Origin: Schizochytrium sp. TIO01
Taxonomy: Eukaryota; Sar; Bigyra; Thraustochytrida; Thraustochytriidae
NCBI GenBank assembly: GCA_004764695.1
Contig: SMSO01000007.1
Span: 2,363,270-2,427,269 of the forward strand
Direction of reading: 5' to 3'
DNA length: 64,000 nucleotides
Position numbers and translations under genes: made by a program. The notes under the pieces were generated by a model. It was given only the letters and a program-made list of their open reading frames with translations. It did not search any database and was not told the DNA's origin. Positions 1 through 64,000 of this stretch are shown here, in pieces; position 1 is the first letter of the stretch; each line of letters begins with the position of its first letter.

Positions 1-404
1 TTTATAACATAGACAGGATCCTGTTGTAATAGTAATATGAAAAGTAGAGGCATTCCTTCATCAGTATGATATTGCGAAAGCAAAACTTCCAGTGAAAGGT
101 CTTGGGGTCGTTCAATGAAATTATAAAGAGTTAGGCAAGAAATTTATTTATATCCTAAATCAAGCAAATCTATAATGAAGTTTGAGCTTGATTGAAGTGA
201 TAATTAAACAAAATAAGGGGCAATAAAAGATAGCGTGCATTTATAGGGGACATGTTTATGAACTATGGCGGACACCTTCCATACTAAATTGGAGTGACTT
301 GTTCTCCTTGAACCGTGACGCTAGATTTAGGAAATATGAGCGCCTATCTTTTTTATCTCTTTTTTTTTTAAACCAGGAGAAGAGTGAATCATGAAACGGT
401 ATGC
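1..404. other. Intergenic, left edge of window
   Basis: AT-rich DNA downstream of the Sft2-like gene, which reads leftward. It would include that gene's 3' untranslated region. I see no coding frame, RNA gene or repeat here beyond short T runs near 350-372. Confidence 0.6.
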
Positions 405-1040
405 CTAGGACATGCAAAAGGCAAATACTCGCTTAGCAAAACCGTGCAACATCTGGCGACCGTATGGAATATAGCTTGCCATGAGCCAAAGATAACTAGA
501 GAATTGGATAATAACCAAAACAAGGCAGATGATACCGATCTGTAGATATACAGCAAAAACAAATGTCAGGACTAGAGTAGATACGTACAAGATTGCTGCA
601 ACACGGCGAGTTTCATTGAAAAGGGTTGTGCAGAATCGAGTTGGTCCTACAAAAAACATACTTGATCCTAATGACAGCAAATTGCCCATGGTATAGGGCA
701 GCGCAAATTTCTCTGGTTTGAAGACAATTGATGGCACGAAAAAAGTTGAGGAGATACTCATGAACGTGCCGATGCAAAAACAAATGACGAAGCCATAGAG
801 CCGAGTTTCATAGCTGAGCCCAGCGCACATCGAATTAATTTCTGCGTCAACTTGAGACCCTTCTGGGGTTACACGTTCTGCATCTTCTGCCGCAGACATA
901 TTGAATGAAGGTAGCGATCGAAAAAAGCCCCATCTGCTGCTGCCTGTTCCATTGGCCTCCCCCAGCTCAGGGTCGTCCTCCTCCACAAGCGTTACTGTCT
1001 CAGCCGCATCATCTCTCGCTCCGCGGCCGAAAAGAAACAT
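405..1040 (-). CDS. SFT2: Sft2-like vesicle transport membrane protein
   Basis: This 211-aa protein matches the Got1/Sft2 family of small tetraspanning Golgi proteins, which act in fusion of endosome-derived vesicles with the late Golgi. An acidic, disordered cytosolic N-terminus (about residues 1-75) leads into the core, which opens with LSYETRLYGF. Four hydrophobic segments follow at about 79-101, 113-133, 146-166 and 169-190. Family marks include YTMGNLLSLGSSMFFVGP after the first pair of helices and SSYLWLMASYIPYG at the end. The frame stays open upstream to 1259, but only from a TTG codon. The first ATG is at 1040 in the context CCGCCATGT, so I place the start there. The long variable N-terminus is the only departure from the compact family form. 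The family call is secure; the exact transport step is inferred from yeast. Confidence 0.88.
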   Translation of the reverse strand: MFLFGRGARDDAAETVTLVEEDDPELGEANGTGSSRWGFFRSLPSFNMSAAEDAERVTPEGSQVDAEINSMCAGLSYETRLYGFVICFCIGTFMSISSTFFVPSIVFKPEKFALPYTMGNLLSLGSSMFFVGPTRFCTTLFNETRRVAAILYVSTLVLTFVFAVYLQIGIICLVLVIIQFSSYLWLMASYIPYGRQMLHGFAKRVFAFCMS

Positions 1041-2008
1041 GGCGGTCGTAGAGCTTTGTGTTGTACCTCCTCGAGTATTAATTGGTTTCGCTGATGCTAT
1101 AGTTGCTGCTGCTTTTGGCCTCCTATTCTTTTCCCCAAGATATCCTGTGCAGGACTGCGTGCGATCAGATGAAAGGGCAGTCAGTAACTTTCTTGGCACT
1201 TTCTCCTGCGCTTCGTATCCGACACCCAGCGAGAGCCCAGCTGTTTGCCTGTTTATCAATGAATTGTTATTAGAGATAACCTGCCTGTCTGCCTGATTAC
1301 CTGCCAGGCTTTGCTCCGCTTAGTTTTGTTGAGGTTACTTGTTGGTGCATTGTGTCTTTTGGTCTTAACCTTCTCTTGTGTTCCTTCCAAACTGTAGTAC
1401 CTAATGTCTAATCGGAATGAATAGAACTCCCTACTCCCTTATAATACATATCATATAAGTTAAGTAGAATTTCAGCCAGCCCATCTTGGCATCGTTTCGC
1501 AACACATGGACAAAGAAGAATTCAAACGGGTAATACTATAATTAACATCGTCATTTCATTATTTATAATTTCAATCCTGCTCAGGATCTTAACTTGTTTA
1601 CGTCCTGTGAATAGACTAAAACTACATCCCCCTATTGGCTTTTCCCTATACTGTGCTTTTATTTTGTATGCACCCGTGCATATCATATAGCCGACCTAAA
1701 TGCACACCTAAGACATATATTTCATGGCGGAGGGTTTACAGATTATCAGAGAAGACATCAGAGCGATAGATAGTTCTTTTGTGGCGTTTACATAGTATTT
1801 GATCTCTTTTGTTGAAAAAATACAAAATGTAACAAAGAAGGCGGATGTAGTAGAACACCATCTATCAGGTTGAAAATGGTGTATAGAACAAGAGAAGGGT
1901 CATTTAGAAAGAATATGGGAGTAACAGAAAGATACACAATTTTCAATTAGCTAATCTGAAAAAATCAATAATAAACAAATAGGCACTGGTGAACGTAGTG
2001 TTCTAAGA
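1041..2008. other. Intergenic between two leftward genes
   Basis: About 970 bp between the Sft2-like start and the stop of the 675-aa gene. It must hold the promoter of the former and the 3' region of the latter. Composition is AT-rich and I see no repeat, RNA gene or further coding frame. Confidence 0.5.
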
Positions 2009-4036
2009 TTACAATTGCTGGTTCATTCTACGAAGGCTAGAAAGCTGATCGGAAACCGCACTTGATGCACAACGTACATCATCAAGTTTACGCCGCCAAT
2101 CCATGTCCAGTTCTTCATCTGGCTCTGTCGTTGCGTCAGAGCGGCTCGATATACTCTGATTCTTGGTCAAGAGCAGAGCCTTCTTTCTCACTTCTGATAA
2201 GGTTTCTATAAACTTACGTGAGGCCACAACATCTCCATCGTCACTAAGATCTCCAGAATTAGAAGATTGTTCGCACGTAGATGATTCCTCACAAACCATA
2301 TCTTGGTGCTGAGAACCGGGTTCCTGTTCTTCAGCAAAGAAAGGAGTAAATGGACTTGCGCTGTTGGTCCCGCGCGTAATTTCTTCTTGTAACATAGCTA
2401 CACGGTTATCATACTGCATGGCCATTGAACGCACATAACCCACGCTTTCCGGGGTTGAATGTGAGCGAAAGTAAGGCCGGCGTGATGGAACCTCTACAGG
2501 TGGCGGTCGAGCAATTGATCTGTGCTCTTGCCCAAGACGCTCTTGAATGCGAGCTAGCGTCTGCCGCAAAGACTCATCTTCTCTGTTGAAGGTATCTCCA
2601 CTTTCGGCAAGCTCCTCGCGAAGAAAATCTAGAAGTTCTTCGATAGGGTCAACCGCACTATCGACCATCTGCGGCGCAGGTTCCGTGCCAACGTTTGCAT
2701 CTGTTCGCAAAACCTTGGGTTTTGTCTCAGTCTCTGTTTGAACTGCAGCGTCTACCTTTGAAAACTCTAACGAACTTTGGGAAACCCCAGTGAGATCTGA
2801 GTTCGTTTCAGTTGTTGCATCATGAGACTGAACAATATCTGTTTGAATTGAGGATTCCACCAGGTCACACGCCAGTGCCGAGACTAGCGTCTGGATAGCA
2901 ATACTCTCTGTCCTTGGTCTGCTGATGGCTTTTTCGTCAGCTTGAGAGGACATGCTAGTCCCTTCGTCTGAGGTTTGAACCCCAACAGACAGATGTGGTT
3001 GTCTATTTGTTGCCTGTGTCTCCCTCATTTCTACATGATTCGGTTGTTGCTCCAATGTAATATCCTTGTGACGAGGTGAAGGGGAGAGAGAAAGGATCTT
3101 CTGGCGGTTTGGTCGAACAAGGCGGATTTCTATGGCCTTGGCTACAGGAATATCCTCATCATCTATACCCCCCAGGAGGCTTCTGTTATACCTGGGCTTC
3201 TGGGTGTCTTGATGACGCAGCAGGTTATCAAGACCTGCTGTGGGGTTATCGCTAGCTGATAGCATTTTTTGAGCTTGATTTTTGGATACGTTGCGGGAAG
3301 ATGCGTCATCGCGATCAAGTTGAGATTTTAAAGCAAGCTTTGCTTGATCTGATACATGTTTGCTCTCAGAACTCAAGTCGCAGGCCTCTTCCTCAGCATC
3401 AACAAAAGCTTCCGCCTCAACCTCTTCTGCACCTTGGATTGCAAGCTTCTCAAGAAGCTTGCGGGAGGCTTCCGTTGGATTTGGAGATCGGGGAGACGCA
3501 GGTGGAGGACGGCGACTGAAGTAGGTGTGCTCACTCCCGACAACCGACCCGTGAGAATGAATCGAGGTCGAGCGTTGGGACATCGAAGCTGGCGACATTG
3601 GGTATGCCTGTGCAAATCTTGCTCCAGAGTGTACAGATTCATCGTATGGATACGCCAGAGCTGCCATTGGAGGTGGCGCCATGGTCATTACTGATGGATG
3701 GTGTTGCGGCGAAGAATAAACAGAGGATGGTTCAGGATTGGGATAATAGTGCTGCGGCATTTGGTACTGTTGCATTTGCTGTATTTGATAATCGTCTTCG
3801 TAGGATAATTCGTCTTCAGTATTGTAGCGTCTTTGACGCAAGCGCCGCCTTGAATCCAGCAGCTGTCTCACTGTCTGGAAATAGTCCGTAGACAACTCTT
3901 GAGAGGCAGTAGATCCATAGTCGAGGTATGAACAGTCGTCCAGACCTTTTCCAGGAGGTTGTCCAAGCCCCATAGAGCGAGCCTCTCCGTACCAGGTCTG
4001 CCCGCTGACCTCCATTGCAGTAGGTCGCCACTCCAT
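2009..4036 (-). CDS. Hypothetical 675-aa disordered protein
   Basis: I do not recognise this protein. It is an uninterrupted 675-codon frame starting at an ATG with A at -3 (ACGATGG). It is mostly low complexity: Ser, Pro, Gln and acidic residues dominate. A Gln/Tyr/Pro-rich stretch lies at about residues 85-110 and a basic run (SRRRLRQRRY) near residue 62. Short helical, charged segments near 465-510 and the last 60 residues (WRRKLDDVR through SSLRRMNQQL) could form coiled coils. There is no signal peptide or membrane segment. The length of the open frame and the protein-like repeated use of Ser/Thr-Pro and Glu argue that it is real. It may be a scaffold or cytoskeletal protein, but nothing in the sequence proves that. 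Confidence 0.72.
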   Translation of the reverse strand: MEWRPTAMEVSGQTWYGEARSMGLGQPPGKGLDDCSYLDYGSTASQELSTDYFQTVRQLLDSRRRLRQRRYNTEDELSYEDDYQIQQMQQYQMPQHYYPNPEPSSVYSSPQHHPSVMTMAPPPMAALAYPYDESVHSGARFAQAYPMSPASMSQRSTSIHSHGSVVGSEHTYFSRRPPPASPRSPNPTEASRKLLEKLAIQGAEEVEAEAFVDAEEEACDLSSESKHVSDQAKLALKSQLDRDDASSRNVSKNQAQKMLSASDNPTAGLDNLLRHQDTQKPRYNRSLLGGIDDEDIPVAKAIEIRLVRPNRQKILSLSPSPRHKDITLEQQPNHVEMRETQATNRQPHLSVGVQTSDEGTSMSSQADEKAISRPRTESIAIQTLVSALACDLVESSIQTDIVQSHDATTETNSDLTGVSQSSLEFSKVDAAVQTETETKPKVLRTDANVGTEPAPQMVDSAVDPIEELLDFLREELAESGDTFNREDESLRQTLARIQERLGQEHRSIARPPPVEVPSRRPYFRSHSTPESVGYVRSMAMQYDNRVAMLQEEITRGTNSASPFTPFFAEEQEPGSQHQDMVCEESSTCEQSSNSGDLSDDGDVVASRKFIETLSEVRKKALLLTKNQSISSRSDATTEPDEELDMDWRRKLDDVRCASSAVSDQLSSLRRMNQQL

Positions 4037-7000
4037 CGTTGCGTGACCTAATTTGATCTCGAGAGTCTCGCTGAGAAAATTTGTAGTATTGATTCAAGAC
4101 TTCAAGGGCTTTGTTGGCGAGCCTGAGTTCTTTCTAGTTGATTCTGTGCTGTGCTGTGCAAGATGGCCAACCTAGCACGTGCTTTTCCTTTCTTTGGCCC
4201 AAGAGCGAGTGCATGCAAAGTTGCTCACGCACCAGCAGCACAGGAGACGAAAAGAGGGAGGAAAGGGAGAGAAAACCTTAGCAAGTTTTGGTGGTGGTCT
4301 AAAGCAACTTGAAGTAGTGAGGCTGCGCCCACGAGAGCTTGAGGTCGATGAAGTACGGCTTTCCTTCCTTGGAGAAACCACTAAGCCAAGTCAGAGCGCG
4401 ACCAACCTATGGATCAAAGAAATCAAACTAGCTAGTGCTGCGAAGTAATAAACTTGGTTGAATGAGCGAAAGAATGAATGATTGAGCTCTCGCACTGCCG
4501 TCGCGTGCACAGACTTTTTCTTTTGTCTTTCACTTTTTTATTTTTTTTCTCTTCAAGTTCAAGATCTCTGCAGCTCATAGGCATTTGCAGTACTTGTCTA
4601 TTAATAGTAGCTAGCGATACGCGCTGCAACATTGACTTAGCAATAAGCTAGAAGAAGGACCTACTAGTAGTATTATATGATTTGAAAATATTAAAAAAAA
4701 AATCAGATGTTTCAATGACCCGACGAGAAGAGCAAAGAGAGACAATCAAAGAGCGTGAGTTGCGAAAGTTTTTCCAGCGCACAAAATTTGGGAAACCAGA
4801 AAGGGTAATTTCGAGCTTTCCTTCGTTTTCATAGCTACGGGTGACATGAAAATGGGGTCGTTTGCCCACTTATGAGACGCGTCATGACAAAGGCGAACTG
4901 GATTTTGAGGCATCCAGCCTCCTAACCTATAATCATTATATTTTGAGGAGTCTGATAGTAGCACTAAGACCCCTTATCAATACCACCAGTAATGTTTTCT
5001 TTTCTCAATTTGTATGGTCACATTATAACCTTTGAAGAAAACAACTTGAAGAAAAAGAAAAGAAAAAACAAATTGGACTCCACAGGCCCATTAACAATCA
5101 TATATTAAAAACTATAAGAAAAGGAAAGTACACCTTATCTTATGAAAATAGTAATATTCCTACCAAGCATTTTATTTTCTTGTTCTAAAGAAGAAGGTTA
5201 AAAGGTGCTACTTGGGTTTTCTTCTACCGAGCTCTTAGTGCCAGCATTCATAGCTCAGCCGAATTGTTTATACTTGTGGGAGAAAAGAATCGCGAGTCGT
5301 GATTTTTCAAGTTGTGTGCTAGCGCGTGCGAATATAGGAAGTTGTGGGACATCGTTGTACATTACGCTGCCCCTCCTGTTAGTGCAGTATTAGCAAGAAG
5401 TACTAGTATAAAACACAGCTGTTGTCATACTAAGGATCTGTTTTAGAGATTAGGGAGAAAAGGAATAGATAGTGTTGCTTGCTATTCAAAATACACTACA
5501 TAGTAATTCTCTGTACCAAAATAATACTTTCGAATCAGCATGTGAACCTGGCTGCTTTCGTAAAATTAAAAAAGAATGAGGTTTGTCAACAATAAGACAC
5601 CACATTTTACTTAGTTATGACTTATTACACTCATAACGACTGTGCTTGAGAGATAAAGTTCGATCTGTTTTGACTTAACATTATTGACTATGATGAAAAC
5701 ATGCTATCGAGTAACAAGTGTAATTATTGTATGTCAGATGAGCATTGGGTGTATGCAAACATTATCATTAATCCGAGATGGGTAATTTTATCTTTTCAAC
5801 TTCGTAGACGAAAGGATGTTCACGTATTTTAAAGAGACCTCTCCTCCACACTAGTCTTGAGGGGAAACGTATAATTTTATTAATGAGAAGCCGTCAATCA
5901 AACAGTTATCCAAAGGCAAAGCCTCAAAGAGGTTTTTAAGGATATTAACGAACAAATTGTGTTGCAGTTTGCTGAGCCTCAGTTCCTATCTTGAACAATT
6001 GAATCCGTAATCTGAGTGTTCATTCCTAATTTGCCACACGATTTTACAAAGGGAATGCTACTTGTCGAATGCTTAGACTCGTGAGAACAGAGTAAACTTT
6101 TACGTTACAAGAATAGTCTTCGTTGCTCGTTCTGCTTTAGGTTCTGATCTGAGAAAGAGACTTCATATTTTGAAAGTACCATCCAACATCCTCACAAAGT
6201 TGTCCAGTCCATTGCTTCGATCAGAATTTGGAAAGGCTACTGCACCTAACTGTAAAAACACTCAAATTCTAAAACCGGGAACTGATGAATTAGCGCAATA
6301 AATCTAACAAAATCATAACACTGAGCAGCATTTAGATTAAACAAACAATTCTGACACGTAATTCACTATCTTCTTCGACGTTTTGTTGTTTCGAAACAAT
6401 GATACTACATGGTAAAAAAATTGTTTGTCCATTCAATGGGGTTGTCACTACGTTATGCAATGCTGAGAAGGCTAAACTTAGCGCAGGGCAAAATATTGTC
6501 AATCTCTGCCAAGTTTTAGGTTCTCTGCGTTTCGGACAGAGAAGATCCATTCATAAAGCGAGCTCAAAGACACCCCCACACAAAAAAGAAGGAAAAGCAA
6601 GATTCTGTAAATGAAAGATCAATCTTAAAGTTACATCACAACTTTTCTCCTTCACAAATTGTATGCTCAGTAAGAAACAGCTGCAAACTTGCACTGTAGT
6701 TTACAAGAGCCCTCTATGAACATTTCGACTCAGTTATGAAGTCTACATAGGACAACTAAATAGCATATATTAATAAGACAACACAGCTAGGCTCGGTGCA
6801 GTCTTTCAGGTTCGCTTGAGGATATTTAGCCTTCTTTTACAAGAAATCAAAACAGTATGCTTGCACGGTAAACAATTTAAAAAATAGAAGAAGAAAAACA
6901 GATTCTTAGCACGAGGTGGGCACTAGATGAAGCGACAGCCTTATACCAAGCTCTCACCACTCGTAAGTTTCAGAGGAGTAGTACCTGCATTACAAAGCAA

Positions 7001-9057
7001 ACATAACGCTTAGGTAGAGTACAGCGGTACGCAGTATCTTGTAAAAGAAGATGTTGAGATAAACTCTACATAGGTGAATCTTTTCATTGGGTAAGCTGGA
7101 AAGTGGTAAGTAAAGAGAGAGACCAGTCATATGAAATCCATAAATTTCTGGGCCACGAGCGTAGTTAAATGCTGGAAACAGGAAAAGTTGGCCAAACTTT
7201 GAAAGACCCGTGTAGGCTTTTATTCTACCAATATACTACTGCCTAACTACCTACCCACGGAGGGTAACTATAGGTACTACTATACATACTTAATATTCAT
7301 AGGCCTACTACCTATTACCATGGCTAGCTAAAAGTGACGAAGGGGGTTGTCAAAGTTAGTCTAACTCTTGGAAACACTCTCTGACGATCCGGTGGTGGGC
7401 AAAGGAGGTAAAGAAGGGCTACTAGTGACAGGGCTGCCACTCTCAGCAACGTTGTTCGACATAATACCTGCCACAGACCCTATCACATAAAGGGGTTATT
7501 ACTGAGTTTGGTTTCTGCTGTAGTTTCAACTGTGAGAGTTATTACTACCTCACTTTCAGATGGTCCAAGCATAGCGACAATTGTGAAAACTTGCATTAGA
7601 TAAGACATGTCTAATGCTAACTACATAGCAGAGACGTCTTTGTTGCCTACAGTGTGAGAGTCGGCCAAAGCTTGAGAACATTTTGATCACCGCCATCGGC
7701 CCTAGACTTTCAAGACTTTTACATTCAGATTTTCGGGTTTTCTTGATTGCTGAGTTCTTTGCGGGAGTGCACTTAACCAGTACCGTCTAAAAAGCTGCTT
7801 TTCGTATTCAGGCTTGGGACGTTGTTTTTGCCTCGAGGCAATACTGCAATCAATACCCTAAGGGAGCAGCGCCCCATCGTTTGGGACTCGTAAAGTCTAC
7901 TTGTACCTTGCTTCCGTATCATTTAGGTAGGCAGTCAGTTAGTCAGAGTCAGCCATACAGTCAGTCAATCAGAAACTCAAGCGATCGATTGGTTAATCAA
8001 TTCATCAACCACTCAACCTATCATTTTCCTGCCACCATTAACCAGGAAGTCAATCTCTTAGAGGCTGAAGCGAATTCATCGTTCTCGTTATCTTGTTCTT
8101 CACGATTGTTGAACTACCTCCAACTTGTATATCAAGATATCAGGTTGTTTTGTTTTTTAATTGCAACAAAAACTCAATTCGCATTTGCATCCTCTGCCCT
8201 TTATAATCAAGCAACAGCTAATTTATCGACTCAGCTCCCGTGGCTATCTCACCGACTGCACATACCGGCAGATTTTGTGTCTGGAAGAAGCTATTTGCGT
8301 CCGCTCCAGGGTGCGTTGCAAAAGTGCGGGTCTTAAATCTGGAGTTCTTCTAAACGTTGCCCTCCTTCAGTAGGTGTCGCCGAGACTTGATAAAGTCCCG
8401 AGACTCAAGGGTGATTGTTTGCTGCAATAGGAAGCAGCGCCGAAGAAAGCAAGTTCCACTCCTTGAACCGTCTTCGAAAAGACTCTCGGAACTCTTTTCT
8501 ATATTAGCTTTTTGTTTGGAGCTGCGCTGGGTCCTTCCTTGGTAATTAATAGCCATTCTTTTGCTGCGCCCAAACAAACAAGCAAATAAACAAACAAGCA
8601 AACAAGCAAACAAACAAACCAGATCCCTGGCAGAAAGGATTTGATAGAAACAGTTCAGGCAAAGTTTATCTCTGTAAGGAAAGAGATTTCGCAAGAGCTG
8701 ATAGCTGATAGGGCTCCAGTGTACTTCAGTGCTTACGTGGACATAGCTTGAACCCTGCTGCATTCGACACCAGCAGACACTCACAGTACTTTCTCTTTTG
8801 GTTGATCGCAGTTTCGTTGACCTTGTTATTGAGCTTTTCCGAGGTTTCGATAGAAGTTGCAATATTTGCTTTTTCTTTGAGCGTGAGATACTTCACTTTA
8901 CGTAGAGCTCCTTGAACGATAAAGGCAAATCTTGACTATTAATTGACCGAACACCAGCAAACAGGGTGCGCCGTAGCCAGAGAGCGCGCCCTCTTTTTAC
9001 GACTGTCTCCTTTGTTGGATATTAATAAATTGGCTTACCTGCCTTGGTGCTAACATC
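4037..9057. other. 5-kb intergenic region between divergent genes
   Basis: AT-rich non-coding DNA holding the promoters of the leftward 675-aa gene and the rightward 384-aa gene. The longest frames here (for example 7881-8336 and 8350-8862) have repetitive or random composition. Visible elements are a degenerate (CAAA)n tract at 8571-8620, a CAACTTGAAG motif at 4305-4314 and another at 5042-5051, and TACCTAC-type motifs around 7245-7310. I see no tRNA or other RNA gene. Confidence 0.5.
8571..8620. repeat. Degenerate (CAAA/CAAG)n microsatellite
   Basis: About 50 bp of imperfect AAAC/AAGC units. On the minus strand it reads as Val-Cys-Leu-Phe repeats, which makes a false frame across it. Confidence 0.8.
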
Positions 9058-10212
9058 ATGGGAACTTGCATGTCTGCACATGCAAATGCTGCCGCGCAAT
9101 CCAGCAAAGTGCGAAGCAACCCTCCTGAACGTCTTAGCTCGGATTTCAAACGGCATGACAGTGCAGCTACCACTTCTTCAGAGAGTATTGCAAGTTTCTC
9201 GCACAATGCCACCCCATCAGACTCAGCGGCTCTAAGTTCCCATGCAACCACGAGTAATGCGGAATCAACATCAGCCTCCTTGGCAGCAGCTTGTTTGGTG
9301 GATGCAACAGAAACTCAAAGCATAAACTCCTCTGTTCTTGGCACACAAACTTTGTTAATAAATTCAAACGATGCCAAAAGTAGCCCTCCTACTCCTATAT
9401 TTGTCATTGAAGGAAATGACAAAGATGAATGTGCAAAATCGCCAGCACTTGTAAATACAGAAAAAGCTATGTTGAGGCCGTTAGCTTCTTATTGCGAACC
9501 AAAAGACCATTATGTCAGCGACAAGAAGATACCCTTGACTAGTCAATCTGATTCGACCTCTTCATCTGCTCAAAATAATTCTCGTGTGGCTCTCTTAGAA
9601 TCTAATGATCAAGAGCCTCAGTGCCCACAAGAAAGCAATATATATAAAAGTTTTTCAAAGTCACAAGCATCACTAAGCGGGGTAGTCAAAGAGAATAAAA
9701 AGACCACATCATCAGAAACGTATGCGCAGACTGCTGATAATCTTGATAACAAAGATATCACAAACCGGGATACTGAGAAAGAATATGTCCGACCGCGTCC
9801 ACTCTTAATTGATCATCAGCCAAACAGTCAAACTCGAGTGGTAGCATTACCTCGCCTAAATCGAGCTTCAACAGACGCACTTGTGTCTGCCTTGTCACCA
9901 GCTTCTTCATCATCATTAGATTCTTTAGTCTCACACTCTTCGGACGATGCTGACATTAGTGCCTTTCGCGATCGTTTGGCTCTTATGAGAAGGTACTATT
10001 CGTGGAAGGAGATTCCCTTGGACTTTTTTGTGGACTCGCATGTGACGATTGAGGATGCTGGACCTACGAGAAGGCGGCGCCATCAACCACAAAGATCTGC
10101 ATCCCAGCGAAACCCAAGACGAGCCACTGCTGATAGTACGAGTGGAAAACAACGTCGCCCCAAACCATCAAGACCTCAACAGCATCAAGAGATTTACGCT
10201 CAACCCGCTTAA
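9058..10212 (+). CDS. Hypothetical 384-aa protein, predicted N-acylated
   Basis: I do not recognise a family. The start ATG (ATCATGG, A at -3) gives the N-terminus MGTCMSAHA. Gly2 with Ser6 fits an N-myristoylation signal and Cys4 a palmitoylation site, so the protein is probably held on a membrane. Residues 10-290 are Ser/Thr/Asn-rich and look disordered. The one compact, conserved-looking block is near residues 300-342: acidic (SSDDADIS), then FRDRLALMRRYYSWKEIPLDFF, an amphipathic motif that may dock a partner. The C-terminus is strongly basic (TRRRRHQPQR, then RRPKPSRPQ). No enzymatic motif is visible. The frame is long for this AT-rich DNA and has no rival on the other strand. It is likely a membrane-associated adaptor, which is inference. 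Confidence 0.7.
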   Translation: MGTCMSAHANAAAQSSKVRSNPPERLSSDFKRHDSAATTSSESIASFSHNATPSDSAALSSHATTSNAESTSASLAAACLVDATETQSINSSVLGTQTLLINSNDAKSSPPTPIFVIEGNDKDECAKSPALVNTEKAMLRPLASYCEPKDHYVSDKKIPLTSQSDSTSSSAQNNSRVALLESNDQEPQCPQESNIYKSFSKSQASLSGVVKENKKTTSSETYAQTADNLDNKDITNRDTEKEYVRPRPLLIDHQPNSQTRVVALPRLNRASTDALVSALSPASSSSLDSLVSHSSDDADISAFRDRLALMRRYYSWKEIPLDFFVDSHVTIEDAGPTRRRRHQPQRSASQRNPRRATADSTSGKQRRPKPSRPQQHQEIYAQPA

Positions 10213-13200
10213 CTGTGTCACCAGTTCTAGATTTGTAGCCTTACCTGGTTATGTTGAGGAATCAATACTAGTGCCAACAGTGTGGGGTAAACTACATATC
10301 TACGAACCTCATATGTAGTTCGTGGACTCGAACATGCTGCTCTTCATGTTCTATCGTTTTACTAATTTAGTGCTTTATGCTTGCTTGATCTGGATTTAAA
10401 ATTGAAACTTACTTGTATTTTGAAATTCAAATACTATTACACTTTGTAACCTGCTAGATAGGGAAGCTCTAATTTATGCTTTACAAATAGACTCTTTTCT
10501 TTGCATACCAACCGAGTCATGCTATTCGTGAAAAAAAAAAAAAAAGGATGCTAAGGGGAAGGGCTATACTCTACCTTTGACACCTTTACATAATTTTCCA
10601 TCCAAGCACAAAGTTGAAGGTCTAGGGTCTACTCTTGCAAATAAATATATGTGCCCTCGATATATTAAAGATGCATCTTTTTCATCTCTATCATAGACTC
10701 AGAAATTGATTGGAGTCGTCTTTTAAGGGGGGAAAAGTCTACAGGGAGTTTTCTAACGCAGAAACAAAGGGCAGAGGATTTAACAAGACCAGTTTAGTAA
10801 TATTCATCTCCCGATACAGCGCTCAAGTCGTTTGAACAGTCTAGCTTTTAAGCTATATCTAATCTGGGAGCGGTTAAATTGGAAAGAAATCGAGGTCTAC
10901 GCAAACTTATAACTATTATTGCCGTTACTACAGCCATCATTTCGAGAAACTTTTGTTCAATCTAAGATTTGACAGATTTATAGAAAAACCAATGACCCTT
11001 TATTCGATATTTCAGGCCTGAATTTAAGTTTGAATTTGATTTACCTCCCAGGAAGTCGGCGAGTGTCCTCATAGCCCAAAAGACTATCAATGGCTGGTAC
11101 GCTGTAAACGTTGTAAATGGTGCTACACAAGTATGAGCGATTAGCACCATACTATCCTTCTTTGTTGTTGCCTGGACTTTGTGCAGCAGCAACAATTAGT
11201 AATCATAATAATGTACTACCTACCTGATCAACTGATAGCTTAAAAGGAGAGTATTGAGATATCCAATCATGGGAACTAGCGAACGATGCATTGCTGGAAT
11301 TCTAGGTTCCATTGTAAGCCCTCAGGGATTTAAAGCTAACATAATATTAGAACTAGACAACTAGATGTGTGAACTCAATATAGCCAATAGCTGAAAAAGA
11401 ACATACATATTCGCTATAATTGGGTTATGAAAGAATCTCAATTGATGGTTGAAAGGCAAATTGATGTAACCTCTTCAATTGCGTCTATTCAGATCAGGTC
11501 TTTCTAACATTAAAGTCTCTTCTGGAATTAATTTCCAAAAACAGCAGATTGCTAACTCATAAAGTAGAACTTGGTCGAGTCTTCATAAGCCTTCTTAAGC
11601 TTCTTGCTTTCATCTTTATAGTCAATCTCTAGCTGACCAGATCTATCTTTCAGCAGAGAGTCTGAAATTGCAAACAGATGAAAAGAGATTTTTAACTGCT
11701 GTGCACCAATAACAGACTAGCTTTAACTTGTCTCACTTCTGTACATCTAGGAAAACAGGAAAACGAGATTGCAGAAAGCGTTTATTAACGTAAATCAAGA
11801 AATTAACACCTCGCAAAAGCTATCTACATTTTAATGTAAAAGTTTCGTCTTGCAAGATTTCAAACATCTACCTAGGTACGTTTTGAGCGTCTCGGTTAAA
11901 ACGTCTCACCTAAGCGAAACGTTGCGCATGATCATATCACTATGCCTCATTGTGATATACAGTGTACCCGTCCCCCATTCTGCGTCAAAACTAAAGAATT
12001 GAATGATCCATCAACACGAACTAACCAAATAAATTTGAGCGCCGCTTTCTTGACGCAGCTGGGCAAGAAATTGCTTCCAATGGGTCATCTGTGGAGAGGT
12101 CAGTAGGGAAGCACAACATGATACTAAAACCGTTTATCCTCTTATTTCTGTGAATTTCCTCCTCTCAATATACCTGTTCTGTGGGTTTTGCAAATTTTCA
12201 TGCACGGGGAAGCCACAACTCACGGTGCAGAACAGTGTTGCAACGTTCATCGCAGTGCTGGGGCTCAAGATCTTACGATTAGAAGACCACTTCGTACCCT
12301 GCATTAACACAAACAGAAGTATTGATATTCATCGCATAATTTGTTCAAAACTTCCTCTCTGGTATGATGAAATTGGCAGTAGACAGTGCATCTAATTCTT
12401 TTCTTATGGACCATCGCGAGGTGCATAATGATTATGGGATGGTGGCGCAGTGTGGCAACGAAGATTCTACAAATATCTTCATACCTAGAACGTGAGCTGT
12501 TGTGCACCCGACACTTCTGCAAATAAATATCTACCACATTGTCGATTTATACTCTACGCCTTTTAGCATTCTGATTTATCTCTTTGAATTTTATTCAGGA
12601 AGGTATAGTTCTAACTTTAAGGTCTCGATTTCAATCTTTCGCATCTCGGTGTGTCTCCTGAGCCACTCCACAGACGTGAGCTGACTATGTCGAAGCATAC
12701 AGGTCAAACTCTTCATGTTGAACATCAGCAGCATTCTCAGACGTGACGCAGTTCTTCTCTGAACATGGCTCCCCTGCGCAGTTTCTTTGGCATATGGTAC
12801 AGTAGCTTGTTGGCGGACATTAAAGTCTAAGACCTGTAGAACCGCACGCCAGTACATTGCCAAGAGCCACGTAATAGCCGATTCATTCAGTCAGAACGTT
12901 GCCACTTGCCGATGGTTGTGTTTCATCTATCAGCATAATAGTGAAGGCAACTGTTAACACAGGTTGTGAAGGTTGATTTTTATTCCTTCCTGGAACTCTT
13001 TTCAATAAAAGTTTTATAATTTTTATAATTTATAAATTATATTAAAATATTTTGTCTGCTACAGGTAGGCACATAGTAGGAAGACTCCTCAACCTACCTA
13101 CCTACACACTCCACAGATAATATCCATTTTATATTATGTGCGATATGAGGACCAGGTATCACTTGTGAATGATGCAGGTCCCAGAGAGGCGGGGAGACGC

Positions 13201-15210
13201 ATGAGTCCGCAGAAGAAAGCAGATGGAATGGTGAATTATGGTTGTATTAGAAATTTGAAAAGGGATTATGTCAGGACTCAAAATAAAATTAGGATTTCTC
13301 TGATTCTTTCAAAGGCTGCAATATATCTTCAACTCCGAAAAATTAGCAGCTTTTGTTCCTTGTGGAACCTTTGTTAAAACTTAGATAAAAATTTGAGCCA
13401 AAACACTTACACTCTAGTTAGGTAGGTACCAGGCAATCAGGATTGGTAGGTACGTGGTTCTCTTCTTATTTATATGAAATAATTAAGAAGAGAGAACAAC
13501 GCTTCATAATTTTTAGGCATTATGTACAGAGCAGAGCCACTGCTGTGGCAATAAACGAGTAAATACCGTATCTCAAGGCCAATACTGATCTATGGCCTTG
13601 TCCACTCTCCGCAGTTAGTGAATTAAGTAAATACACTGTAAAATCTTTTCTCTAAAGAAAGACCTCAATTGAAAAAGGGTCAATTCTAATATCAAAATAT
13701 AAATATAAACGCAGCTTGTGCATGTGCCAGTCGCTTCTTCATGGTCCACTCCTGCAGTGGCTCGATATGATCTGTTGCGTACAGACAGGCCGACTTCCTC
13801 TGTCCCGAACTCTGGATCGTCCTCGACACCCCACTGACCTTGAAGACTGCCGACGAACCTTCCGATCTACGGAACACGTTCGCGCTAGCGTTCTGTGGAA
13901 TGAAATATAAATATAGGGTACCCGTCACCTTCTCATTCCAAGGTGTCCCCGTGCCGACTGAGCTGACTTTCTCACGCGCTATTCAAATCAATTCTTTTCA
14001 AGGTAAAAGAAAGATTTTGACTTGAAATAATAAGCCGATTAAAGGTTTATGTGTATACATACATATGTATATAATAGGCGCTATATATGTAATATTCGAG
14101 AAGCATAAAAACACGAAACCAAATATGAACTTCAATGCAGCACACGCTTTGGTTCGCAAAGAAACACGAGTGCGCTCGTGCGTGAGCATATAACAGCAAA
14201 TCAAATCAAAGCATGCAAACAAGCAAGCAAAGAAATTCTTCTTAATAAATAAATAAAAATGGCTCGAATATATTTCAAAATGGCTCTTTCTTATTTTATT
14301 ATTTAGAGTAGATCGGTTGATATTAGACAAAGAGTTTTGACTGAATGGATACCAAAAAGGATATTATTATATATTCCTTTGCATACGGAGTCTAGCAGCA
14401 GAGACTCAAATGGTATTTGGCAATTGAAAAGTTTGATTGAATAGATACTATGACAAATTTACATTTTGCTTCCGCTGCCATATATAGTGAAAATACATAG
14501 CAAAGAGGGGATTTCTAACATCAGTATCTTTAGTTCTTAAACAAAGAAGTAAGATAAACAATTTGAGTAAACAGATTTCCTGAGAGTGACTTGGTGGGAC
14601 CGACTCTGCATCACTTCCATCATCGTCTCAAAAAAACAACTTGAAGTGCATAGCATCAATTGATAGCAATAATAACTTAATCAACGTCTGGAAAAGGTGG
14701 CCTAAAGGTGCAAGCTTGAGAGAAGGCTTTGTGTACGTGGGTACTGCGAGCTGTGGAGGAAACTTAGAGCTTGCACTGTCTCGGTCTCATGCCATGTGTC
14801 TGCCTTTTTATTCCCTGTTCGTGTAAAGAAACAAAAAAGGAAAATAGGATCCTACAAAATGCCTAATACTAGTCTAGCGCGTAAGAAGAAGAGATATGAG
14901 AAAAAGTGCTCCTTGGGAACGAGGTCCCATTAAAAAAAATCTTGAAAGAATTAATATTCAATATACATTTCTGGGAGATGTTACTAGATTTCAATTCCAA
15001 GTTCTTTTCCTGAGTGAAAACAGCCATTGGAATTGAGACATCGTTATTTACATGTCAAAACTCAGAGTTAAAAGCTTGGAGAAAGCGTTAGATATTGCTT
15101 TCTAACAGTGCCTAAACGATTGAAGGTTTGCGTTTGCAATACAGAGTTCAAGAGGATAGGTTCGATATAGAAAACTTGTTCATCATTCATAGATCTCCCA
15201 ATTACTATTT

Positions 15211-15262
15211 TCGTCATCATCGTCATCGTCATCGTCATCGTCATCATCATCAGCAGCAGCAG

Positions 15263-15297
<35 letters not shown>

Positions 15298-15320
15298 GCA
15301 ATATCAACAGCAGCAACATC
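15211..15320. repeat. Compound trinucleotide repeat (CAT/CGT then CAG/CAA)
   Basis: About 110 bp. CGT/CAT units run to 15250, then CAG and CAA units continue to 15320. The plus strand reads as a His/Arg run followed by poly-Gln, and the minus strand as poly-Leu or poly-Ala. Flanking sequence lacks coding character, so I treat it as a microsatellite rather than an exon. Confidence 0.85.
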
Positions 15321-17134
15321 CATTCTCTTGTGTGCCCTCTCCGAGTTTGCTATATTAAATCGATGGCCCATTGTTGCTAGCGATCGCCAAATCTATTTTC
15401 AGAAATACAAATATGTCTCCTTTACTTTTTGGGTAGGTAGTAGATGGGTACAATTTATTTACCTACTACTTAGGCTCAGCAGACTTAGCAATAATAAGAA
15501 AGACCTTTGAAAATGAAAAGTGATTCTCTTATTGAAAAACTATTATTAAAAAAAATAATAAAAAATAGAAAAGCTAAAATAGAAAAACTGAAAAACGTTT
15601 ATTGGATTCCTATCTATCCGAAGAGGGAGATTGCTACTGTTATCCTATCTACTAAGTTCTACGACTTCTTCCTTTTGTTTTGATCAGGAGACAGCGCGCA
15701 GGTGCTGTCCTCCCCCTCCTCTTACAACCGTTCCGTGTTCGGATTCTTGCTATATCTTAAAAATTAATTAATTATTTTTGTCAAAAAGTGATTTAAAGAT
15801 TGAAAAATATTAGAGTCAGATTAGAAGGTAGGTACTAGTAGTAGAGGCTTTGATAGGCATCATATGGAAAGCAGTTGTTGTTTGTGATGTCGCCAACCTA
15901 GACGTGCTCCGAACCAACGAATCAGATTAACCACCCAGCTATATTCCTAATTGAGGTTCAGAAAATGGATAGTGGCAGCCTGAAAGCAGTCTATTTCAAG
16001 CTGGTCCGGGCCAAGTAAAAGGTCCGTACCTTGGCCTTTTATTACACCCCTTCCAGGATGAATGCAAATAAAGACACAGACAATGCTGCTCTACTACCTA
16101 GTTACCTATCTACTAACGACAGCAGGAAGATCTGCTGTTTGTTATTATTATTTTCATTTAGAAGGAAAACATGTTAAATTTTAGTTATTTTAAAACATGA
16201 ATGAATAAAGAACCATTAAAAGATCGTAAGATCAGCACCTAATCTCCCTGCAAAATGGTTTCATTGTGTTTGTGGCTTTCCTTGTCACCAGCCGAAGCAC
16301 CTTGCTGCTCAACTAGCAGCACCAATCTCCATTGGGCCCACGCCTATTGCGATGAAACAAGGACCTCCTATGGGCAGACGACCTGTGCATATTCATCCAT
16401 CCATCCAAAGGTGTGAAGAAGTAGTAGCAGGGCAATCAAGCTAACCTGAGGCTTGATTTGCTTTGTATACTTTACCAGCTACTAGATACCCACCGTTTGA
16501 AGAAGACCTGGCACTCGAGGTTGATGTCTTGATCCGCTCGGCCCTCTGCTAGCTGAGCATGAGATGATCCGGGACTGACTGAAAGGAGTAAAGTGCTGTA
16601 CTGCAAATAATATTATGCTTACAAGACCAAACTTTCTCTTCCTTCCATTCTTTGTGAAAGTGGACAGATGCCTGCTATGTATCAATTGTCTTTGTCTTGA
16701 TTTTTGGTTGCCATCATTAAAGTTGTTTCCCCTACTTTTTATTGTTCGGTTTGGGTGCGACACAGATAGCTAATACAGTAATTCAAGTAGGAATGGTTTG
16801 CGAGCGAGTCTTTCACGCGCGGTTCCAAGTTGAAACGCCATGGTAAGACTCCTGCCGCTTTGCGATGTAGGTAGAAAGAAACAGGGAACGGCAGCTGTTG
16901 TATGAGGGGGTGTTCTTCTCTCCTCTGTCTCCATATTCTGTAGTGGAGACAGTGACGAGGGACTTCACTTGTGGAAGTAAAAGTGTTCACGCGCCGCTCG
17001 ATTGCAGCACGTCTCTTCTCGCCGACTCCTGTTTCGAAAATCATGATGAAACGAGAATAAAACGATGCTAACCTTGTTGGTTTTTCTTTCTGTCTCAGGC
17101 TGTCTCCTCCCACTTTTCAAACTTTAATCACTCT

Positions 17135-17156
17135 AGGTAGGTAGGTAGGTAGGTAG
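17135..17156. repeat. (TAGG)n microsatellite
   Basis: Five and a half perfect TAGG units. It is the longest pure form of the GTAGGTA word scattered through the intergenic DNA of this window. Confidence 0.85.
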
Positions 17157-19661
17157 ACAGCTTGTTGAAAATCCGAAAGGAACAAACAACATGTATGCTC
17201 TTCTTCACTCTCCATCTCAGGCTTCTCTCTCTCGGCTGGCCAGATCATGATCACAATGGGCGAACGCCGCTTTGCATGATGTTTGGGGCGTTTGGGACGT
17301 TGGGAAAGCAGCCAAGGTTGGCTTTGCCGTGAAGTCATTCACTGAGCTCCGCTGACCGCAGCCTATGATATATTGAAGTTGGGGAAAAGAAAAGATGAAA
17401 GGCTATCTTGTGAAAAAGCGAACTTCGTCCTACTACCCGTATTACTACCACTACCACTGCCTTTTACCAGACTACTTATGTGATAGCGCCTTCTTTCGTT
17501 TCCCTCTTCAAAATTGCAAAAAAAATAAAAAGACGTTTCTGTTGAAGCTTCTTCATTTTTTCCATTTGTTTTATAACTTTATAACTTTAAATGATGATGA
17601 TCACTAACATAATAATGATGATAACAATAATGATATTATGGTGACATTTATAAATAAAATAAAAAAAGACAAAGAAAGATATAGGCATGTATATAATAAA
17701 TGTTATAAAAGAGAACTAGTAAACAAATTATTGCATGGGTCCTCACAAACTCAAGTTGAAAACAACACATCAGCTTTGCTCTTGGTCGGTCCTTCAAATT
17801 GTGCTTTAATGGTTGTTTCTTCTCTTCTATACTTTCCATCATCGCTCATCGGTAGATTTTATTGCCTTTTGCTGTCCCCTCCCAATGGGATGTCAAGGCC
17901 CTCAAGCAACAACAACTAGGTATTGCTCCTCTCATTCAAGCACTTCAGTCAATTTTAAAATCTACCTAGGTACTGACTCCATCGGTCGTAGAGGTACTGA
18001 GACACCCCTGCATAATGTAAATGCCACCTTGATGGCAGCGTTTAGTATATAGGATAGGGAAACTATGAAAACCACTAAAGTAGTAGGTTGTAGCAAACCC
18101 ATCAGACGCAACGAGTGGTTCTCATGGAAACTGAGACTAGATTTCCATAAGCAGAATAGGTTTATGGAGCTCCAACTGATGGTCAGCGTGGCATGGCATG
18201 GCGATGCTGATGCTGATCGGATTAGAACCCGAGCTGACTTACACAGAGGCGTCCGCAAAACCTCTGAAGCTCTCGCCTCTTCACTGATTTATGACTTGTA
18301 TATAACCTGCAACCCCTCTTTTCTGCTTGAGACATTTCCTCTTTTGTAGCACCCTTTATTATCCTCCTTCTTCTCATTAGATCTTTCTTTTTGAACCAAT
18401 TTCTCTCAGAGCCTGATTTCTTCTTTTAAAACAAAAGCTATTTCTTTATTTATTTGGTGTTAGCAGTAAATGTTAATACTATTAGAGGCAGTCTCTTTCT
18501 ATTTTATTTTAATTTAATCATTTCCAGACAGTGAGAACTCTTTGCTAGCACGTTGAAGAGCTGAGAACTTTAATCGCAAGTTCTTGCTTTCGCGTTCCCT
18601 CCTTCCCAGCATAGCAACAGTTCTGCTCAATAAGTTGCAAAAGTATCAGCGACTGTCTGCTCAAGCCCATGTCGTCAAGAGCTTGTTTTGTTTTTGCCTT
18701 TGTCTTTATTTTTGCCTTTGCAATGTGAGTGTCTTGGTAAGCAAGAAAGACAATAATCTGCGCTTGGGTTCGAAAAATCATGTTTTTTGTTTGTTTTTTT
18801 ACGTTCTCAGACCAACTTTGGAATGTTCATTTATATTATTATTAATATTGTTATTATTAAAAAGGAAAACGTTCTGAAAAGTCAACAGGAATAATACAAA
18901 AAACCAACCAGCAGCATGCGGTTGGTCGGCTTAGGGTCTACTGAGTACGAAGCCAATAATACAACTAGTTTACTTGTGCTCACCTCTCAAACCCTGTTCT
19001 CCAAAAACACTTCATTCTACAAAATTACAAAGAGAGGTTATCATGGTCCTCGGCTTAAGGTGTTCGCAGCGGCATCCAGCAGCTCTTGTTTGTTTACGTG
19101 CTAAGAAAGAAAGAACTCGTATCTTGGAATCAACATCAGGTACTTGGGTGCCTATAGAACTAATAATTTTCTTCAATAAGTGATTGTTTCATCTTGAGCT
19201 TTTTATCCAAGTTGCGTAAAGATTTCAACTGTTTACCTCTGACTATAATTAGAGTGGTAACGAGTGATTATTTTGGCTTGAGTTTTCCCCAAGCTCAAAG
19301 ATTTGAAGGAGTTGCCTCGAAGTACCTAAGAGCATACCTATAAGTGAGAGTGCCTCGTTAAAGCTAGGATAATGGAAATGAAATAAAAAGAAGAACAGAG
19401 GAAGAGAACTCCAGACACAAGAACTCCATTGCAGAGTCGTAGTAGCTGGGCCATCAATGCCACAGGCTTTTGAGCGGGCTCCATCCAGCTCGTGCGATTG
19501 GCGTCAGCAACAGTCAGGAGATTGAGTCGCGATTGGAAAACCAGAACATGACTGTAAGATGAACAACAACGCAGTAAGGAACATCGTGAAAGGAAGAAGT
19601 TGCAGAGGTTCCCTCTCAGGAGCAGGAGCAGATGCAGATGCTGTAAACCACTGACGCAATA

Positions 19662-19662
<1 letters not shown>

Positions 19663-19744
<82 letters not shown>
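19663..19744. repeat. (TTGA)20 microsatellite
   Basis: 82 bp of perfect tetranucleotide repeat. It reads as Ile-Asn-Gln-Ser on the minus strand, which creates a spurious frame at 19504-19818. Confidence 0.95.
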
Positions 19745-21454
19745 AATTGAGTGCGAACGGTGGTGGGGGCACTCTTGCTGGAGACCACACAGGTTAGGCA
19801 TGCCAGTGGATCAACCAATCAATGTACTTTGTCACAATCATCTTATCATCTTCAGGCTAGCCAAGGGAAGCTCTCCGCATTCTAGTAAGTAGTTGAGTAG
19901 CAGATCCATGTCGAGCTTCTAATTCACTGGAAACTTGAGCGTTCTAGCTATAGCAGGTATCTCAGGCTGCATCAAAGTACCTAGCTACTAAGTGCTTATC
20001 TTTTGATGCATTCGACAGACATGGTGAAATTGGCAGCCAAGAACCCTGAGGACCAAGGCCGAGTTGGAATCTGCAGGACTGGAAGATTTGCAGTCCTGCC
20101 ATCGTCTTCTACCCATACCCTCCGGCAAGAGCAGTAGCACGAGCAGCAGCCTGGTCGAGCATGCCTAGGGTCCACAGCCCTTATCAGATGAGGATCTTTC
20201 TTCGACTAAGCTTCGTCGCATACCTTAACTACTTTGTTCCCCATACGCACATGATCATCTTCAAACACATTAACTATTTACTTTCTTCTTAAGAAAGTCT
20301 TTTGTTTTATGTCTATTAGGGTCTGGTTATTATGTTGGTAGGTATTGTTGCGACAAAAGAACAAAAACTCTAAAAACAGGGAATAAGAAAACTTTGAAGG
20401 GCAAGAAAAGAAAAAAACTATCATGAGGTCCAGAGAAGAGAAAAGGTACTAATCGCGCTAAATCGACCCCCCTTCGCACTCCACCTCAAAGCGAATCACT
20501 GCAAGTTTGCAAGGCAATACTTCTATTATACTTTGGAAGCTTCCATCGTCAACAATCGGCAGGAATTGTGGCCCGCTGCTGGCTAGTCATTTGGACCACG
20601 TACGTCCAGTATTCCTTTCCTTGATCGCCAAGCTCCTCTCGCTATTCCAACCCATGGAAGGAAGGATCTTGGTTCTCTGATGAAAGCTTAGGTATCGCCT
20701 TTCTTTTTACTTCAAAACTTTTCTTTTCAAGTTGCTTTATTTTTTAAAATAGTTAAAAACAACTTTAATAAAAGAACGATAAAAATAATATTTATATAGC
20801 CTGGATAGTATGTAGTTAAAAGAGGCAAACTTTCTTTAATTTATTGAAAAACACTTTTAAAACTTGTAGCTGCAGCCTCACGTGTTACCCTAGTGGTTCG
20901 ATTTTCAAAAGTGTTCTGTTAGAAAAACGTAACAAAAAAGTTCTGAAAGGAATAAGAACATCTAGGTGCTCGAAATACATAAAATTTTGAAGCAGCAAAT
21001 CGCAAACCACGAGGGCATTGGCGTGGCTGCCTACGCCCCCCTGCCTCATTACAGAGGCGGGTGGTAGGAGGCCTTGTAATAGCTACTACAGATTGAGCAG
21101 AGAGGAGAAGAAGGCATCGTCCATAGCAAACTAAAGGGTCTTTTGCTCCCTTGTTGTTATTTGCTTCTTAGGAGCAAGAGAAGTAAGTGCAAGCCAGCGG
21201 AGTAGAGGTTGTGCCCTTTCGCGTCACCAAACACTAGTTCTTTTGGCTGACAGATAAACTACGCGAAACTAATTGATAGTTTCAGGGTGAGGCACATTAT
21301 AGCTCATTGACGTGAGAAGCACGAAATAAAAGCGACATTGACGGTGATATCATCAAAACAGAATCACTTAGAAAGAAGCAGCTATAACTCGCACTTCTCA
21401 CTGATTGTAGAGCTTAGTTACTTGTTGGCTGGCGTAGAACTCGTACGCAAAACC

Positions 21455-23131
21455 ATGACCGAGGCCGAGTTCGAGACCGTTTGGGAATCAGATGAGCTGC
21501 ATGCACTGCGTGTAGCAGCACAGCGATACTCGCGAAAGACACACCCAGACAAGAACAAGAGATGGAAACTCATTGCGAAGGAAATTGGCAAGAGCAAACG
21601 AGAATGCTATAGGCGCTACCAGGAGCTGAAGGTAGAGCAAAGTGAATTACGTCGATGTCCATCTGACTCTAGCGTGCTCTCTAGTGTGAGAACGGTGTCC
21701 TCGGATAGTCTTCTCTCCAGTGGTGGAAACAGCGTCTCCAGTGGTGCAAGCGCCATGAATGCCAGCACAATAAGTAGTGCCAAAAGCTTCGGGAGCAGGG
21801 CAAGTTCGAGCATCAGAAAATTCAGAAAATCTAACAGCTCAAGATCTGTGGTGAAAACATCAAACTCCAGCAAGAGCTATCCTTTACCAGAAGCTACGCC
21901 TGACTTTTCATTCTGTGTTGAGGCGAAGTGCGTTCATGGAAATGCTATGAAGGAACATGCCGATCTTGCCATTTATGATCTTCATGAACCTGCAGAAGAC
22001 TCCGTCAGTGAATGCAAGCTCTCCAATGATAGCCTCGATACCTTTGTGGAGGCTTCCACCCTTACCTGCTCACCTCGTACAGTACGTTCCATCCGTACCG
22101 ATGAAGCTCGCGACATCTTATCTCTTCTTGTGGGGGGTGCTAAGCTACGTGTTGGCCTCGACACAGGTTGGCGTAAGCAGGGTTTCTTTTTTGGAGAAGG
22201 CGCAAAGCCACGCTATGGACTTGTCCAGCTAAAGGGTGGCCCTTGTGGCGCAATTGCAGTGGTTCAAGCATTTGTTCTTGTGGAATTGCTTTATGGAGTT
22301 AACATGCCTGCTGCCATCCGTTGGGACCGCCCTACCTCTGAGGAGCGTCGCCGAGCGCTCACAGAGGCTCTTACAACAATTATTTGGCAGGCTGGGGATC
22401 GTGTGGCTAACGTTTGCGTGGTAGATGACGGTGTTGCAGATAGTAGCTCAGGAACAGGGCAAATGATGGTTCACCAAGCACAAAGCCGCGAAGATGTTCG
22501 TGACATTGTTGACGGGCACATTGAATCCTTCATGCGCCCTCAAGGGCCCGGAGTACTTCTGCTTCTCTTTTCTGTCATCCTTACCAGGGAGGATATCAAA
22601 TCCGACATGGACCATGCTTTGCATCCAGGCGAGACTGCCCTCATTGGGCGTCACAACTACGCTGGTCAAGAGCTTGTGAACCTTTTGCTCTTTGGTCGAG
22701 CATGCTCAAATGTATTCGATGGGAAAAAGGATCTTGGTCAAGGCAAAGATAAAATGGTTCTGCAGGGTGTGGAGCGCCATTGCGAGGTCGGCTTTCTCAC
22801 GCTTTTTGAGCACTATGGCTATATGCAGGTTGGGTCGCTTCTCAAGGAGCCTCTTTTTCCTGTGTGGGTACTGTGCAGCGAATCTCATTACTCAGTTCTT
22901 TTCTCTGACGGTCCTGAATGTCTGAACTCAAGTGAACCATTTGATCTCTATTATTATGATCAACTTGGCAATCAAGAAGAACAGTATCGGTTGACCGTGA
23001 ATCCCGACCCTGACTGTCCAGTGGAGCATAGTACAGATGAGTCGCGGCTGGTCTCTCCCATTGATGACTGTATACGAACGAGATGGCCTGGTGCCACAGT
23101 TGATTGGAATGGATCGGATCCTCTTTTGTGA
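21455..23131 (+). CDS. SANT-like plus MINDY-3/4-type deubiquitinase
   Basis: A 558-aa protein with two parts. Residues about 5-54 look like a SANT/Myb-type helix bundle (VWESDELHAL, then RWKLIAKEIGKSKREC). A Ser-rich linker follows to about 150. Residues 216 to the end match the MINDY-3/4 domain (old DUF4205), a cysteine protease that trims Lys48-linked ubiquitin chains. The catalytic Cys264 lies in KGGPCGAIAVVQA and the His478 in SESHYSVLF. Both expected residues are present, so activity is likely. The frame is open upstream to 21338, but the ATG at 21455 has the best context (ACCATGA) and leads straight into the SANT segment. Its 3' end faces the piggyBac-derived gene 668 bp away. The MINDY call is firm; the SANT call is moderate. 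I do not know this pairing from well-studied MINDY proteins. Confidence 0.88.
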   Translation: MTEAEFETVWESDELHALRVAAQRYSRKTHPDKNKRWKLIAKEIGKSKRECYRRYQELKVEQSELRRCPSDSSVLSSVRTVSSDSLLSSGGNSVSSGASAMNASTISSAKSFGSRASSSIRKFRKSNSSRSVVKTSNSSKSYPLPEATPDFSFCVEAKCVHGNAMKEHADLAIYDLHEPAEDSVSECKLSNDSLDTFVEASTLTCSPRTVRSIRTDEARDILSLLVGGAKLRVGLDTGWRKQGFFFGEGAKPRYGLVQLKGGPCGAIAVVQAFVLVELLYGVNMPAAIRWDRPTSEERRRALTEALTTIIWQAGDRVANVCVVDDGVADSSSGTGQMMVHQAQSREDVRDIVDGHIESFMRPQGPGVLLLLFSVILTREDIKSDMDHALHPGETALIGRHNYAGQELVNLLLFGRACSNVFDGKKDLGQGKDKMVLQGVERHCEVGFLTLFEHYGYMQVGSLLKEPLFPVWVLCSESHYSVLFSDGPECLNSSEPFDLYYYDQLGNQEEQYRLTVNPDPDCPVEHSTDESRLVSPIDDCIRTRWPGATVDWNGSDPLL

Positions 23132-23799
23132 GCCTGAACAACTCATAACTGATTCTCGTAGACCTAAACTTTGCTTTTCTTCGTTATTCTCATTATACAC
23201 GATAGTGTCGACCGACTTCACCTTGAATCACTTCACAAATTGCACTCCTCACAACGAATATACTGTGCAGCTATGAGAGTTTTGCAATCGAGAGCAACTT
23301 TCTCGTTCCTCCTTTTCTTCTTTTCTCGTGTTTGTGACTTGCATTTATCTGGTTCTGACTTAGGCTCTTATTCGCCTACATATAAATACGCTTCACTAGA
23401 ATAATTATTCAAGCCCGTTAGACTAACTTTCACACATCCCTCGCGTATTCTCAAAAGGGCCATGAGCGGCCACTTTCTTTGCAATTAAATAGTACTCGTA
23501 TGATTGATTTTTTCATTTTTTTAAATTTCTTAGTTTCAATCATATCATTTGATTTTGACAACAATGTTGTGAAAAAGAAATACCAAAGCTGGATCCTTCT
23601 AAACTTATGGCCAGGAATATTATTATCCAATTAAAGCACTTATTAACAACACAACTGTCACACTGGTTCCAAGAAGGAAAATCATATTTATACAAAAGAG
23701 CAATGTATTATTACAAAAATTTAATAATCCTTTAAAGCGGCTCCAAAATATAGTTTCATGACCATGCATCTTTTTTGCGGGAGCGTTTACAAAAATGAA
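23132..23799. other. Intergenic between convergent genes
   Basis: 668 bp shared by the 3' regions of the MINDY gene and the piggyBac-derived gene. AT-rich, with no repeat or further gene seen. Confidence 0.5.
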
Positions 23800-26700
23800 C
23801 TAGGTTCCATTTTTCTGCAGGCTGACGTTATAGCTAGAATGCCATCGCATGAAGCAAGACTGCTGCTCCTCTTGGTCGCGAAACACCTTATGCAGTGGAA
23901 CTTTGCACAAGGAGCACACTGATGTTGCCTGACCACCACAAACTACACATGTTTTCATTTTGGGACGAGCGACACCATTGGTTTCTGTGAAGCCAATTTT
24001 TTTGATATCATGTGGAAGCCCTCGGTTCCTTCTAATAGCACGAATTGCTGGCCGATTGAAAAAGCTACGACGAGCCTTTCCACGCTTTGGAGCTTTATTC
24101 ATAATCTCCTCTGCCTCGGAGAGAGCAATTTTCTGTAATTGTTGTTCAGAAAGCTTGTCAAGGTCGTCGTCGGGATCGATCGTAAAGGAAAGATTTTGTG
24201 ACCGCGTCTGGTCCTGCTCGTCCTGCTCGTGTTGACCCTGGTCATGTTCCTGGCCAGGAACTTGAAGTTGTTGTTGTTGCTGCTGCTGCTGCTGCTGCTG
24301 TTGTTGTGGTGGTGGTTGCTGTCGTTGCGCTTGTCCACGGGTTTGTATTGTTGTGTGAGATTGCGACTGAGCGTGGTGCTGATGATGATGACCAAAAGCA
24401 TGCTGATGAACAGAAGATCCAGAATATATAGCTCCAGAAGCATGTGTTCCCGTAGCAGCTCGAAGCTGCGCAACTACTAGATCAAGAGCAAATTGACGTC
24501 TTTGCGACGAGGTAGGCAAGGGTGACCCTGTATGCGAATTCGTATGCATGGAAAGAGCTTGTACAGTCACCACAAGAGCTTGCAACACAGATACAACCCT
24601 CAAATCCCCTTCAGTTGATGACATGGTTGCGCTCAGAGCATCTAAACTCTTGAGAACTTCCTCCGAGCTTTGCTCAGCACCTTCATAGCAACACTGCGCA
24701 AGACTTGCAAACGAGCTCACAGGCATAAGAGGTTGGCCACGATCCCAAAAGAGAATCTTGTCATTCAATGCCCTCCACAGACGAAAATTACGCAGTAAAG
24801 AGTTCGATGAAGACCTCAACTCAACAGGTACTGCTGGAGTGCTCCCAGGCTTGCTGTCAATCGCCCACTTACAAAGATCTGCAAACGGGTGAACAGCTCC
24901 AAGAAAGGCTTGTTTTGCATCCTTAGAAATATTCACAATGACTGCTCGAAAAACATCAATCTCGTCATACTGAATAAATAGAGCATAGTCTGTATCCAGA
25001 ACAGTCGCTTGGTGAAGCAACGTTGTACGACAATCTTCTGGGATATACGACCACCACGAGGTAGAACCAACATGATCAGCTATGAGCTCGTTCGGCGTCG
25101 CACTCCGCTGTTTGTCTGTACCAAGCCGGTTGCGAGTAATGCAAACAGGGGCAAGCTCACCTTCATCACTTGGAGCTTGAGGATGAGCCACAAGAGCTAC
25201 CAAATCCGGTGTTGAGCCCAAGTATGGGTAACTATGACTGACAAGGAGACCCGTCTGGAAGACTCCACGGCACCAAGGTTTACGTTTGAGTAGCTCTCGA
25301 GTGTGAGTAATTTCACTTCGGCGGTTATTCATATTCATTCCATGCAACCAGTCATTTACAAGAAGGCCAGCAGCTAAATGGACGTCCACGTTATTCCTTC
25401 CTTCTCTTATGGTATTCGTGACAAATTGTTGTGAATGTTTGTCGTGCAGGATGAGTTTACGGGATACGGTCTCGTTCACTAGGTACTGGCGTAAGACCTG
25501 CCAGTCTAGATACCCAGAAATAACAGTGATGGGAGCTACAGAGCGCCGCAAATCTCGTTCTATTGTTGTAGCCACAGTTTGACGAGAATAATTCGAATGA
25601 TCCGAGGCGGTCGCAAACAAATGCGCCGCAGCTTCCAACGGTCTAAGCTTTTGAAAACGAAGAGCTAAATGATCAGAGTGTCCAGAATCTATCATCTCAA
25701 CCCCTTGGTCTATGTACCACGCAGAGGGTTCCACTGAGTTTGCTACTTGATAGGCAGATAAGCAGATGGGTGCTGAGTCTTGCGTATCCCAAGAACGATA
25801 GTGACGCTGGCATCGATGTAGTTGAACGCCGCTATATTCAGTAGATACAGAGGGACTGGGGAGAACAGGAGTATGTTTAGAAAGTTTTGCAAGAGTAGAA
25901 ACGTGCCCAAAGATCCAAGACTGCCAAAGATCGCGGGTTAGAGATTCGCTGAAAATAAGTAGTGAGCCCATCTTTGGCTCAAAACTTTGCAGAAGTACAT
26001 GTCCTGCAAGAACTGCCTCTTCTTTTCCATATTCAGTTTGCGGCAACCCCTTTTCAAGAGATGAAGGAGGAGGAGGAGCAGATAGTCCGAGCTGGCTCTG
26101 GCTTGAACAAGGGTAAACACTCACTACAGCTTGTAGTGTTGCATCATATAAGCACATAAGGTTACCCTGTTTAGCCCTTAGCAAACCATACGAGCCAAAC
26201 TCCGTCGACGTAATCTTACGAATTATCTGAAAAGCCTGCTTAGAAAATTGGTGCACGAGTGCCTCGCACTCACTAGCATTAGATGACCAGTACGGAAATT
26301 CGACTGCATTCAGTAACTCAATAATTCGTGCCTTAGAAGACAACAGTTGGCTATCATTGGTCAATTTGGCTAGCATATCAAAGCTGGTATCAATGGGAAA
26401 CCCGAGTAGTTTTATACCAAGATAAATATAAATGAATTGCATCATCTCGTTGCGTAAACACTGCCTTTTGCGGTCTTGTCGCAGCTTGTGGTTAACGAGG
26501 TCTTGTAGAACGCCTATTGAGCCTGCAATGAGAACTTCGAAGATACTTCCAGGCGTTCGAGAGCCAAAATCAAATTCGGGTTCATGCTGATGATGTTGGC
26601 TCAGGAGAAGACTAGGCTCTGGTATTGAACCAAGAATATTTGGGTGTTGACTACTGCTGAGGATCGACGCAAGGTTAATCCGAACGGCGTCAATGTGTTT

Positions 26701-27291
26701 TGCATTTCGATCACCAAGAACATGTAGTCTTAGACTGTCCTCTTCGTAGATGTCGAATATGTTTGGCCCCGGATCATTTACTGTAGTTCTTTCTTGAAGA
26801 ATCCAATGTTCCTCGATAGGGGTTGCTCGCTTCAAAAAATGGTCCACGTTACCAATAAAATTTGAGCCTAGAACACCAAGTTTTGACCCAGCACCCAAAG
26901 AGCGCATTTCAGAATAAGATACACTAGACCCATTGCCCATGTTTGAAGAAAGTCTTGAACTCGAGCTTGGAAATGTAGAGTGAGTCAGCCCTGACTGACT
27001 ATTCGCACCGGAACTGCTAATCTTACTCAGATTTCCAGTTGCATTTGCACTAGTGCGCCCATTTACATTGTTGGTAATCGCAGGCTCTACCGTAGAGCTG
27101 ATCGTGCCAGAATTTATATGGTTGACTCTTAAGTGAGCTTCCTGGTGTGCATTAATCGAGTTATTACCGAGCTTGTCTTCGTTTGCAGCATCTTCTGTCA
27201 AAGAGTCTGCGGCAAGAACGCCGAGGCTATCGATACTGGTCAAAGGCGGCACCGAAGGGTCATGGCGAGCTCGCTTTCGTGACTCGCTCAT
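23800..27291 (-). CDS. PiggyBac-derived protein with YqaJ-like segment
   Basis: A 1163-aa frame. Residues 1-150 are Ser/Asn-rich and disordered. About 250-335 resembles the N-terminal part of piggyBac-type transposases (NEMMQFIYIYLGIKLLGF). About 635-700 resembles YqaJ-type nucleases: a WLHGMN segment, then GLLVSHSYPYLGSTPD with Asp696, but the E-x-K that should follow is not visible (it reads VCITRNR). A pure poly-Gln run of 13 sits at about 996-1008. The C-terminus is a piggyBac-style zinc finger (C1115, C1118, C1126, C1129, H1134, C1146, H1151). I do not see the three catalytic aspartates of an active transposase. The intact frame with degraded catalytic parts suggests a domesticated, DNA-binding host gene. 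The frame extends five codons upstream from a TTG, so I start at the ATG at 27291. The zinc finger is the strongest match. Confidence 0.75.
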   Translation of the reverse strand: MSESRKRARHDPSVPPLTSIDSLGVLAADSLTEDAANEDKLGNNSINAHQEAHLRVNHINSGTISSTVEPAITNNVNGRTSANATGNLSKISSSGANSQSGLTHSTFPSSSSRLSSNMGNGSSVSYSEMRSLGAGSKLGVLGSNFIGNVDHFLKRATPIEEHWILQERTTVNDPGPNIFDIYEEDSLRLHVLGDRNAKHIDAVRINLASILSSSQHPNILGSIPEPSLLLSQHHQHEPEFDFGSRTPGSIFEVLIAGSIGVLQDLVNHKLRQDRKRQCLRNEMMQFIYIYLGIKLLGFPIDTSFDMLAKLTNDSQLLSSKARIIELLNAVEFPYWSSNASECEALVHQFSKQAFQIIRKITSTEFGSYGLLRAKQGNLMCLYDATLQAVVSVYPCSSQSQLGLSAPPPPSSLEKGLPQTEYGKEEAVLAGHVLLQSFEPKMGSLLIFSESLTRDLWQSWIFGHVSTLAKLSKHTPVLPSPSVSTEYSGVQLHRCQRHYRSWDTQDSAPICLSAYQVANSVEPSAWYIDQGVEMIDSGHSDHLALRFQKLRPLEAAAHLFATASDHSNYSRQTVATTIERDLRRSVAPITVISGYLDWQVLRQYLVNETVSRKLILHDKHSQQFVTNTIREGRNNVDVHLAAGLLVNDWLHGMNMNNRRSEITHTRELLKRKPWCRGVFQTGLLVSHSYPYLGSTPDLVALVAHPQAPSDEGELAPVCITRNRLGTDKQRSATPNELIADHVGSTSWWSYIPEDCRTTLLHQATVLDTDYALFIQYDEIDVFRAVIVNISKDAKQAFLGAVHPFADLCKWAIDSKPGSTPAVPVELRSSSNSLLRNFRLWRALNDKILFWDRGQPLMPVSSFASLAQCCYEGAEQSSEEVLKSLDALSATMSSTEGDLRVVSVLQALVVTVQALSMHTNSHTGSPLPTSSQRRQFALDLVVAQLRAATGTHASGAIYSGSSVHQHAFGHHHQHHAQSQSHTTIQTRGQAQRQQPPPQQQQQQQQQQQQQLQVPGQEHDQGQHEQDEQDQTRSQNLSFTIDPDDDLDKLSEQQLQKIALSEAEEIMNKAPKRGKARRSFFNRPAIRAIRRNRGLPHDIKKIGFTETNGVARPKMKTCVVCGGQATSVCSLCKVPLHKVFRDQEEQQSCFMRWHSSYNVSLQKNGT
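24268..24306 (-). repeat. Poly-Gln tract (CAA/CAG)13 inside a gene
   Basis: Thirteen consecutive glutamine codons in the piggyBac-derived protein. The central eight are CAG and the ends are CAA. A His/Gln-rich stretch lies just upstream in the protein. The length is probably variable between strains. Confidence 0.9.
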
Positions 27292-28625
27292 GGGGAAACG
27301 GTACAACGCGAGTAGCTTAGACTCTTACTGTTCGCAGCGCCCTTGGACAGTTCTTTGGTCGAGGCACAAGTGGATGAACTTCAGACAGTTGATCAACTGG
27401 TCAGCAAAATATGAAAGTGAATTGAACGAGACTGAAAAGTAACCGGAGCGCGCAAGTGCAGGACTGGTACCTAGAGCCAGGAACTGCTACGACTTGATTG
27501 CACTTTGCTGTTGTATAATATTGCTGCTGACTTTCAACATGGCAAGACTCACTCTACTTAGAACTCATTTTCAACTTTGTATGCAAATGGCTCGACTGTC
27601 TTTTCTAATAAGTCTCCCAGCAACTTGCTACCTAGGTGGTACTAGTAGAGCCTATGCATTAGTTAGCCGAAAGTAGGGCAGCTGGCCCCTGTATTTGTGC
27701 TTGAAAATGGCGTTCCTGCTAAGACGCATGCTCGTTTCAATTTATTCAATCAACGTAGCTACATTTTCCAGGATAAGCGATTGATACTAGCTAGCTTCAC
27801 ATATGGATGAAGAGCAAAGCCTTGAACACATCACGCAATCGATGAGAATCCCAACAAGTTGCTAGTCCTTATTTCTTTGAAGTATCTCAGGCTGCCGTGC
27901 AACCAGAACTCAAGAGGGAAAATGTAGAAACTCGAATAGCAGAAGATTTATACAAATGAGATAGTTTCGAGAAGATTATGACCAAACTGCACAGAGTGTT
28001 TATTGCAAGAGGTTATGTAGTATTCAATAATTTTTGTGAAATCTAAAATTAATAGATTATGCGTTATTCTCCAGTTTCCACGTACATGCGAAATCTAGTT
28101 TTGCGAATTAGCAAACAGCAAGCTGCTGCTGTGATTTCATTTCGCACAAGTACCAAACATTCTATCGTTCTACTAAGTTTTGTTAACTTTCATTACTTTT
28201 CTTGTAGATTTGTAGGTTATGCATGAAGCTGCATTTTGACAAGAAACAAGAAGAAATAATAGATATAGCTAAGATTTAAACATTTAGAAAATGCGCGATT
28301 CATTCAGCCTCTTGCAAGCTTGAGGTATATCGAAATGCAAAATTTGTGCAAGAGCGTAATCCCAACTTCAACTACTTAATGAAATAGTACCTACTCCTAA
28401 CTGCTAACTACTTACTGTAGATACATCTATTTTTATGAACAAACTCTAAATGGGCACTGATGGGAGGAAGCGGATAGGGTTCATTGCGAAGCAACGCTTC
28501 GCACGGACTTACCATTTAAAGCCATTTCTGCAAGAATATAGGTGTTGCAACCCTTGTTGCTGTTGTTCTCTAAACGCGAGTGCGTGAGTGGCCCAAGGTT
28601 AAAAAAAAAAAGACTCACACTCATC
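27292..28625. other. Divergent promoter region
   Basis: 1.3 kb between the starts of the piggyBac-derived gene (-) and the polycystin-like gene (+). Both promoters must lie here. AT-rich in the middle (27950-28300). No repeat or other gene is evident. Confidence 0.5.
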
Positions 28626-31550
28626 ATGGCAACTTCTGGAGCATCTCCAAATATTAGACCTCCAGAACTTCGCGAAAGCGCTTATGAAGAAAGTCGGCGA
28701 GAGCGCGAAGGGTATCGCCGGCGATTCCAGGATGAAGACACCCCAGCAGAGTTTCGCTACAAGTTTCTTGACCAAAAATTGGCGGTTCGCATGCTGCTGA
28801 GGACTCGGAGGAGACGCATACTTGTGCTGGAGTGCGCTGCTTATACAATATTAGTGGGCTTTTACTGCATTTATCTCTTTGCGTTCATGTCGCTTCCAGA
28901 CTCGTACTTGTATAAACGTCTCTTTGCACAGACACTTGCGACTAAGCCGTTTAACTTTGAAAGAGTCTTTTACCGATACTCTCCCGGTGGTGGCGAAACT
29001 CCTTCGGAACAGTGCACCCTGCCGCTTAAAAGTGCGAGCGACGTCTTCACAAGTAGCACTGCACAGAACAATTCAATTCCTTGTCTCCAAGGAATTCAGT
29101 CGCTTACATTTGCAGAGATTCAAGATGTGGACCATACATATAGCTGGCTGCAGTTCGTTCTACTTCGATCACCCCTTTTTGTGGGTGGTGAAGACCGATC
29201 TCAAGTTTTTGTCACTATGACAGCTTCTTTAGAGGGCCAAAGCGAAGACGATAGTCGTACGACACTAATAATGCCTGACAACTCGTTTATTCCGGTAGGC
29301 GCGGTTCGCCTGCGACAACTTCGCGTAAAACGGGCCCCATGCTCCAATGATACAGTATTCGAAGGCCAGACTTGTAATTTACCATTCAGCGAAGCAAATT
29401 TGAACACATCCGATATAGTGGGTACCTCCTCAGGCCGACTGTATTCCTTCCAAAGTGCGGATGACTTGGCTAAGGCAAGCTTTTCAGCTTCAAACATTGC
29501 GAGCGAGGTCAACCTCGACTCTGGAAAGCTTAATGCGCCAGACACATATCAAGGCATTCTGGAGAATTACCCTGGCTCCGGGTACGTGATTGATATTGAG
29601 GGTGGAAATGGAACAATAGCAACCGAAACATTTGAACAACTGCAAATGGACCGCTGGATCGACGAAAGTACAGTTGCTTTATTTGTTTCGTTTACGGCTT
29701 ATGCTGTCAATTTAGATACTTACATACACCAAACATTTCTTGTAGAGCTGAGTTCATATGGCCTTACTGCTACAAGCATGGAGACACGCCCGTTCAAACT
29801 ACTAATTTCTCAAGATGGTGCATGGGCTTTGGAGATCTTATTGATGACTCTTTCAAGTGTGTTATTGGTTTTAATATTTTATTATCACTTTTGGCCTGCT
29901 TTGCAAACATCTCGATCGATCACAAGCTTACTTCTCGGGTGGGATATGTATGATGTTTTCAACTTATCTATGGTGATTGCGTCAGTAGCTGTACGAATGA
30001 CTCTACGAACATCTAGCACGGCACAGCTTGCAACAAAAGAGGCAACACTTGTCTCCCTGATGACAGAAAATCGTCGTGTTTACCCTGCAGTGTATGAGAG
30101 TTATTCACGAGTATTAGTTAAAGCGCAAATGCTGGCTGGGTGGTCTCTCGTCATTTGCTTTCTCAAGTACTTTAAGTACGTGGACATGAATAAGCGGTTC
30201 AGCATTGCACTTGCAAGTCTTGTGGAAAGTCGAACTCGGTTGGCTGGTTGGCTTGTATTTACTGTGATTGTAATTCTTGGCTTGACATTCTTTTGCATGT
30301 TTGCTTATGGATTTTATTCATTACGATTTGCAGAATTTTCTGAGTCTTTGACTAGTTTGCTTCTCTTTATGGTGCAAATTTTTGGGGAGGGATTTGACCA
30401 TCTTTCTGGAAGCGATGCTGCTACCTCATCAAGTTGGAGTTCCTTGAGCTTTGTTGCTTTACGCTATGGAACTACAGGGCTGCCGATGAGTCTTTCTGCG
30501 TTTGAGGTAGTGGACAAATCGTATTCAATTCCTCTTGCACAGAGCCTATTTTTTTCAATTTTACTTGTGGTTGTAGTGATCATTCTTGTGGCTAATATGT
30601 TTCAGGCCATTCTGATTTTAGGCTATCAAACAGTGGCTCACCAGGTTCAAGAAGATGAAAATCTGCGCAAGGAGCAGCGCGAGGTTCTTTTACGTAGTCA
30701 AAGAATGTTAAATCAGAGTTGGTTAAGACGCCAAGTCAAAGAACTAGGCCGCATGCTACGATTTCGAGAGCATGCTCGGATTATCAACCAATTACAATCA
30801 GCCCCTGAAGCCCGAGCACGTAATCTTCTGTCATACGCAGAGGTTCGACGTCTTGTAGGAGAAATCGTGACCACTGATTCCCAAAGAGCATCAGAAATAG
30901 CCTATGAGCTAATGTCCCTGTATCAGACTACACTGTCTAGGATTGATGATGCTGTAATTTTGTTCCAGGATCGTGCAATTGCCTTACGGGAGGGCCGTTT
31001 GCACGAGAAGTTAGATCCTTCCGAGCTCCCTGTGATAGACCCTTCCCAAGGCTTTGACGCTGCTCAAGCAGAGCTGTGGCGTAGGGATCTCCAGTCCGGT
31101 GAGCTCCTTCAATCAATGCTATTAGTACATAGTTTGCAACTAGAGGCCTCATCAAAGCATTTCAAGAAGGATTTGGATCAAATTCTGCAGGGTGAAAGAG
31201 ACCACCGGGAGCTGTGCATCAATTTAGAGACAGCAATGCACGAACTCCAATCGAAGGAAATTGCGAAAAAGGGTGATATTCGTACATCACAGGACCCATA
31301 TGAAGCTCGGCCTGGATCTATTGTGGAGGTTCGAATTGATGGTTTATTTGATGCTCATTTTGTCAGTCAAGGCGGACACCATACATACCTGGGTTGTTAC
31401 CCTACACGTAGTGCTGCACAAGGTGCCATTGAAGACATGGCGGTTCGAGCCACGATGGAAGATGCTCAAACTCTTCGACTTCGTAATGTAAGTCGCGAAT
31501 CTGGTGCTACTTCTCCTCCCGGTTCTATATCATATCATGATGGGGAATAG
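28626..31550 (+). CDS. Polycystin-2-like (TRPP) cation channel
   Basis: This 974-aa protein has the layout of polycystin-2 channels, which pass Ca2+ and other cations, often in cilia. A basic N-terminus (1-64) leads to TM1 at about 65-88. A roughly 310-residue extracytoplasmic loop with paired Cys (C130, C153, C239, C250) and several N-x-S/T sites matches the polycystin/TOP domain. TM2-TM5 are near 400-424, 441-460, 497-518 and 539-565. The pore segment ends in IFGEGFD (585-591), where polycystins carry an LGD-type filter. TM6 is at 640-666. The cytosolic tail (670-880) is charged and coiled-coil-like. Residues about 903-940 (FDAHFVSQGGHHTYLGCYPT, then AAQGAIEDMA) resemble an AP2/ERF-type domain, which is unexpected. 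The ATG at 28626 (ATCATGG) is preferred over the upstream GTG frame. The channel call is secure. Confidence 0.88.
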   Translation: MATSGASPNIRPPELRESAYEESRREREGYRRRFQDEDTPAEFRYKFLDQKLAVRMLLRTRRRRILVLECAAYTILVGFYCIYLFAFMSLPDSYLYKRLFAQTLATKPFNFERVFYRYSPGGGETPSEQCTLPLKSASDVFTSSTAQNNSIPCLQGIQSLTFAEIQDVDHTYSWLQFVLLRSPLFVGGEDRSQVFVTMTASLEGQSEDDSRTTLIMPDNSFIPVGAVRLRQLRVKRAPCSNDTVFEGQTCNLPFSEANLNTSDIVGTSSGRLYSFQSADDLAKASFSASNIASEVNLDSGKLNAPDTYQGILENYPGSGYVIDIEGGNGTIATETFEQLQMDRWIDESTVALFVSFTAYAVNLDTYIHQTFLVELSSYGLTATSMETRPFKLLISQDGAWALEILLMTLSSVLLVLIFYYHFWPALQTSRSITSLLLGWDMYDVFNLSMVIASVAVRMTLRTSSTAQLATKEATLVSLMTENRRVYPAVYESYSRVLVKAQMLAGWSLVICFLKYFKYVDMNKRFSIALASLVESRTRLAGWLVFTVIVILGLTFFCMFAYGFYSLRFAEFSESLTSLLLFMVQIFGEGFDHLSGSDAATSSSWSSLSFVALRYGTTGLPMSLSAFEVVDKSYSIPLAQSLFFSILLVVVVIILVANMFQAILILGYQTVAHQVQEDENLRKEQREVLLRSQRMLNQSWLRRQVKELGRMLRFREHARIINQLQSAPEARARNLLSYAEVRRLVGEIVTTDSQRASEIAYELMSLYQTTLSRIDDAVILFQDRAIALREGRLHEKLDPSELPVIDPSQGFDAAQAELWRRDLQSGELLQSMLLVHSLQLEASSKHFKKDLDQILQGERDHRELCINLETAMHELQSKEIAKKGDIRTSQDPYEARPGSIVEVRIDGLFDAHFVSQGGHHTYLGCYPTRSAAQGAIEDMAVRATMEDAQTLRLRNVSRESGATSPPGSISYHDGE

Positions 31551-32112
31551 GAGCTGTCAACCTCGAAAACTCATGAGAGCATTTGGGCGTTCAAATTCTG
31601 TGATATTGTAAAATATTGCGCATCATACTGCGACTTTGTAAAGTAATGAAATTTATATGTGCTTTCTGTGTTTATTTTCCACGAGGCTATGCGTATCTTA
31701 CATGTCTTGTGGTACATTCTCTTAGCACTTTCACTTATTCCAATTTTTATGTAATATTTTAAATGAAGATTATGTCTATAAATAGACAAAATAGGTGCAG
31801 TGAAAACTTTACTGTTTGTAAGATCTCTTCAACATGGAATTTTAACTAGAGTTAATTTGGTGTAGTAGGATATAGTTTCGAGTTTCCAGAATGAAAGATA
31901 TGGTTTGAAAAATTATTGTACGAAAGGGAGTCGAGTATGTGCATTACACTCGATCAAAAACCAGGCATTGTCCCACTGGATTTTTAGTCTCGGATGGACT
32001 GGAGTGTTAGTTTTGCGGAACTTTGAGATGGGTAATATGGAGTAGGCACGTATGCTTGTATGTGGTTGTAGACAGAGTTTTCCTATTCGGGAGATGACGG
32101 GGAAGCTGAAAT
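31551..32112. other. Intergenic between convergent genes
   Basis: 562 bp shared by the 3' ends of the channel gene and the reductase-cyclase gene. AT-rich, with nothing else recognised. Confidence 0.5.
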
Positions 32113-34554
32113 TTACTTCTTCTGAGCGGCATCACGACGCTCAATGTTGCGCTCAAACGCCTTACGGAGAGTGTCAGTATCAACCATGAATGCGTAGGAG
32201 TCATTCTCCGGGTTAGCAGCCATCCAGCCGATCTCCTTGGCAAGACCCATGGTAGCATGTCCGCCAACAAAGTGCTTGTCGTACTTCAGGGTGTCAAGCA
32301 CCTGGTCGATTGTCATGGTGTCAGGGACGAAGCAGGGGAGACCAGTGGCACCAACAATCTCGTAGTGCTCGTCGACAACGTTCTCCTTACAAATGCCGAG
32401 GAGGTAGGCGACCTCAGCAGAGACACACATACCGATGGCAACGGCCTCACCATGGAGCAGAGGCTCATTGCCATGATGCCAGGAAAGGTGCTCGATGGCA
32501 TGGGCCGGGGCATGGCCATACTGAGGCACCATCTCGTTGTAGGCGTGCTCAGCGTTATAAGCTGGTCCGAGAGTAGAGACCTTCTTCTCCATGCATTCAA
32601 TAATAAGGCGAAGAAGATAGTCTCCATCGTGGAAGACCTCGGAGCGGTTCTCACCAGCGTCACGAAGAGGGTCGACGATCAACTTTGTGAAGTCAGTGCA
32701 CTGGCACACAGCGTGCTTAAGGGCCTCAGCGATACCATTGAGAATGTGGCGGTCACTGAGAGACTTGAGACAGTCAGGGTCCATGACGAGGTAATCGGCA
32801 GGGTAGTAGCAACCCAAGAGGTTCTTACCAAAGTCCTGGACGTTGAAGGCCTTCTTGAAATCACACGAGGCATCGCACATACCCATGGTGGTGGTCGGGA
32901 TGGTCACGAGCTTGATACCACGATACAAAGTGCCTGCAATCGTACCTGTGATGTTGTCTACAGTACCACCTCCGAGTGAGATGAGACAGGTGTGCTTGGA
33001 CACTCCGGTGGCGAGAATCTGGTCAACGATGCGGTGAAACTGCTCCTTATTTTTGTAAGGTTCAGTAGAGGGCTCACCAGAGTCATCCATGGCTGCAGAA
33101 GGAATGACAATCTTGTCAATGGTGAGCCCAGCGTCGCGGAAGCCCTGAAGGACCTCATCTGCGTAGAGACCGTCTACGATCTCATCAGTGACGAGATAGT
33201 TGTGAGCCTCATGGGAAACCTCAGGGACAATGGTCTTGCCGATGGTGGCAAGGTTCTTGAGGATGCCACGCTGGATGACGATCTCTGTCTCGAGGTATTT
33301 TCCGGGTCTCTCGAATCTGTTACGGAAGCATCCGTTCTCGTCGACTTCACAAGGCGTACGGAATGCCTGCGTTCCGGGATGTCCTCCACGCACACAGTAT
33401 TCGGAGTCCTTGTCGAGATCGAACCAAGGAGGGCTCACGAAGCGAAATCCGCGGTCAAGAGCGTTGATACGCTCCATCTGAGGGTTCGTAAGACGCCAGT
33501 CGAGTACATCGCGGTTGGCGTGAATTCGCTCTGGGTTAAGGCTCTTGGGGATTACAGTGGTGCCACGCTGGATACCCCACCGGAGGAGTACCTGGCCAGG
33601 CGCCTTGCCAACCTCTTCGGCGATCTCAAGAATGGTTTCGTCCTCGAGAAGCGAAGGGTCACCCTTGTTGCGGTAACCGACCTTGCCAAGAGGCGAATAG
33701 GCGATGACGTTCACACCCTCGGTCTGGCAAAGCTCAAGGAGGCTGGGTTGCTGGAGGTAGGGATGCATTTCAACCTCGAGAGCGAGAGGACGGATGTCGC
33801 ACTTCTCGAGAAGAAGCTGCAAGGTGCGAGCACCCATGTTGGAGACACCAAGGTAGCGCACGAGTCCGAGACCGACGAGGCGTTCCATGGCCTCATAAGT
33901 CTCCATGATCTGGTCGATGTCAGTTCCGTCATGAACAACGTCGTACTCAAACTCGCCTCCGAAATCTGGTGAGACCAGCTTGCCTCCCTTAGCCATGCGG
34001 TTAGGCCAATGCATCATGTAACAGTCGAGGTATTCGACTTGGAGGTCCTTCAAAGTGCGACGGCAGGCATCCTCCACGTCTTCCGGCGCGGCATCCCAGC
34101 ACCAAAGCTTGCTACATACAAAAAGGTCATCGCGCTCGACAAGACCTTCATCGAGGGACTCGGAGATGGCCTCGCCAACCTCCTTCTCGTTTCCATACAG
34201 TGCGGCGCAGTCAATCATGCGGTAGCCCTCTCCAATGGCGACCTTGACGGCCTCCTTTACACGGTCACCATCCTTGAACTCGTTGAAGGTACCGAATCCG
34301 AGGAGAGGAACAGCCACTGTAGGTTGTGAGACAGTGGAGCTGGTTCGGGAGCGGGTCTCGATAAGGTCATCGAGGGTGCTGAGAGCGGCAGAGCTATAGT
34401 TGGAGCTCATTTTGGTCTCGCTCTCAGAGCTGCGGAGAGAATCAGTGGTGCGAATGGCATCATCCTTGGAGGTGTTGTCTACAACCTTGGGGGTCAGGAT
34501 AGTGTCTTCCTGCTGCTGCTGGGTCTGCTGCTCGATCTGATTGCTGATGGCCAT
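32113..34554 (-). CDS. Aldo-keto reductase / sugar-phosphate cyclase fusion
   Basis: An 813-aa two-enzyme protein. Residues 1-80 are Gln/Ser-rich. Residues about 82-370 form an aldo-keto reductase (NADPH carbonyl reduction) with the full tetrad Asp115, Tyr120, Lys149, His182, a GVSN motif near 237, and the cofactor site VIPKSLNPERIHAN. After a linker (373-420), residues about 421-800 form a dehydroquinate-synthase-fold cyclase that uses NAD and a metal. Metal ligands are Glu610, His681 (GHAPAHAIEH) and His701 (LLHGEAVAIGM). Key cyclase residues are GGGTVDN (528-534), Lys567 in FKKAFN, and GKN (576-578). Asn534 and the lack of GGKTGVN argue against true dehydroquinate synthase and point to the 2-deoxy-scyllo-inosose synthase branch. 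Substrate and product are inferred. The ATG (AAAATGGCC) is well placed. Codons are strongly C/G-ending, unlike neighbouring genes. Family calls are firm; the cyclase subtype is moderate. Confidence 0.9.
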   Translation of the reverse strand: MAISNQIEQQTQQQQEDTILTPKVVDNTSKDDAIRTTDSLRSSESETKMSSNYSSAALSTLDDLIETRSRTSSTVSQPTVAVPLLGFGTFNEFKDGDRVKEAVKVAIGEGYRMIDCAALYGNEKEVGEAISESLDEGLVERDDLFVCSKLWCWDAAPEDVEDACRRTLKDLQVEYLDCYMMHWPNRMAKGGKLVSPDFGGEFEYDVVHDGTDIDQIMETYEAMERLVGLGLVRYLGVSNMGARTLQLLLEKCDIRPLALEVEMHPYLQQPSLLELCQTEGVNVIAYSPLGKVGYRNKGDPSLLEDETILEIAEEVGKAPGQVLLRWGIQRGTTVIPKSLNPERIHANRDVLDWRLTNPQMERINALDRGFRFVSPPWFDLDKDSEYCVRGGHPGTQAFRTPCEVDENGCFRNRFERPGKYLETEIVIQRGILKNLATIGKTIVPEVSHEAHNYLVTDEIVDGLYADEVLQGFRDAGLTIDKIVIPSAAMDDSGEPSTEPYKNKEQFHRIVDQILATGVSKHTCLISLGGGTVDNITGTIAGTLYRGIKLVTIPTTTMGMCDASCDFKKAFNVQDFGKNLLGCYYPADYLVMDPDCLKSLSDRHILNGIAEALKHAVCQCTDFTKLIVDPLRDAGENRSEVFHDGDYLLRLIIECMEKKVSTLGPAYNAEHAYNEMVPQYGHAPAHAIEHLSWHHGNEPLLHGEAVAIGMCVSAEVAYLLGICKENVVDEHYEIVGATGLPCFVPDTMTIDQVLDTLKYDKHFVGGHATMGLAKEIGWMAANPENDSYAFMVDTDTLRKAFERNIERRDAAQKK

Positions 34555-35302
34555 TTTGTATTCTTGTGTTTTCGTTCTACTTGTACAACTACTGCTCTTT
34601 CTACAATAACTTGTTGGTGATTTGTTATCTACAGGAGTTGTGAATTTGCTTTGCTTTCGATTTGTTTGCTCGAGAACTCTTCGAGTTGAGGTTTTGGATT
34701 TGCTGGCTTGGAATTTCGGGTCTGCTGATCTTGAAGGTCTTGCGAATAAACATAAACTTTTGAATTATAAAAGTCCAGCTTCGTTTCTTTCTCAGAACAA
34801 ACAGACAGACGCTAGGAACCTATTAGGACTCGGTAGACTTTACCCTTTCTTTCAAATTTATTTATAATAAAAATGAAGAATAAAATATTTATTACTTTAC
34901 TTCTTCCCATTGTGTGTGAGAGGAGAGGAGAAAATGATTCTGCAAAAGAACAGTTTGTTCGCAGATACGGAGTGACAAATTCTCCTTTGTGATTGCGTGC
35001 CGAGAGAGTCTGTGGGTAGCTAGGTTTGCTCTAGAGGTACCTTCGCGTGCGTATGTTGCGCTCGTCAATCTGAAGTTCTGCAGCTTTACCTATCCAGTGC
35101 GCAGCTTCTTTCTAAGTGACTCATTGTGTTAGCTCTTGTCTCACTAGCCAACTGTCACAGCCATTCTGCATGTTCAAGTTCTTTCCATCACGTTCAATTT
35201 AAAAAAAAATCGTCTGCGCATCATCTTTACTTCCACCATCGTGGAGGGGATCGATGATCTTCGTCCCCCTTCGCTTCCTCTGTAGTCGGAACTTTGAGCA
35301 AG

Positions 35303-35326
35303 TCTCTCTCTCTCTCTCTCTCTCTC
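35303..35326. repeat. (TC)12 microsatellite
   Basis: 24 bp of perfect TC. Read from the leftward reductase-cyclase gene it is a GA tract about 0.75 kb upstream of the start codon. A role in its promoter is possible but unsupported. Confidence 0.85.
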
Positions 35327-36444
35327 CCTCTATTTCTTTCTTTCTTTTGTCTTTCTTAAACTCAAGTTGTTTGCTCGTTCCTTGCCCTTTCGTTTGTCGG
35401 CGTCTTGAGCCCTCAGCTGCGTAGTGGGCAGTGACCTCAAGCCCGGCTCCTTTGTCTCAGGCTGCTTCGAGTAGAAATCATGCGCTGCAGGTCGAGTTGA
35501 GAAAGGGGAGAAAGTGGGGTTTCTTGCATTTTCCCGCTTTTCATGATCTTGCATGATCCATATCTTCCTTCCGTATGTCTCCTTTGCATTTTTCCTGAAA
35601 GAGTGAAAGAAAGAAAGAAGCAACAAAGAATGCAATGGAGAATTCCCAAACCTTCCAAGTGTGCAGTGCTGAACAGCATCGTCACTCTCAATTTTTTCTT
35701 TCTTCTTTCTTCTTTCTTCTTTCTTTTCTTCTTACTTCTTTCTTCTTTCCCTTCTTTCCCTTCTTTTCCTTTTCCCCGTTGTTTCTCGTGCTTTTCTACA
35801 GAAATGGTAAAAGTGCTCCTGCTTCGTTTTCTCGATCATTCTTCTTTTCCTTTCTTCACGCTGCGGCGTCGACCCCTCACTCTTCGCCTCTTTCTTGTAC
35901 CGCATGCGTGTTCTTCAGTCCCTCCCTCTTCGGCCGCGGTGCATGCTTGCAAAGCAACGCAAGGCCTGCCAGTCTTCTTGATATTTTCGCTATTCTCTCT
36001 CACTCAACATCAGAGAGCCGCGTCGCTCCCTTTCTTCATCCACCTCCCACGCCCTCTGCTCAGCCCTCCCTTCGAGCTCCAAGTCTTTAGCACGATAGTA
36101 GTAAGGGCGCCACCGCCCTCGCTCGTCTGATCTTCAAACTGCACGCGATACCGCTTGATTGTGAAGCTGCACTAGATGCACCTAAGCACAAACCATGCAA
36201 GCTTATGCTGTTTCGATTGAGGTGCGGCATGCCGGGTTTTACGAAAACCTGCAGGCATGTTGTATCAAAAGATGCGTAGAGCTGCAAGCTTTGCAATCTG
36301 AGCAGAGACAGTTTATTCACCTTCAGGCTTGTCATTGAATCGAGCAATATTCATGTTTCTTATTTGACATCATTTGCAAAAGCGGATGCTGTAAGAGGTG
36401 GAGAATTTGCATGTTCTACTAGAGTAGCCCTGCGTCGACCCCGT

Positions 36445-36691
36445 GCACAATGTTGTGCTAAACCACTCCTTGTGCAAAACAGCATTCGCAGCAGCAAAAA
36501 TGATCTTAATTCACTGCATTGGATCTCCACAATCTTGTGCTAAACCACTCCTTGTGCAAAACAACATTCGCAGCACTAAAAATGATCTTAATTCACTGCA
36601 TTGGATCTCCACAATGCTGTGCTAAACCACTCCTTGTGCAAAACAACATTCGCAGCAGTAAATATGATCTTAATTCACTACATTGGATCTC
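36445..36691. repeat. 82-bp minisatellite, three copies
   Basis: Three head-to-tail copies of an 82-bp unit with few differences. Each contains GTGCTAAACCACTCCTTGTG and ends with CATTGGATCTC. Equivalent GTGCTA points are at 36455, 36537 and 36619, so the period is exactly 82. There are no unique spacers, and the period is not a multiple of three. Confidence 0.93.
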
Positions 36692-37310
36692 GGCCGCTCG
36701 CTTTCCTTCGGAAGATTATCAGCAGCCAAAAATGCATTCTTTTCTGAGAAGAAATCGGATGAATACATCAAATTTGATGGAGTTTTCTGAGCAATCTAGT
36801 ATCAGGCAGGGACCAGCCCCCGAAGGAGGACCAAGAACTTGATGTTCAAAAATCCAATAAACAGAAGTCAAGATCGTTCCCCCCACTTCTTCGTCCGCCT
36901 AGCAGCCTCGCATGTTTGTCTGGCACTCCTTGTTCTTCTCTTCTTCAGCCAGGCCTCGGTCCTCGTGATTCCCAAGGCCCAGCCCCCAAAGTAAACCGTC
37001 ATCACCACTGTGCTCACCTGAAACAAGAGTGATGCAGCGTACTTTTCCACTCCATACTACGACACCTTGGGAGACAGCGCTCGGTCTACCACGGTACACA
37101 CCGGGTGGAAGGTTAATTAAGGGACTTGAAAGGAGAGACCCCGCGCACTCTTCTTCTTTCTTTCCTTGGTCTTTCTCCTGTCCAAAGCTTCCTCCAAGTC
37201 CAAACTCACACCTGCCCCATCATACTTATTTATTTGGGCTGGTAAATAGATAGATAAATAAACTAATAAATAAACTGATTAATAGATGGATACAGCATAC
37301 CTCGGTTGAT

Positions 37311-37345
37311 CATCATCATCATCTTCTTCTTCTTCTTCTTCTTCT
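37311..37345. repeat. (CAT)n(CTT)n microsatellite
   Basis: Four CAT units pass directly into about seven CTT units. Confidence 0.85.
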
Positions 37346-38399
37346 ACTATTTGGAAGGCATTTGCGAGGCCAGAGATCATAAGCAAACATGCTGCACGTG
37401 GGATCTAGTGGCTGGCCTGGCAGTGTAGAGCGACGCGCCAAGAGCTCACCAGCAAGCCACCGCCTTCTTAGTGTGGCAGTGCGTGTCGTCCTATCTTCTG
37501 TCGAGTCTCCGCTTCTTTAACGGAGATCCTTCCTTGCACGGACCAGGCCTCTGCATGTCTCTAAGAAGGTAAGTAAAGTGTCTAGCTAGTGAGAGGCACT
37601 TAAATCCTGTAAATCTGTAAACCAAAAAGTCACTCTCAGGCCAAGTTTATTCTTGAGAAATAAAGTATATCGCAAAACAGCTCGCTCCGCAAAAGCAACC
37701 CCAGCTCAATCTTTCATGATGAGCTACTAAGTACAGTGTCTCCTCGGTTAGTACGAGGAGTCGAAGATGAAGTTGAAGATGAAGTTGAAGTTGAAGTTTG
37801 AAGACAAAAATGAAAATGAAAATAATGTTCAATTTAATCTATATTTGCACTTTTTTAAAATTAAATTTTTACTTTTTATTTAATTATTAATAATAATAAT
37901 AATAGTAATAAAAGGATCATCATATGATTATCACCCCAAGATCCCAAAGCCTCCTCTGCCGAGTACTTCGATGGCGACAGACAGCAGACACAAAGCCCGC
38001 GTCCCTCTGCACGACCTGGCTTCTAGAGACACATTGGGTGAGTCATAGAACGTCCATGGCTTCGATGGTTCGCGCGAGAATTCCCCGCGGCACAACCACT
38101 TTTCATGAATCACTTACACAAGGAACTCTAGCTAGAGAAGCATTTGAACGCCTGCCTTGCAAGCAAGCAAGGATCACTACATTTAGTTGTGATCTGGAGA
38201 CTTCTCGAGGGTATAGGGAGGAGGAGGCCACGAAGTCAAAGGCAAGTTCCGTGTCTCGAGAAGTAAATAGTCAGCTAGCCAGCTGGCCATCTATCCATGC
38301 ATGCATGCATCCATTCACGTAGTAGTCAAACTATGTGCTTGCTCCAAGGCGGCTTCGGCTTCTCAAGGAGGGTCGTCGTGAGGTGCAAACGCCAGCCTG

Positions 38400-38499
38400 A
38401 CATACATACACACAAACATACATACAAACATACACATACATACACACATACAAACACATACATACATACATACATACATACATACATACATACATACAC
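38400..38499. repeat. (CATA)n microsatellite
   Basis: About 100 bp of CATA with interspersed CACA/CAAA units. The right half (38455-38497) is nearly pure. Confidence 0.9.
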
Positions 38500-38680
38500 T
38501 CAGGAAACGCCTGGCTCTGGTAGCGTCGCGGCGAAGAACTCGCAGAGGCGGCTCCTACGAACCACTCGCTTGGCAGGACAGGCAGCCAAGAGGAGGCCGA
38601 CAGACAAGGAGGAGTCACGCTCGAGGGCGATGAATGAAGACCTCGGGCGGCAGCTGTCCGGTGTATCTCAAGCTAGCTAT

Positions 38681-38730
38681 GGAATGGAATGGAATGGAGT
38701 GGAGTGGAGTGGAGTGGAGTGGAGTGGAGG
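38681..38730. repeat. (GGAAT)3(GGAGT)n pentanucleotide repeat
   Basis: Ten tandem five-base units. The first three are GGAAT and the rest GGAGT, with the last changed to GGAGG. Confidence 0.92.
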
Positions 38731-38781
38731 GGGGTTCCTGCGACGCCAGACCTTCCTTGGAGTTCTTGAGAGCGGGGATGC

Positions 38782-38860
38782 ACGCACGCACGCACGCCAA
38801 CCAGTCAGTCAGTCAGTCAGTCAGTCAGTCAGTCAGTCAGTCAGCCAGCCAGCCAGCCAG
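38782..38860. repeat. Compound (ACGC)4 / (CAGT)10 / (CAGC)4 tract
   Basis: Three tetranucleotide repeats lie almost end to end: ACGC at 38782-38797, CAGT at 38802-38841 and CAGC at 38842-38860. The CAGT to CAGC switch is a single base change, so one probably arose from the other. Confidence 0.92.
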
Positions 38861-39091
38861 CGTCCAGACTCCGGAGCCCGGCGGGTTTCTCGCCAAGAAC
38901 TCTTGAGCTAGACGGCGAGGCCTGAGGACTTGGCCTTGCCCAGCCAGAGATAAATCATCGCGCAGCATCGAGAGAGGCCTCCAAGCGCAAGACAAGACCG
39001 GGACGAAGGCCGTCGAGATCGCTCCGCACCGCAGGATGGCTTGCGTGCCGACTGGCTAGAGAGAGCTCCAGAGTGGAGACGAATTAGTAGT

Positions 39092-39092
<1 letters not shown>

Positions 39093-39149
<57 letters not shown>
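39093..39149. repeat. (CAG)19 trinucleotide repeat
   Basis: 57 bp of perfect CAG with no interruption. It is not inside any convincing frame. A pure run of this length should vary between isolates. Confidence 0.95.
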
Positions 39150-39150
<1 letters not shown>

Positions 39151-39369
39151 TACTTGGATTTGAACCTTGGGACTCGGCGGCGATCTTGTGGGAGTTCGTG
39201 AGCGGGTTTTTCGATCAACGCACAGCGTCAGAATCGAAAGGAGTGCAGTGGAAGAGAAGCGAGTGAAGTGGAACAGCTCGCGTGCGGCGAAGAAGCCGTG
39301 GTTGTCTGCCTACTTGGATACTTGGATGCACCGCGATGCCAAACTAAGACAGCAGAAGAGCAGAAGAGC

Positions 39370-39370
<1 letters not shown>

Positions 39371-39414
<44 letters not shown>
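39371..39414. repeat. (GACA)11 microsatellite
   Basis: Eleven perfect GACA units. A second, shorter CAGA tract of the same family occurs at 40454-40480. Confidence 0.95.
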
Positions 39415-40453
39415 TCTTGAAAGATCAGAATAGCGACAAGCACTTCAACGCCACTCAAGCCCGAAGTTCTACTACGAGGCCCAAGGGCGATGGCATTGCC
39501 TGAGGTTTCATAGCATTCCAACCTACAACATTCGTCCCAGGTTCTGAAAGCAAGTTGAAGGCTACAAATTGAAGATGTCCCACTACTAGTGGAGAAGAAG
39601 AACTGAAGTTGAAAACATTTTTAAAAATAAATCTAATAAAATTTAAATTTTTAATTTTTTTTTAAACTTAAAATTCAAAAATTCAAAAGCAAGCCTCTCA
39701 GTCTTGGAGTTGGTACTACTGCTTGTAAGGAACAAAAGGACTTGCGCTGTGCTTATTCGTGTAGTTTCTGGCGTTCGATTTCTATAATTCTCAAGCGATT
39801 GGCATTGCCTCTTTTCCTCGCGCCCTCTTGTCTGACTACGTAGCAGCCGGCGGATTAGTGCATCCACGGCAGGCTGGCTCGAGGCAGATTCGCTCCTTCG
39901 AGCGTAGCTGTGAACGATTCTGCCTTCACACCGTGGCTACCGAAGCACCTAGCTACTTATAGAAAGACCAGCCCCGAGCTCTGTTCTCCTTCCTCGCGGT
40001 AGTACCTCTCAGTAACCACTAAGTGGGCACCAATCAACAAATCATGGTACCTTTTCATGACTAAACTACACTAAACTACACTAAACTAAACAAACATCTC
40101 ATGAAATCAATCCTTGTGCAAATAGATAATAGGTGTAGCACCTAGCTAGCTACTAGCTAGCTGCTACTCTACTACTTGTAACAATGGTTTCCCCGGTGAC
40201 GCTGAGAGCGTTCTGCCCTCAGCTTCTTGACGAAAGGGAGGCCTCAAGGAGACCTGAAGGAGGCCTATCGACCCATAATGGAGAGGAAGCTTGGCAACTG
40301 CCGAGTTGTTGCGGCCGCCGCGCTATTCTCGTTGGTTTTCAGAATAGGCGTCGAGTTGTCTCCGTCTTGCGAAGATCGTTGACAGGGATCTCCGCCATCG
40401 TTTTGGGGCGAAACAGTGGAGTCATGGTTGGAAGGAGACACGGCAATCAGCAG

Positions 40454-40480
40454 CAGACAGACAGACAGACAGACAGACAG
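40454..40480. repeat. (CAGA)n microsatellite
   Basis: 27 bp of CAGA repeat. It shares its unit with the tract at 39371-39414. Confidence 0.9.
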
Positions 40481-40933
40481 CCTGGCCAGAAGGAGTACTA
40501 CACTGGCAGCAGGCGCATGGACTTCTGGAGCTGGACTAAGCCGGGCTCTGTCTGTTGATGGGATCATCGAAGGAGACTTATCTGCACCGACCTCGAGATG
40601 CCGGAACGCCAGTTCCTCACGTCCATGAGCGGCAGGCGGCTGCTCGAGGGGCGTTGACGAGGCCAAAGCTGAAAGAAAGGGCCCGAGGCTGGCTGGCGGC
40701 TGGCTGGCTGGAGTATCTCTCTAGCTAGAGCCAGGAAGGGCACAGCAATATTCCAGAGACAGAAACTAAGCGGAACTTACCTCTTTGGCACTTGCTCTCC
40801 CTGCATTAACGTGTGGGACAGCACTGAGGGGAGGCGACTACTACCTAATACCGAGCATCTACCTACCTACTACCTACGTGCTGTTTCCCGCTATTACCAT
40901 ACCACGACTCTCACTCACTATTCGGAAGTACAA

Positions 40934-40968
40934 TCAGTCAATCAATCAATCGATCAATCAATCAATTC
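40934..40968. repeat. (TCAA)n microsatellite
   Basis: Imperfect TCAA units with one TCGA interruption. The unit equals the TTGA tract at 19663 read from the other strand. Confidence 0.85.
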
Positions 40969-41345
40969 TCGCGTTCGGTAAAAAGGCGCGAAAGCTAAAG
41001 CGTAGTACCTAGCTGCCTAGGCGCCCCTAGGCCTAGCTAGCAATGGGTAGGGTTTGTGTTACTTATTCACGCGTAGGTTATTAGTAGTAGTAGTGATGAG
41101 AGACACGCGTCTGAGAGCCTCTCCACTCGCAAGTTGCAAGTTCGCAGGTTCTGCCTACTAGTATGCTATTAAATTATCCAAAAACTAAACTAATGAAAAA
41201 AAAAAATTAAAATTAAAAAAGCACTTTCAATAGTTATTTTCAATTGTAAACATCATTCAAGGAGTAGAGTTTTCTCGACCAATACTATCTTCCTGAGAGA
41301 GGAGGAGAGTCCTCAACTTGAACTCGCAACAGTTCAAGGAACTCA

Positions 41346-41370
41346 TAGCTAGCTAGCTAGCTAGCTAGCT
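41346..41370. repeat. (TAGC)6 microsatellite
   Basis: 25 bp of perfect TAGC followed by two AACT units. AGCTAGCT words recur nearby (40140-40165). Confidence 0.88.
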
Positions 41371-44300
41371 AACTAACTCAGAGAGGGAGAGATTGTTTGC
41401 TTCAAGTTCAACTTAACACTTCAAAGGTCGCTTTGGTTTAGAGCAAACGGGTCGCATGCTGGCTCGGCCTGCACTCTCTTTAGGCAGAGGCAATGAGTTC
41501 AAATGTTCTAGCTTCAATTTGGGTAAAACCTCAAGCAAAACTATCGCCCATTGCTCGGCCTGCCTTATACAGTTGCGCGGGGCTTTCCCGGTCTCCGACT
41601 TCCATGCCTCGGAAAACCCCCAAACTCAAACTGGGTCAAGTTGTCGCTCACTTATTGCAGCTGTGCACACTTGTCTTACGATTCTTCGCGATATGCCTTG
41701 AGTTTTGGAAATCCTTTTCGGCCCAGTTGATCGAAGCAAACAAAAGATTGATCGTGATCAGTAGAAGAACTAGACAGACCCAGGAACTTCTTCCCATGCC
41801 CTCTCACTATTCGAAGGCAACTCCTTCAAATCTCCAAGCTGGCGTTGTTAAAACCTCACGCCAAAACATGACTTTGGCTAGTCGTTTTAGAATTGGGGAG
41901 TTGTCGATTAGTCGCATTCGATTCACTGCTGCTTTGAATGAAGTCCATACAAAACTTTGAGAACCTGCGGCCCTCTCATGATAGAGTGACGTACTATCCA
42001 CAATCTTCAACGCAGACTAAAGGCGATGCGTCGACGTTTGACCGTTCTGAGCCGCGAGGCGGTAACACTCTCGGCAGATCTGTCTGCAGCTATCCGCTTA
42101 GAGCAAGCTCCTCGGCACTCGAGTTTCATTCCCTGCAATTACATGTCCGCCCATAATGACACTAGTGCGGGTGAGGAAGCATCGAGGAAAACTTGTTGTT
42201 GTTCCATATGCACCTACTTTGATCTTTACTTCTCCGCCTTCCTACCCCCATACTTTCCCTGCCTTTCCTCGGTAATGTCTGTAGATTGTTCTAATAACTT
42301 CTGTCGCCCGAGATTGTTCCTATTAGCCTCATTTGATGGTGCATCAGCCTCTGCTAATGATTTTTCTCACTTCTTTCTTTCAAGTCAGAAAAAATAAACT
42401 TTAACTTTGAAGAAAAAGAAAAAAAGAAAGAGTTAAAACAAAAAGAGGACTACAGCAATCGTTATCTATCATCATGATAGCTAGGTAGGTGCCTAGGACT
42501 CAATAAACAGTGTCTTATAGAGTAGAAGTAGCAAAGAAATGATTCTGGGGTGAGAAACAAAATAGCGTGATAGCAAGGCAGCAGCAACCTATCGTATGGC
42601 AATCAGTTTCTAGTATGTTAATTCGAAGCAAGGTAGATTGAAGCGAGTGTGGTATTCCCCCGCGTTTTTCTGCTGCGAGCTCTATACACACAGCGGTATG
42701 TGCTGTAAACCCAATTTTTTATGCTATTGCAGCTACGTGAAGGCTTGCCAGTCACCGAGTCTGTCACGTCAATGTCTTTCAAACCAGCACAATTAGCGCC
42801 CGGCTTAAACCTAAATTTATCTGAGCTCATATTCTACGGTAATGAGTAAGGAAACAACACTACTATTTTTCGCCAGTCAGTAAGAAAATAATTACCTAGT
42901 ACTGCCATCATGCCAATAGAACCATGGCATTGCCTCAGAACACAGATGTAAATGTGTCCAGTTGCAAAACATACCTGCACTAAGGGCTCGTATTACATAT
43001 CTTGCAAGATGCAAACGCAATACAGGCGATTGCGCGTATGCCACCCGCCTCGTCGATGAGGGCCAGGGGCTAAAAACCACCTAAAGTTTAACGTGATGTG
43101 AGTCCCAGCCTCAATAAAGGTAGATTTCGAGGGATTCTGAGATTCAGGAGCCTGGTATCGACCCAACACTAGGGCATACCACGATACGTTATGGCATTTT
43201 ACGGCTTTTCTAGTTTTGACCCGTCCAGGAAAAGAAACCTACTATTGAACTTATGCCAAATCTGGACATCGGAAGTTCACAAGAAGCTAAGAGTTGTCGA
43301 GGACGCTTCTCTGCTACGAGCCTCAAGTGGAGTACAAGGGTGTTCAAACTTCCATGCATGTTAGATTTATAGGCCTCAGAAGATAAAACCACTTCATTTG
43401 GTACACTGACGATGTACCTTGCTTTCAGCCTTCAAATTGTTAGTCTAAGTTTTTCAGTCTGGCCCAAAAGAGATAAATAACACTTGCTTCTCTTCTAGAG
43501 TAAGATATTTGATGCAGAAATAGACACATTTGGGAAGAAGGAACGAGGTTCAAGTTTCTACAGAGAATAGCTTCGGCGTTCTGCAGAATCATAAGACAAC
43601 TAAAAAACCACTGATTCTTTCGTGCGCTTTTTAATGAATTGTAGCTACCTAGCTACAAGATTAATTTAGACAATTTTTGTAATTCAGTCAGAATACCAGA
43701 ATGGGCTTTTACTTTGAATGAGTTCAAAACACAGTAGAATACTGTCTCAGCACATCGTTTATTCCAAAGCTTTACAAGATTTGACAACTAGGGAATATTT
43801 AAAAACACTGAGTTCCCAGTCAAAAACAACTTGAAAAATATAAATTACAAAGTCAATTTACAACAACTTCTCAAAAACAATATTATTCTTTCTTTTTTAT
43901 TCATTTTCTTTTTGCATTCCCTTTTCAAAGCGCAAAAATTAGTTGAATAGTTGGAAGTACTTCAGCTCGATTTCGAAGTTTTTTTAATTCCTCAGTTTCT
44001 CCATACATTCTGATTTATCTAGAGGTCATTGCCTAATTCGGGACTCTCAATCTTCTCATGAAAGCTACGAAATCAATTTTCTTGTGTTTTGATAGGCTCG
44101 TTCAAAGGAGAGAAGACATAACGCAAAGAACATATTTGGATATGAAGCGCTTAATCTTCTCCCTTGCCTTGCCAGAAAAATGCAGAGCTGCTTATGGAGC
44201 TCATTGCAAAACATATTTATCTAGTTTATTTGCTGTAGATCATGTGAGACAAAGAGCCAAGCATGATGATTCAGCTATTATAAAAAATGCGATAGTTCAA

Positions 44301-44822
44301 AAATTCCTCTAGTACTCATGAGTTAGATAGAAAAATTTTGGCCCGTTGCAGGTTTGTTCTAAGGACTGCTTCAAATGCAATTCACAATAATTCTACCTCG
44401 TGGAGGAGAGACGAATCAACTAACCCTGTAAGTACTATTATCTGCAGAACATCAGTTACCTTGATATCTCTCGTAGAGGATACCTTTGCATTGCAATCGA
44501 TTTGCAAAACTAGACTGTATAAGTCTCCCAAGAATATACATTTCTATCTAAAATCCTTGCTTCTGTGGGAATACCCGCAAATATCAAGAATATATGGAGT
44601 TGAATTCAACGTGCAATGATATGCTTTAATCTAAAGTGACACCTCAAAAGATCAACTAAGGGAACTAAGGGAACAACCTACTTATTACCAAACTTAGTAG
44701 TTCGTACTCTAGAGGTTAAGTGCTATGAAAGGAAAAAAGACGTTCACCTTCGTTTACCGGTGCAGACTTTCTGCAAACGTTGCCACGCCAAACACAATTG
44801 TACGTATACAACTTGTACCACC

Positions 44823-45947
44823 ATGGCAGCTAGCACACGCACCTTTACTGCTCTCGACAGTGCTGCTGCACGCGGTGTCAAACTGTCGACTACAGAGCAA
44901 GATCATCGCAAGAACTTCGCAGCCGTTGCAAGCATGGCACAGAACGCTTACGCTGCGGACCGAAACAACTTGGGGAATACTTCGTCTAGTCAGACAAATC
45001 AGATGTTTGAAGCTGGTAGAGTTTTTGAGCGACATCGCAAAAATGCTGGCTTTACTCAAACTAGCTTTCTAGAAGTGTTCTTTGATCTCGAAGGTGATCG
45101 GAGGGCTGCATTTCGGCAACGCGGCAATCTCGATTTTTGCGCGGGCAGGCTCTTTGAGCGATTTAGTATTCGCACAACCCAACAAAACGCAGAATTTCTA
45201 ACTGCAGATCGCTTCAAAGAAATGCTTTCAAAATTTGGTACTGGGCAACCAATCATTGATCCTTTTGATGCGGGACGAATTTACGAGAAGTACGCAGTTA
45301 CATCCTCTGCAGAAGGTCTTACTCAAGAAAATTTCCTGAACCTGTGTCGCGTTTCCGAACTTGGAGAGAATATGGCTAGTCGCCTCGAAAACGATACTGG
45401 AATTATTGACGGCCACGCTGACGCTGCAACCAATAATAAACATTCCAGACGCTTTCAAAGTAAATATGATGAAAATTATCGTGATCGGACCAAGAAATAC
45501 ACTCACAGGCCTCCCAAAGTGAGTACTTTTGGCACAGATGAGGATTCAGAAGCTTCTAGTGATAATGAAAGTGCAAATGGGGTCCAATGGGCCCGCACCA
45601 CGGTAGAAGGAGACCATAAGCTTTTGCTTTCACAAATCGAGCTGACCTTGGACAAGCTAACGAAGGTAGACCAACAAATTGCTGGCCTTGAATCCGAATT
45701 GCATGCTGAAGCAAGTTTAAAATATGAGCTTCCCGAAGCTTACAGCGAACCAAAGGAGCGTATGATCCAAAAATACATTGCGGCAATTAAGCAGAGACGA
45801 GCTAAATATATCGACACTCTCAAGAGGCTTAAACGTCGGTCGGAGATGCCATCGCATAAAGACGAAATTCACGACTATGCAAAATTCCGTGGAAACCTAC
45901 CAGGCATTGTTCCAGATTTCCCCCTCGCTGACTATGAACTCATGTAA
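44823..45947 (+). CDS. Triple-repeat, coiled-coil protein (EF-hand-like)
   Basis: A 374-aa protein that I cannot assign to a named family. Residues about 61-92, 103-139 and 147-180 are three related segments. Each begins FEAGRVFER, FCAGRLFER or FDAGRIYEK and ends with a helix like TADRFKEML. The helix-loop-helix rhythm resembles EF-hands, but the acidic Ca2+-binding loop is not clearly present, so these may be degenerate. A charged linker (about 190-265) leads to a likely coiled coil at about 275-350 (LLLSQIELTLDKLTKVDQQI). The C-terminus ends in a short hydrophobic, acidic tail. The ATG at 44823 has an ideal context (ACCATGG); the frame upstream begins only with GTG. It converges with the next gene, 126 bp between stops. 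A cytoskeletal or flagellar role is possible but only a guess. Confidence 0.78.
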   Translation: MAASTRTFTALDSAAARGVKLSTTEQDHRKNFAAVASMAQNAYAADRNNLGNTSSSQTNQMFEAGRVFERHRKNAGFTQTSFLEVFFDLEGDRRAAFRQRGNLDFCAGRLFERFSIRTTQQNAEFLTADRFKEMLSKFGTGQPIIDPFDAGRIYEKYAVTSSAEGLTQENFLNLCRVSELGENMASRLENDTGIIDGHADAATNNKHSRRFQSKYDENYRDRTKKYTHRPPKVSTFGTDEDSEASSDNESANGVQWARTTVEGDHKLLLSQIELTLDKLTKVDQQIAGLESELHAEASLKYELPEAYSEPKERMIQKYIAAIKQRRAKYIDTLKRLKRRSEMPSHKDEIHDYAKFRGNLPGIVPDFPLADYELM

Positions 45948-46073
45948 AAATTACTCATTTTTGTAATCTATGATCTGATGTCAACAGAATTTAATGATAT
46001 TCATCAACTAAATTTGCCCCGTGCTCAACTTGCTGCCTATGCAAAAGAGAAACCAAATGCGCATCTTTCAACC

Positions 46074-46910
46074 TTAACGAGCGACTGACTTTGCTCTGAC
46101 ATCCATAAAGCGTTGCTTAATTGATGCTACAATCTCAGTGTCTAGTAGAACTTCGCGTAACACACTCACTAAAGCTTTCCTGTCTGTTTGCCCATTAATA
46201 AAGGTGGCTGATTTTGTTTGATTAGCATCGAAATCGTTCATATGCCGCATCATGTCAAGATAAATAGCTTCAAATGTATCTTCAGCTAAGATTAGCTGTG
46301 TACGTCGTGGTGACTCCTTTGCCTGCGATTTCGCATGTGTGCTGTGAGATAGATTTGCTTCATGGTACTTTGAGTTTTTTTCTCTCTTTGATGATGTGTT
46401 AGTAATCTTTGTTCGGAACGCGGGTCTTTCTTTTGAAAGACTTAATTGTTCTTCCTTCGCCATAATTCGTAAGACAAGACTTAACAGTGCCTCGTCTTCT
46501 CGGATTTTACCCATTGTACTTCTCAATGCGAGCTCTAAACGGTCTTGTATACTCAAGGACTTGTTACTGGGAGCCCCTCCACGAAGCTTCCGTAAAGCAT
46601 CTTGCGCTTGTTGCGGAAGAAGAATTTCTCGGAGGTTTTCAACAATCGGGTCTTCAGGGTCTGAAGTTTCTAAATTTCTACTATTCGTGTGTTTGCCCTT
46701 TGAAACAGTATGTAAGCAATTTGTTACATTTGTTTGACTTGCAAGAGTATCAGCCTCTGATATGAGCTCTGCTGCAGGCCTGATAATCTCGAACGTGCCT
46801 CCTTCCTCATCTACCTCGAAACTTCGTCGCAAATGCTCGCGAGTGCATCGTGCCCAATCAACTCCATTACGCTGGCCTGGACTTTGCTCCTCTTCTATGA
46901 GCTCCTCCAT
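46074..46910 (-). CDS. Hypothetical 278-aa protein
   Basis: I do not recognise this protein. It is hydrophilic, with no membrane segment or signal peptide. The N-terminus is acidic (MEELIEEEQ), the middle is charged with a helical stretch near DPIVENLREILLPQQAQDAL, and a basic Lys/Ser region follows. The last 70 residues (from about AEDTFEAIYLDMMRH to the end) look like an all-helical small domain. The frame continues upstream to 46973 from a TTG, but the first ATG is at 46910 (AGAATGG, A at -3). The true start could lie in an unseen upstream exon. Its stop lies 126 bp from that of the oppositely oriented triple-repeat gene, so their 3' untranslated regions may overlap. Confidence 0.6.
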   Translation of the reverse strand: MEELIEEEQSPGQRNGVDWARCTREHLRRSFEVDEEGGTFEIIRPAAELISEADTLASQTNVTNCLHTVSKGKHTNSRNLETSDPEDPIVENLREILLPQQAQDALRKLRGGAPSNKSLSIQDRLELALRSTMGKIREDEALLSLVLRIMAKEEQLSLSKERPAFRTKITNTSSKREKNSKYHEANLSHSTHAKSQAKESPRRTQLILAEDTFEAIYLDMMRHMNDFDANQTKSATFINGQTDRKALVSVLREVLLDTEIVASIKQRFMDVRAKSVAR

Positions 46911-47640
46911 TCTCGCTTCGGGAGCTTTATAGAGTTTTGGTACAGCAAAGACCTCTCTCTCCCCGGGCAGCAAAGGACTTTCGGGACTCCCTTTATTTCC
47001 TCTTAGTTAAAACTCTACCAGTAGTTGTATTTACTTTACATTTTTCACCGGATATATACGTGAGAAATAAATACTATGTCATCAGTAGCAGAAATGTTAA
47101 ATTAGTTTGAATCAATCAGCTCCCACAGTATCCATATGCACTCTGCTACGTGCAAAGACGAAAATTGATAGAGGTTAGGCCTTTGTATCACATTAGATAC
47201 AAAAAAAAAGGCATGCTCAAGTTTTCTTGTGAAATACATTCTCACAAATACACACGTACATGGAGGACTATTGCATTGAATCCAAGTTAGATGTAAGTCA
47301 TGTCCAAATTTCTTTACTTTGGATTCCAGTTCAATATTAGAGTGCTTAAGTTATGTTTGCCTTTCCCCCCAGAGAATCTGGAATGCCACATGGTTCACCA
47401 AATACCTGACCATTCTGGTCCTTTAGCTTTAAAGAAAACATGATAGCTCAGGAGAAATAAACATATACCATTAACTGTAAATGAATTGTCCAACCTGAGC
47501 TGAATATTCACTCTAGCCCTACAGGCTTTATAGTCTGCTTTCCTTTTCTTTTCCATTTTGGCGAACTTGGAACAGCACAGAATGAGTGCTTAATTTTTCA
47601 TATACAATTACTAAAAACTCTTTATAGACAGTGAAGGTAG
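46911..47640. other. Intergenic between two leftward genes
   Basis: 730 bp of AT-rich DNA between the hypothetical 278-aa gene and the dioxygenase stop codon. No gene or repeat is seen. Confidence 0.5.
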
Positions 47641-48741
47641 TTAAAGACGCGAGATTGCTTGTTTGTATGGCTCGAGATCCATCCCAAGAGCACCCCAGCG
47701 AACCTGGGCGGCCTCTAAAGTAGCAAGTGTCCAGTACGGATCTCCTGGCATAGGAAATCCTAGGACTCCTCGTTGCTTTGGCGTAAGAGAGACAAACAGC
47801 TTTTCAAAGGCTCCTATAGAGGGCTTTGTTGGATATAAGTCCCCCCCAGCAAGAACGTGTTTGATGTTGTAGAAGAACCTTGCAAACCCCGTGTTCCAAC
47901 TATTTACTCTGTCTGTGGCAGCCCGTTTAAAAACAAGATTACATACTAAACGTGATGCACCCGGACGAACGGGTCTTCCCCTATGCCAAACATCGTGACG
48001 ATATAAAAGAACTGTGCCAACACTGAAATCAACGAATTCCTCACGACAGTAGAGCTCTTTCCTTTGCGCATAAAGCTCTGGGTCAGCATGGCGGAGGTAT
48101 TCCTCTGCCTGAATACGGTCGTTGATCCAAGGTAGCACCCCAAAGCCCGGCATTCGGTATGGCCATGCATAAGCAGGATCACAATCTCCTCTGCGTGCTA
48201 CAATTCCCGTACGCCCATCACATACGGAGGAATCATCTAAATAAACAATCACCGCAACTGTTTCAGGTTCATGGAATGGCGGAGGATGGTTCAGATCATG
48301 GTTGGGGAAGTCCATGTGCATGCGTTGCTCAATACTCCCGTATGGACTCCGCTGTGTTGCCTCCATTGAAATTAAACCTTGGAGATTTCTGTCATCTTCG
48401 CCGTGCTTGAACCAGGCGTCTGCTTGGGTAAGACGGATGTCTTCGCATGCCAAGAGGTCTCGTGCGGCATCCTGTAGAGCGGGAGCAAGGAACAAATCAT
48501 TCAAAGATTCCTGAATTGCAGGGAACTCGAACTTTCCTTGGGATCCAAACGGCATCTTACCCTTTGTAGGCTGGCGTCTCTCTTGTTCAGCCAAGTTGGC
48601 CTGCTGCGATAGAGCGGATGTTTTGCATGCAGCTCGAACTTGTTCGCAGAAGTCAAGACTGTAGATTCGACCAGGCTCTAGAACACAAAAGCCATTTTCT
48701 CTCCATTGGCGTTTCTCTTCGGCGGTGAGTACTGAAGTCAT
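47641..48741 (-). CDS. Phytanoyl-CoA dioxygenase (PhyH)-family oxygenase
   Basis: A 366-aa Fe(II)/2-oxoglutarate-dependent oxygenase of the PhyH superfamily. Members hydroxylate lipids or small molecules using O2 and 2-oxoglutarate. The iron triad is visible: His142 and Asp144 in RMHMDFPNHD, and the distal His253 in HDVWHRGRP. Arg264 in PGASRLV is placed to bind 2-oxoglutarate. The N-terminus (LTAEEKRQWRENGFCVL) is the usual start of this fold. There is no signal peptide, and the C-terminus (ISRL) is not a clear peroxisomal signal, so a peroxisomal phytanoyl-CoA role is not supported. The C-terminal 90 residues, rich in Trp, Tyr and Pro, extend past the catalytic core. The ATG at 48741 opens the frame. 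The substrate cannot be read from the sequence. Confidence 0.85.
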   Translation of the reverse strand: MTSVLTAEEKRQWRENGFCVLEPGRIYSLDFCEQVRAACKTSALSQQANLAEQERRQPTKGKMPFGSQGKFEFPAIQESLNDLFLAPALQDAARDLLACEDIRLTQADAWFKHGEDDRNLQGLISMEATQRSPYGSIEQRMHMDFPNHDLNHPPPFHEPETVAVIVYLDDSSVCDGRTGIVARRGDCDPAYAWPYRMPGFGVLPWINDRIQAEEYLRHADPELYAQRKELYCREEFVDFSVGTVLLYRHDVWHRGRPVRPGASRLVCNLVFKRAATDRVNSWNTGFARFFYNIKHVLAGGDLYPTKPSIGAFEKLFVSLTPKQRGVLGFPMPGDPYWTLATLEAAQVRWGALGMDLEPYKQAISRL

Positions 48742-49467
48742 TTGGGGCTTCTTACCTTTCCAGAGCGCTAAAAATGGCCAAATTCGTGAACTACAATCTC
48801 TTCAATTTACTCTTCTCTTCATTGATCAACGAAGGTACCTATTACCTACATAACCTACCTACTACTTGTTAACTTGTATTTTAATATTATTCGAGTTCAT
48901 GTTATGTTATCATTACTAGGCTTTTATTTTTTACTTTTTAATATTTCTTTCATTTTTAAAATTAAAAGTTAGAAAAAATTGGGTTTTAGTTTCAAGTTTT
49001 AGTTGCCACAGATTTTGTTGTTTTAGGAATAGCAATATCCAATACCTAACAGATGAACCATTGATTCGGCAAAAGACTGTTTGAAAGAACTCGCTCCTTC
49101 CTCTTGGCAACCTCCCTGGGGCCTTATAACGACAGTCCTGGCTATGTCGTTTAGGAAGCCTTATGTTTGTTGGTCTCACCTCCTCTCGTAAAAAGGTCGT
49201 AAATGAAAGATGTATTTGCCAACATCGATGGTCTAAAATGGTATAATGCATCGCGTAATAGTTCTCAGAGATCCATGTTTACCACAGCGCAGCTTAGTGA
49301 CGCTTGTTTTGTATTTCTTCATAGGCAGATATTTGTTGTTTGGCTTTTGATACTTTTCATGAAATCTAGCCTTCCACAATGCTTTAGGAAATACAACCAA
49401 ACATAAGCGCAGAGAGGATACATTCAATACATATATATATTCGCTTTAATTTCTTGCTTCTTTCTAT
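48742..49467. other. Intergenic between two leftward genes
   Basis: 726 bp containing the dioxygenase promoter and the 3' end of the PH-CaaX gene. TACCTAC motifs cluster at 48835-48871 just upstream of the dioxygenase. No further gene. Confidence 0.5.
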
Positions 49468-51891
49468 TTAAATGAGGCTGCACATTGATATTTTGCATCG
49501 ATTACTGTCCCACAAATGTTTCTTAGGTCGTGCAGGACGCCGACTTGCTGCAACCTGAACATTCTCGTATCCGCTCCGACCAAGTTCATCACACCACTTT
49601 TCAGCCTCCGTTGTGGATTCAGCCTCAAAATATAGTTGACGTCCTACGCGAGTTTCTAGTTTAAACTGAGATGGGTTCCCACTAAGTACCTCAACTGTAG
49701 CATTGTCGAGGAGAGCAACCACAAGAGGGCGTGCAGAATCCTCTGTCCGATAGATATAGAGGAAATTGTGATGAACAATAACCCAGCGCTGCTTCCACGC
49801 TGAAGCCTTTGCTCCAAACACTGTTTGGGCGGCGGTTGTCGAATAAGTGCGCGCGAGAGGCTTGATACGAAGCTGACCTCTAATTCGAACCTTTCGAGCA
49901 TCCATGGTGGATGATGGTCTAAGAAGCTCCTGGCAAGCTAGTGATTCGTTATCATCTTCTTCATCACCCTCTCTGTCCTCTTCCATATTACTCACTTCAT
50001 CATTTTGAACATTGAGTACTCTATTCATTGCGGTGTTTTCTTGAACGACAGAATCTTCTTGTAAGAGCTTGATGTCAGAAGACACGTCTTGTTTTTCTCG
50101 AATGATACCACTTGCTATAGCACCGATGGCAGACCCTTGAATCATATACAGGTTTGGGCTGCTGAGCCCATCTCCATCAGAATCTGGACTTAGTTGGTAC
50201 TCCAGTGGGCTCGCGAGGCCGCTAGAACCTGACACCATTCCGATGTCGAGGCTTGCAAGACTAGTGGTACCAACTTTTCCTGGGGAATCCATATTAAAAC
50301 TGGATTCGCTACTCGGAGGACAATGGCTAAGAAAGCGCAAGCCTACAAGATCAGTGTCATCCTGATTCAAGATGGGTATTTCGGCAGAAGCTGAGATTTC
50401 CACACTTTGCTTTAGAGCCATGGCAACAACCTCAGCAGTAAGAGACTGAGCAAGACGGTAGGCGCTGACTGCCATAATATCGTTTCGTGCCTGGACATAT
50501 ATGGAAGGTTCATGTATTGAGGTAAGTGAGACCTCTTCGCTGATCTTTTCGGATTCGGTTGCAGTTTTCTTTTTTGCTTCAGCCTTAGCACGCGCACGTA
50601 AAACTCCCATGGCTTTAGCTCGGCCACGAGCAATTGCATATGCAGCCATGACTCGTGCTACGTGCTGACGCTGAGCATGGACCATGCGTTCTCTTTCTTC
50701 CTCTTTCTGCTTGGTAAGCATTGCCACGCGCTTCTGCTCTAGCCCAACATCTTTTTCCAGTACAAATGATGGCATTTTAACCTCGTGTTTCAAAGTTGTT
50801 GCCGAATGTGATAAAGGGGACGGCAGTCCTGGTTCTCTGTCTACTATGGCACCGCAAGCTGATCTAGAAGATGGAGAAGGCACAGAAGAATGTCGCGGAG
50901 AAATTAAATTCTCTTGCTTGTCGTAACCCACAATACTTCGCCTCCGAGCACGGGATTCAACCGGAGAACTCGATGGTGACTTTGATCCAGACAATGACAT
51001 ATGAGAACTCGGTGTGTTTCCTGCCGAGCTTGAATTTGTAACAGTTCTCTTGAATGCAAATGGAGATGCAACAAGAGCTGAAGCTGGCACAGAACCCATT
51101 GCTATGCGATGTGAATGGTCAAACGTATTTAAAGGTTTTTCCGCAACTGTTGATGCTGAACTTGAGTGCGTGCGACGAGCAGGGCTCAATACACTTGGAG
51201 AGAGGCCACGGATATATGCTCCAACAGGCGATGAAACATTTGCATACTTTCCAGAGTTCGTAATTGGACTGCCTCTTGGGGAGCTCTCCACGCTTCGAGG
51301 ACTCGGAGCTGGGCTCACTGCAGGACTCCTCCGTGGGCTTCTCTTATCAGATGGTTTGATACCACGAATGTAATCTGCAACAGGAGAAGAAACCTTGATG
51401 TATCGTCCTGCATGCGAACTGGTTGCTGGTCTACCCTTGCTTGTTCCAGCGGCGCCACGTTGAGATTGCCGAGAACTGATCGAGCTGGCCGAGTCAGCAC
51501 TGTTTTTACGTTCTCTCGGTGAAGGCGTTAGCGTTTGCTGAGCTACACCAGCACTATTCCTACTCGAGGCTGAGTTTGTGCGTGCACGGGTTCGGATTCC
51601 TGAAATGCTAGGGCTACCCCTTAGATTTTCATCTTGAAGGCGTGGAGTAGCTTTCTTCCAACCAACGTCATCTCTCTCGGAAAATGGAGAGCTCGAGGTC
51701 TGATCTCCCATTTTAGTCCTTTCGGAACTCTGCAGCCTTGTGTCATGTTGAGTCAATGGACTACCTTTATGCTTAGTCCCAGCCTCTGTTGGTGAGTACG
51801 TCTTGCGTTCTTCAGTTTGTAGAGCTTGTCGATGCTTCTCAAGAGCATCCTTGCGCTCTATACTGTTCGAGTTAGCCACAACGTTCTCCAT
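49468..51891 (-). CDS. PH-domain protein with C-terminal CaaX box
   Basis: An 807-aa protein. Residues 1-370 are Ser/Pro-rich and basic, full of SP sites that suit proline-directed kinases. They include a duplicated motif, GRYIKVSSPVADYIRG (162-177) and GKYANVSSPVGAYIRG (214-229). A Lys/Glu/Arg-rich helical stretch follows at about 385-450 (QKEEERERMVHAQR, then GRAKAMGVLRARAKAEAKKK). An acidic patch (EEDREGDEEDD) precedes a PH domain at about 672-776, with WKQRWVIVHHNFLYIYR and the C-terminal helix Trp in AEKWCDEL. The tail is basic (RRPARPKKH) and ends in CSLI, a CaaX box for prenylation. Together these suggest a lipid-anchored, phosphoinositide-binding membrane adaptor, which is inference. 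The ATG context is good (ACCATGG). PH and CaaX are clear by eye. Confidence 0.82.
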   Translation of the reverse strand: MENVVANSNSIERKDALEKHRQALQTEERKTYSPTEAGTKHKGSPLTQHDTRLQSSERTKMGDQTSSSPFSERDDVGWKKATPRLQDENLRGSPSISGIRTRARTNSASSRNSAGVAQQTLTPSPRERKNSADSASSISSRQSQRGAAGTSKGRPATSSHAGRYIKVSSPVADYIRGIKPSDKRSPRRSPAVSPAPSPRSVESSPRGSPITNSGKYANVSSPVGAYIRGLSPSVLSPARRTHSSSASTVAEKPLNTFDHSHRIAMGSVPASALVASPFAFKRTVTNSSSAGNTPSSHMSLSGSKSPSSSPVESRARRRSIVGYDKQENLISPRHSSVPSPSSRSACGAIVDREPGLPSPLSHSATTLKHEVKMPSFVLEKDVGLEQKRVAMLTKQKEEERERMVHAQRQHVARVMAAYAIARGRAKAMGVLRARAKAEAKKKTATESEKISEEVSLTSIHEPSIYVQARNDIMAVSAYRLAQSLTAEVVAMALKQSVEISASAEIPILNQDDTDLVGLRFLSHCPPSSESSFNMDSPGKVGTTSLASLDIGMVSGSSGLASPLEYQLSPDSDGDGLSSPNLYMIQGSAIGAIASGIIREKQDVSSDIKLLQEDSVVQENTAMNRVLNVQNDEVSNMEEDREGDEEDDNESLACQELLRPSSTMDARKVRIRGQLRIKPLARTYSTTAAQTVFGAKASAWKQRWVIVHHNFLYIYRTEDSARPLVVALLDNATVEVLSGNPSQFKLETRVGRQLYFEAESTTEAEKWCDELGRSGYENVQVAASRRPARPKKHLWDSNRCKISMCSLI

Positions 51892-52887
51892 GGTCTCCGC
51901 AAGCGTGATCTACCTCTTGATCTCAACGCCTCTGTATTTTGCTCAGGCTTGAGCTTACAAGTTGTCAGCCCTGCAGATAGCTAGCAGAGGAGACCACGTA
52001 CTACAGACAAGCAATGTGACTGTTGAAAGTCCCAGGTCTGCGCCTGCAAGCTACAATAAACGAAGCAGAAGAGGTTATCTACCTTCGAGCAATGTAAGAA
52101 TTGGAAAGAGAGAAGATTAGCAGGTTCACAGTGGATGATTGATCCGCAGCTCGCGCGTATGCTTATTGGCCCTTTTACGCACTAGTTCATGATTTTTCCT
52201 GGTTGACGTTGAGGATCCTTCAGATTTGAAAGAGTGGCGTTGTGTTTATAAAATCATAGTACCCAGGACTAGTAGTGGCATTATTATTGCGAAACTCTAA
52301 AAGGTGCATAAGTATAAATAGGTAGGTACTATCTACCTTTAACCGCTAATGTTCTTAAAAAAAAGCTTAGACGAAGTGTCATATGGAACGTTCTAAAGTG
52401 TTCTATCCCACAACCTTGGTTATCTTGCTTCAGTTAAAAATGGCTTGGTAAAACTTTCAAACAAGTTGAGATTACACCTTTGACCAGGTTGAATTGTATT
52501 GTGTAGATCTAGCTGTGTAATATAATATGTTGTATTTGGGAATATTGCAATTTGAGATGCGCATATCCATCACTATAACATGATTTGTCGATGCTAAAAT
52601 GTGAAAAGAATTTGTTTTTGCAATCGTTTCTGACATTATATTTTTCTGTTTTCTTGAGACTTTAGAAAACTAAATTGAGCAGGACAATATGTCATCGAAT
52701 AAAAGCTGTGGAGAGAAGCTTTGAATACTAAGATTCACGGTATATCTCATTACCTTGAGTGCAAAGCACACCTATCTTTCCAAAACAAGTACTAACAAAA
52801 TTGCGTCAGAATGAGAATTGAGACACAGCTTCTATTTGTGCAAGTTGAGATTACAGGACTCTATAGCCATGAATTGCAGCAACTCAT
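51892..52887. other. Intergenic between two leftward genes
   Basis: About 1 kb of AT-rich DNA with a GTAGGTA-type motif at 52319-52340. It must contain the PH-CaaX promoter. No gene is recognised. Confidence 0.5.
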
Positions 52888-54393
52888 TTAAGAACGTTTC
52901 TTACGCTTCTTGAACTTGACCTTGGAACGTGCCTGCACCTCTTCAGCGTTACCAAACACCTCTTCCTCTTGCTGTCCATCCAAATTGACACCCTTGTAAT
53001 CTCCACCAAAGGGGTTAAAGGTAGCGTACGCATCTGATCCGCCTAGCGGGTGGTGAGCAATTTCTTCCTGCGCTGAAGCTATGGCGTTCAATGATGACGA
53101 TTCAGGCGGGCCCATACTGCCAGATAACGAGGTGGAATTTGACTCGGCATCTGTAGCAGCACGAGATGCGGCGGATCGCACAGCAGCAGTCAGAGACGAG
53201 ACTGGGCCAGACTCTACCCCTGGTGCAGCGGAGGCTAATGGTACGTCTGGCACCAAAGTTGAAAGCGAGCTGGACTTGGTAGGTAACTCATCCTTGATTT
53301 GAACCTGCGGCGCAAGAGTCACTACGCCCGCAGACTTTTCTGCTGAATCGTTAGCTTGTTCTGTATGCGAAGGGGTAGAGGTTTCACCCTTTATAGCTTC
53401 TGTGCGACCAATAACCTCACTCTTGAGAGAAGGGTTTGAAGATTGTGACAAGGATATCTCATCAGCTTTTTGATGCTTCTCTTGCTTGATTTTTGAAGAA
53501 GATGGTCCTACCCGTTTATCATCAAGCTCGGCATAACGAACAGAAACAGTGGACCAACCTCCATTTTCTGATGAACTACTATCAGGCATATCAATGCAAG
53601 CTTGCTGCGGTGGAGGTGGTGCCACGATGCGCAAATCTGTGCATGGGAAAGATCGCTCCAAGCCATCTTCATCAAAGCGCACTGTATATTCACGCTTCCA
53701 TTGGTCAGTTGTAGAGTCAAACTCTGCACTCACTTTGACAACTTTTGCAGACCTCCAGTCCTCCTCTGGCTCTTCATCGTCCTCACCATCTTCTTCAGCT
53801 CCTGGAAATACCTCATTCTCTGCATCTTCTTCTACCTTTGAAATAATACGCACAGCCTCGCAAACACAACCCTCTTGCAAAAGGTCCTCGTGTAGCACTC
53901 CCTCCAAATAAAGTACACCATCTACGCTATACTGCCCTAGCACTGCATCCTCCTCTACTTGATAAGCCTCCACGGTATCCTCATCATATTCTTCGTCGCC
54001 CCCGGGTAAAGAACTCAGTCCTGTTCTTGAATCCTCGGAACCCTCTTTAAATCCTTGCCCTGAATTCAGCCGTTTGGAGTTTCGTGTCTCAGAATCAGAA
54101 GCCCTCAAATCTGAAGGACTCCTTTTCCAGCTCCTTGCTTCTGGTGCGCTAGTTGCTGTCCTTGCGGCGGCATCGAGTCGCGCGAGTTCTGTCTCGAGGC
54201 GCGCCTTTTCGCGGTCCTCGCGTTCTCGGTTTCGCTCGCGGTCCTGCTGAAGGCGACGCAGATTGTTCTTGTGGCGATTATTGAGCTCATGGTGCAGGAT
54301 ACTCTTCTTGTCGGGCTGGATGAAGATCTTGCAGACCTTGCAGAAGTGTCGCTGTGATGCCTGAGGGCCCCAGCGCTTTGGCATGGACGACAT
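52888..54393 (-). CDS. WBP4-like U1-type zinc-finger splicing protein
   Basis: A 501-aa protein resembling WBP4/FBP21, a spliceosome-associated factor. The N-terminus carries a matrin/U1-type C2H2 finger (C18, C21, H35, H41) in FCKVCKIFIQPDKKSILHHE. A long Arg/Glu-rich helix follows to about 75 (RERNREREDREKARLETEL), as in WBP4. Around 140-175, AYQVEEDAVLGQYSVDGVLY then EGVLHEDLLQEG resembles a block seen in WBP4 relatives. Residues about 212-262 (EEDWRSAKVV, then YTVRFDEDGLERSFPCTDLR) look like a Tudor-type barrel. I see no WW domain, which human WBP4 has twice. The rest is Ser-rich and disordered, ending in a basic nuclear signal (KVKFKKRKKRS). The finger and helix are the firm evidence; the Tudor call is moderate. 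It diverges from the HAD/hydrolase gene. Confidence 0.8.
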   Translation of the reverse strand: MSSMPKRWGPQASQRHFCKVCKIFIQPDKKSILHHELNNRHKNNLRRLQQDRERNREREDREKARLETELARLDAAARTATSAPEARSWKRSPSDLRASDSETRNSKRLNSGQGFKEGSEDSRTGLSSLPGGDEEYDEDTVEAYQVEEDAVLGQYSVDGVLYLEGVLHEDLLQEGCVCEAVRIISKVEEDAENEVFPGAEEDGEDDEEPEEDWRSAKVVKVSAEFDSTTDQWKREYTVRFDEDGLERSFPCTDLRIVAPPPPQQACIDMPDSSSSENGGWSTVSVRYAELDDKRVGPSSSKIKQEKHQKADEISLSQSSNPSLKSEVIGRTEAIKGETSTPSHTEQANDSAEKSAGVVTLAPQVQIKDELPTKSSSLSTLVPDVPLASAAPGVESGPVSSLTAAVRSAASRAATDAESNSTSLSGSMGPPESSSLNAIASAQEEIAHHPLGGSDAYATFNPFGGDYKGVNLDGQQEEEVFGNAEEVQARSKVKFKKRKKRS

Positions 54394-55255
54394 TGTGTGT
54401 CCCTGGAGTAAGAAAGTAAGAGTCGGGAGGCTAGGATAAACGTTTATACCCTAGGCGCGCTCCGTTAGCGCGAGAGAAAGAAGCCTGGAGAGGCTTCAAA
54501 AAGGCTTTGAAATCTCCCAGGTCGCAACCAGTATCATAATTCAAACTCAATCACCATGATGGTCAAATGGTTCTCTAGACATTCGTACTCCAAGAGTTCT
54601 AATAGTTCTAATAATTCCATAAAATCCTCAAGTTCTGTAAGTTCTTAAAGATCCATAAATTCAAGTGTTCTATATTCTCAGGATTTGAGTGTCTTTGTCC
54701 CCTCGTATAGCAGAGACGGAATGAAGTAGGTATCTAAGCATGACTTAGACGCAATTTTCTTCAACTTGAAGATCTTCAAGTTGAATAATGTCTGTGCGTA
54801 GACCGTTTTGGCAAGTGGGGAATAGAGCGCAAGGAAGAGGGGAATGAAGATTCTGCTCTGACTTGGCTCACGTGCGAGAGAGAAAGCGAGAAAGACCAAT
54901 CTTGAAATTGGTTTGGGATTATCTAATTACTGCTATTACCTCCTAGGTGTCAGATTTGAAGTTTAATATGGTACTGTACCACTAGACTAGAGTACAAAAC
55001 TTGCAAACCAAGCTTTTTCGTACAATGCACAGTGACTGAGGCACGGACTAGCAGAACCTGAAAGAAGTAGCCTTTGACGAGGTGTCAAGGGGTTTTAGAG
55101 AGTTCTTAAGAGACCACAAGAATCAGCAGTGGTCAAGACAAACTCTGGCTGGCAACGTGGGACAGACCTAAGACTCCAAGGTGCTCTGGAATCGAATCGC
55201 AACGTTTAGTTAAAAACTTGCTTCTTGTTCTTCAAGCTATCGGACTCATACAAGA
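54394..55255. promoter_or_regulatory. Divergent promoter region
   Basis: 862 bp between the start codons of the WBP4-like gene (-) and the HAD/hydrolase gene (+), so both promoters lie here. It contains a perfect 26-bp palindrome at 54760-54785 near its middle. No TATA box or other core element can be assigned with confidence. Confidence 0.5.
54760..54785. repeat. Perfect 26-bp palindrome
   Basis: Two 13-base halves, TTCAACTTGAAGA and its exact complement, with no spacer. The centre is AGATCT. It lies about 370 bp from one start codon and 470 bp from the other in a divergent promoter. It could bind a dimeric factor, but its half-site word CAACTTGAAG also occurs elsewhere in the window. Confidence 0.9.
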
Positions 55256-56965
55256 ATGGCTATTCTTAATGGAAAGCGAGCTGTAGTTTTTGACCTCGGT
55301 GGCGTGGTCCTCGGATCACCTTTGCAAGGAATTGCAGAGCATGAAGAAGAGTTTGGAATTCCTGAGGGCTTTGTGAACATCAGCATCGTTACCAAAGGCA
55401 GACAGGGTGCATTTGAGCGTCTTGAGCGAGGCGAACTTCCCCTGGATGATTTTTACCGCGAATTCCGAAGCGAGCTTGCAGAGCCGGAGAATATCAACAA
55501 CTTCAAAAGCTATCTTCGGAAAAAGGGCCGTCCTGTACCAGAGAACCTCCCCGATCATTTCGACATTGACACTGAGGTCATGTTTAACACAATGATGGAG
55601 AGAGCTGCAGCCATCAACGAAGACATGTGTCATGCCCTCTTTGTACTACGTGGCCTCGGTCTCAAAGTTTGTGCTCTAACAAACAACTGGAAAATGGGAG
55701 GCGATAAGGACTCGAGCTCCACTCAAGCACTCACAGCCTTTTTCGACGATATCCTCGAAAGCTCCGTGCTTGGCTTACGTAAACCCGATGAGAGAATTTA
55801 TCGCTACACAGAAAACCATCTCGGTGTTCGGTCTGAAGAAATTTGCTTCCTTGACGATATTGGAACTAATGTAAAAGCTGCACGTGAACTTGGGTGGACT
55901 ACTGTTAAAGTAGAACTGGGAAATAAAAAGAAAGCTCTTCGCGAGCTCGCACTCGCCTTAGGACTGGCTGAAGACACCTTGCTAATCCATAAGGACAAGC
56001 CTACAGAACTTCGTTTGCCCGTTTCCCCAGGAGGTGACTTAGTTTGCGACTTGTATGGTCGAGCCATTGATCCAGTCGTGCTCTTTCTTCACGGAGGCGG
56101 GCAGACCCGCCATACGTGGGATCGTAGCGCTCTTGAATTTGCTGCTCAAGGTTACTGTGCTATTCTTGTTGACATGAAAGGTCACGGTGAAAGCGCTTGG
56201 GATATGCGTAACGACGTGAGTGATCAGGACCGCTACTCTGTGACAGCATATAGTGAAGACATTGACCGCATTGTCAAGTATCTGAAGCTTCAGGAGCATC
56301 CGCGTGGCTACGCTATCATCGGAGCCTCTCTTGGTGGTATTTCTACTTTGGAAAGTAAAATTGCATTTCCAAATGCACGCGCAGTTGTGCTTGTGGATAT
56401 TATTCCTGAGATGGAGGCCGCGGGTGTCAATCGCGTGATAAGTTGGATGCGTGAGACAGGTGAAAGTGGGTTTGCTAGTCTTGAAGAAGCTGCCAATGCG
56501 ATTGCGGCGTACAATCCCAATCGCCCTGCACGTCCTATCGAAGATGTTATGCTTGGTCTGCAAAAGAACCTTCGACAAACACCGGATGGTCGATGGGTTT
56601 GGCACTGGGACCCGAAATTCGTCCAGTCGCAGGTGCAAGGGCCAGAAGCAAAAACGGACCTTCAGAACTACAAGAACAAAATCACCGCTGCTGCAGCAGA
56701 GTCTCAAACACCTTGCTTACTCGTTCGTGGACGTCAAACAGACCTTGTGAGCGAGGAAGCTGCTGAGGAGTTTGTCAAAGTTATGCCTAACGCTCGCTAT
56801 GTCAATGTTGAGAATGCCGCTCACATGGTGGTTGGGGACCGCAATGATGCCTTTGCACGGGAGGCAATCGGCTTCTTAGGAGAATACTTAACGCCCGATC
56901 CACAAGCTAAAGATACGCCCATACCTGCTCTGGGAGGTTCTGGTTCACCTTCTGCTAAGCTTTAA
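55256..56965 (+). CDS. HAD-like / alpha-beta hydrolase fusion enzyme
   Basis: A 569-aa protein with the same order of domains as animal soluble epoxide hydrolase. Residues 1-225 are HAD-like: motif I VVFDLGGVV (Asp13, but Gly15 where a second Asp is usual), motif II Thr142 in LTNN, Lys176 in RKPDE, and acidic pair Asp200-Asp201 in FLDD. Residues about 260-545 are an alpha/beta hydrolase: oxyanion motif FLHGGGQTRHTW, nucleophile Ser358 in GASLGG, acid Asp496 in RQTD and base His523 in NAAHM. Epoxide hydrolases use Asp as nucleophile, so a Ser points to an esterase or other serine hydrolase. The DLGG motif I is shared with ACAD10- and YihX-type HAD proteins and may lower phosphatase activity. 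There is no targeting signal. The ATG at 55256 starts both frame and domain. Substrates are unknown. Confidence 0.87.
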   Translation: MAILNGKRAVVFDLGGVVLGSPLQGIAEHEEEFGIPEGFVNISIVTKGRQGAFERLERGELPLDDFYREFRSELAEPENINNFKSYLRKKGRPVPENLPDHFDIDTEVMFNTMMERAAAINEDMCHALFVLRGLGLKVCALTNNWKMGGDKDSSSTQALTAFFDDILESSVLGLRKPDERIYRYTENHLGVRSEEICFLDDIGTNVKAARELGWTTVKVELGNKKKALRELALALGLAEDTLLIHKDKPTELRLPVSPGGDLVCDLYGRAIDPVVLFLHGGGQTRHTWDRSALEFAAQGYCAILVDMKGHGESAWDMRNDVSDQDRYSVTAYSEDIDRIVKYLKLQEHPRGYAIIGASLGGISTLESKIAFPNARAVVLVDIIPEMEAAGVNRVISWMRETGESGFASLEEAANAIAAYNPNRPARPIEDVMLGLQKNLRQTPDGRWVWHWDPKFVQSQVQGPEAKTDLQNYKNKITAAAAESQTPCLLVRGRQTDLVSEEAAEEFVKVMPNARYVNVENAAHMVVGDRNDAFAREAIGFLGEYLTPDPQAKDTPIPALGGSGSPSAKL

Positions 56966-58074
56966 ATAGGAAAACAAGCGTTATTAAAATAACTTATATT
57001 CGGCTATCGCGCCATCTGTTTGATCATAAAATCATTCATTGTGCAGATTTGGGGTTTCATACATGTTTAAAACTTCAACATCATTTCTAGTGAAAGAGAT
57101 TTTGCTGAACGACGCGCATGTGCCTGCGACTCTAGTCGTTGCGGTCTGAGCTGTCATTACGTTCGTTGTTTGATTGCAGCGCGTACCAAAAGTCTTAATA
57201 TAGGCTGAACAGATTGTTTCTGCACTGCTCATTCATCATCTTGGGTGTTGTTTCCCCACTAATAGTACCACCTCTTCTATCGATGTTTTCGTCTACGAAT
57301 TTGCCACTACTATAGATGAGTTAAAACGATGTGCCTCAACCACATACTCGTTTTTGTAAAGACACTCCCACTTACAAATTATCATAGCGCCGCGTGTATT
57401 TACTTGTCGTCGTTTGCTCCAGTGACTCCACCCGATCACAAATGTATTAAAACCAGCCTAAACCTTCTCATGTGACGCAAACATCAGATTCTTTAGTTCT
57501 TCCAGCACATCTTATACAGCAAAAGATAGCTGTTTCCACAGTTTCGTATACTTCAAGTGGTGGCATTCTGTAAAACCTCTTATTAGCACGATTGCAAAGT
57601 GAAAGAAAAGACTATTCTAGCTCATCAAACAGCTCTTTTCCTCGCAGGCGGAACATTGAGTCTTGCTTGGCCCTTTTTTTCAAGCTCAGCGCTATCAATT
57701 TTGACTGACCACCTGCGAAGAAATGAGTTTCGAGCTTAGCGAAAGCTATTGATCTGGCTTCGTCTGATCCGGTTTTTCGCTTTACCACTAGAACCTTTAA
57801 TCATAGCATTGAACGAACAAACAAACAAAGTTAATGTGCATTCTATAATGTCATGTTTAGGATATTTCCACAAGCACTTATTGAAGCATCTACACTCTTC
57901 GTAAGTTTGCTCGAGAAGCGTTCAAGACAGCTCGGCTTCGAACTTGCTCCTCCGCCAACTTCACGTAAACTAACCGCAACTCCAATTTCAAGTACTCGAA
58001 AGCTCTCATTCGAACTAGCCATGGCAGCTCACTTCGTCTCACCTACATCTTACAGGACCCCATGTCTCACATGC

Positions 58075-58122
58075 ATTCTCACATTCTCACATTCTCACAT
58101 TCTCACATTCTCACATTCTCAC
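58075..58122. repeat. (ATTCTCAC)6 octamer repeat
   Basis: Six perfect copies of an 8-bp unit. It reads as Ser/His/Ile/Leu/Thr/Phe repeats in all frames without stops, which lengthens a chance frame at 57853-58242. Confidence 0.93.
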
Positions 58123-59227
58123 TCAGCCTTGCTTGCTATGAGAGCTGTGGTTTCTGCCTATGCACATTCAGTAGTTAGTTCTCGCTTATGCTCCCTGGGG
58201 TCTACCTTTCCATTTGGTCCAAAAGGGAAACTAACTTTTTAAATTAGAGCGCCCTTTCACAGTTTCATAGAAGCCTCGAACTCTGCGCTTCCGGTTGATC
58301 GCCGCTGGCAAAGGCTGTATTCTCGCTTGTTGTTCTTGTTGTCATTGATTGCACCCCCATATCACAAAGTCAGAAGTGCCAAAGTGCACGTGGGCTTTGT
58401 CACGGCCGACACTGCCAGCGGCCCTTGCTGCTGCTGCTGTAGAAGCAAGGCTTGACTAGTCCCTCGTGGCTACTCTGGGAATTTCAAGCACGGACTAATT
58501 AATCAGCAGGAGCAGGACTTGCTTCGGTTCTTGCTTCTTTTTGTGAGACTTCAAGTTCGTCGCAGCATCTTTTCCTCCTCGTGTGCTTTACTTATTTTAT
58601 ACAAAATTATATCATACGTGTGTTACTTTGGTGTTTTCATTTTAAAATACCATTACTTTATTCTCAAGACTTGCTCTTTTACTTATTTTATCATTTATTT
58701 TCAAAATTAAAACTTTTGACCCGAAGACTTTGAAAGAAGAAAGCACGAAAGAGAGCCTAAATGAAACTTGAATAATGTCTTCGACATCCTTCTCGCTCAA
58801 CGGTTCTCTCGCTTGCTTTCAAGATCCTGATTCTTTGGCCGGCCATTCGCAAGTTATCAACGAGGCAGCGCCGCGGCGGCCGTAGAGAGGGAGAGAGCCC
58901 GGCCGCAGGAAGGACCTCGTGGCTGTCTCGGGGGGCTTTCTCCGCCCCAAATTGCCGCCTGGAATTCGTTTATCCTGAAAAGATGTGTCAATTTGCGTCA
59001 GGGACTTTTGAGGCGCGGGTCGAAACGCTCGAGCAAAGAACTGGCAACGAGGGCAAAATTACTTCGAACCGAAGCAGCACAGGCGCCCTAAAGGCTGCCT
59101 AGAAACCACGACAGGTGGTCCTCTCCTCAACACGGGATCTCTCTGTAAAGGCGTCAGCTCCTGTGATTGCGCTGTCAATCGAAGAGTTTGCAGAGAGGTC
59201 CGCTTTGAGAGCTTTGAGCAATCCGCA

Positions 59228-59345
59228 TCATTTTCCTTTCTCCTTTTTCCTTTCTTCAACTTTTTCCTTTTCCTTTTACGTTTTTCCTTTCCTTTTTCCT
59301 TTCCTTTTTCTTTTCTCCTTTTTCTTTTCTCCTTTTTCTTTCTCA
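59228..59345. repeat. Pyrimidine tract (CTTTTTCCTTT-like)
   Basis: About 118 bp composed almost wholly of C and T in CCTTT/TTTTC units, broken by a few A or G (ACTT, ACGT). The minus strand reads as Lys/Glu/Arg repeats. Confidence 0.85.
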
Positions 59346-59891
59346 AGCTCATTCTTAGGCACCTACTACCGTTGGTGGTTTGAGAAAGTGCCATGGTGAA
59401 ATAAGCTCGCCGCAGACTCGGGGTGTGCGGCAGTGGGTCTTTGATTGGCCTGGCCAACAGTAAGCTCGGCGGAAGGCTTCGCTGTCGATCCGCTTGTTTC
59501 CTCTTTCGCTTTCATGAGTACGTAGGTATCTCTCTATCTTTCTCGAGGTTAGATAAACGAATCAAATTAAGTAAAACAAGTGAACAAATGCCGCTTGGCG
59601 CATTACGCATGCAGCAATTTAACTCGCGCGCAGTGTAAAGTGAAGAGGTTCAACGAACGCGGCAATTGCAGCGCAGTGGCGCTTCGAAGAGTGTCGACGT
59701 GAGAGTGGCAGTTTCGAGGATGCAATTTTGTGTTGGGAAATCGACCATTCGTCATTCGACAACCTGAATGAACCTTGAGGATGTGAGCGCTCCAGGGAAT
59801 CAATATAAACTCTTCTCTACAAACGTGCTGCCATGAGACAGATCATCGTCCTTTACAGAGATTGCAAACATTGTCTTTATCTTAGTCCTGT

Positions 59892-59925
59892 CCACCACAT
59901 CATCGATGCCTCGATGATGTGGTGG
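59892..59925. repeat. Perfect inverted repeat, 15-bp arms
   Basis: CCACCACATCATCGA pairs exactly with TCGATGATGTGGTGG across a 4-base loop, TGCC. The RNA or single-strand form would be a very stable hairpin. No T run follows on either side, so it does not look like an intrinsic terminator. Confidence 0.92.
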
Positions 59926-61287
59926 CTATCGATTGATGGTAATGAAAACTACGAGAATCTGGTGCGTGGCATCCTGGCCTACTAGAGCATTAACGGGTTC
60001 TGCTCCGCGCGATCGGATGAGATCATCGACGTCCTCCACGTATGGGACCTCCAAGTCCCTCTGAGTTCTGCAGCAAGAATGCCTTCCTTCGAGACTGTCT
60101 GTTGGCTAGGCACTTTGGGGACGGCGCGGCGACTCTGATGCGGAGACTCGATCGAGGTCCTCAGCACTCACAGGACAACTTGAAGACTTTGTCGCGGACA
60201 AGACTGCCACGATCACCATAATCACTGCGACGTCGACCGAGACGCAGAGGAGATCTTGGGGGCGGGCGAGCGAAGCCTGCAGCAGTAAAGTCACCGGCGG
60301 ACGTTCACTCGCTCGTTTTGACAAGCAAGAGCTTGCCCGATCAGAATGAGTCCGTTTGCTGCTCGCCAACACCTCTCGGCACAAGCTTTAGCGGGACACA
60401 CGAAGTTGGATTTGCACGTGGGTAAAGCTCAGCGAGAACTGAACGCGGAGGCGCGAAGGCTCCTGGTCGTGATGAAACTGTCGTGGCTTCGCCAGAATAA
60501 GTCAGGCTCGTCAAATCACTGGCGATGTTCTGCAAAGAATCGTCGTCATCAAGATTGAGGTACTTTGTGACCAGACAGGAGGTTCTAGCTAGCCACAACT
60601 AACACACAAAAAGGAGACGAAGAAGAAGAAGAAGAAGAACTCGAGCCAACCAAGAACTTGAGGGAAACAAGTTCTCTCTTTGCTTTGCGCTCGAGACGGC
60701 TCGCGTCATCAGCTTGGGTGATTGGAGCAAGTGATCGCAGCTAGCCTAGCAAGAAACGACCAGACGAACCCGAGGAATAGCACAAACTCTGCGACCTCAT
60801 TCATGGCAGCCCAAATCAACCTTTGTGCCTGTGGGAACAGGCCTTGCGGGCCGCAACTTAGTACACAGGAAACTCAAGCTTCGCTTCGTTGAGAGGCGCG
60901 AGCCAAACGAGCCCGCCCCAGGAGCTGCTGCCTGCAATCAAGCCCAGCGGAGATCGATGCAAGGAGCTCATTGCAGGCATAATGACTTTAGCAACTCTGG
61001 CGAGATACAACAGCTATTCATCAATTGTCTTTCAAACCTCGTTTTGATCTCTTGCGAACCGCATACGCCAGGTCCTGTGTGCTCCGGCCACCCGCAAACG
61101 TAGCACCAAGAAAAAGCAAAATCAAAAGCAAAATCAAAGAAAAAGAATAGGAAAAATAAAATCGCTTCAGCGGCTGCTCGCATATCCACTACTTGCTCGC
61201 GCTTGTCGAGTGATGCATAAATATATATATGCAGGGACCTCTAGAGGTAGTAACTCGATGACATGAATTGTTTAACTCGAAACGTTG

Positions 61288-61719
61288 GTTTGTTTGTTTG
61301 TTTGTTTGTTTGTTTGTTTGTTTGTTTGTTTGTTTGTTTGTTTGTTTGTTTGTTTGTTTGTTTGTTTGTTTGTTTGTTTGTTTGTTTGTTTGTTTGTTTG
61401 TTTGTTTGTTTGTTTGTTTGTTTGTTTGTTTGTTTGTTTGTTTGTTTGTTTGTTTGTTTGTTTGTTTGTTTGTTTGTTTGTTTGTTTGTTTGTTTGTTTG
61501 TTTGTTTGTTTGTTTGTTTGTTTGTTTGTTTGTTTGTTTGTTTGTTTGTTTGTTTGTTTGTTTGTTTGTTTGTTTGTTTGTTTGTTTGTTTGTTTGTTTG
61601 TTTGTTTGTTTGTTTGTTTGTTTGTTTGTTTGTTTGTTTGTTTGTTTGTTTGTTTGTTTGTTTGTTTGTTTGTTTGTTTGTTTGTTTGTTTGTTTGTTTG
61701 TTTGTTTGTTTGTTTGTTT
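61288..61719. repeat. (GTTT)108 tetranucleotide repeat
   Basis: 432 bp without a single interruption, as given in this sequence. No frame contains a stop: the plus strand reads Val-Cys-Leu-Phe and the minus strand Asn-Lys-Gln-Thr in every phase. This yields four false frames of 156-204 codons that should not be annotated. The exact copy number may be uncertain because such tracts are hard to assemble. Confidence 0.98.
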
Positions 61720-62167
61720 TTTCAAGAAGATGATGATGTTTTCTTTTTCCTCATTGCATTTGTTCTTTCCATTTCACTTCATTTCTATTTACCAATTCAT
61801 TCTATTTTCTATTCTCTTTCCTCGAGTCCTTTCAAGTGCAGGCGCACTTGGAAAGAAGGAGAAGACAGCCAAAGTCCTATAGAGTAGGGCCAAACGGGTA
61901 CGTCTGTAGAGAGAGAAGACCTCCAAGCTGATAGGAAGGGCGCCTGCCTGCCTCTCCAGGCTCTGCACGGTTCTTCTCTGGGCCGATGCTCGACTATGCT
62001 CGACCCACTCAGAGTTACTTACGCACGGGCGAGGCCAATGAAGAAGCTGGAGCGAGTTGGTTTCGTTGTCTCCAAACGCCTTTTTGATTTCTGCCAGAGA
62101 GGAGGTTGGTTGCCTCGAGTGGCTTTTGCCGTCTCTTTCTTTGTGTTTCAAGTTGTTCTGTGAAAAA

Positions 62168-62222
62168 TCTTTCTCTTCTTTTCTTTCTTTCCTTCTTTCT
62201 TTCTTTCTTTCTTTCTTCCTCT
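62168..62222. repeat. (CTTT)n pyrimidine microsatellite
   Basis: About 55 bp of CTTT/TTCT units. A complementary AAAG tract occurs 360 bp further on (62583-62605). Confidence 0.85.
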
Positions 62223-62582
62223 GTTTCTTTCTCTCTTTATTGGCTCATTCGCTGTTATGTTAGTCTGCGGAGTAGGGACAAATGAGCTCTGAGTTGGAAT
62301 GTTATTCATCGGCGCGGGGACCCACAGAGCAAGTTGGAGCAAGGAATCGATCGATCGACTGCGCCAAAGAGAAGCACGCAACAAAACTAAGCGACGCGAA
62401 GGCGCTCTCCGGGATATTTGCTCTAGCACTAGGGAGTGAATGGTTACCTGGTTACCTGGAGCTAGCTAGCTCTTTTCTGCTTTATCATGCAAGCGCTAAG
62501 TGATTTATATTTGTGTCTTCATCTTTTCTGTTTATTTTTAGCTAAAACTTTTAATTTATTAAAATAACAAAAATCGACTTTA

Positions 62583-62605
62583 AAGAAAGAAAGAAAGAAA
62601 GAAAG
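62583..62605. repeat. (AAAG)n microsatellite
   Basis: 23 bp of AAAG units, the reverse-strand counterpart of the CTTT tract at 62168-62222. Confidence 0.85.
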
Positions 62606-62620
62606 TCTCTATTCTTCAAG

Positions 62621-62649
62621 TTCAAGTTGAAGTGCTTCTTCAACTTGAA
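62621..62649. repeat. Inverted repeat with CAACTTGAA arms
   Basis: TTCAAGTTGAAG pairs exactly with CTTCAACTTGAA across a 5-base loop, TGCTT. The arms carry the same CAACTTGAAG word as the palindrome at 54760-54785. It lies about 430 bp upstream of the cotransporter start codon. Confidence 0.88.
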
Positions 62650-63078
62650 AGGTTGTTTATTATCTGGGTGGGCAAGCGCTTTGAAGAACAGCAGCAGACC
62701 GCCTTTGCCAGAACCTGTAGAGGAACGGACCATTCCTCGCGCCAACAGCACTGACATTGACATTGATTGCCAGCAGCAGTGGCTGCGCAGGGGATTCAGG
62801 AGGACACGTACGACCACCCCTGCCAGGCAGCCAGACCATAACGTCATTGCTGCCGCTGTTGGATGATTCATTGAACGAGCGACTGTGCCCAATTTTATAG
62901 AAGGTACTACCTACTAACTAGCTAGTAGTACAGAGTAGTAGTTCAAATAGAACCCAGGGCATATTTGGGAGTTGATATTGGCGTTTCGCTCCGGCGCCCT
63001 GGCAGAACTGTGACACCCGGGCTTCACCAGGTCCGAAGCTGCTCGCGAGTTGGACAGCTTACACGTGGGTAGATCAAA

Positions 63079-64000
63079 ATGATTAACAACAACAATAATA
63101 ACAATATAACTAGCAGCCACAGGGGTGCAGAACCTAATTCGAGCCTTGACAACTCAGGAATTCCATCTTCACCATCTGCTTCATCATTAACAGCACCAGC
63201 ACCACCTGGATCGACAGAGACGAGCATGGCAGGGTCTAGAAACCCAAGCGTTCATCATTATGACCATGCAAGTTTTTACGAGGTTTACGAAGATAACATC
63301 TCGCTACAGAAGACGCTTCCATCTGCAAAAGCCCTGTACAGCAACAAAAATGCCATGGAAGCGATGAATCCAGGAGATAACTCGTCCGATGATGATAACA
63401 ATGCTGCCAAGCGCTTCGGCACCATGTTTGGCGTCTACTTGCCATGTCTGCAGAACATTCTTGGTGTTATTCTCTTTATTCGTCTGCCCTGGATTGTATC
63501 ACAGGCAGGCACAGTTCTTACAACTGTTATTGTTGCTTTGTGCGTCTTATCCACCTCTCTCACAGCGCTTTCCATGAGTGCACTCGCGACCAATGGCAAG
63601 GTTGGTGCAGGTGGCCCCTATGGTATCTTGTTACAAAACCTTGGCCCAGAAATTGCTGGCAGTATCGGCGTGCTTTTCTATCTTGGCACAACCATTGCTG
63701 GCACCATGTATGCTTTGGGAGGTGTTGAGGCCATGTTCACAAGCTTTGACTTGGCGGACTCTCTCTTTACCTTTGACCGCCAGATCATTGCCATTCTCTG
63801 GACTTTGATGCTTGGCTCCATTGTCTTCGCTGGCATGAAATGGGTTGCTAAGGTTTCTTTGCTTTTCCTTACTATTGTTCTCATGGCAGTCACCTTGATG
63901 ACTCTTGGCGCTTTCTTATTTGCAGGAGGTGCAAAATCTCCTGACGGTGTGGAGCACGCCAGCGCTTTGAACGAGAATATGCGATCAAATTTTACGCTCG
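63079..64000 (+). CDS. K-Cl cotransporter (SLC12/KCC type), 5' part
   Basis: A partial gene: 307 codons are present and the frame runs off the window. The ATG at 63079 follows an in-frame TAG at 63070. The cytosolic N-terminus (about 1-113) begins with a run of seven Asn and is Ser/Pro-rich. From about residue 114, RFGTMFGVYLPCLQNILGVI is the hallmark first membrane helix of K-Cl cotransporters, and LSMSALATNGKVGAGGPYGI followed by LGPEIAGSIGVLFYLGTT matches helices 2-3. These are cation-Cl electroneutral symporters of the plasma membrane that control cell volume. The match to KCC is closer than to Na-K-Cl carriers in these motifs. Five or six of the expected 12 helices are visible, then a loop begins (GGAKSPDG). 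No intron is seen. Confidence 0.92.
   Translation, partial: MINNNNNNNITSSHRGAEPNSSLDNSGIPSSPSASSLTAPAPPGSTETSMAGSRNPSVHHYDHASFYEVYEDNISLQKTLPSAKALYSNKNAMEAMNPGDNSSDDDNNAAKRFGTMFGVYLPCLQNILGVILFIRLPWIVSQAGTVLTTVIVALCVLSTSLTALSMSALATNGKVGAGGPYGILLQNLGPEIAGSIGVLFYLGTTIAGTMYALGGVEAMFTSFDLADSLFTFDRQIIAILWTLMLGSIVFAGMKWVAKVSLLFLTIVLMAVTLMTLGAFLFAGGAKSPDGVEHASALNENMRSNFTL

Follow-up and report, generated by a model that had tools for sequence, protein, structure and literature searches.

A fused aldo-keto reductase and sugar-phosphate cyclase in Schizochytrium sp. TIO01, a candidate one-protein quercitol synthase

The genome of the thraustochytrid Schizochytrium sp. TIO01 (64.06 Mb in 37 contigs) carries a gene in which an aldo-keto reductase (AKR) is joined in one frame to a sugar-phosphate cyclase (SPC), and the active-site fingerprint of the cyclase half matches none of the SPC classes with which it was compared. 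We read this half as a putative new SPC class, nearest to the 2-deoxy-scyllo-inosose synthases (DOIS), whose substrate would lack an acid group; what appears to be new is this class of cyclase in a new fusion, with a chemistry that is predicted. We consider it somewhat probable that the fusion is a bifunctional deoxyinositol (quercitol) synthase, in which the SPC would turn a hexose 6-phosphate into a deoxyinosose, to be reduced to quercitol by the AKR. Within this reading, the C6 substrate, the order of the steps, the product and the osmolyte role are the parts that we infer.

A two-domain gene kept in two copies

The gene lies in the 64,000-nucleotide stretch of contig SMSO01000007.1 analysed here (the window). 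Its features, followed by those of the annotated neighbours, are as follows.

32113..34554, minus strand: fused AKR-SPC gene, a single frame of 813 codons without a stop, starting at ATG
34318..34554, minus strand: N-terminal residues 1-79, weakly conserved against the paralog (44% identity); both copies start MAI and share ETKMSSN (residues 46-52)
33454..34299, minus strand: aldo-keto reductase domain, residues 86-367, with D115, Y120, K149, H182 and an IPKS motif
33268..33423, minus strand: linker, residues 378-429, with 96% identity to the paralog and a dN/dS of 0.015
32140..33267, minus strand: SPC domain (residues 430-805), which the tree makes the sister of DOIS
32821..32856, minus strand: fingerprint residues 567-578 (KKAFNVQDFGKN), with KQA[VI]N at the same place in DOIS rows
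32452..32556, minus strand: fingerprint residues 667-701, with N667, E674, Q678, the metal ligands H681 and H701, and H685
28542-31550, plus strand: polycystin-domain channel-like gene (Pfam), tail to tail with the fusion gene
55256-56965, plus strand: HAD hydrolase fused to an alpha/beta hydrolase (Pfam), presumably soluble epoxide hydrolase-like
47641-48741, minus strand: phytanoyl-CoA dioxygenase (PhyH) family protein (Pfam)
21338-23131, plus strand: MINDY-3/4 deubiquitinase (Pfam), with a weak Myb-like region under the cut-off

A preliminary description of this DNA had proposed that one 813-codon frame joins a complete AKR to a complete cyclase of the dehydroquinate synthase (DHQS) fold, and had named four catalytic residues in each half; both proposals hold. 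The frame starts with ATG, and all three of its Pfam matches exceed the curated cut-offs: Aldo_ket_red at residues 86-367 (E 6.9e-51), DHQ_synthase at 496-604 (2.5e-25) and DHQS_C at 607-761 (9e-19). The first half belongs to the aldo-keto reductases by PF00248 and by Asp115, Tyr120, Lys149 and His182, which we take to be the AKR tetrad and which align with identical residues in aldehyde reductase 2alr, the closest solved structure (phmmer E 1e-76). The likeness to 2alr, presumably human AKR1A1, extends over the whole AKR domain, including the tetrad and the IPKS motif, whereas the C-terminal part of the AKR in the fusion continues into a conserved linker to the cyclase. The second half belongs to the SPC superfamily by PF01761 and PF24621, by its E/H/H metal ligands and by a conserved lysine, with Lys567, Glu610, His681 and His701 aligning with K141, E183, H246 and H262 of the DOIS BtrC. 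On the opposite strand of the gene (window 32257-33972, plus strand) there are long open frames of 240 and 326 codons, perhaps a by-product of codon bias. Among the AKRs of the genome, the next closest one found (C6:1016311-1017153; L163:1429-3552, minus strand) is 38% identical and is itself fused, behind a TauD-type dioxygenase.

A paralog of the same AKR-SPC architecture is encoded at C34:1011163-1013622 (819 residues from its ATG, 86% identical); within about 20 kb around it lie two further long frames and an antisense one. Between the two copies dN/dS is 0.059 for the AKR, 0.015 for the linker and 0.035 for the SPC, and 0.37 for the N-terminal 79 residues, at dS values near saturation (about 1.2 in the AKR and in the SPC, 2.3 in the linker, 1.8 in the N-terminal residues). 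The AKR, the linker and the SPC are thus under strong purifying selection, and the recurrence of the same fusion in the paralog together with the low dN/dS excludes a chance frame. The 96% identity of the linker argues against two separate genes, a possibility that the preliminary description had left to transcript data: as predicted from the DNA, each genome copy is a single frame free of interruptions, and the linker is strongly kept. Two adjacent genes or a mis-assembled fusion would be hardly credible here. Such artefacts occur in general, and this explanation is backed by no result of ours; against it, two contigs carry the same fusion, dS between the copies exceeds 1, and conservation of the linker is no lower than that of the domains.

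Codon usage was compared with a reference of two elongation-factor-like frames, L210 and L211 (own values 0.861 and 0.635). The fusion copies reach adaptation values of 0.59 and 0.63. In comparison, 11 other frames of the window, which are open frames and not all proven genes, lie at 0.22-0.34, the stand-alone DHQS of the genome at 0.51 and the polyunsaturated fatty acid (PUFA) synthase at 0.67-0.69. The four elongation-factor-like frames span 0.45-0.86, and the two outside the reference lie at 0.780 and 0.449, one of them below the fusion. The codon bias of the fusion is therefore closer to that of the PUFA synthase than to that of the other window frames. The PUFA synthase is of PfaA type and is read in two open frames (1031 and 2172 residues; C4:608161-617209), between which there may be an intron or a frame break; with its in-frame neighbours it scores 1157 bits against a cut-off of 1010, which is exceeded in 0 of 14 control genomes. 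Its presence is in keeping with a thraustochytrid.

Searches of viral contigs, of 794 prokaryote genomes drawn for the purpose, of phages and plasmids and of pattern-matched loci gave no close relative of the fusion outside this genome. In viral contigs, SPC and AKR searches gave no confirmed match and a motif search gave none, and a peptide search of prokaryote genome contigs for relatives of the fusion likewise gave none that was confirmed. The pattern GHxxAHAxEH occurred in 109 stretches, and in a tblastn over loci L010 to L131, these stretches and eight loci of the same genome among them, the best-scoring match had 32.9% identity over 307 residues. When a profile built from both copies was applied at E 1e-37, two genomes out of 396 and two out of 398 had matches; the best score, 141 bits, is close to the range of 65-125 bits reached in 12 other genomes. 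Searches by tblastn of phages (14 records) and plasmids (115 records) gave nothing at 60% identity or above, and megablast against E. coli gave no match to the fusion. There was no sign of a metabolic gene cluster among the seven window frames scanned with Pfam, four of which have families and three none.

Placement of the cyclase half

The SPC half was placed in a maximum-likelihood tree (LG+C20) of 72 rows and 372 columns, with support given as ultrafast bootstrap/SH-aLRT. Its 15 DOIS rows are BtrC (named as such in the PDB), two annotated DOIS (L005 and L006), two sequences annotated otherwise (L007 and L008) and ten matches of L006 from 9 of 297 genomes, and its 17 sedoheptulose 7-phosphate cyclase (S7PC) rows are L004 and L009, annotated as such, and 15 drawn from the matches that L004 has in 50 of 249 genomes. 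EboD is represented from 8 of 14 genomes over the cut-off and PlyaRel by four of four over it; the 24 DHQS rows were hand-picked, many through the pattern GHxxAH, and the label aDHQS (aminoDHQS) rests on neighbouring genes. One of the DOIS-like rows (L008:2854-4002, plus strand) is a Streptomyces plasmid cyclase that is annotated as hypothetical and lies beside an aminotransferase and an inosamine-phosphate amidinotransferase.

The two fusion copies are sister to all 15 DOIS-type rows (99/97), which are themselves grouped at 99/93, placing the fusion beside DOIS and not inside it. The union of SPC and DOIS was supported at 98 in three trimmed quick trees. These omit 25 of the 72 rows and, in a next step, 10 or 4 more of the DOIS rows, and for one tree there was a warning of long branches meeting. 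The stem branch of the SPC is very long (2.45 changes per column), the composition of the query was flagged as deviant in the careful tree, and by path length in the full tree the nearest rows are DHQS and not DOIS. Mean identity of the SPC half is 26.3% to DHQS, 26.0% to DOIS and 24.6% to S7PC rows. In the AU test, alternative placements were disfavoured and not rejected (S7PC, p 0.063; EboD, 0.111; DHQS with 12 rows, 0.060; aDHQS, 0.095).

The active-site residues were compared across the same 72-row alignment. Resemblance to DOIS (BtrC, PDB 2d2x/2gru) covers the SPC fold, the positions of the metal ligands, a KxAxN-like motif, a YGH motif and the lack of the DHQS arginine, in addition to the sister position in the tree. 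The fusion differs in being eukaryotic, in being joined to an AKR, in its identity of only about 26% to DOIS rows and in the residues that mark this class: Gln142 of BtrC, a glutamine in 15/15 DOIS and a threonine in 17/17 S7PC, is Lys568; Glu243, a glutamate in 15/15 DOIS and an aspartate in 17/17 S7PC, is Gln678; and K322, a lysine in 15/15 DOIS, is His761. Judged by BtrC Glu243 and Gln142, the fusion falls outside DOIS.

The fusion shares Asn667 with all 17 S7PC rows and Glu674 with 16 of them, where all 15 DOIS rows have glycine or alanine. It departs from these cyclases (EEVS/DDGS type), which also yield cyclitols, at the second His of GHTxxH and at residue 658: these are proline and methionine in 17/17 S7PC, and His685 and Lys658 in the fusion, as in 15/15 DOIS and 24/24 DHQS. 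That the gene is a C7 cyclitol enzyme, its SPC acting on sedoheptulose 7-phosphate in valiolone- or gadusol-like chemistry and its AKR reducing a C7 ketone, thus draws on Glu674 and Asn667, on an AU value that leaves room for a clade of the query with S7PC (p 0.063) and on the occurrence of gadusol and other C7 cyclitols in marine organisms, as given in the accessible part of PMC4426668. We nevertheless regard it as rather unlikely, given the histidine and lysine in place of Pro685 and Met658 and the S7PC clade (100/100), which forms apart from the fusion. S7PC identity was accordingly set aside on the fingerprint, with no support for it from the tree, and a C6 substrate is favoured over a C7 one for the SPC, as a prediction from these residues and the tree.

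The preliminary description had also asked whether the cyclase half would group with the DHQS of the shikimate pathway. As far as the alignment can tell, it groups with DOIS instead, the AU test stopping short of a formal rejection of DHQS (12 rows, p-AU 0.060). Likeness to 3-dehydroquinate synthase (AroB/AROM) lies in the Pfam domains, the metal ligands and a similar raw identity, and structure matches are of similar score, with DHQS 3zok best (117 bits) and DOIS 2d2x/2gru at 104.5 bits. In DHQS the arginine of RxLLNxGHT holds the carboxylate of DAHP. This residue is Arg in 23/24 DHQS rows and Glu674 in the fusion, as expected for a substrate without a carboxylate, and the asparagine of the GHT region (22/24 DHQS rows) is Gln678. 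Against the NCBIfam aroB cut-off of 305 bits the two fusion copies score 188.8 and 190.1, and two annotated plasmid DOIS score 262.6 and 246.8, below the cut-off as expected for DOIS.

A genome-wide PF01761 search, which ignored introns, found at least three places, namely the two fusions and C35:83115, where a stand-alone DHQS reaches 328.9 bits and so exceeds the aroB equivalog cut-off of 305. That frame (L001:1420-2616, plus strand) closes with a tail containing PPGGASSIIFG, a motif that we take to resemble Hn1/Jupiter proteins. A dehydroquinate synthase fused to a reductase, giving quinate or a side product of the shikimate pathway, is highly unlikely: the 3zok match, mean identities to DHQS and DOIS rows within 0.3% of each other and the AU value of 0.060 speak for it, and a cut-off missed by more than 110 bits, the replacements at Glu674 and Gln678 and the separate genomic DHQS speak against it. 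We therefore rejected shikimate DHQS identity on the aroB score and the missing arginine. EboD (PRK06203; 136.0 and 139.4 bits against an NCBIfam cut-off of 333; AU p 0.111) and PlyaRel (P_lya_rel_AroB, TIGR04425; 132.8 and 134.0 bits against 400) were each rejected by score, and the tree lends them no support.

Predicted chemistry and the quercitol osmolyte

DOIS acts on glucose 6-phosphate, in pathways that lead to aminoglycosides; C5 of the hexose becomes a ketone, C6 becomes a CH2 group and C6 bonds to C1. By analogy, the C-terminal SPC of the fusion, as a eukaryotic sister lineage of DOIS, would use a bound NAD+ and a metal ion for the transient oxidation of a hexose 6-phosphate at C4, followed by elimination of phosphate, ring opening and carbon-to-carbon re-closure (C6 to C1), to give a 2-deoxy-inosose. 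Reduction of the ring ketone by the fused AKR, at the expense of NAD(P)H, would then yield a cyclohexanepentol (quercitol) that may accumulate in the cell as a compatible solute. The AKR step is expected to come second, since an aldehyde reduced beforehand could no longer serve as aldol acceptor. An osmolyte made in bulk calls for plenty of enzyme, and the codon adaptation of the fusion is consistent with this role and not proof of it.

Quercitols are found in oaks, eucalypts and thraustochytrids. In Schizochytrium sp. S8 and three related thraustochytrids, (-)-proto-quercitol and glycine betaine are reported as principal compatible solutes (Jakobsen et al. 2007, as cited in the accessible part of PMC6923395). 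A 2021 review, in the portion available, relates quercitols to environmental stress and states that the plant pathway of quercitol synthesis is not yet elucidated (PMC8919412), and our literature search, over sources available in part, returned no quercitol biosynthetic gene or enzyme and no AKR-SPC fusion. The vertebrate gadusol route also couples a eukaryotic SPC to a second tailoring enzyme; according to the accessible text (PMC4426668), it differs in having two genes, EEVS and MT-Ox, a sedoheptulose 7-phosphate substrate and a methyltransferase-oxidoreductase instead of an AKR as partner. The cyclitol osmolyte suggested in the preliminary description thus gains from the probable identity of the cyclase as a non-DHQS sister of DOIS and from this physiological context, its chemistry standing as a prediction.

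We enumerated the stereochemistry of DOIS-type products from five hexoses. Glucose gives scyllo-, vibo- or muco-quercitol and never proto, and mannose gives proto (1S,2R,4R,5S) with trans closure and trans reduction. Galactose gives the mirror image of the mannose product (1R,2S,4S,5R), which we take to be the (+) isomer, and altrose, an uncommon metabolite, leads to the mannose enantiomer. If the product is (-)-proto-quercitol and the mechanism is of DOIS type, D-mannose 6-phosphate would thus be required among the common hexoses; if the substrate is glucose 6-phosphate, the product should be scyllo- or vibo-quercitol. The second case, a DOIS-type enzyme on glucose 6-phosphate whose AKR gives one of these quercitols or a product that is not an osmolyte, has in its favour that the sister group in the tree takes this substrate. 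It is clearly unlikely in our view, since the thraustochytrid cyclitol in the literature, so far as the available text goes, is the proto isomer, unreachable from glucose here, and since the active site is unlike DOIS at 568, 678 and 761. As a more specific and tentative version of the quercitol synthase, we propose that the gene may encode a one-protein eukaryotic enzyme of a new SPC class, sister to DOIS, that would convert D-mannose 6-phosphate to an epimeric deoxyinosose and, through the fused AKR, to (-)-proto-quercitol.

If correct, this would fill in the missing pathway to a main organic osmolyte of thraustochytrids. It would also enlarge the sugar-phosphate cyclases by one class, bring DOIS-like chemistry into a eukaryote and provide a chiral cyclitol by way of one gene. 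Since the substrate prediction is clear and concerns a single gene, the question of quercitol synthesis becomes directly testable.
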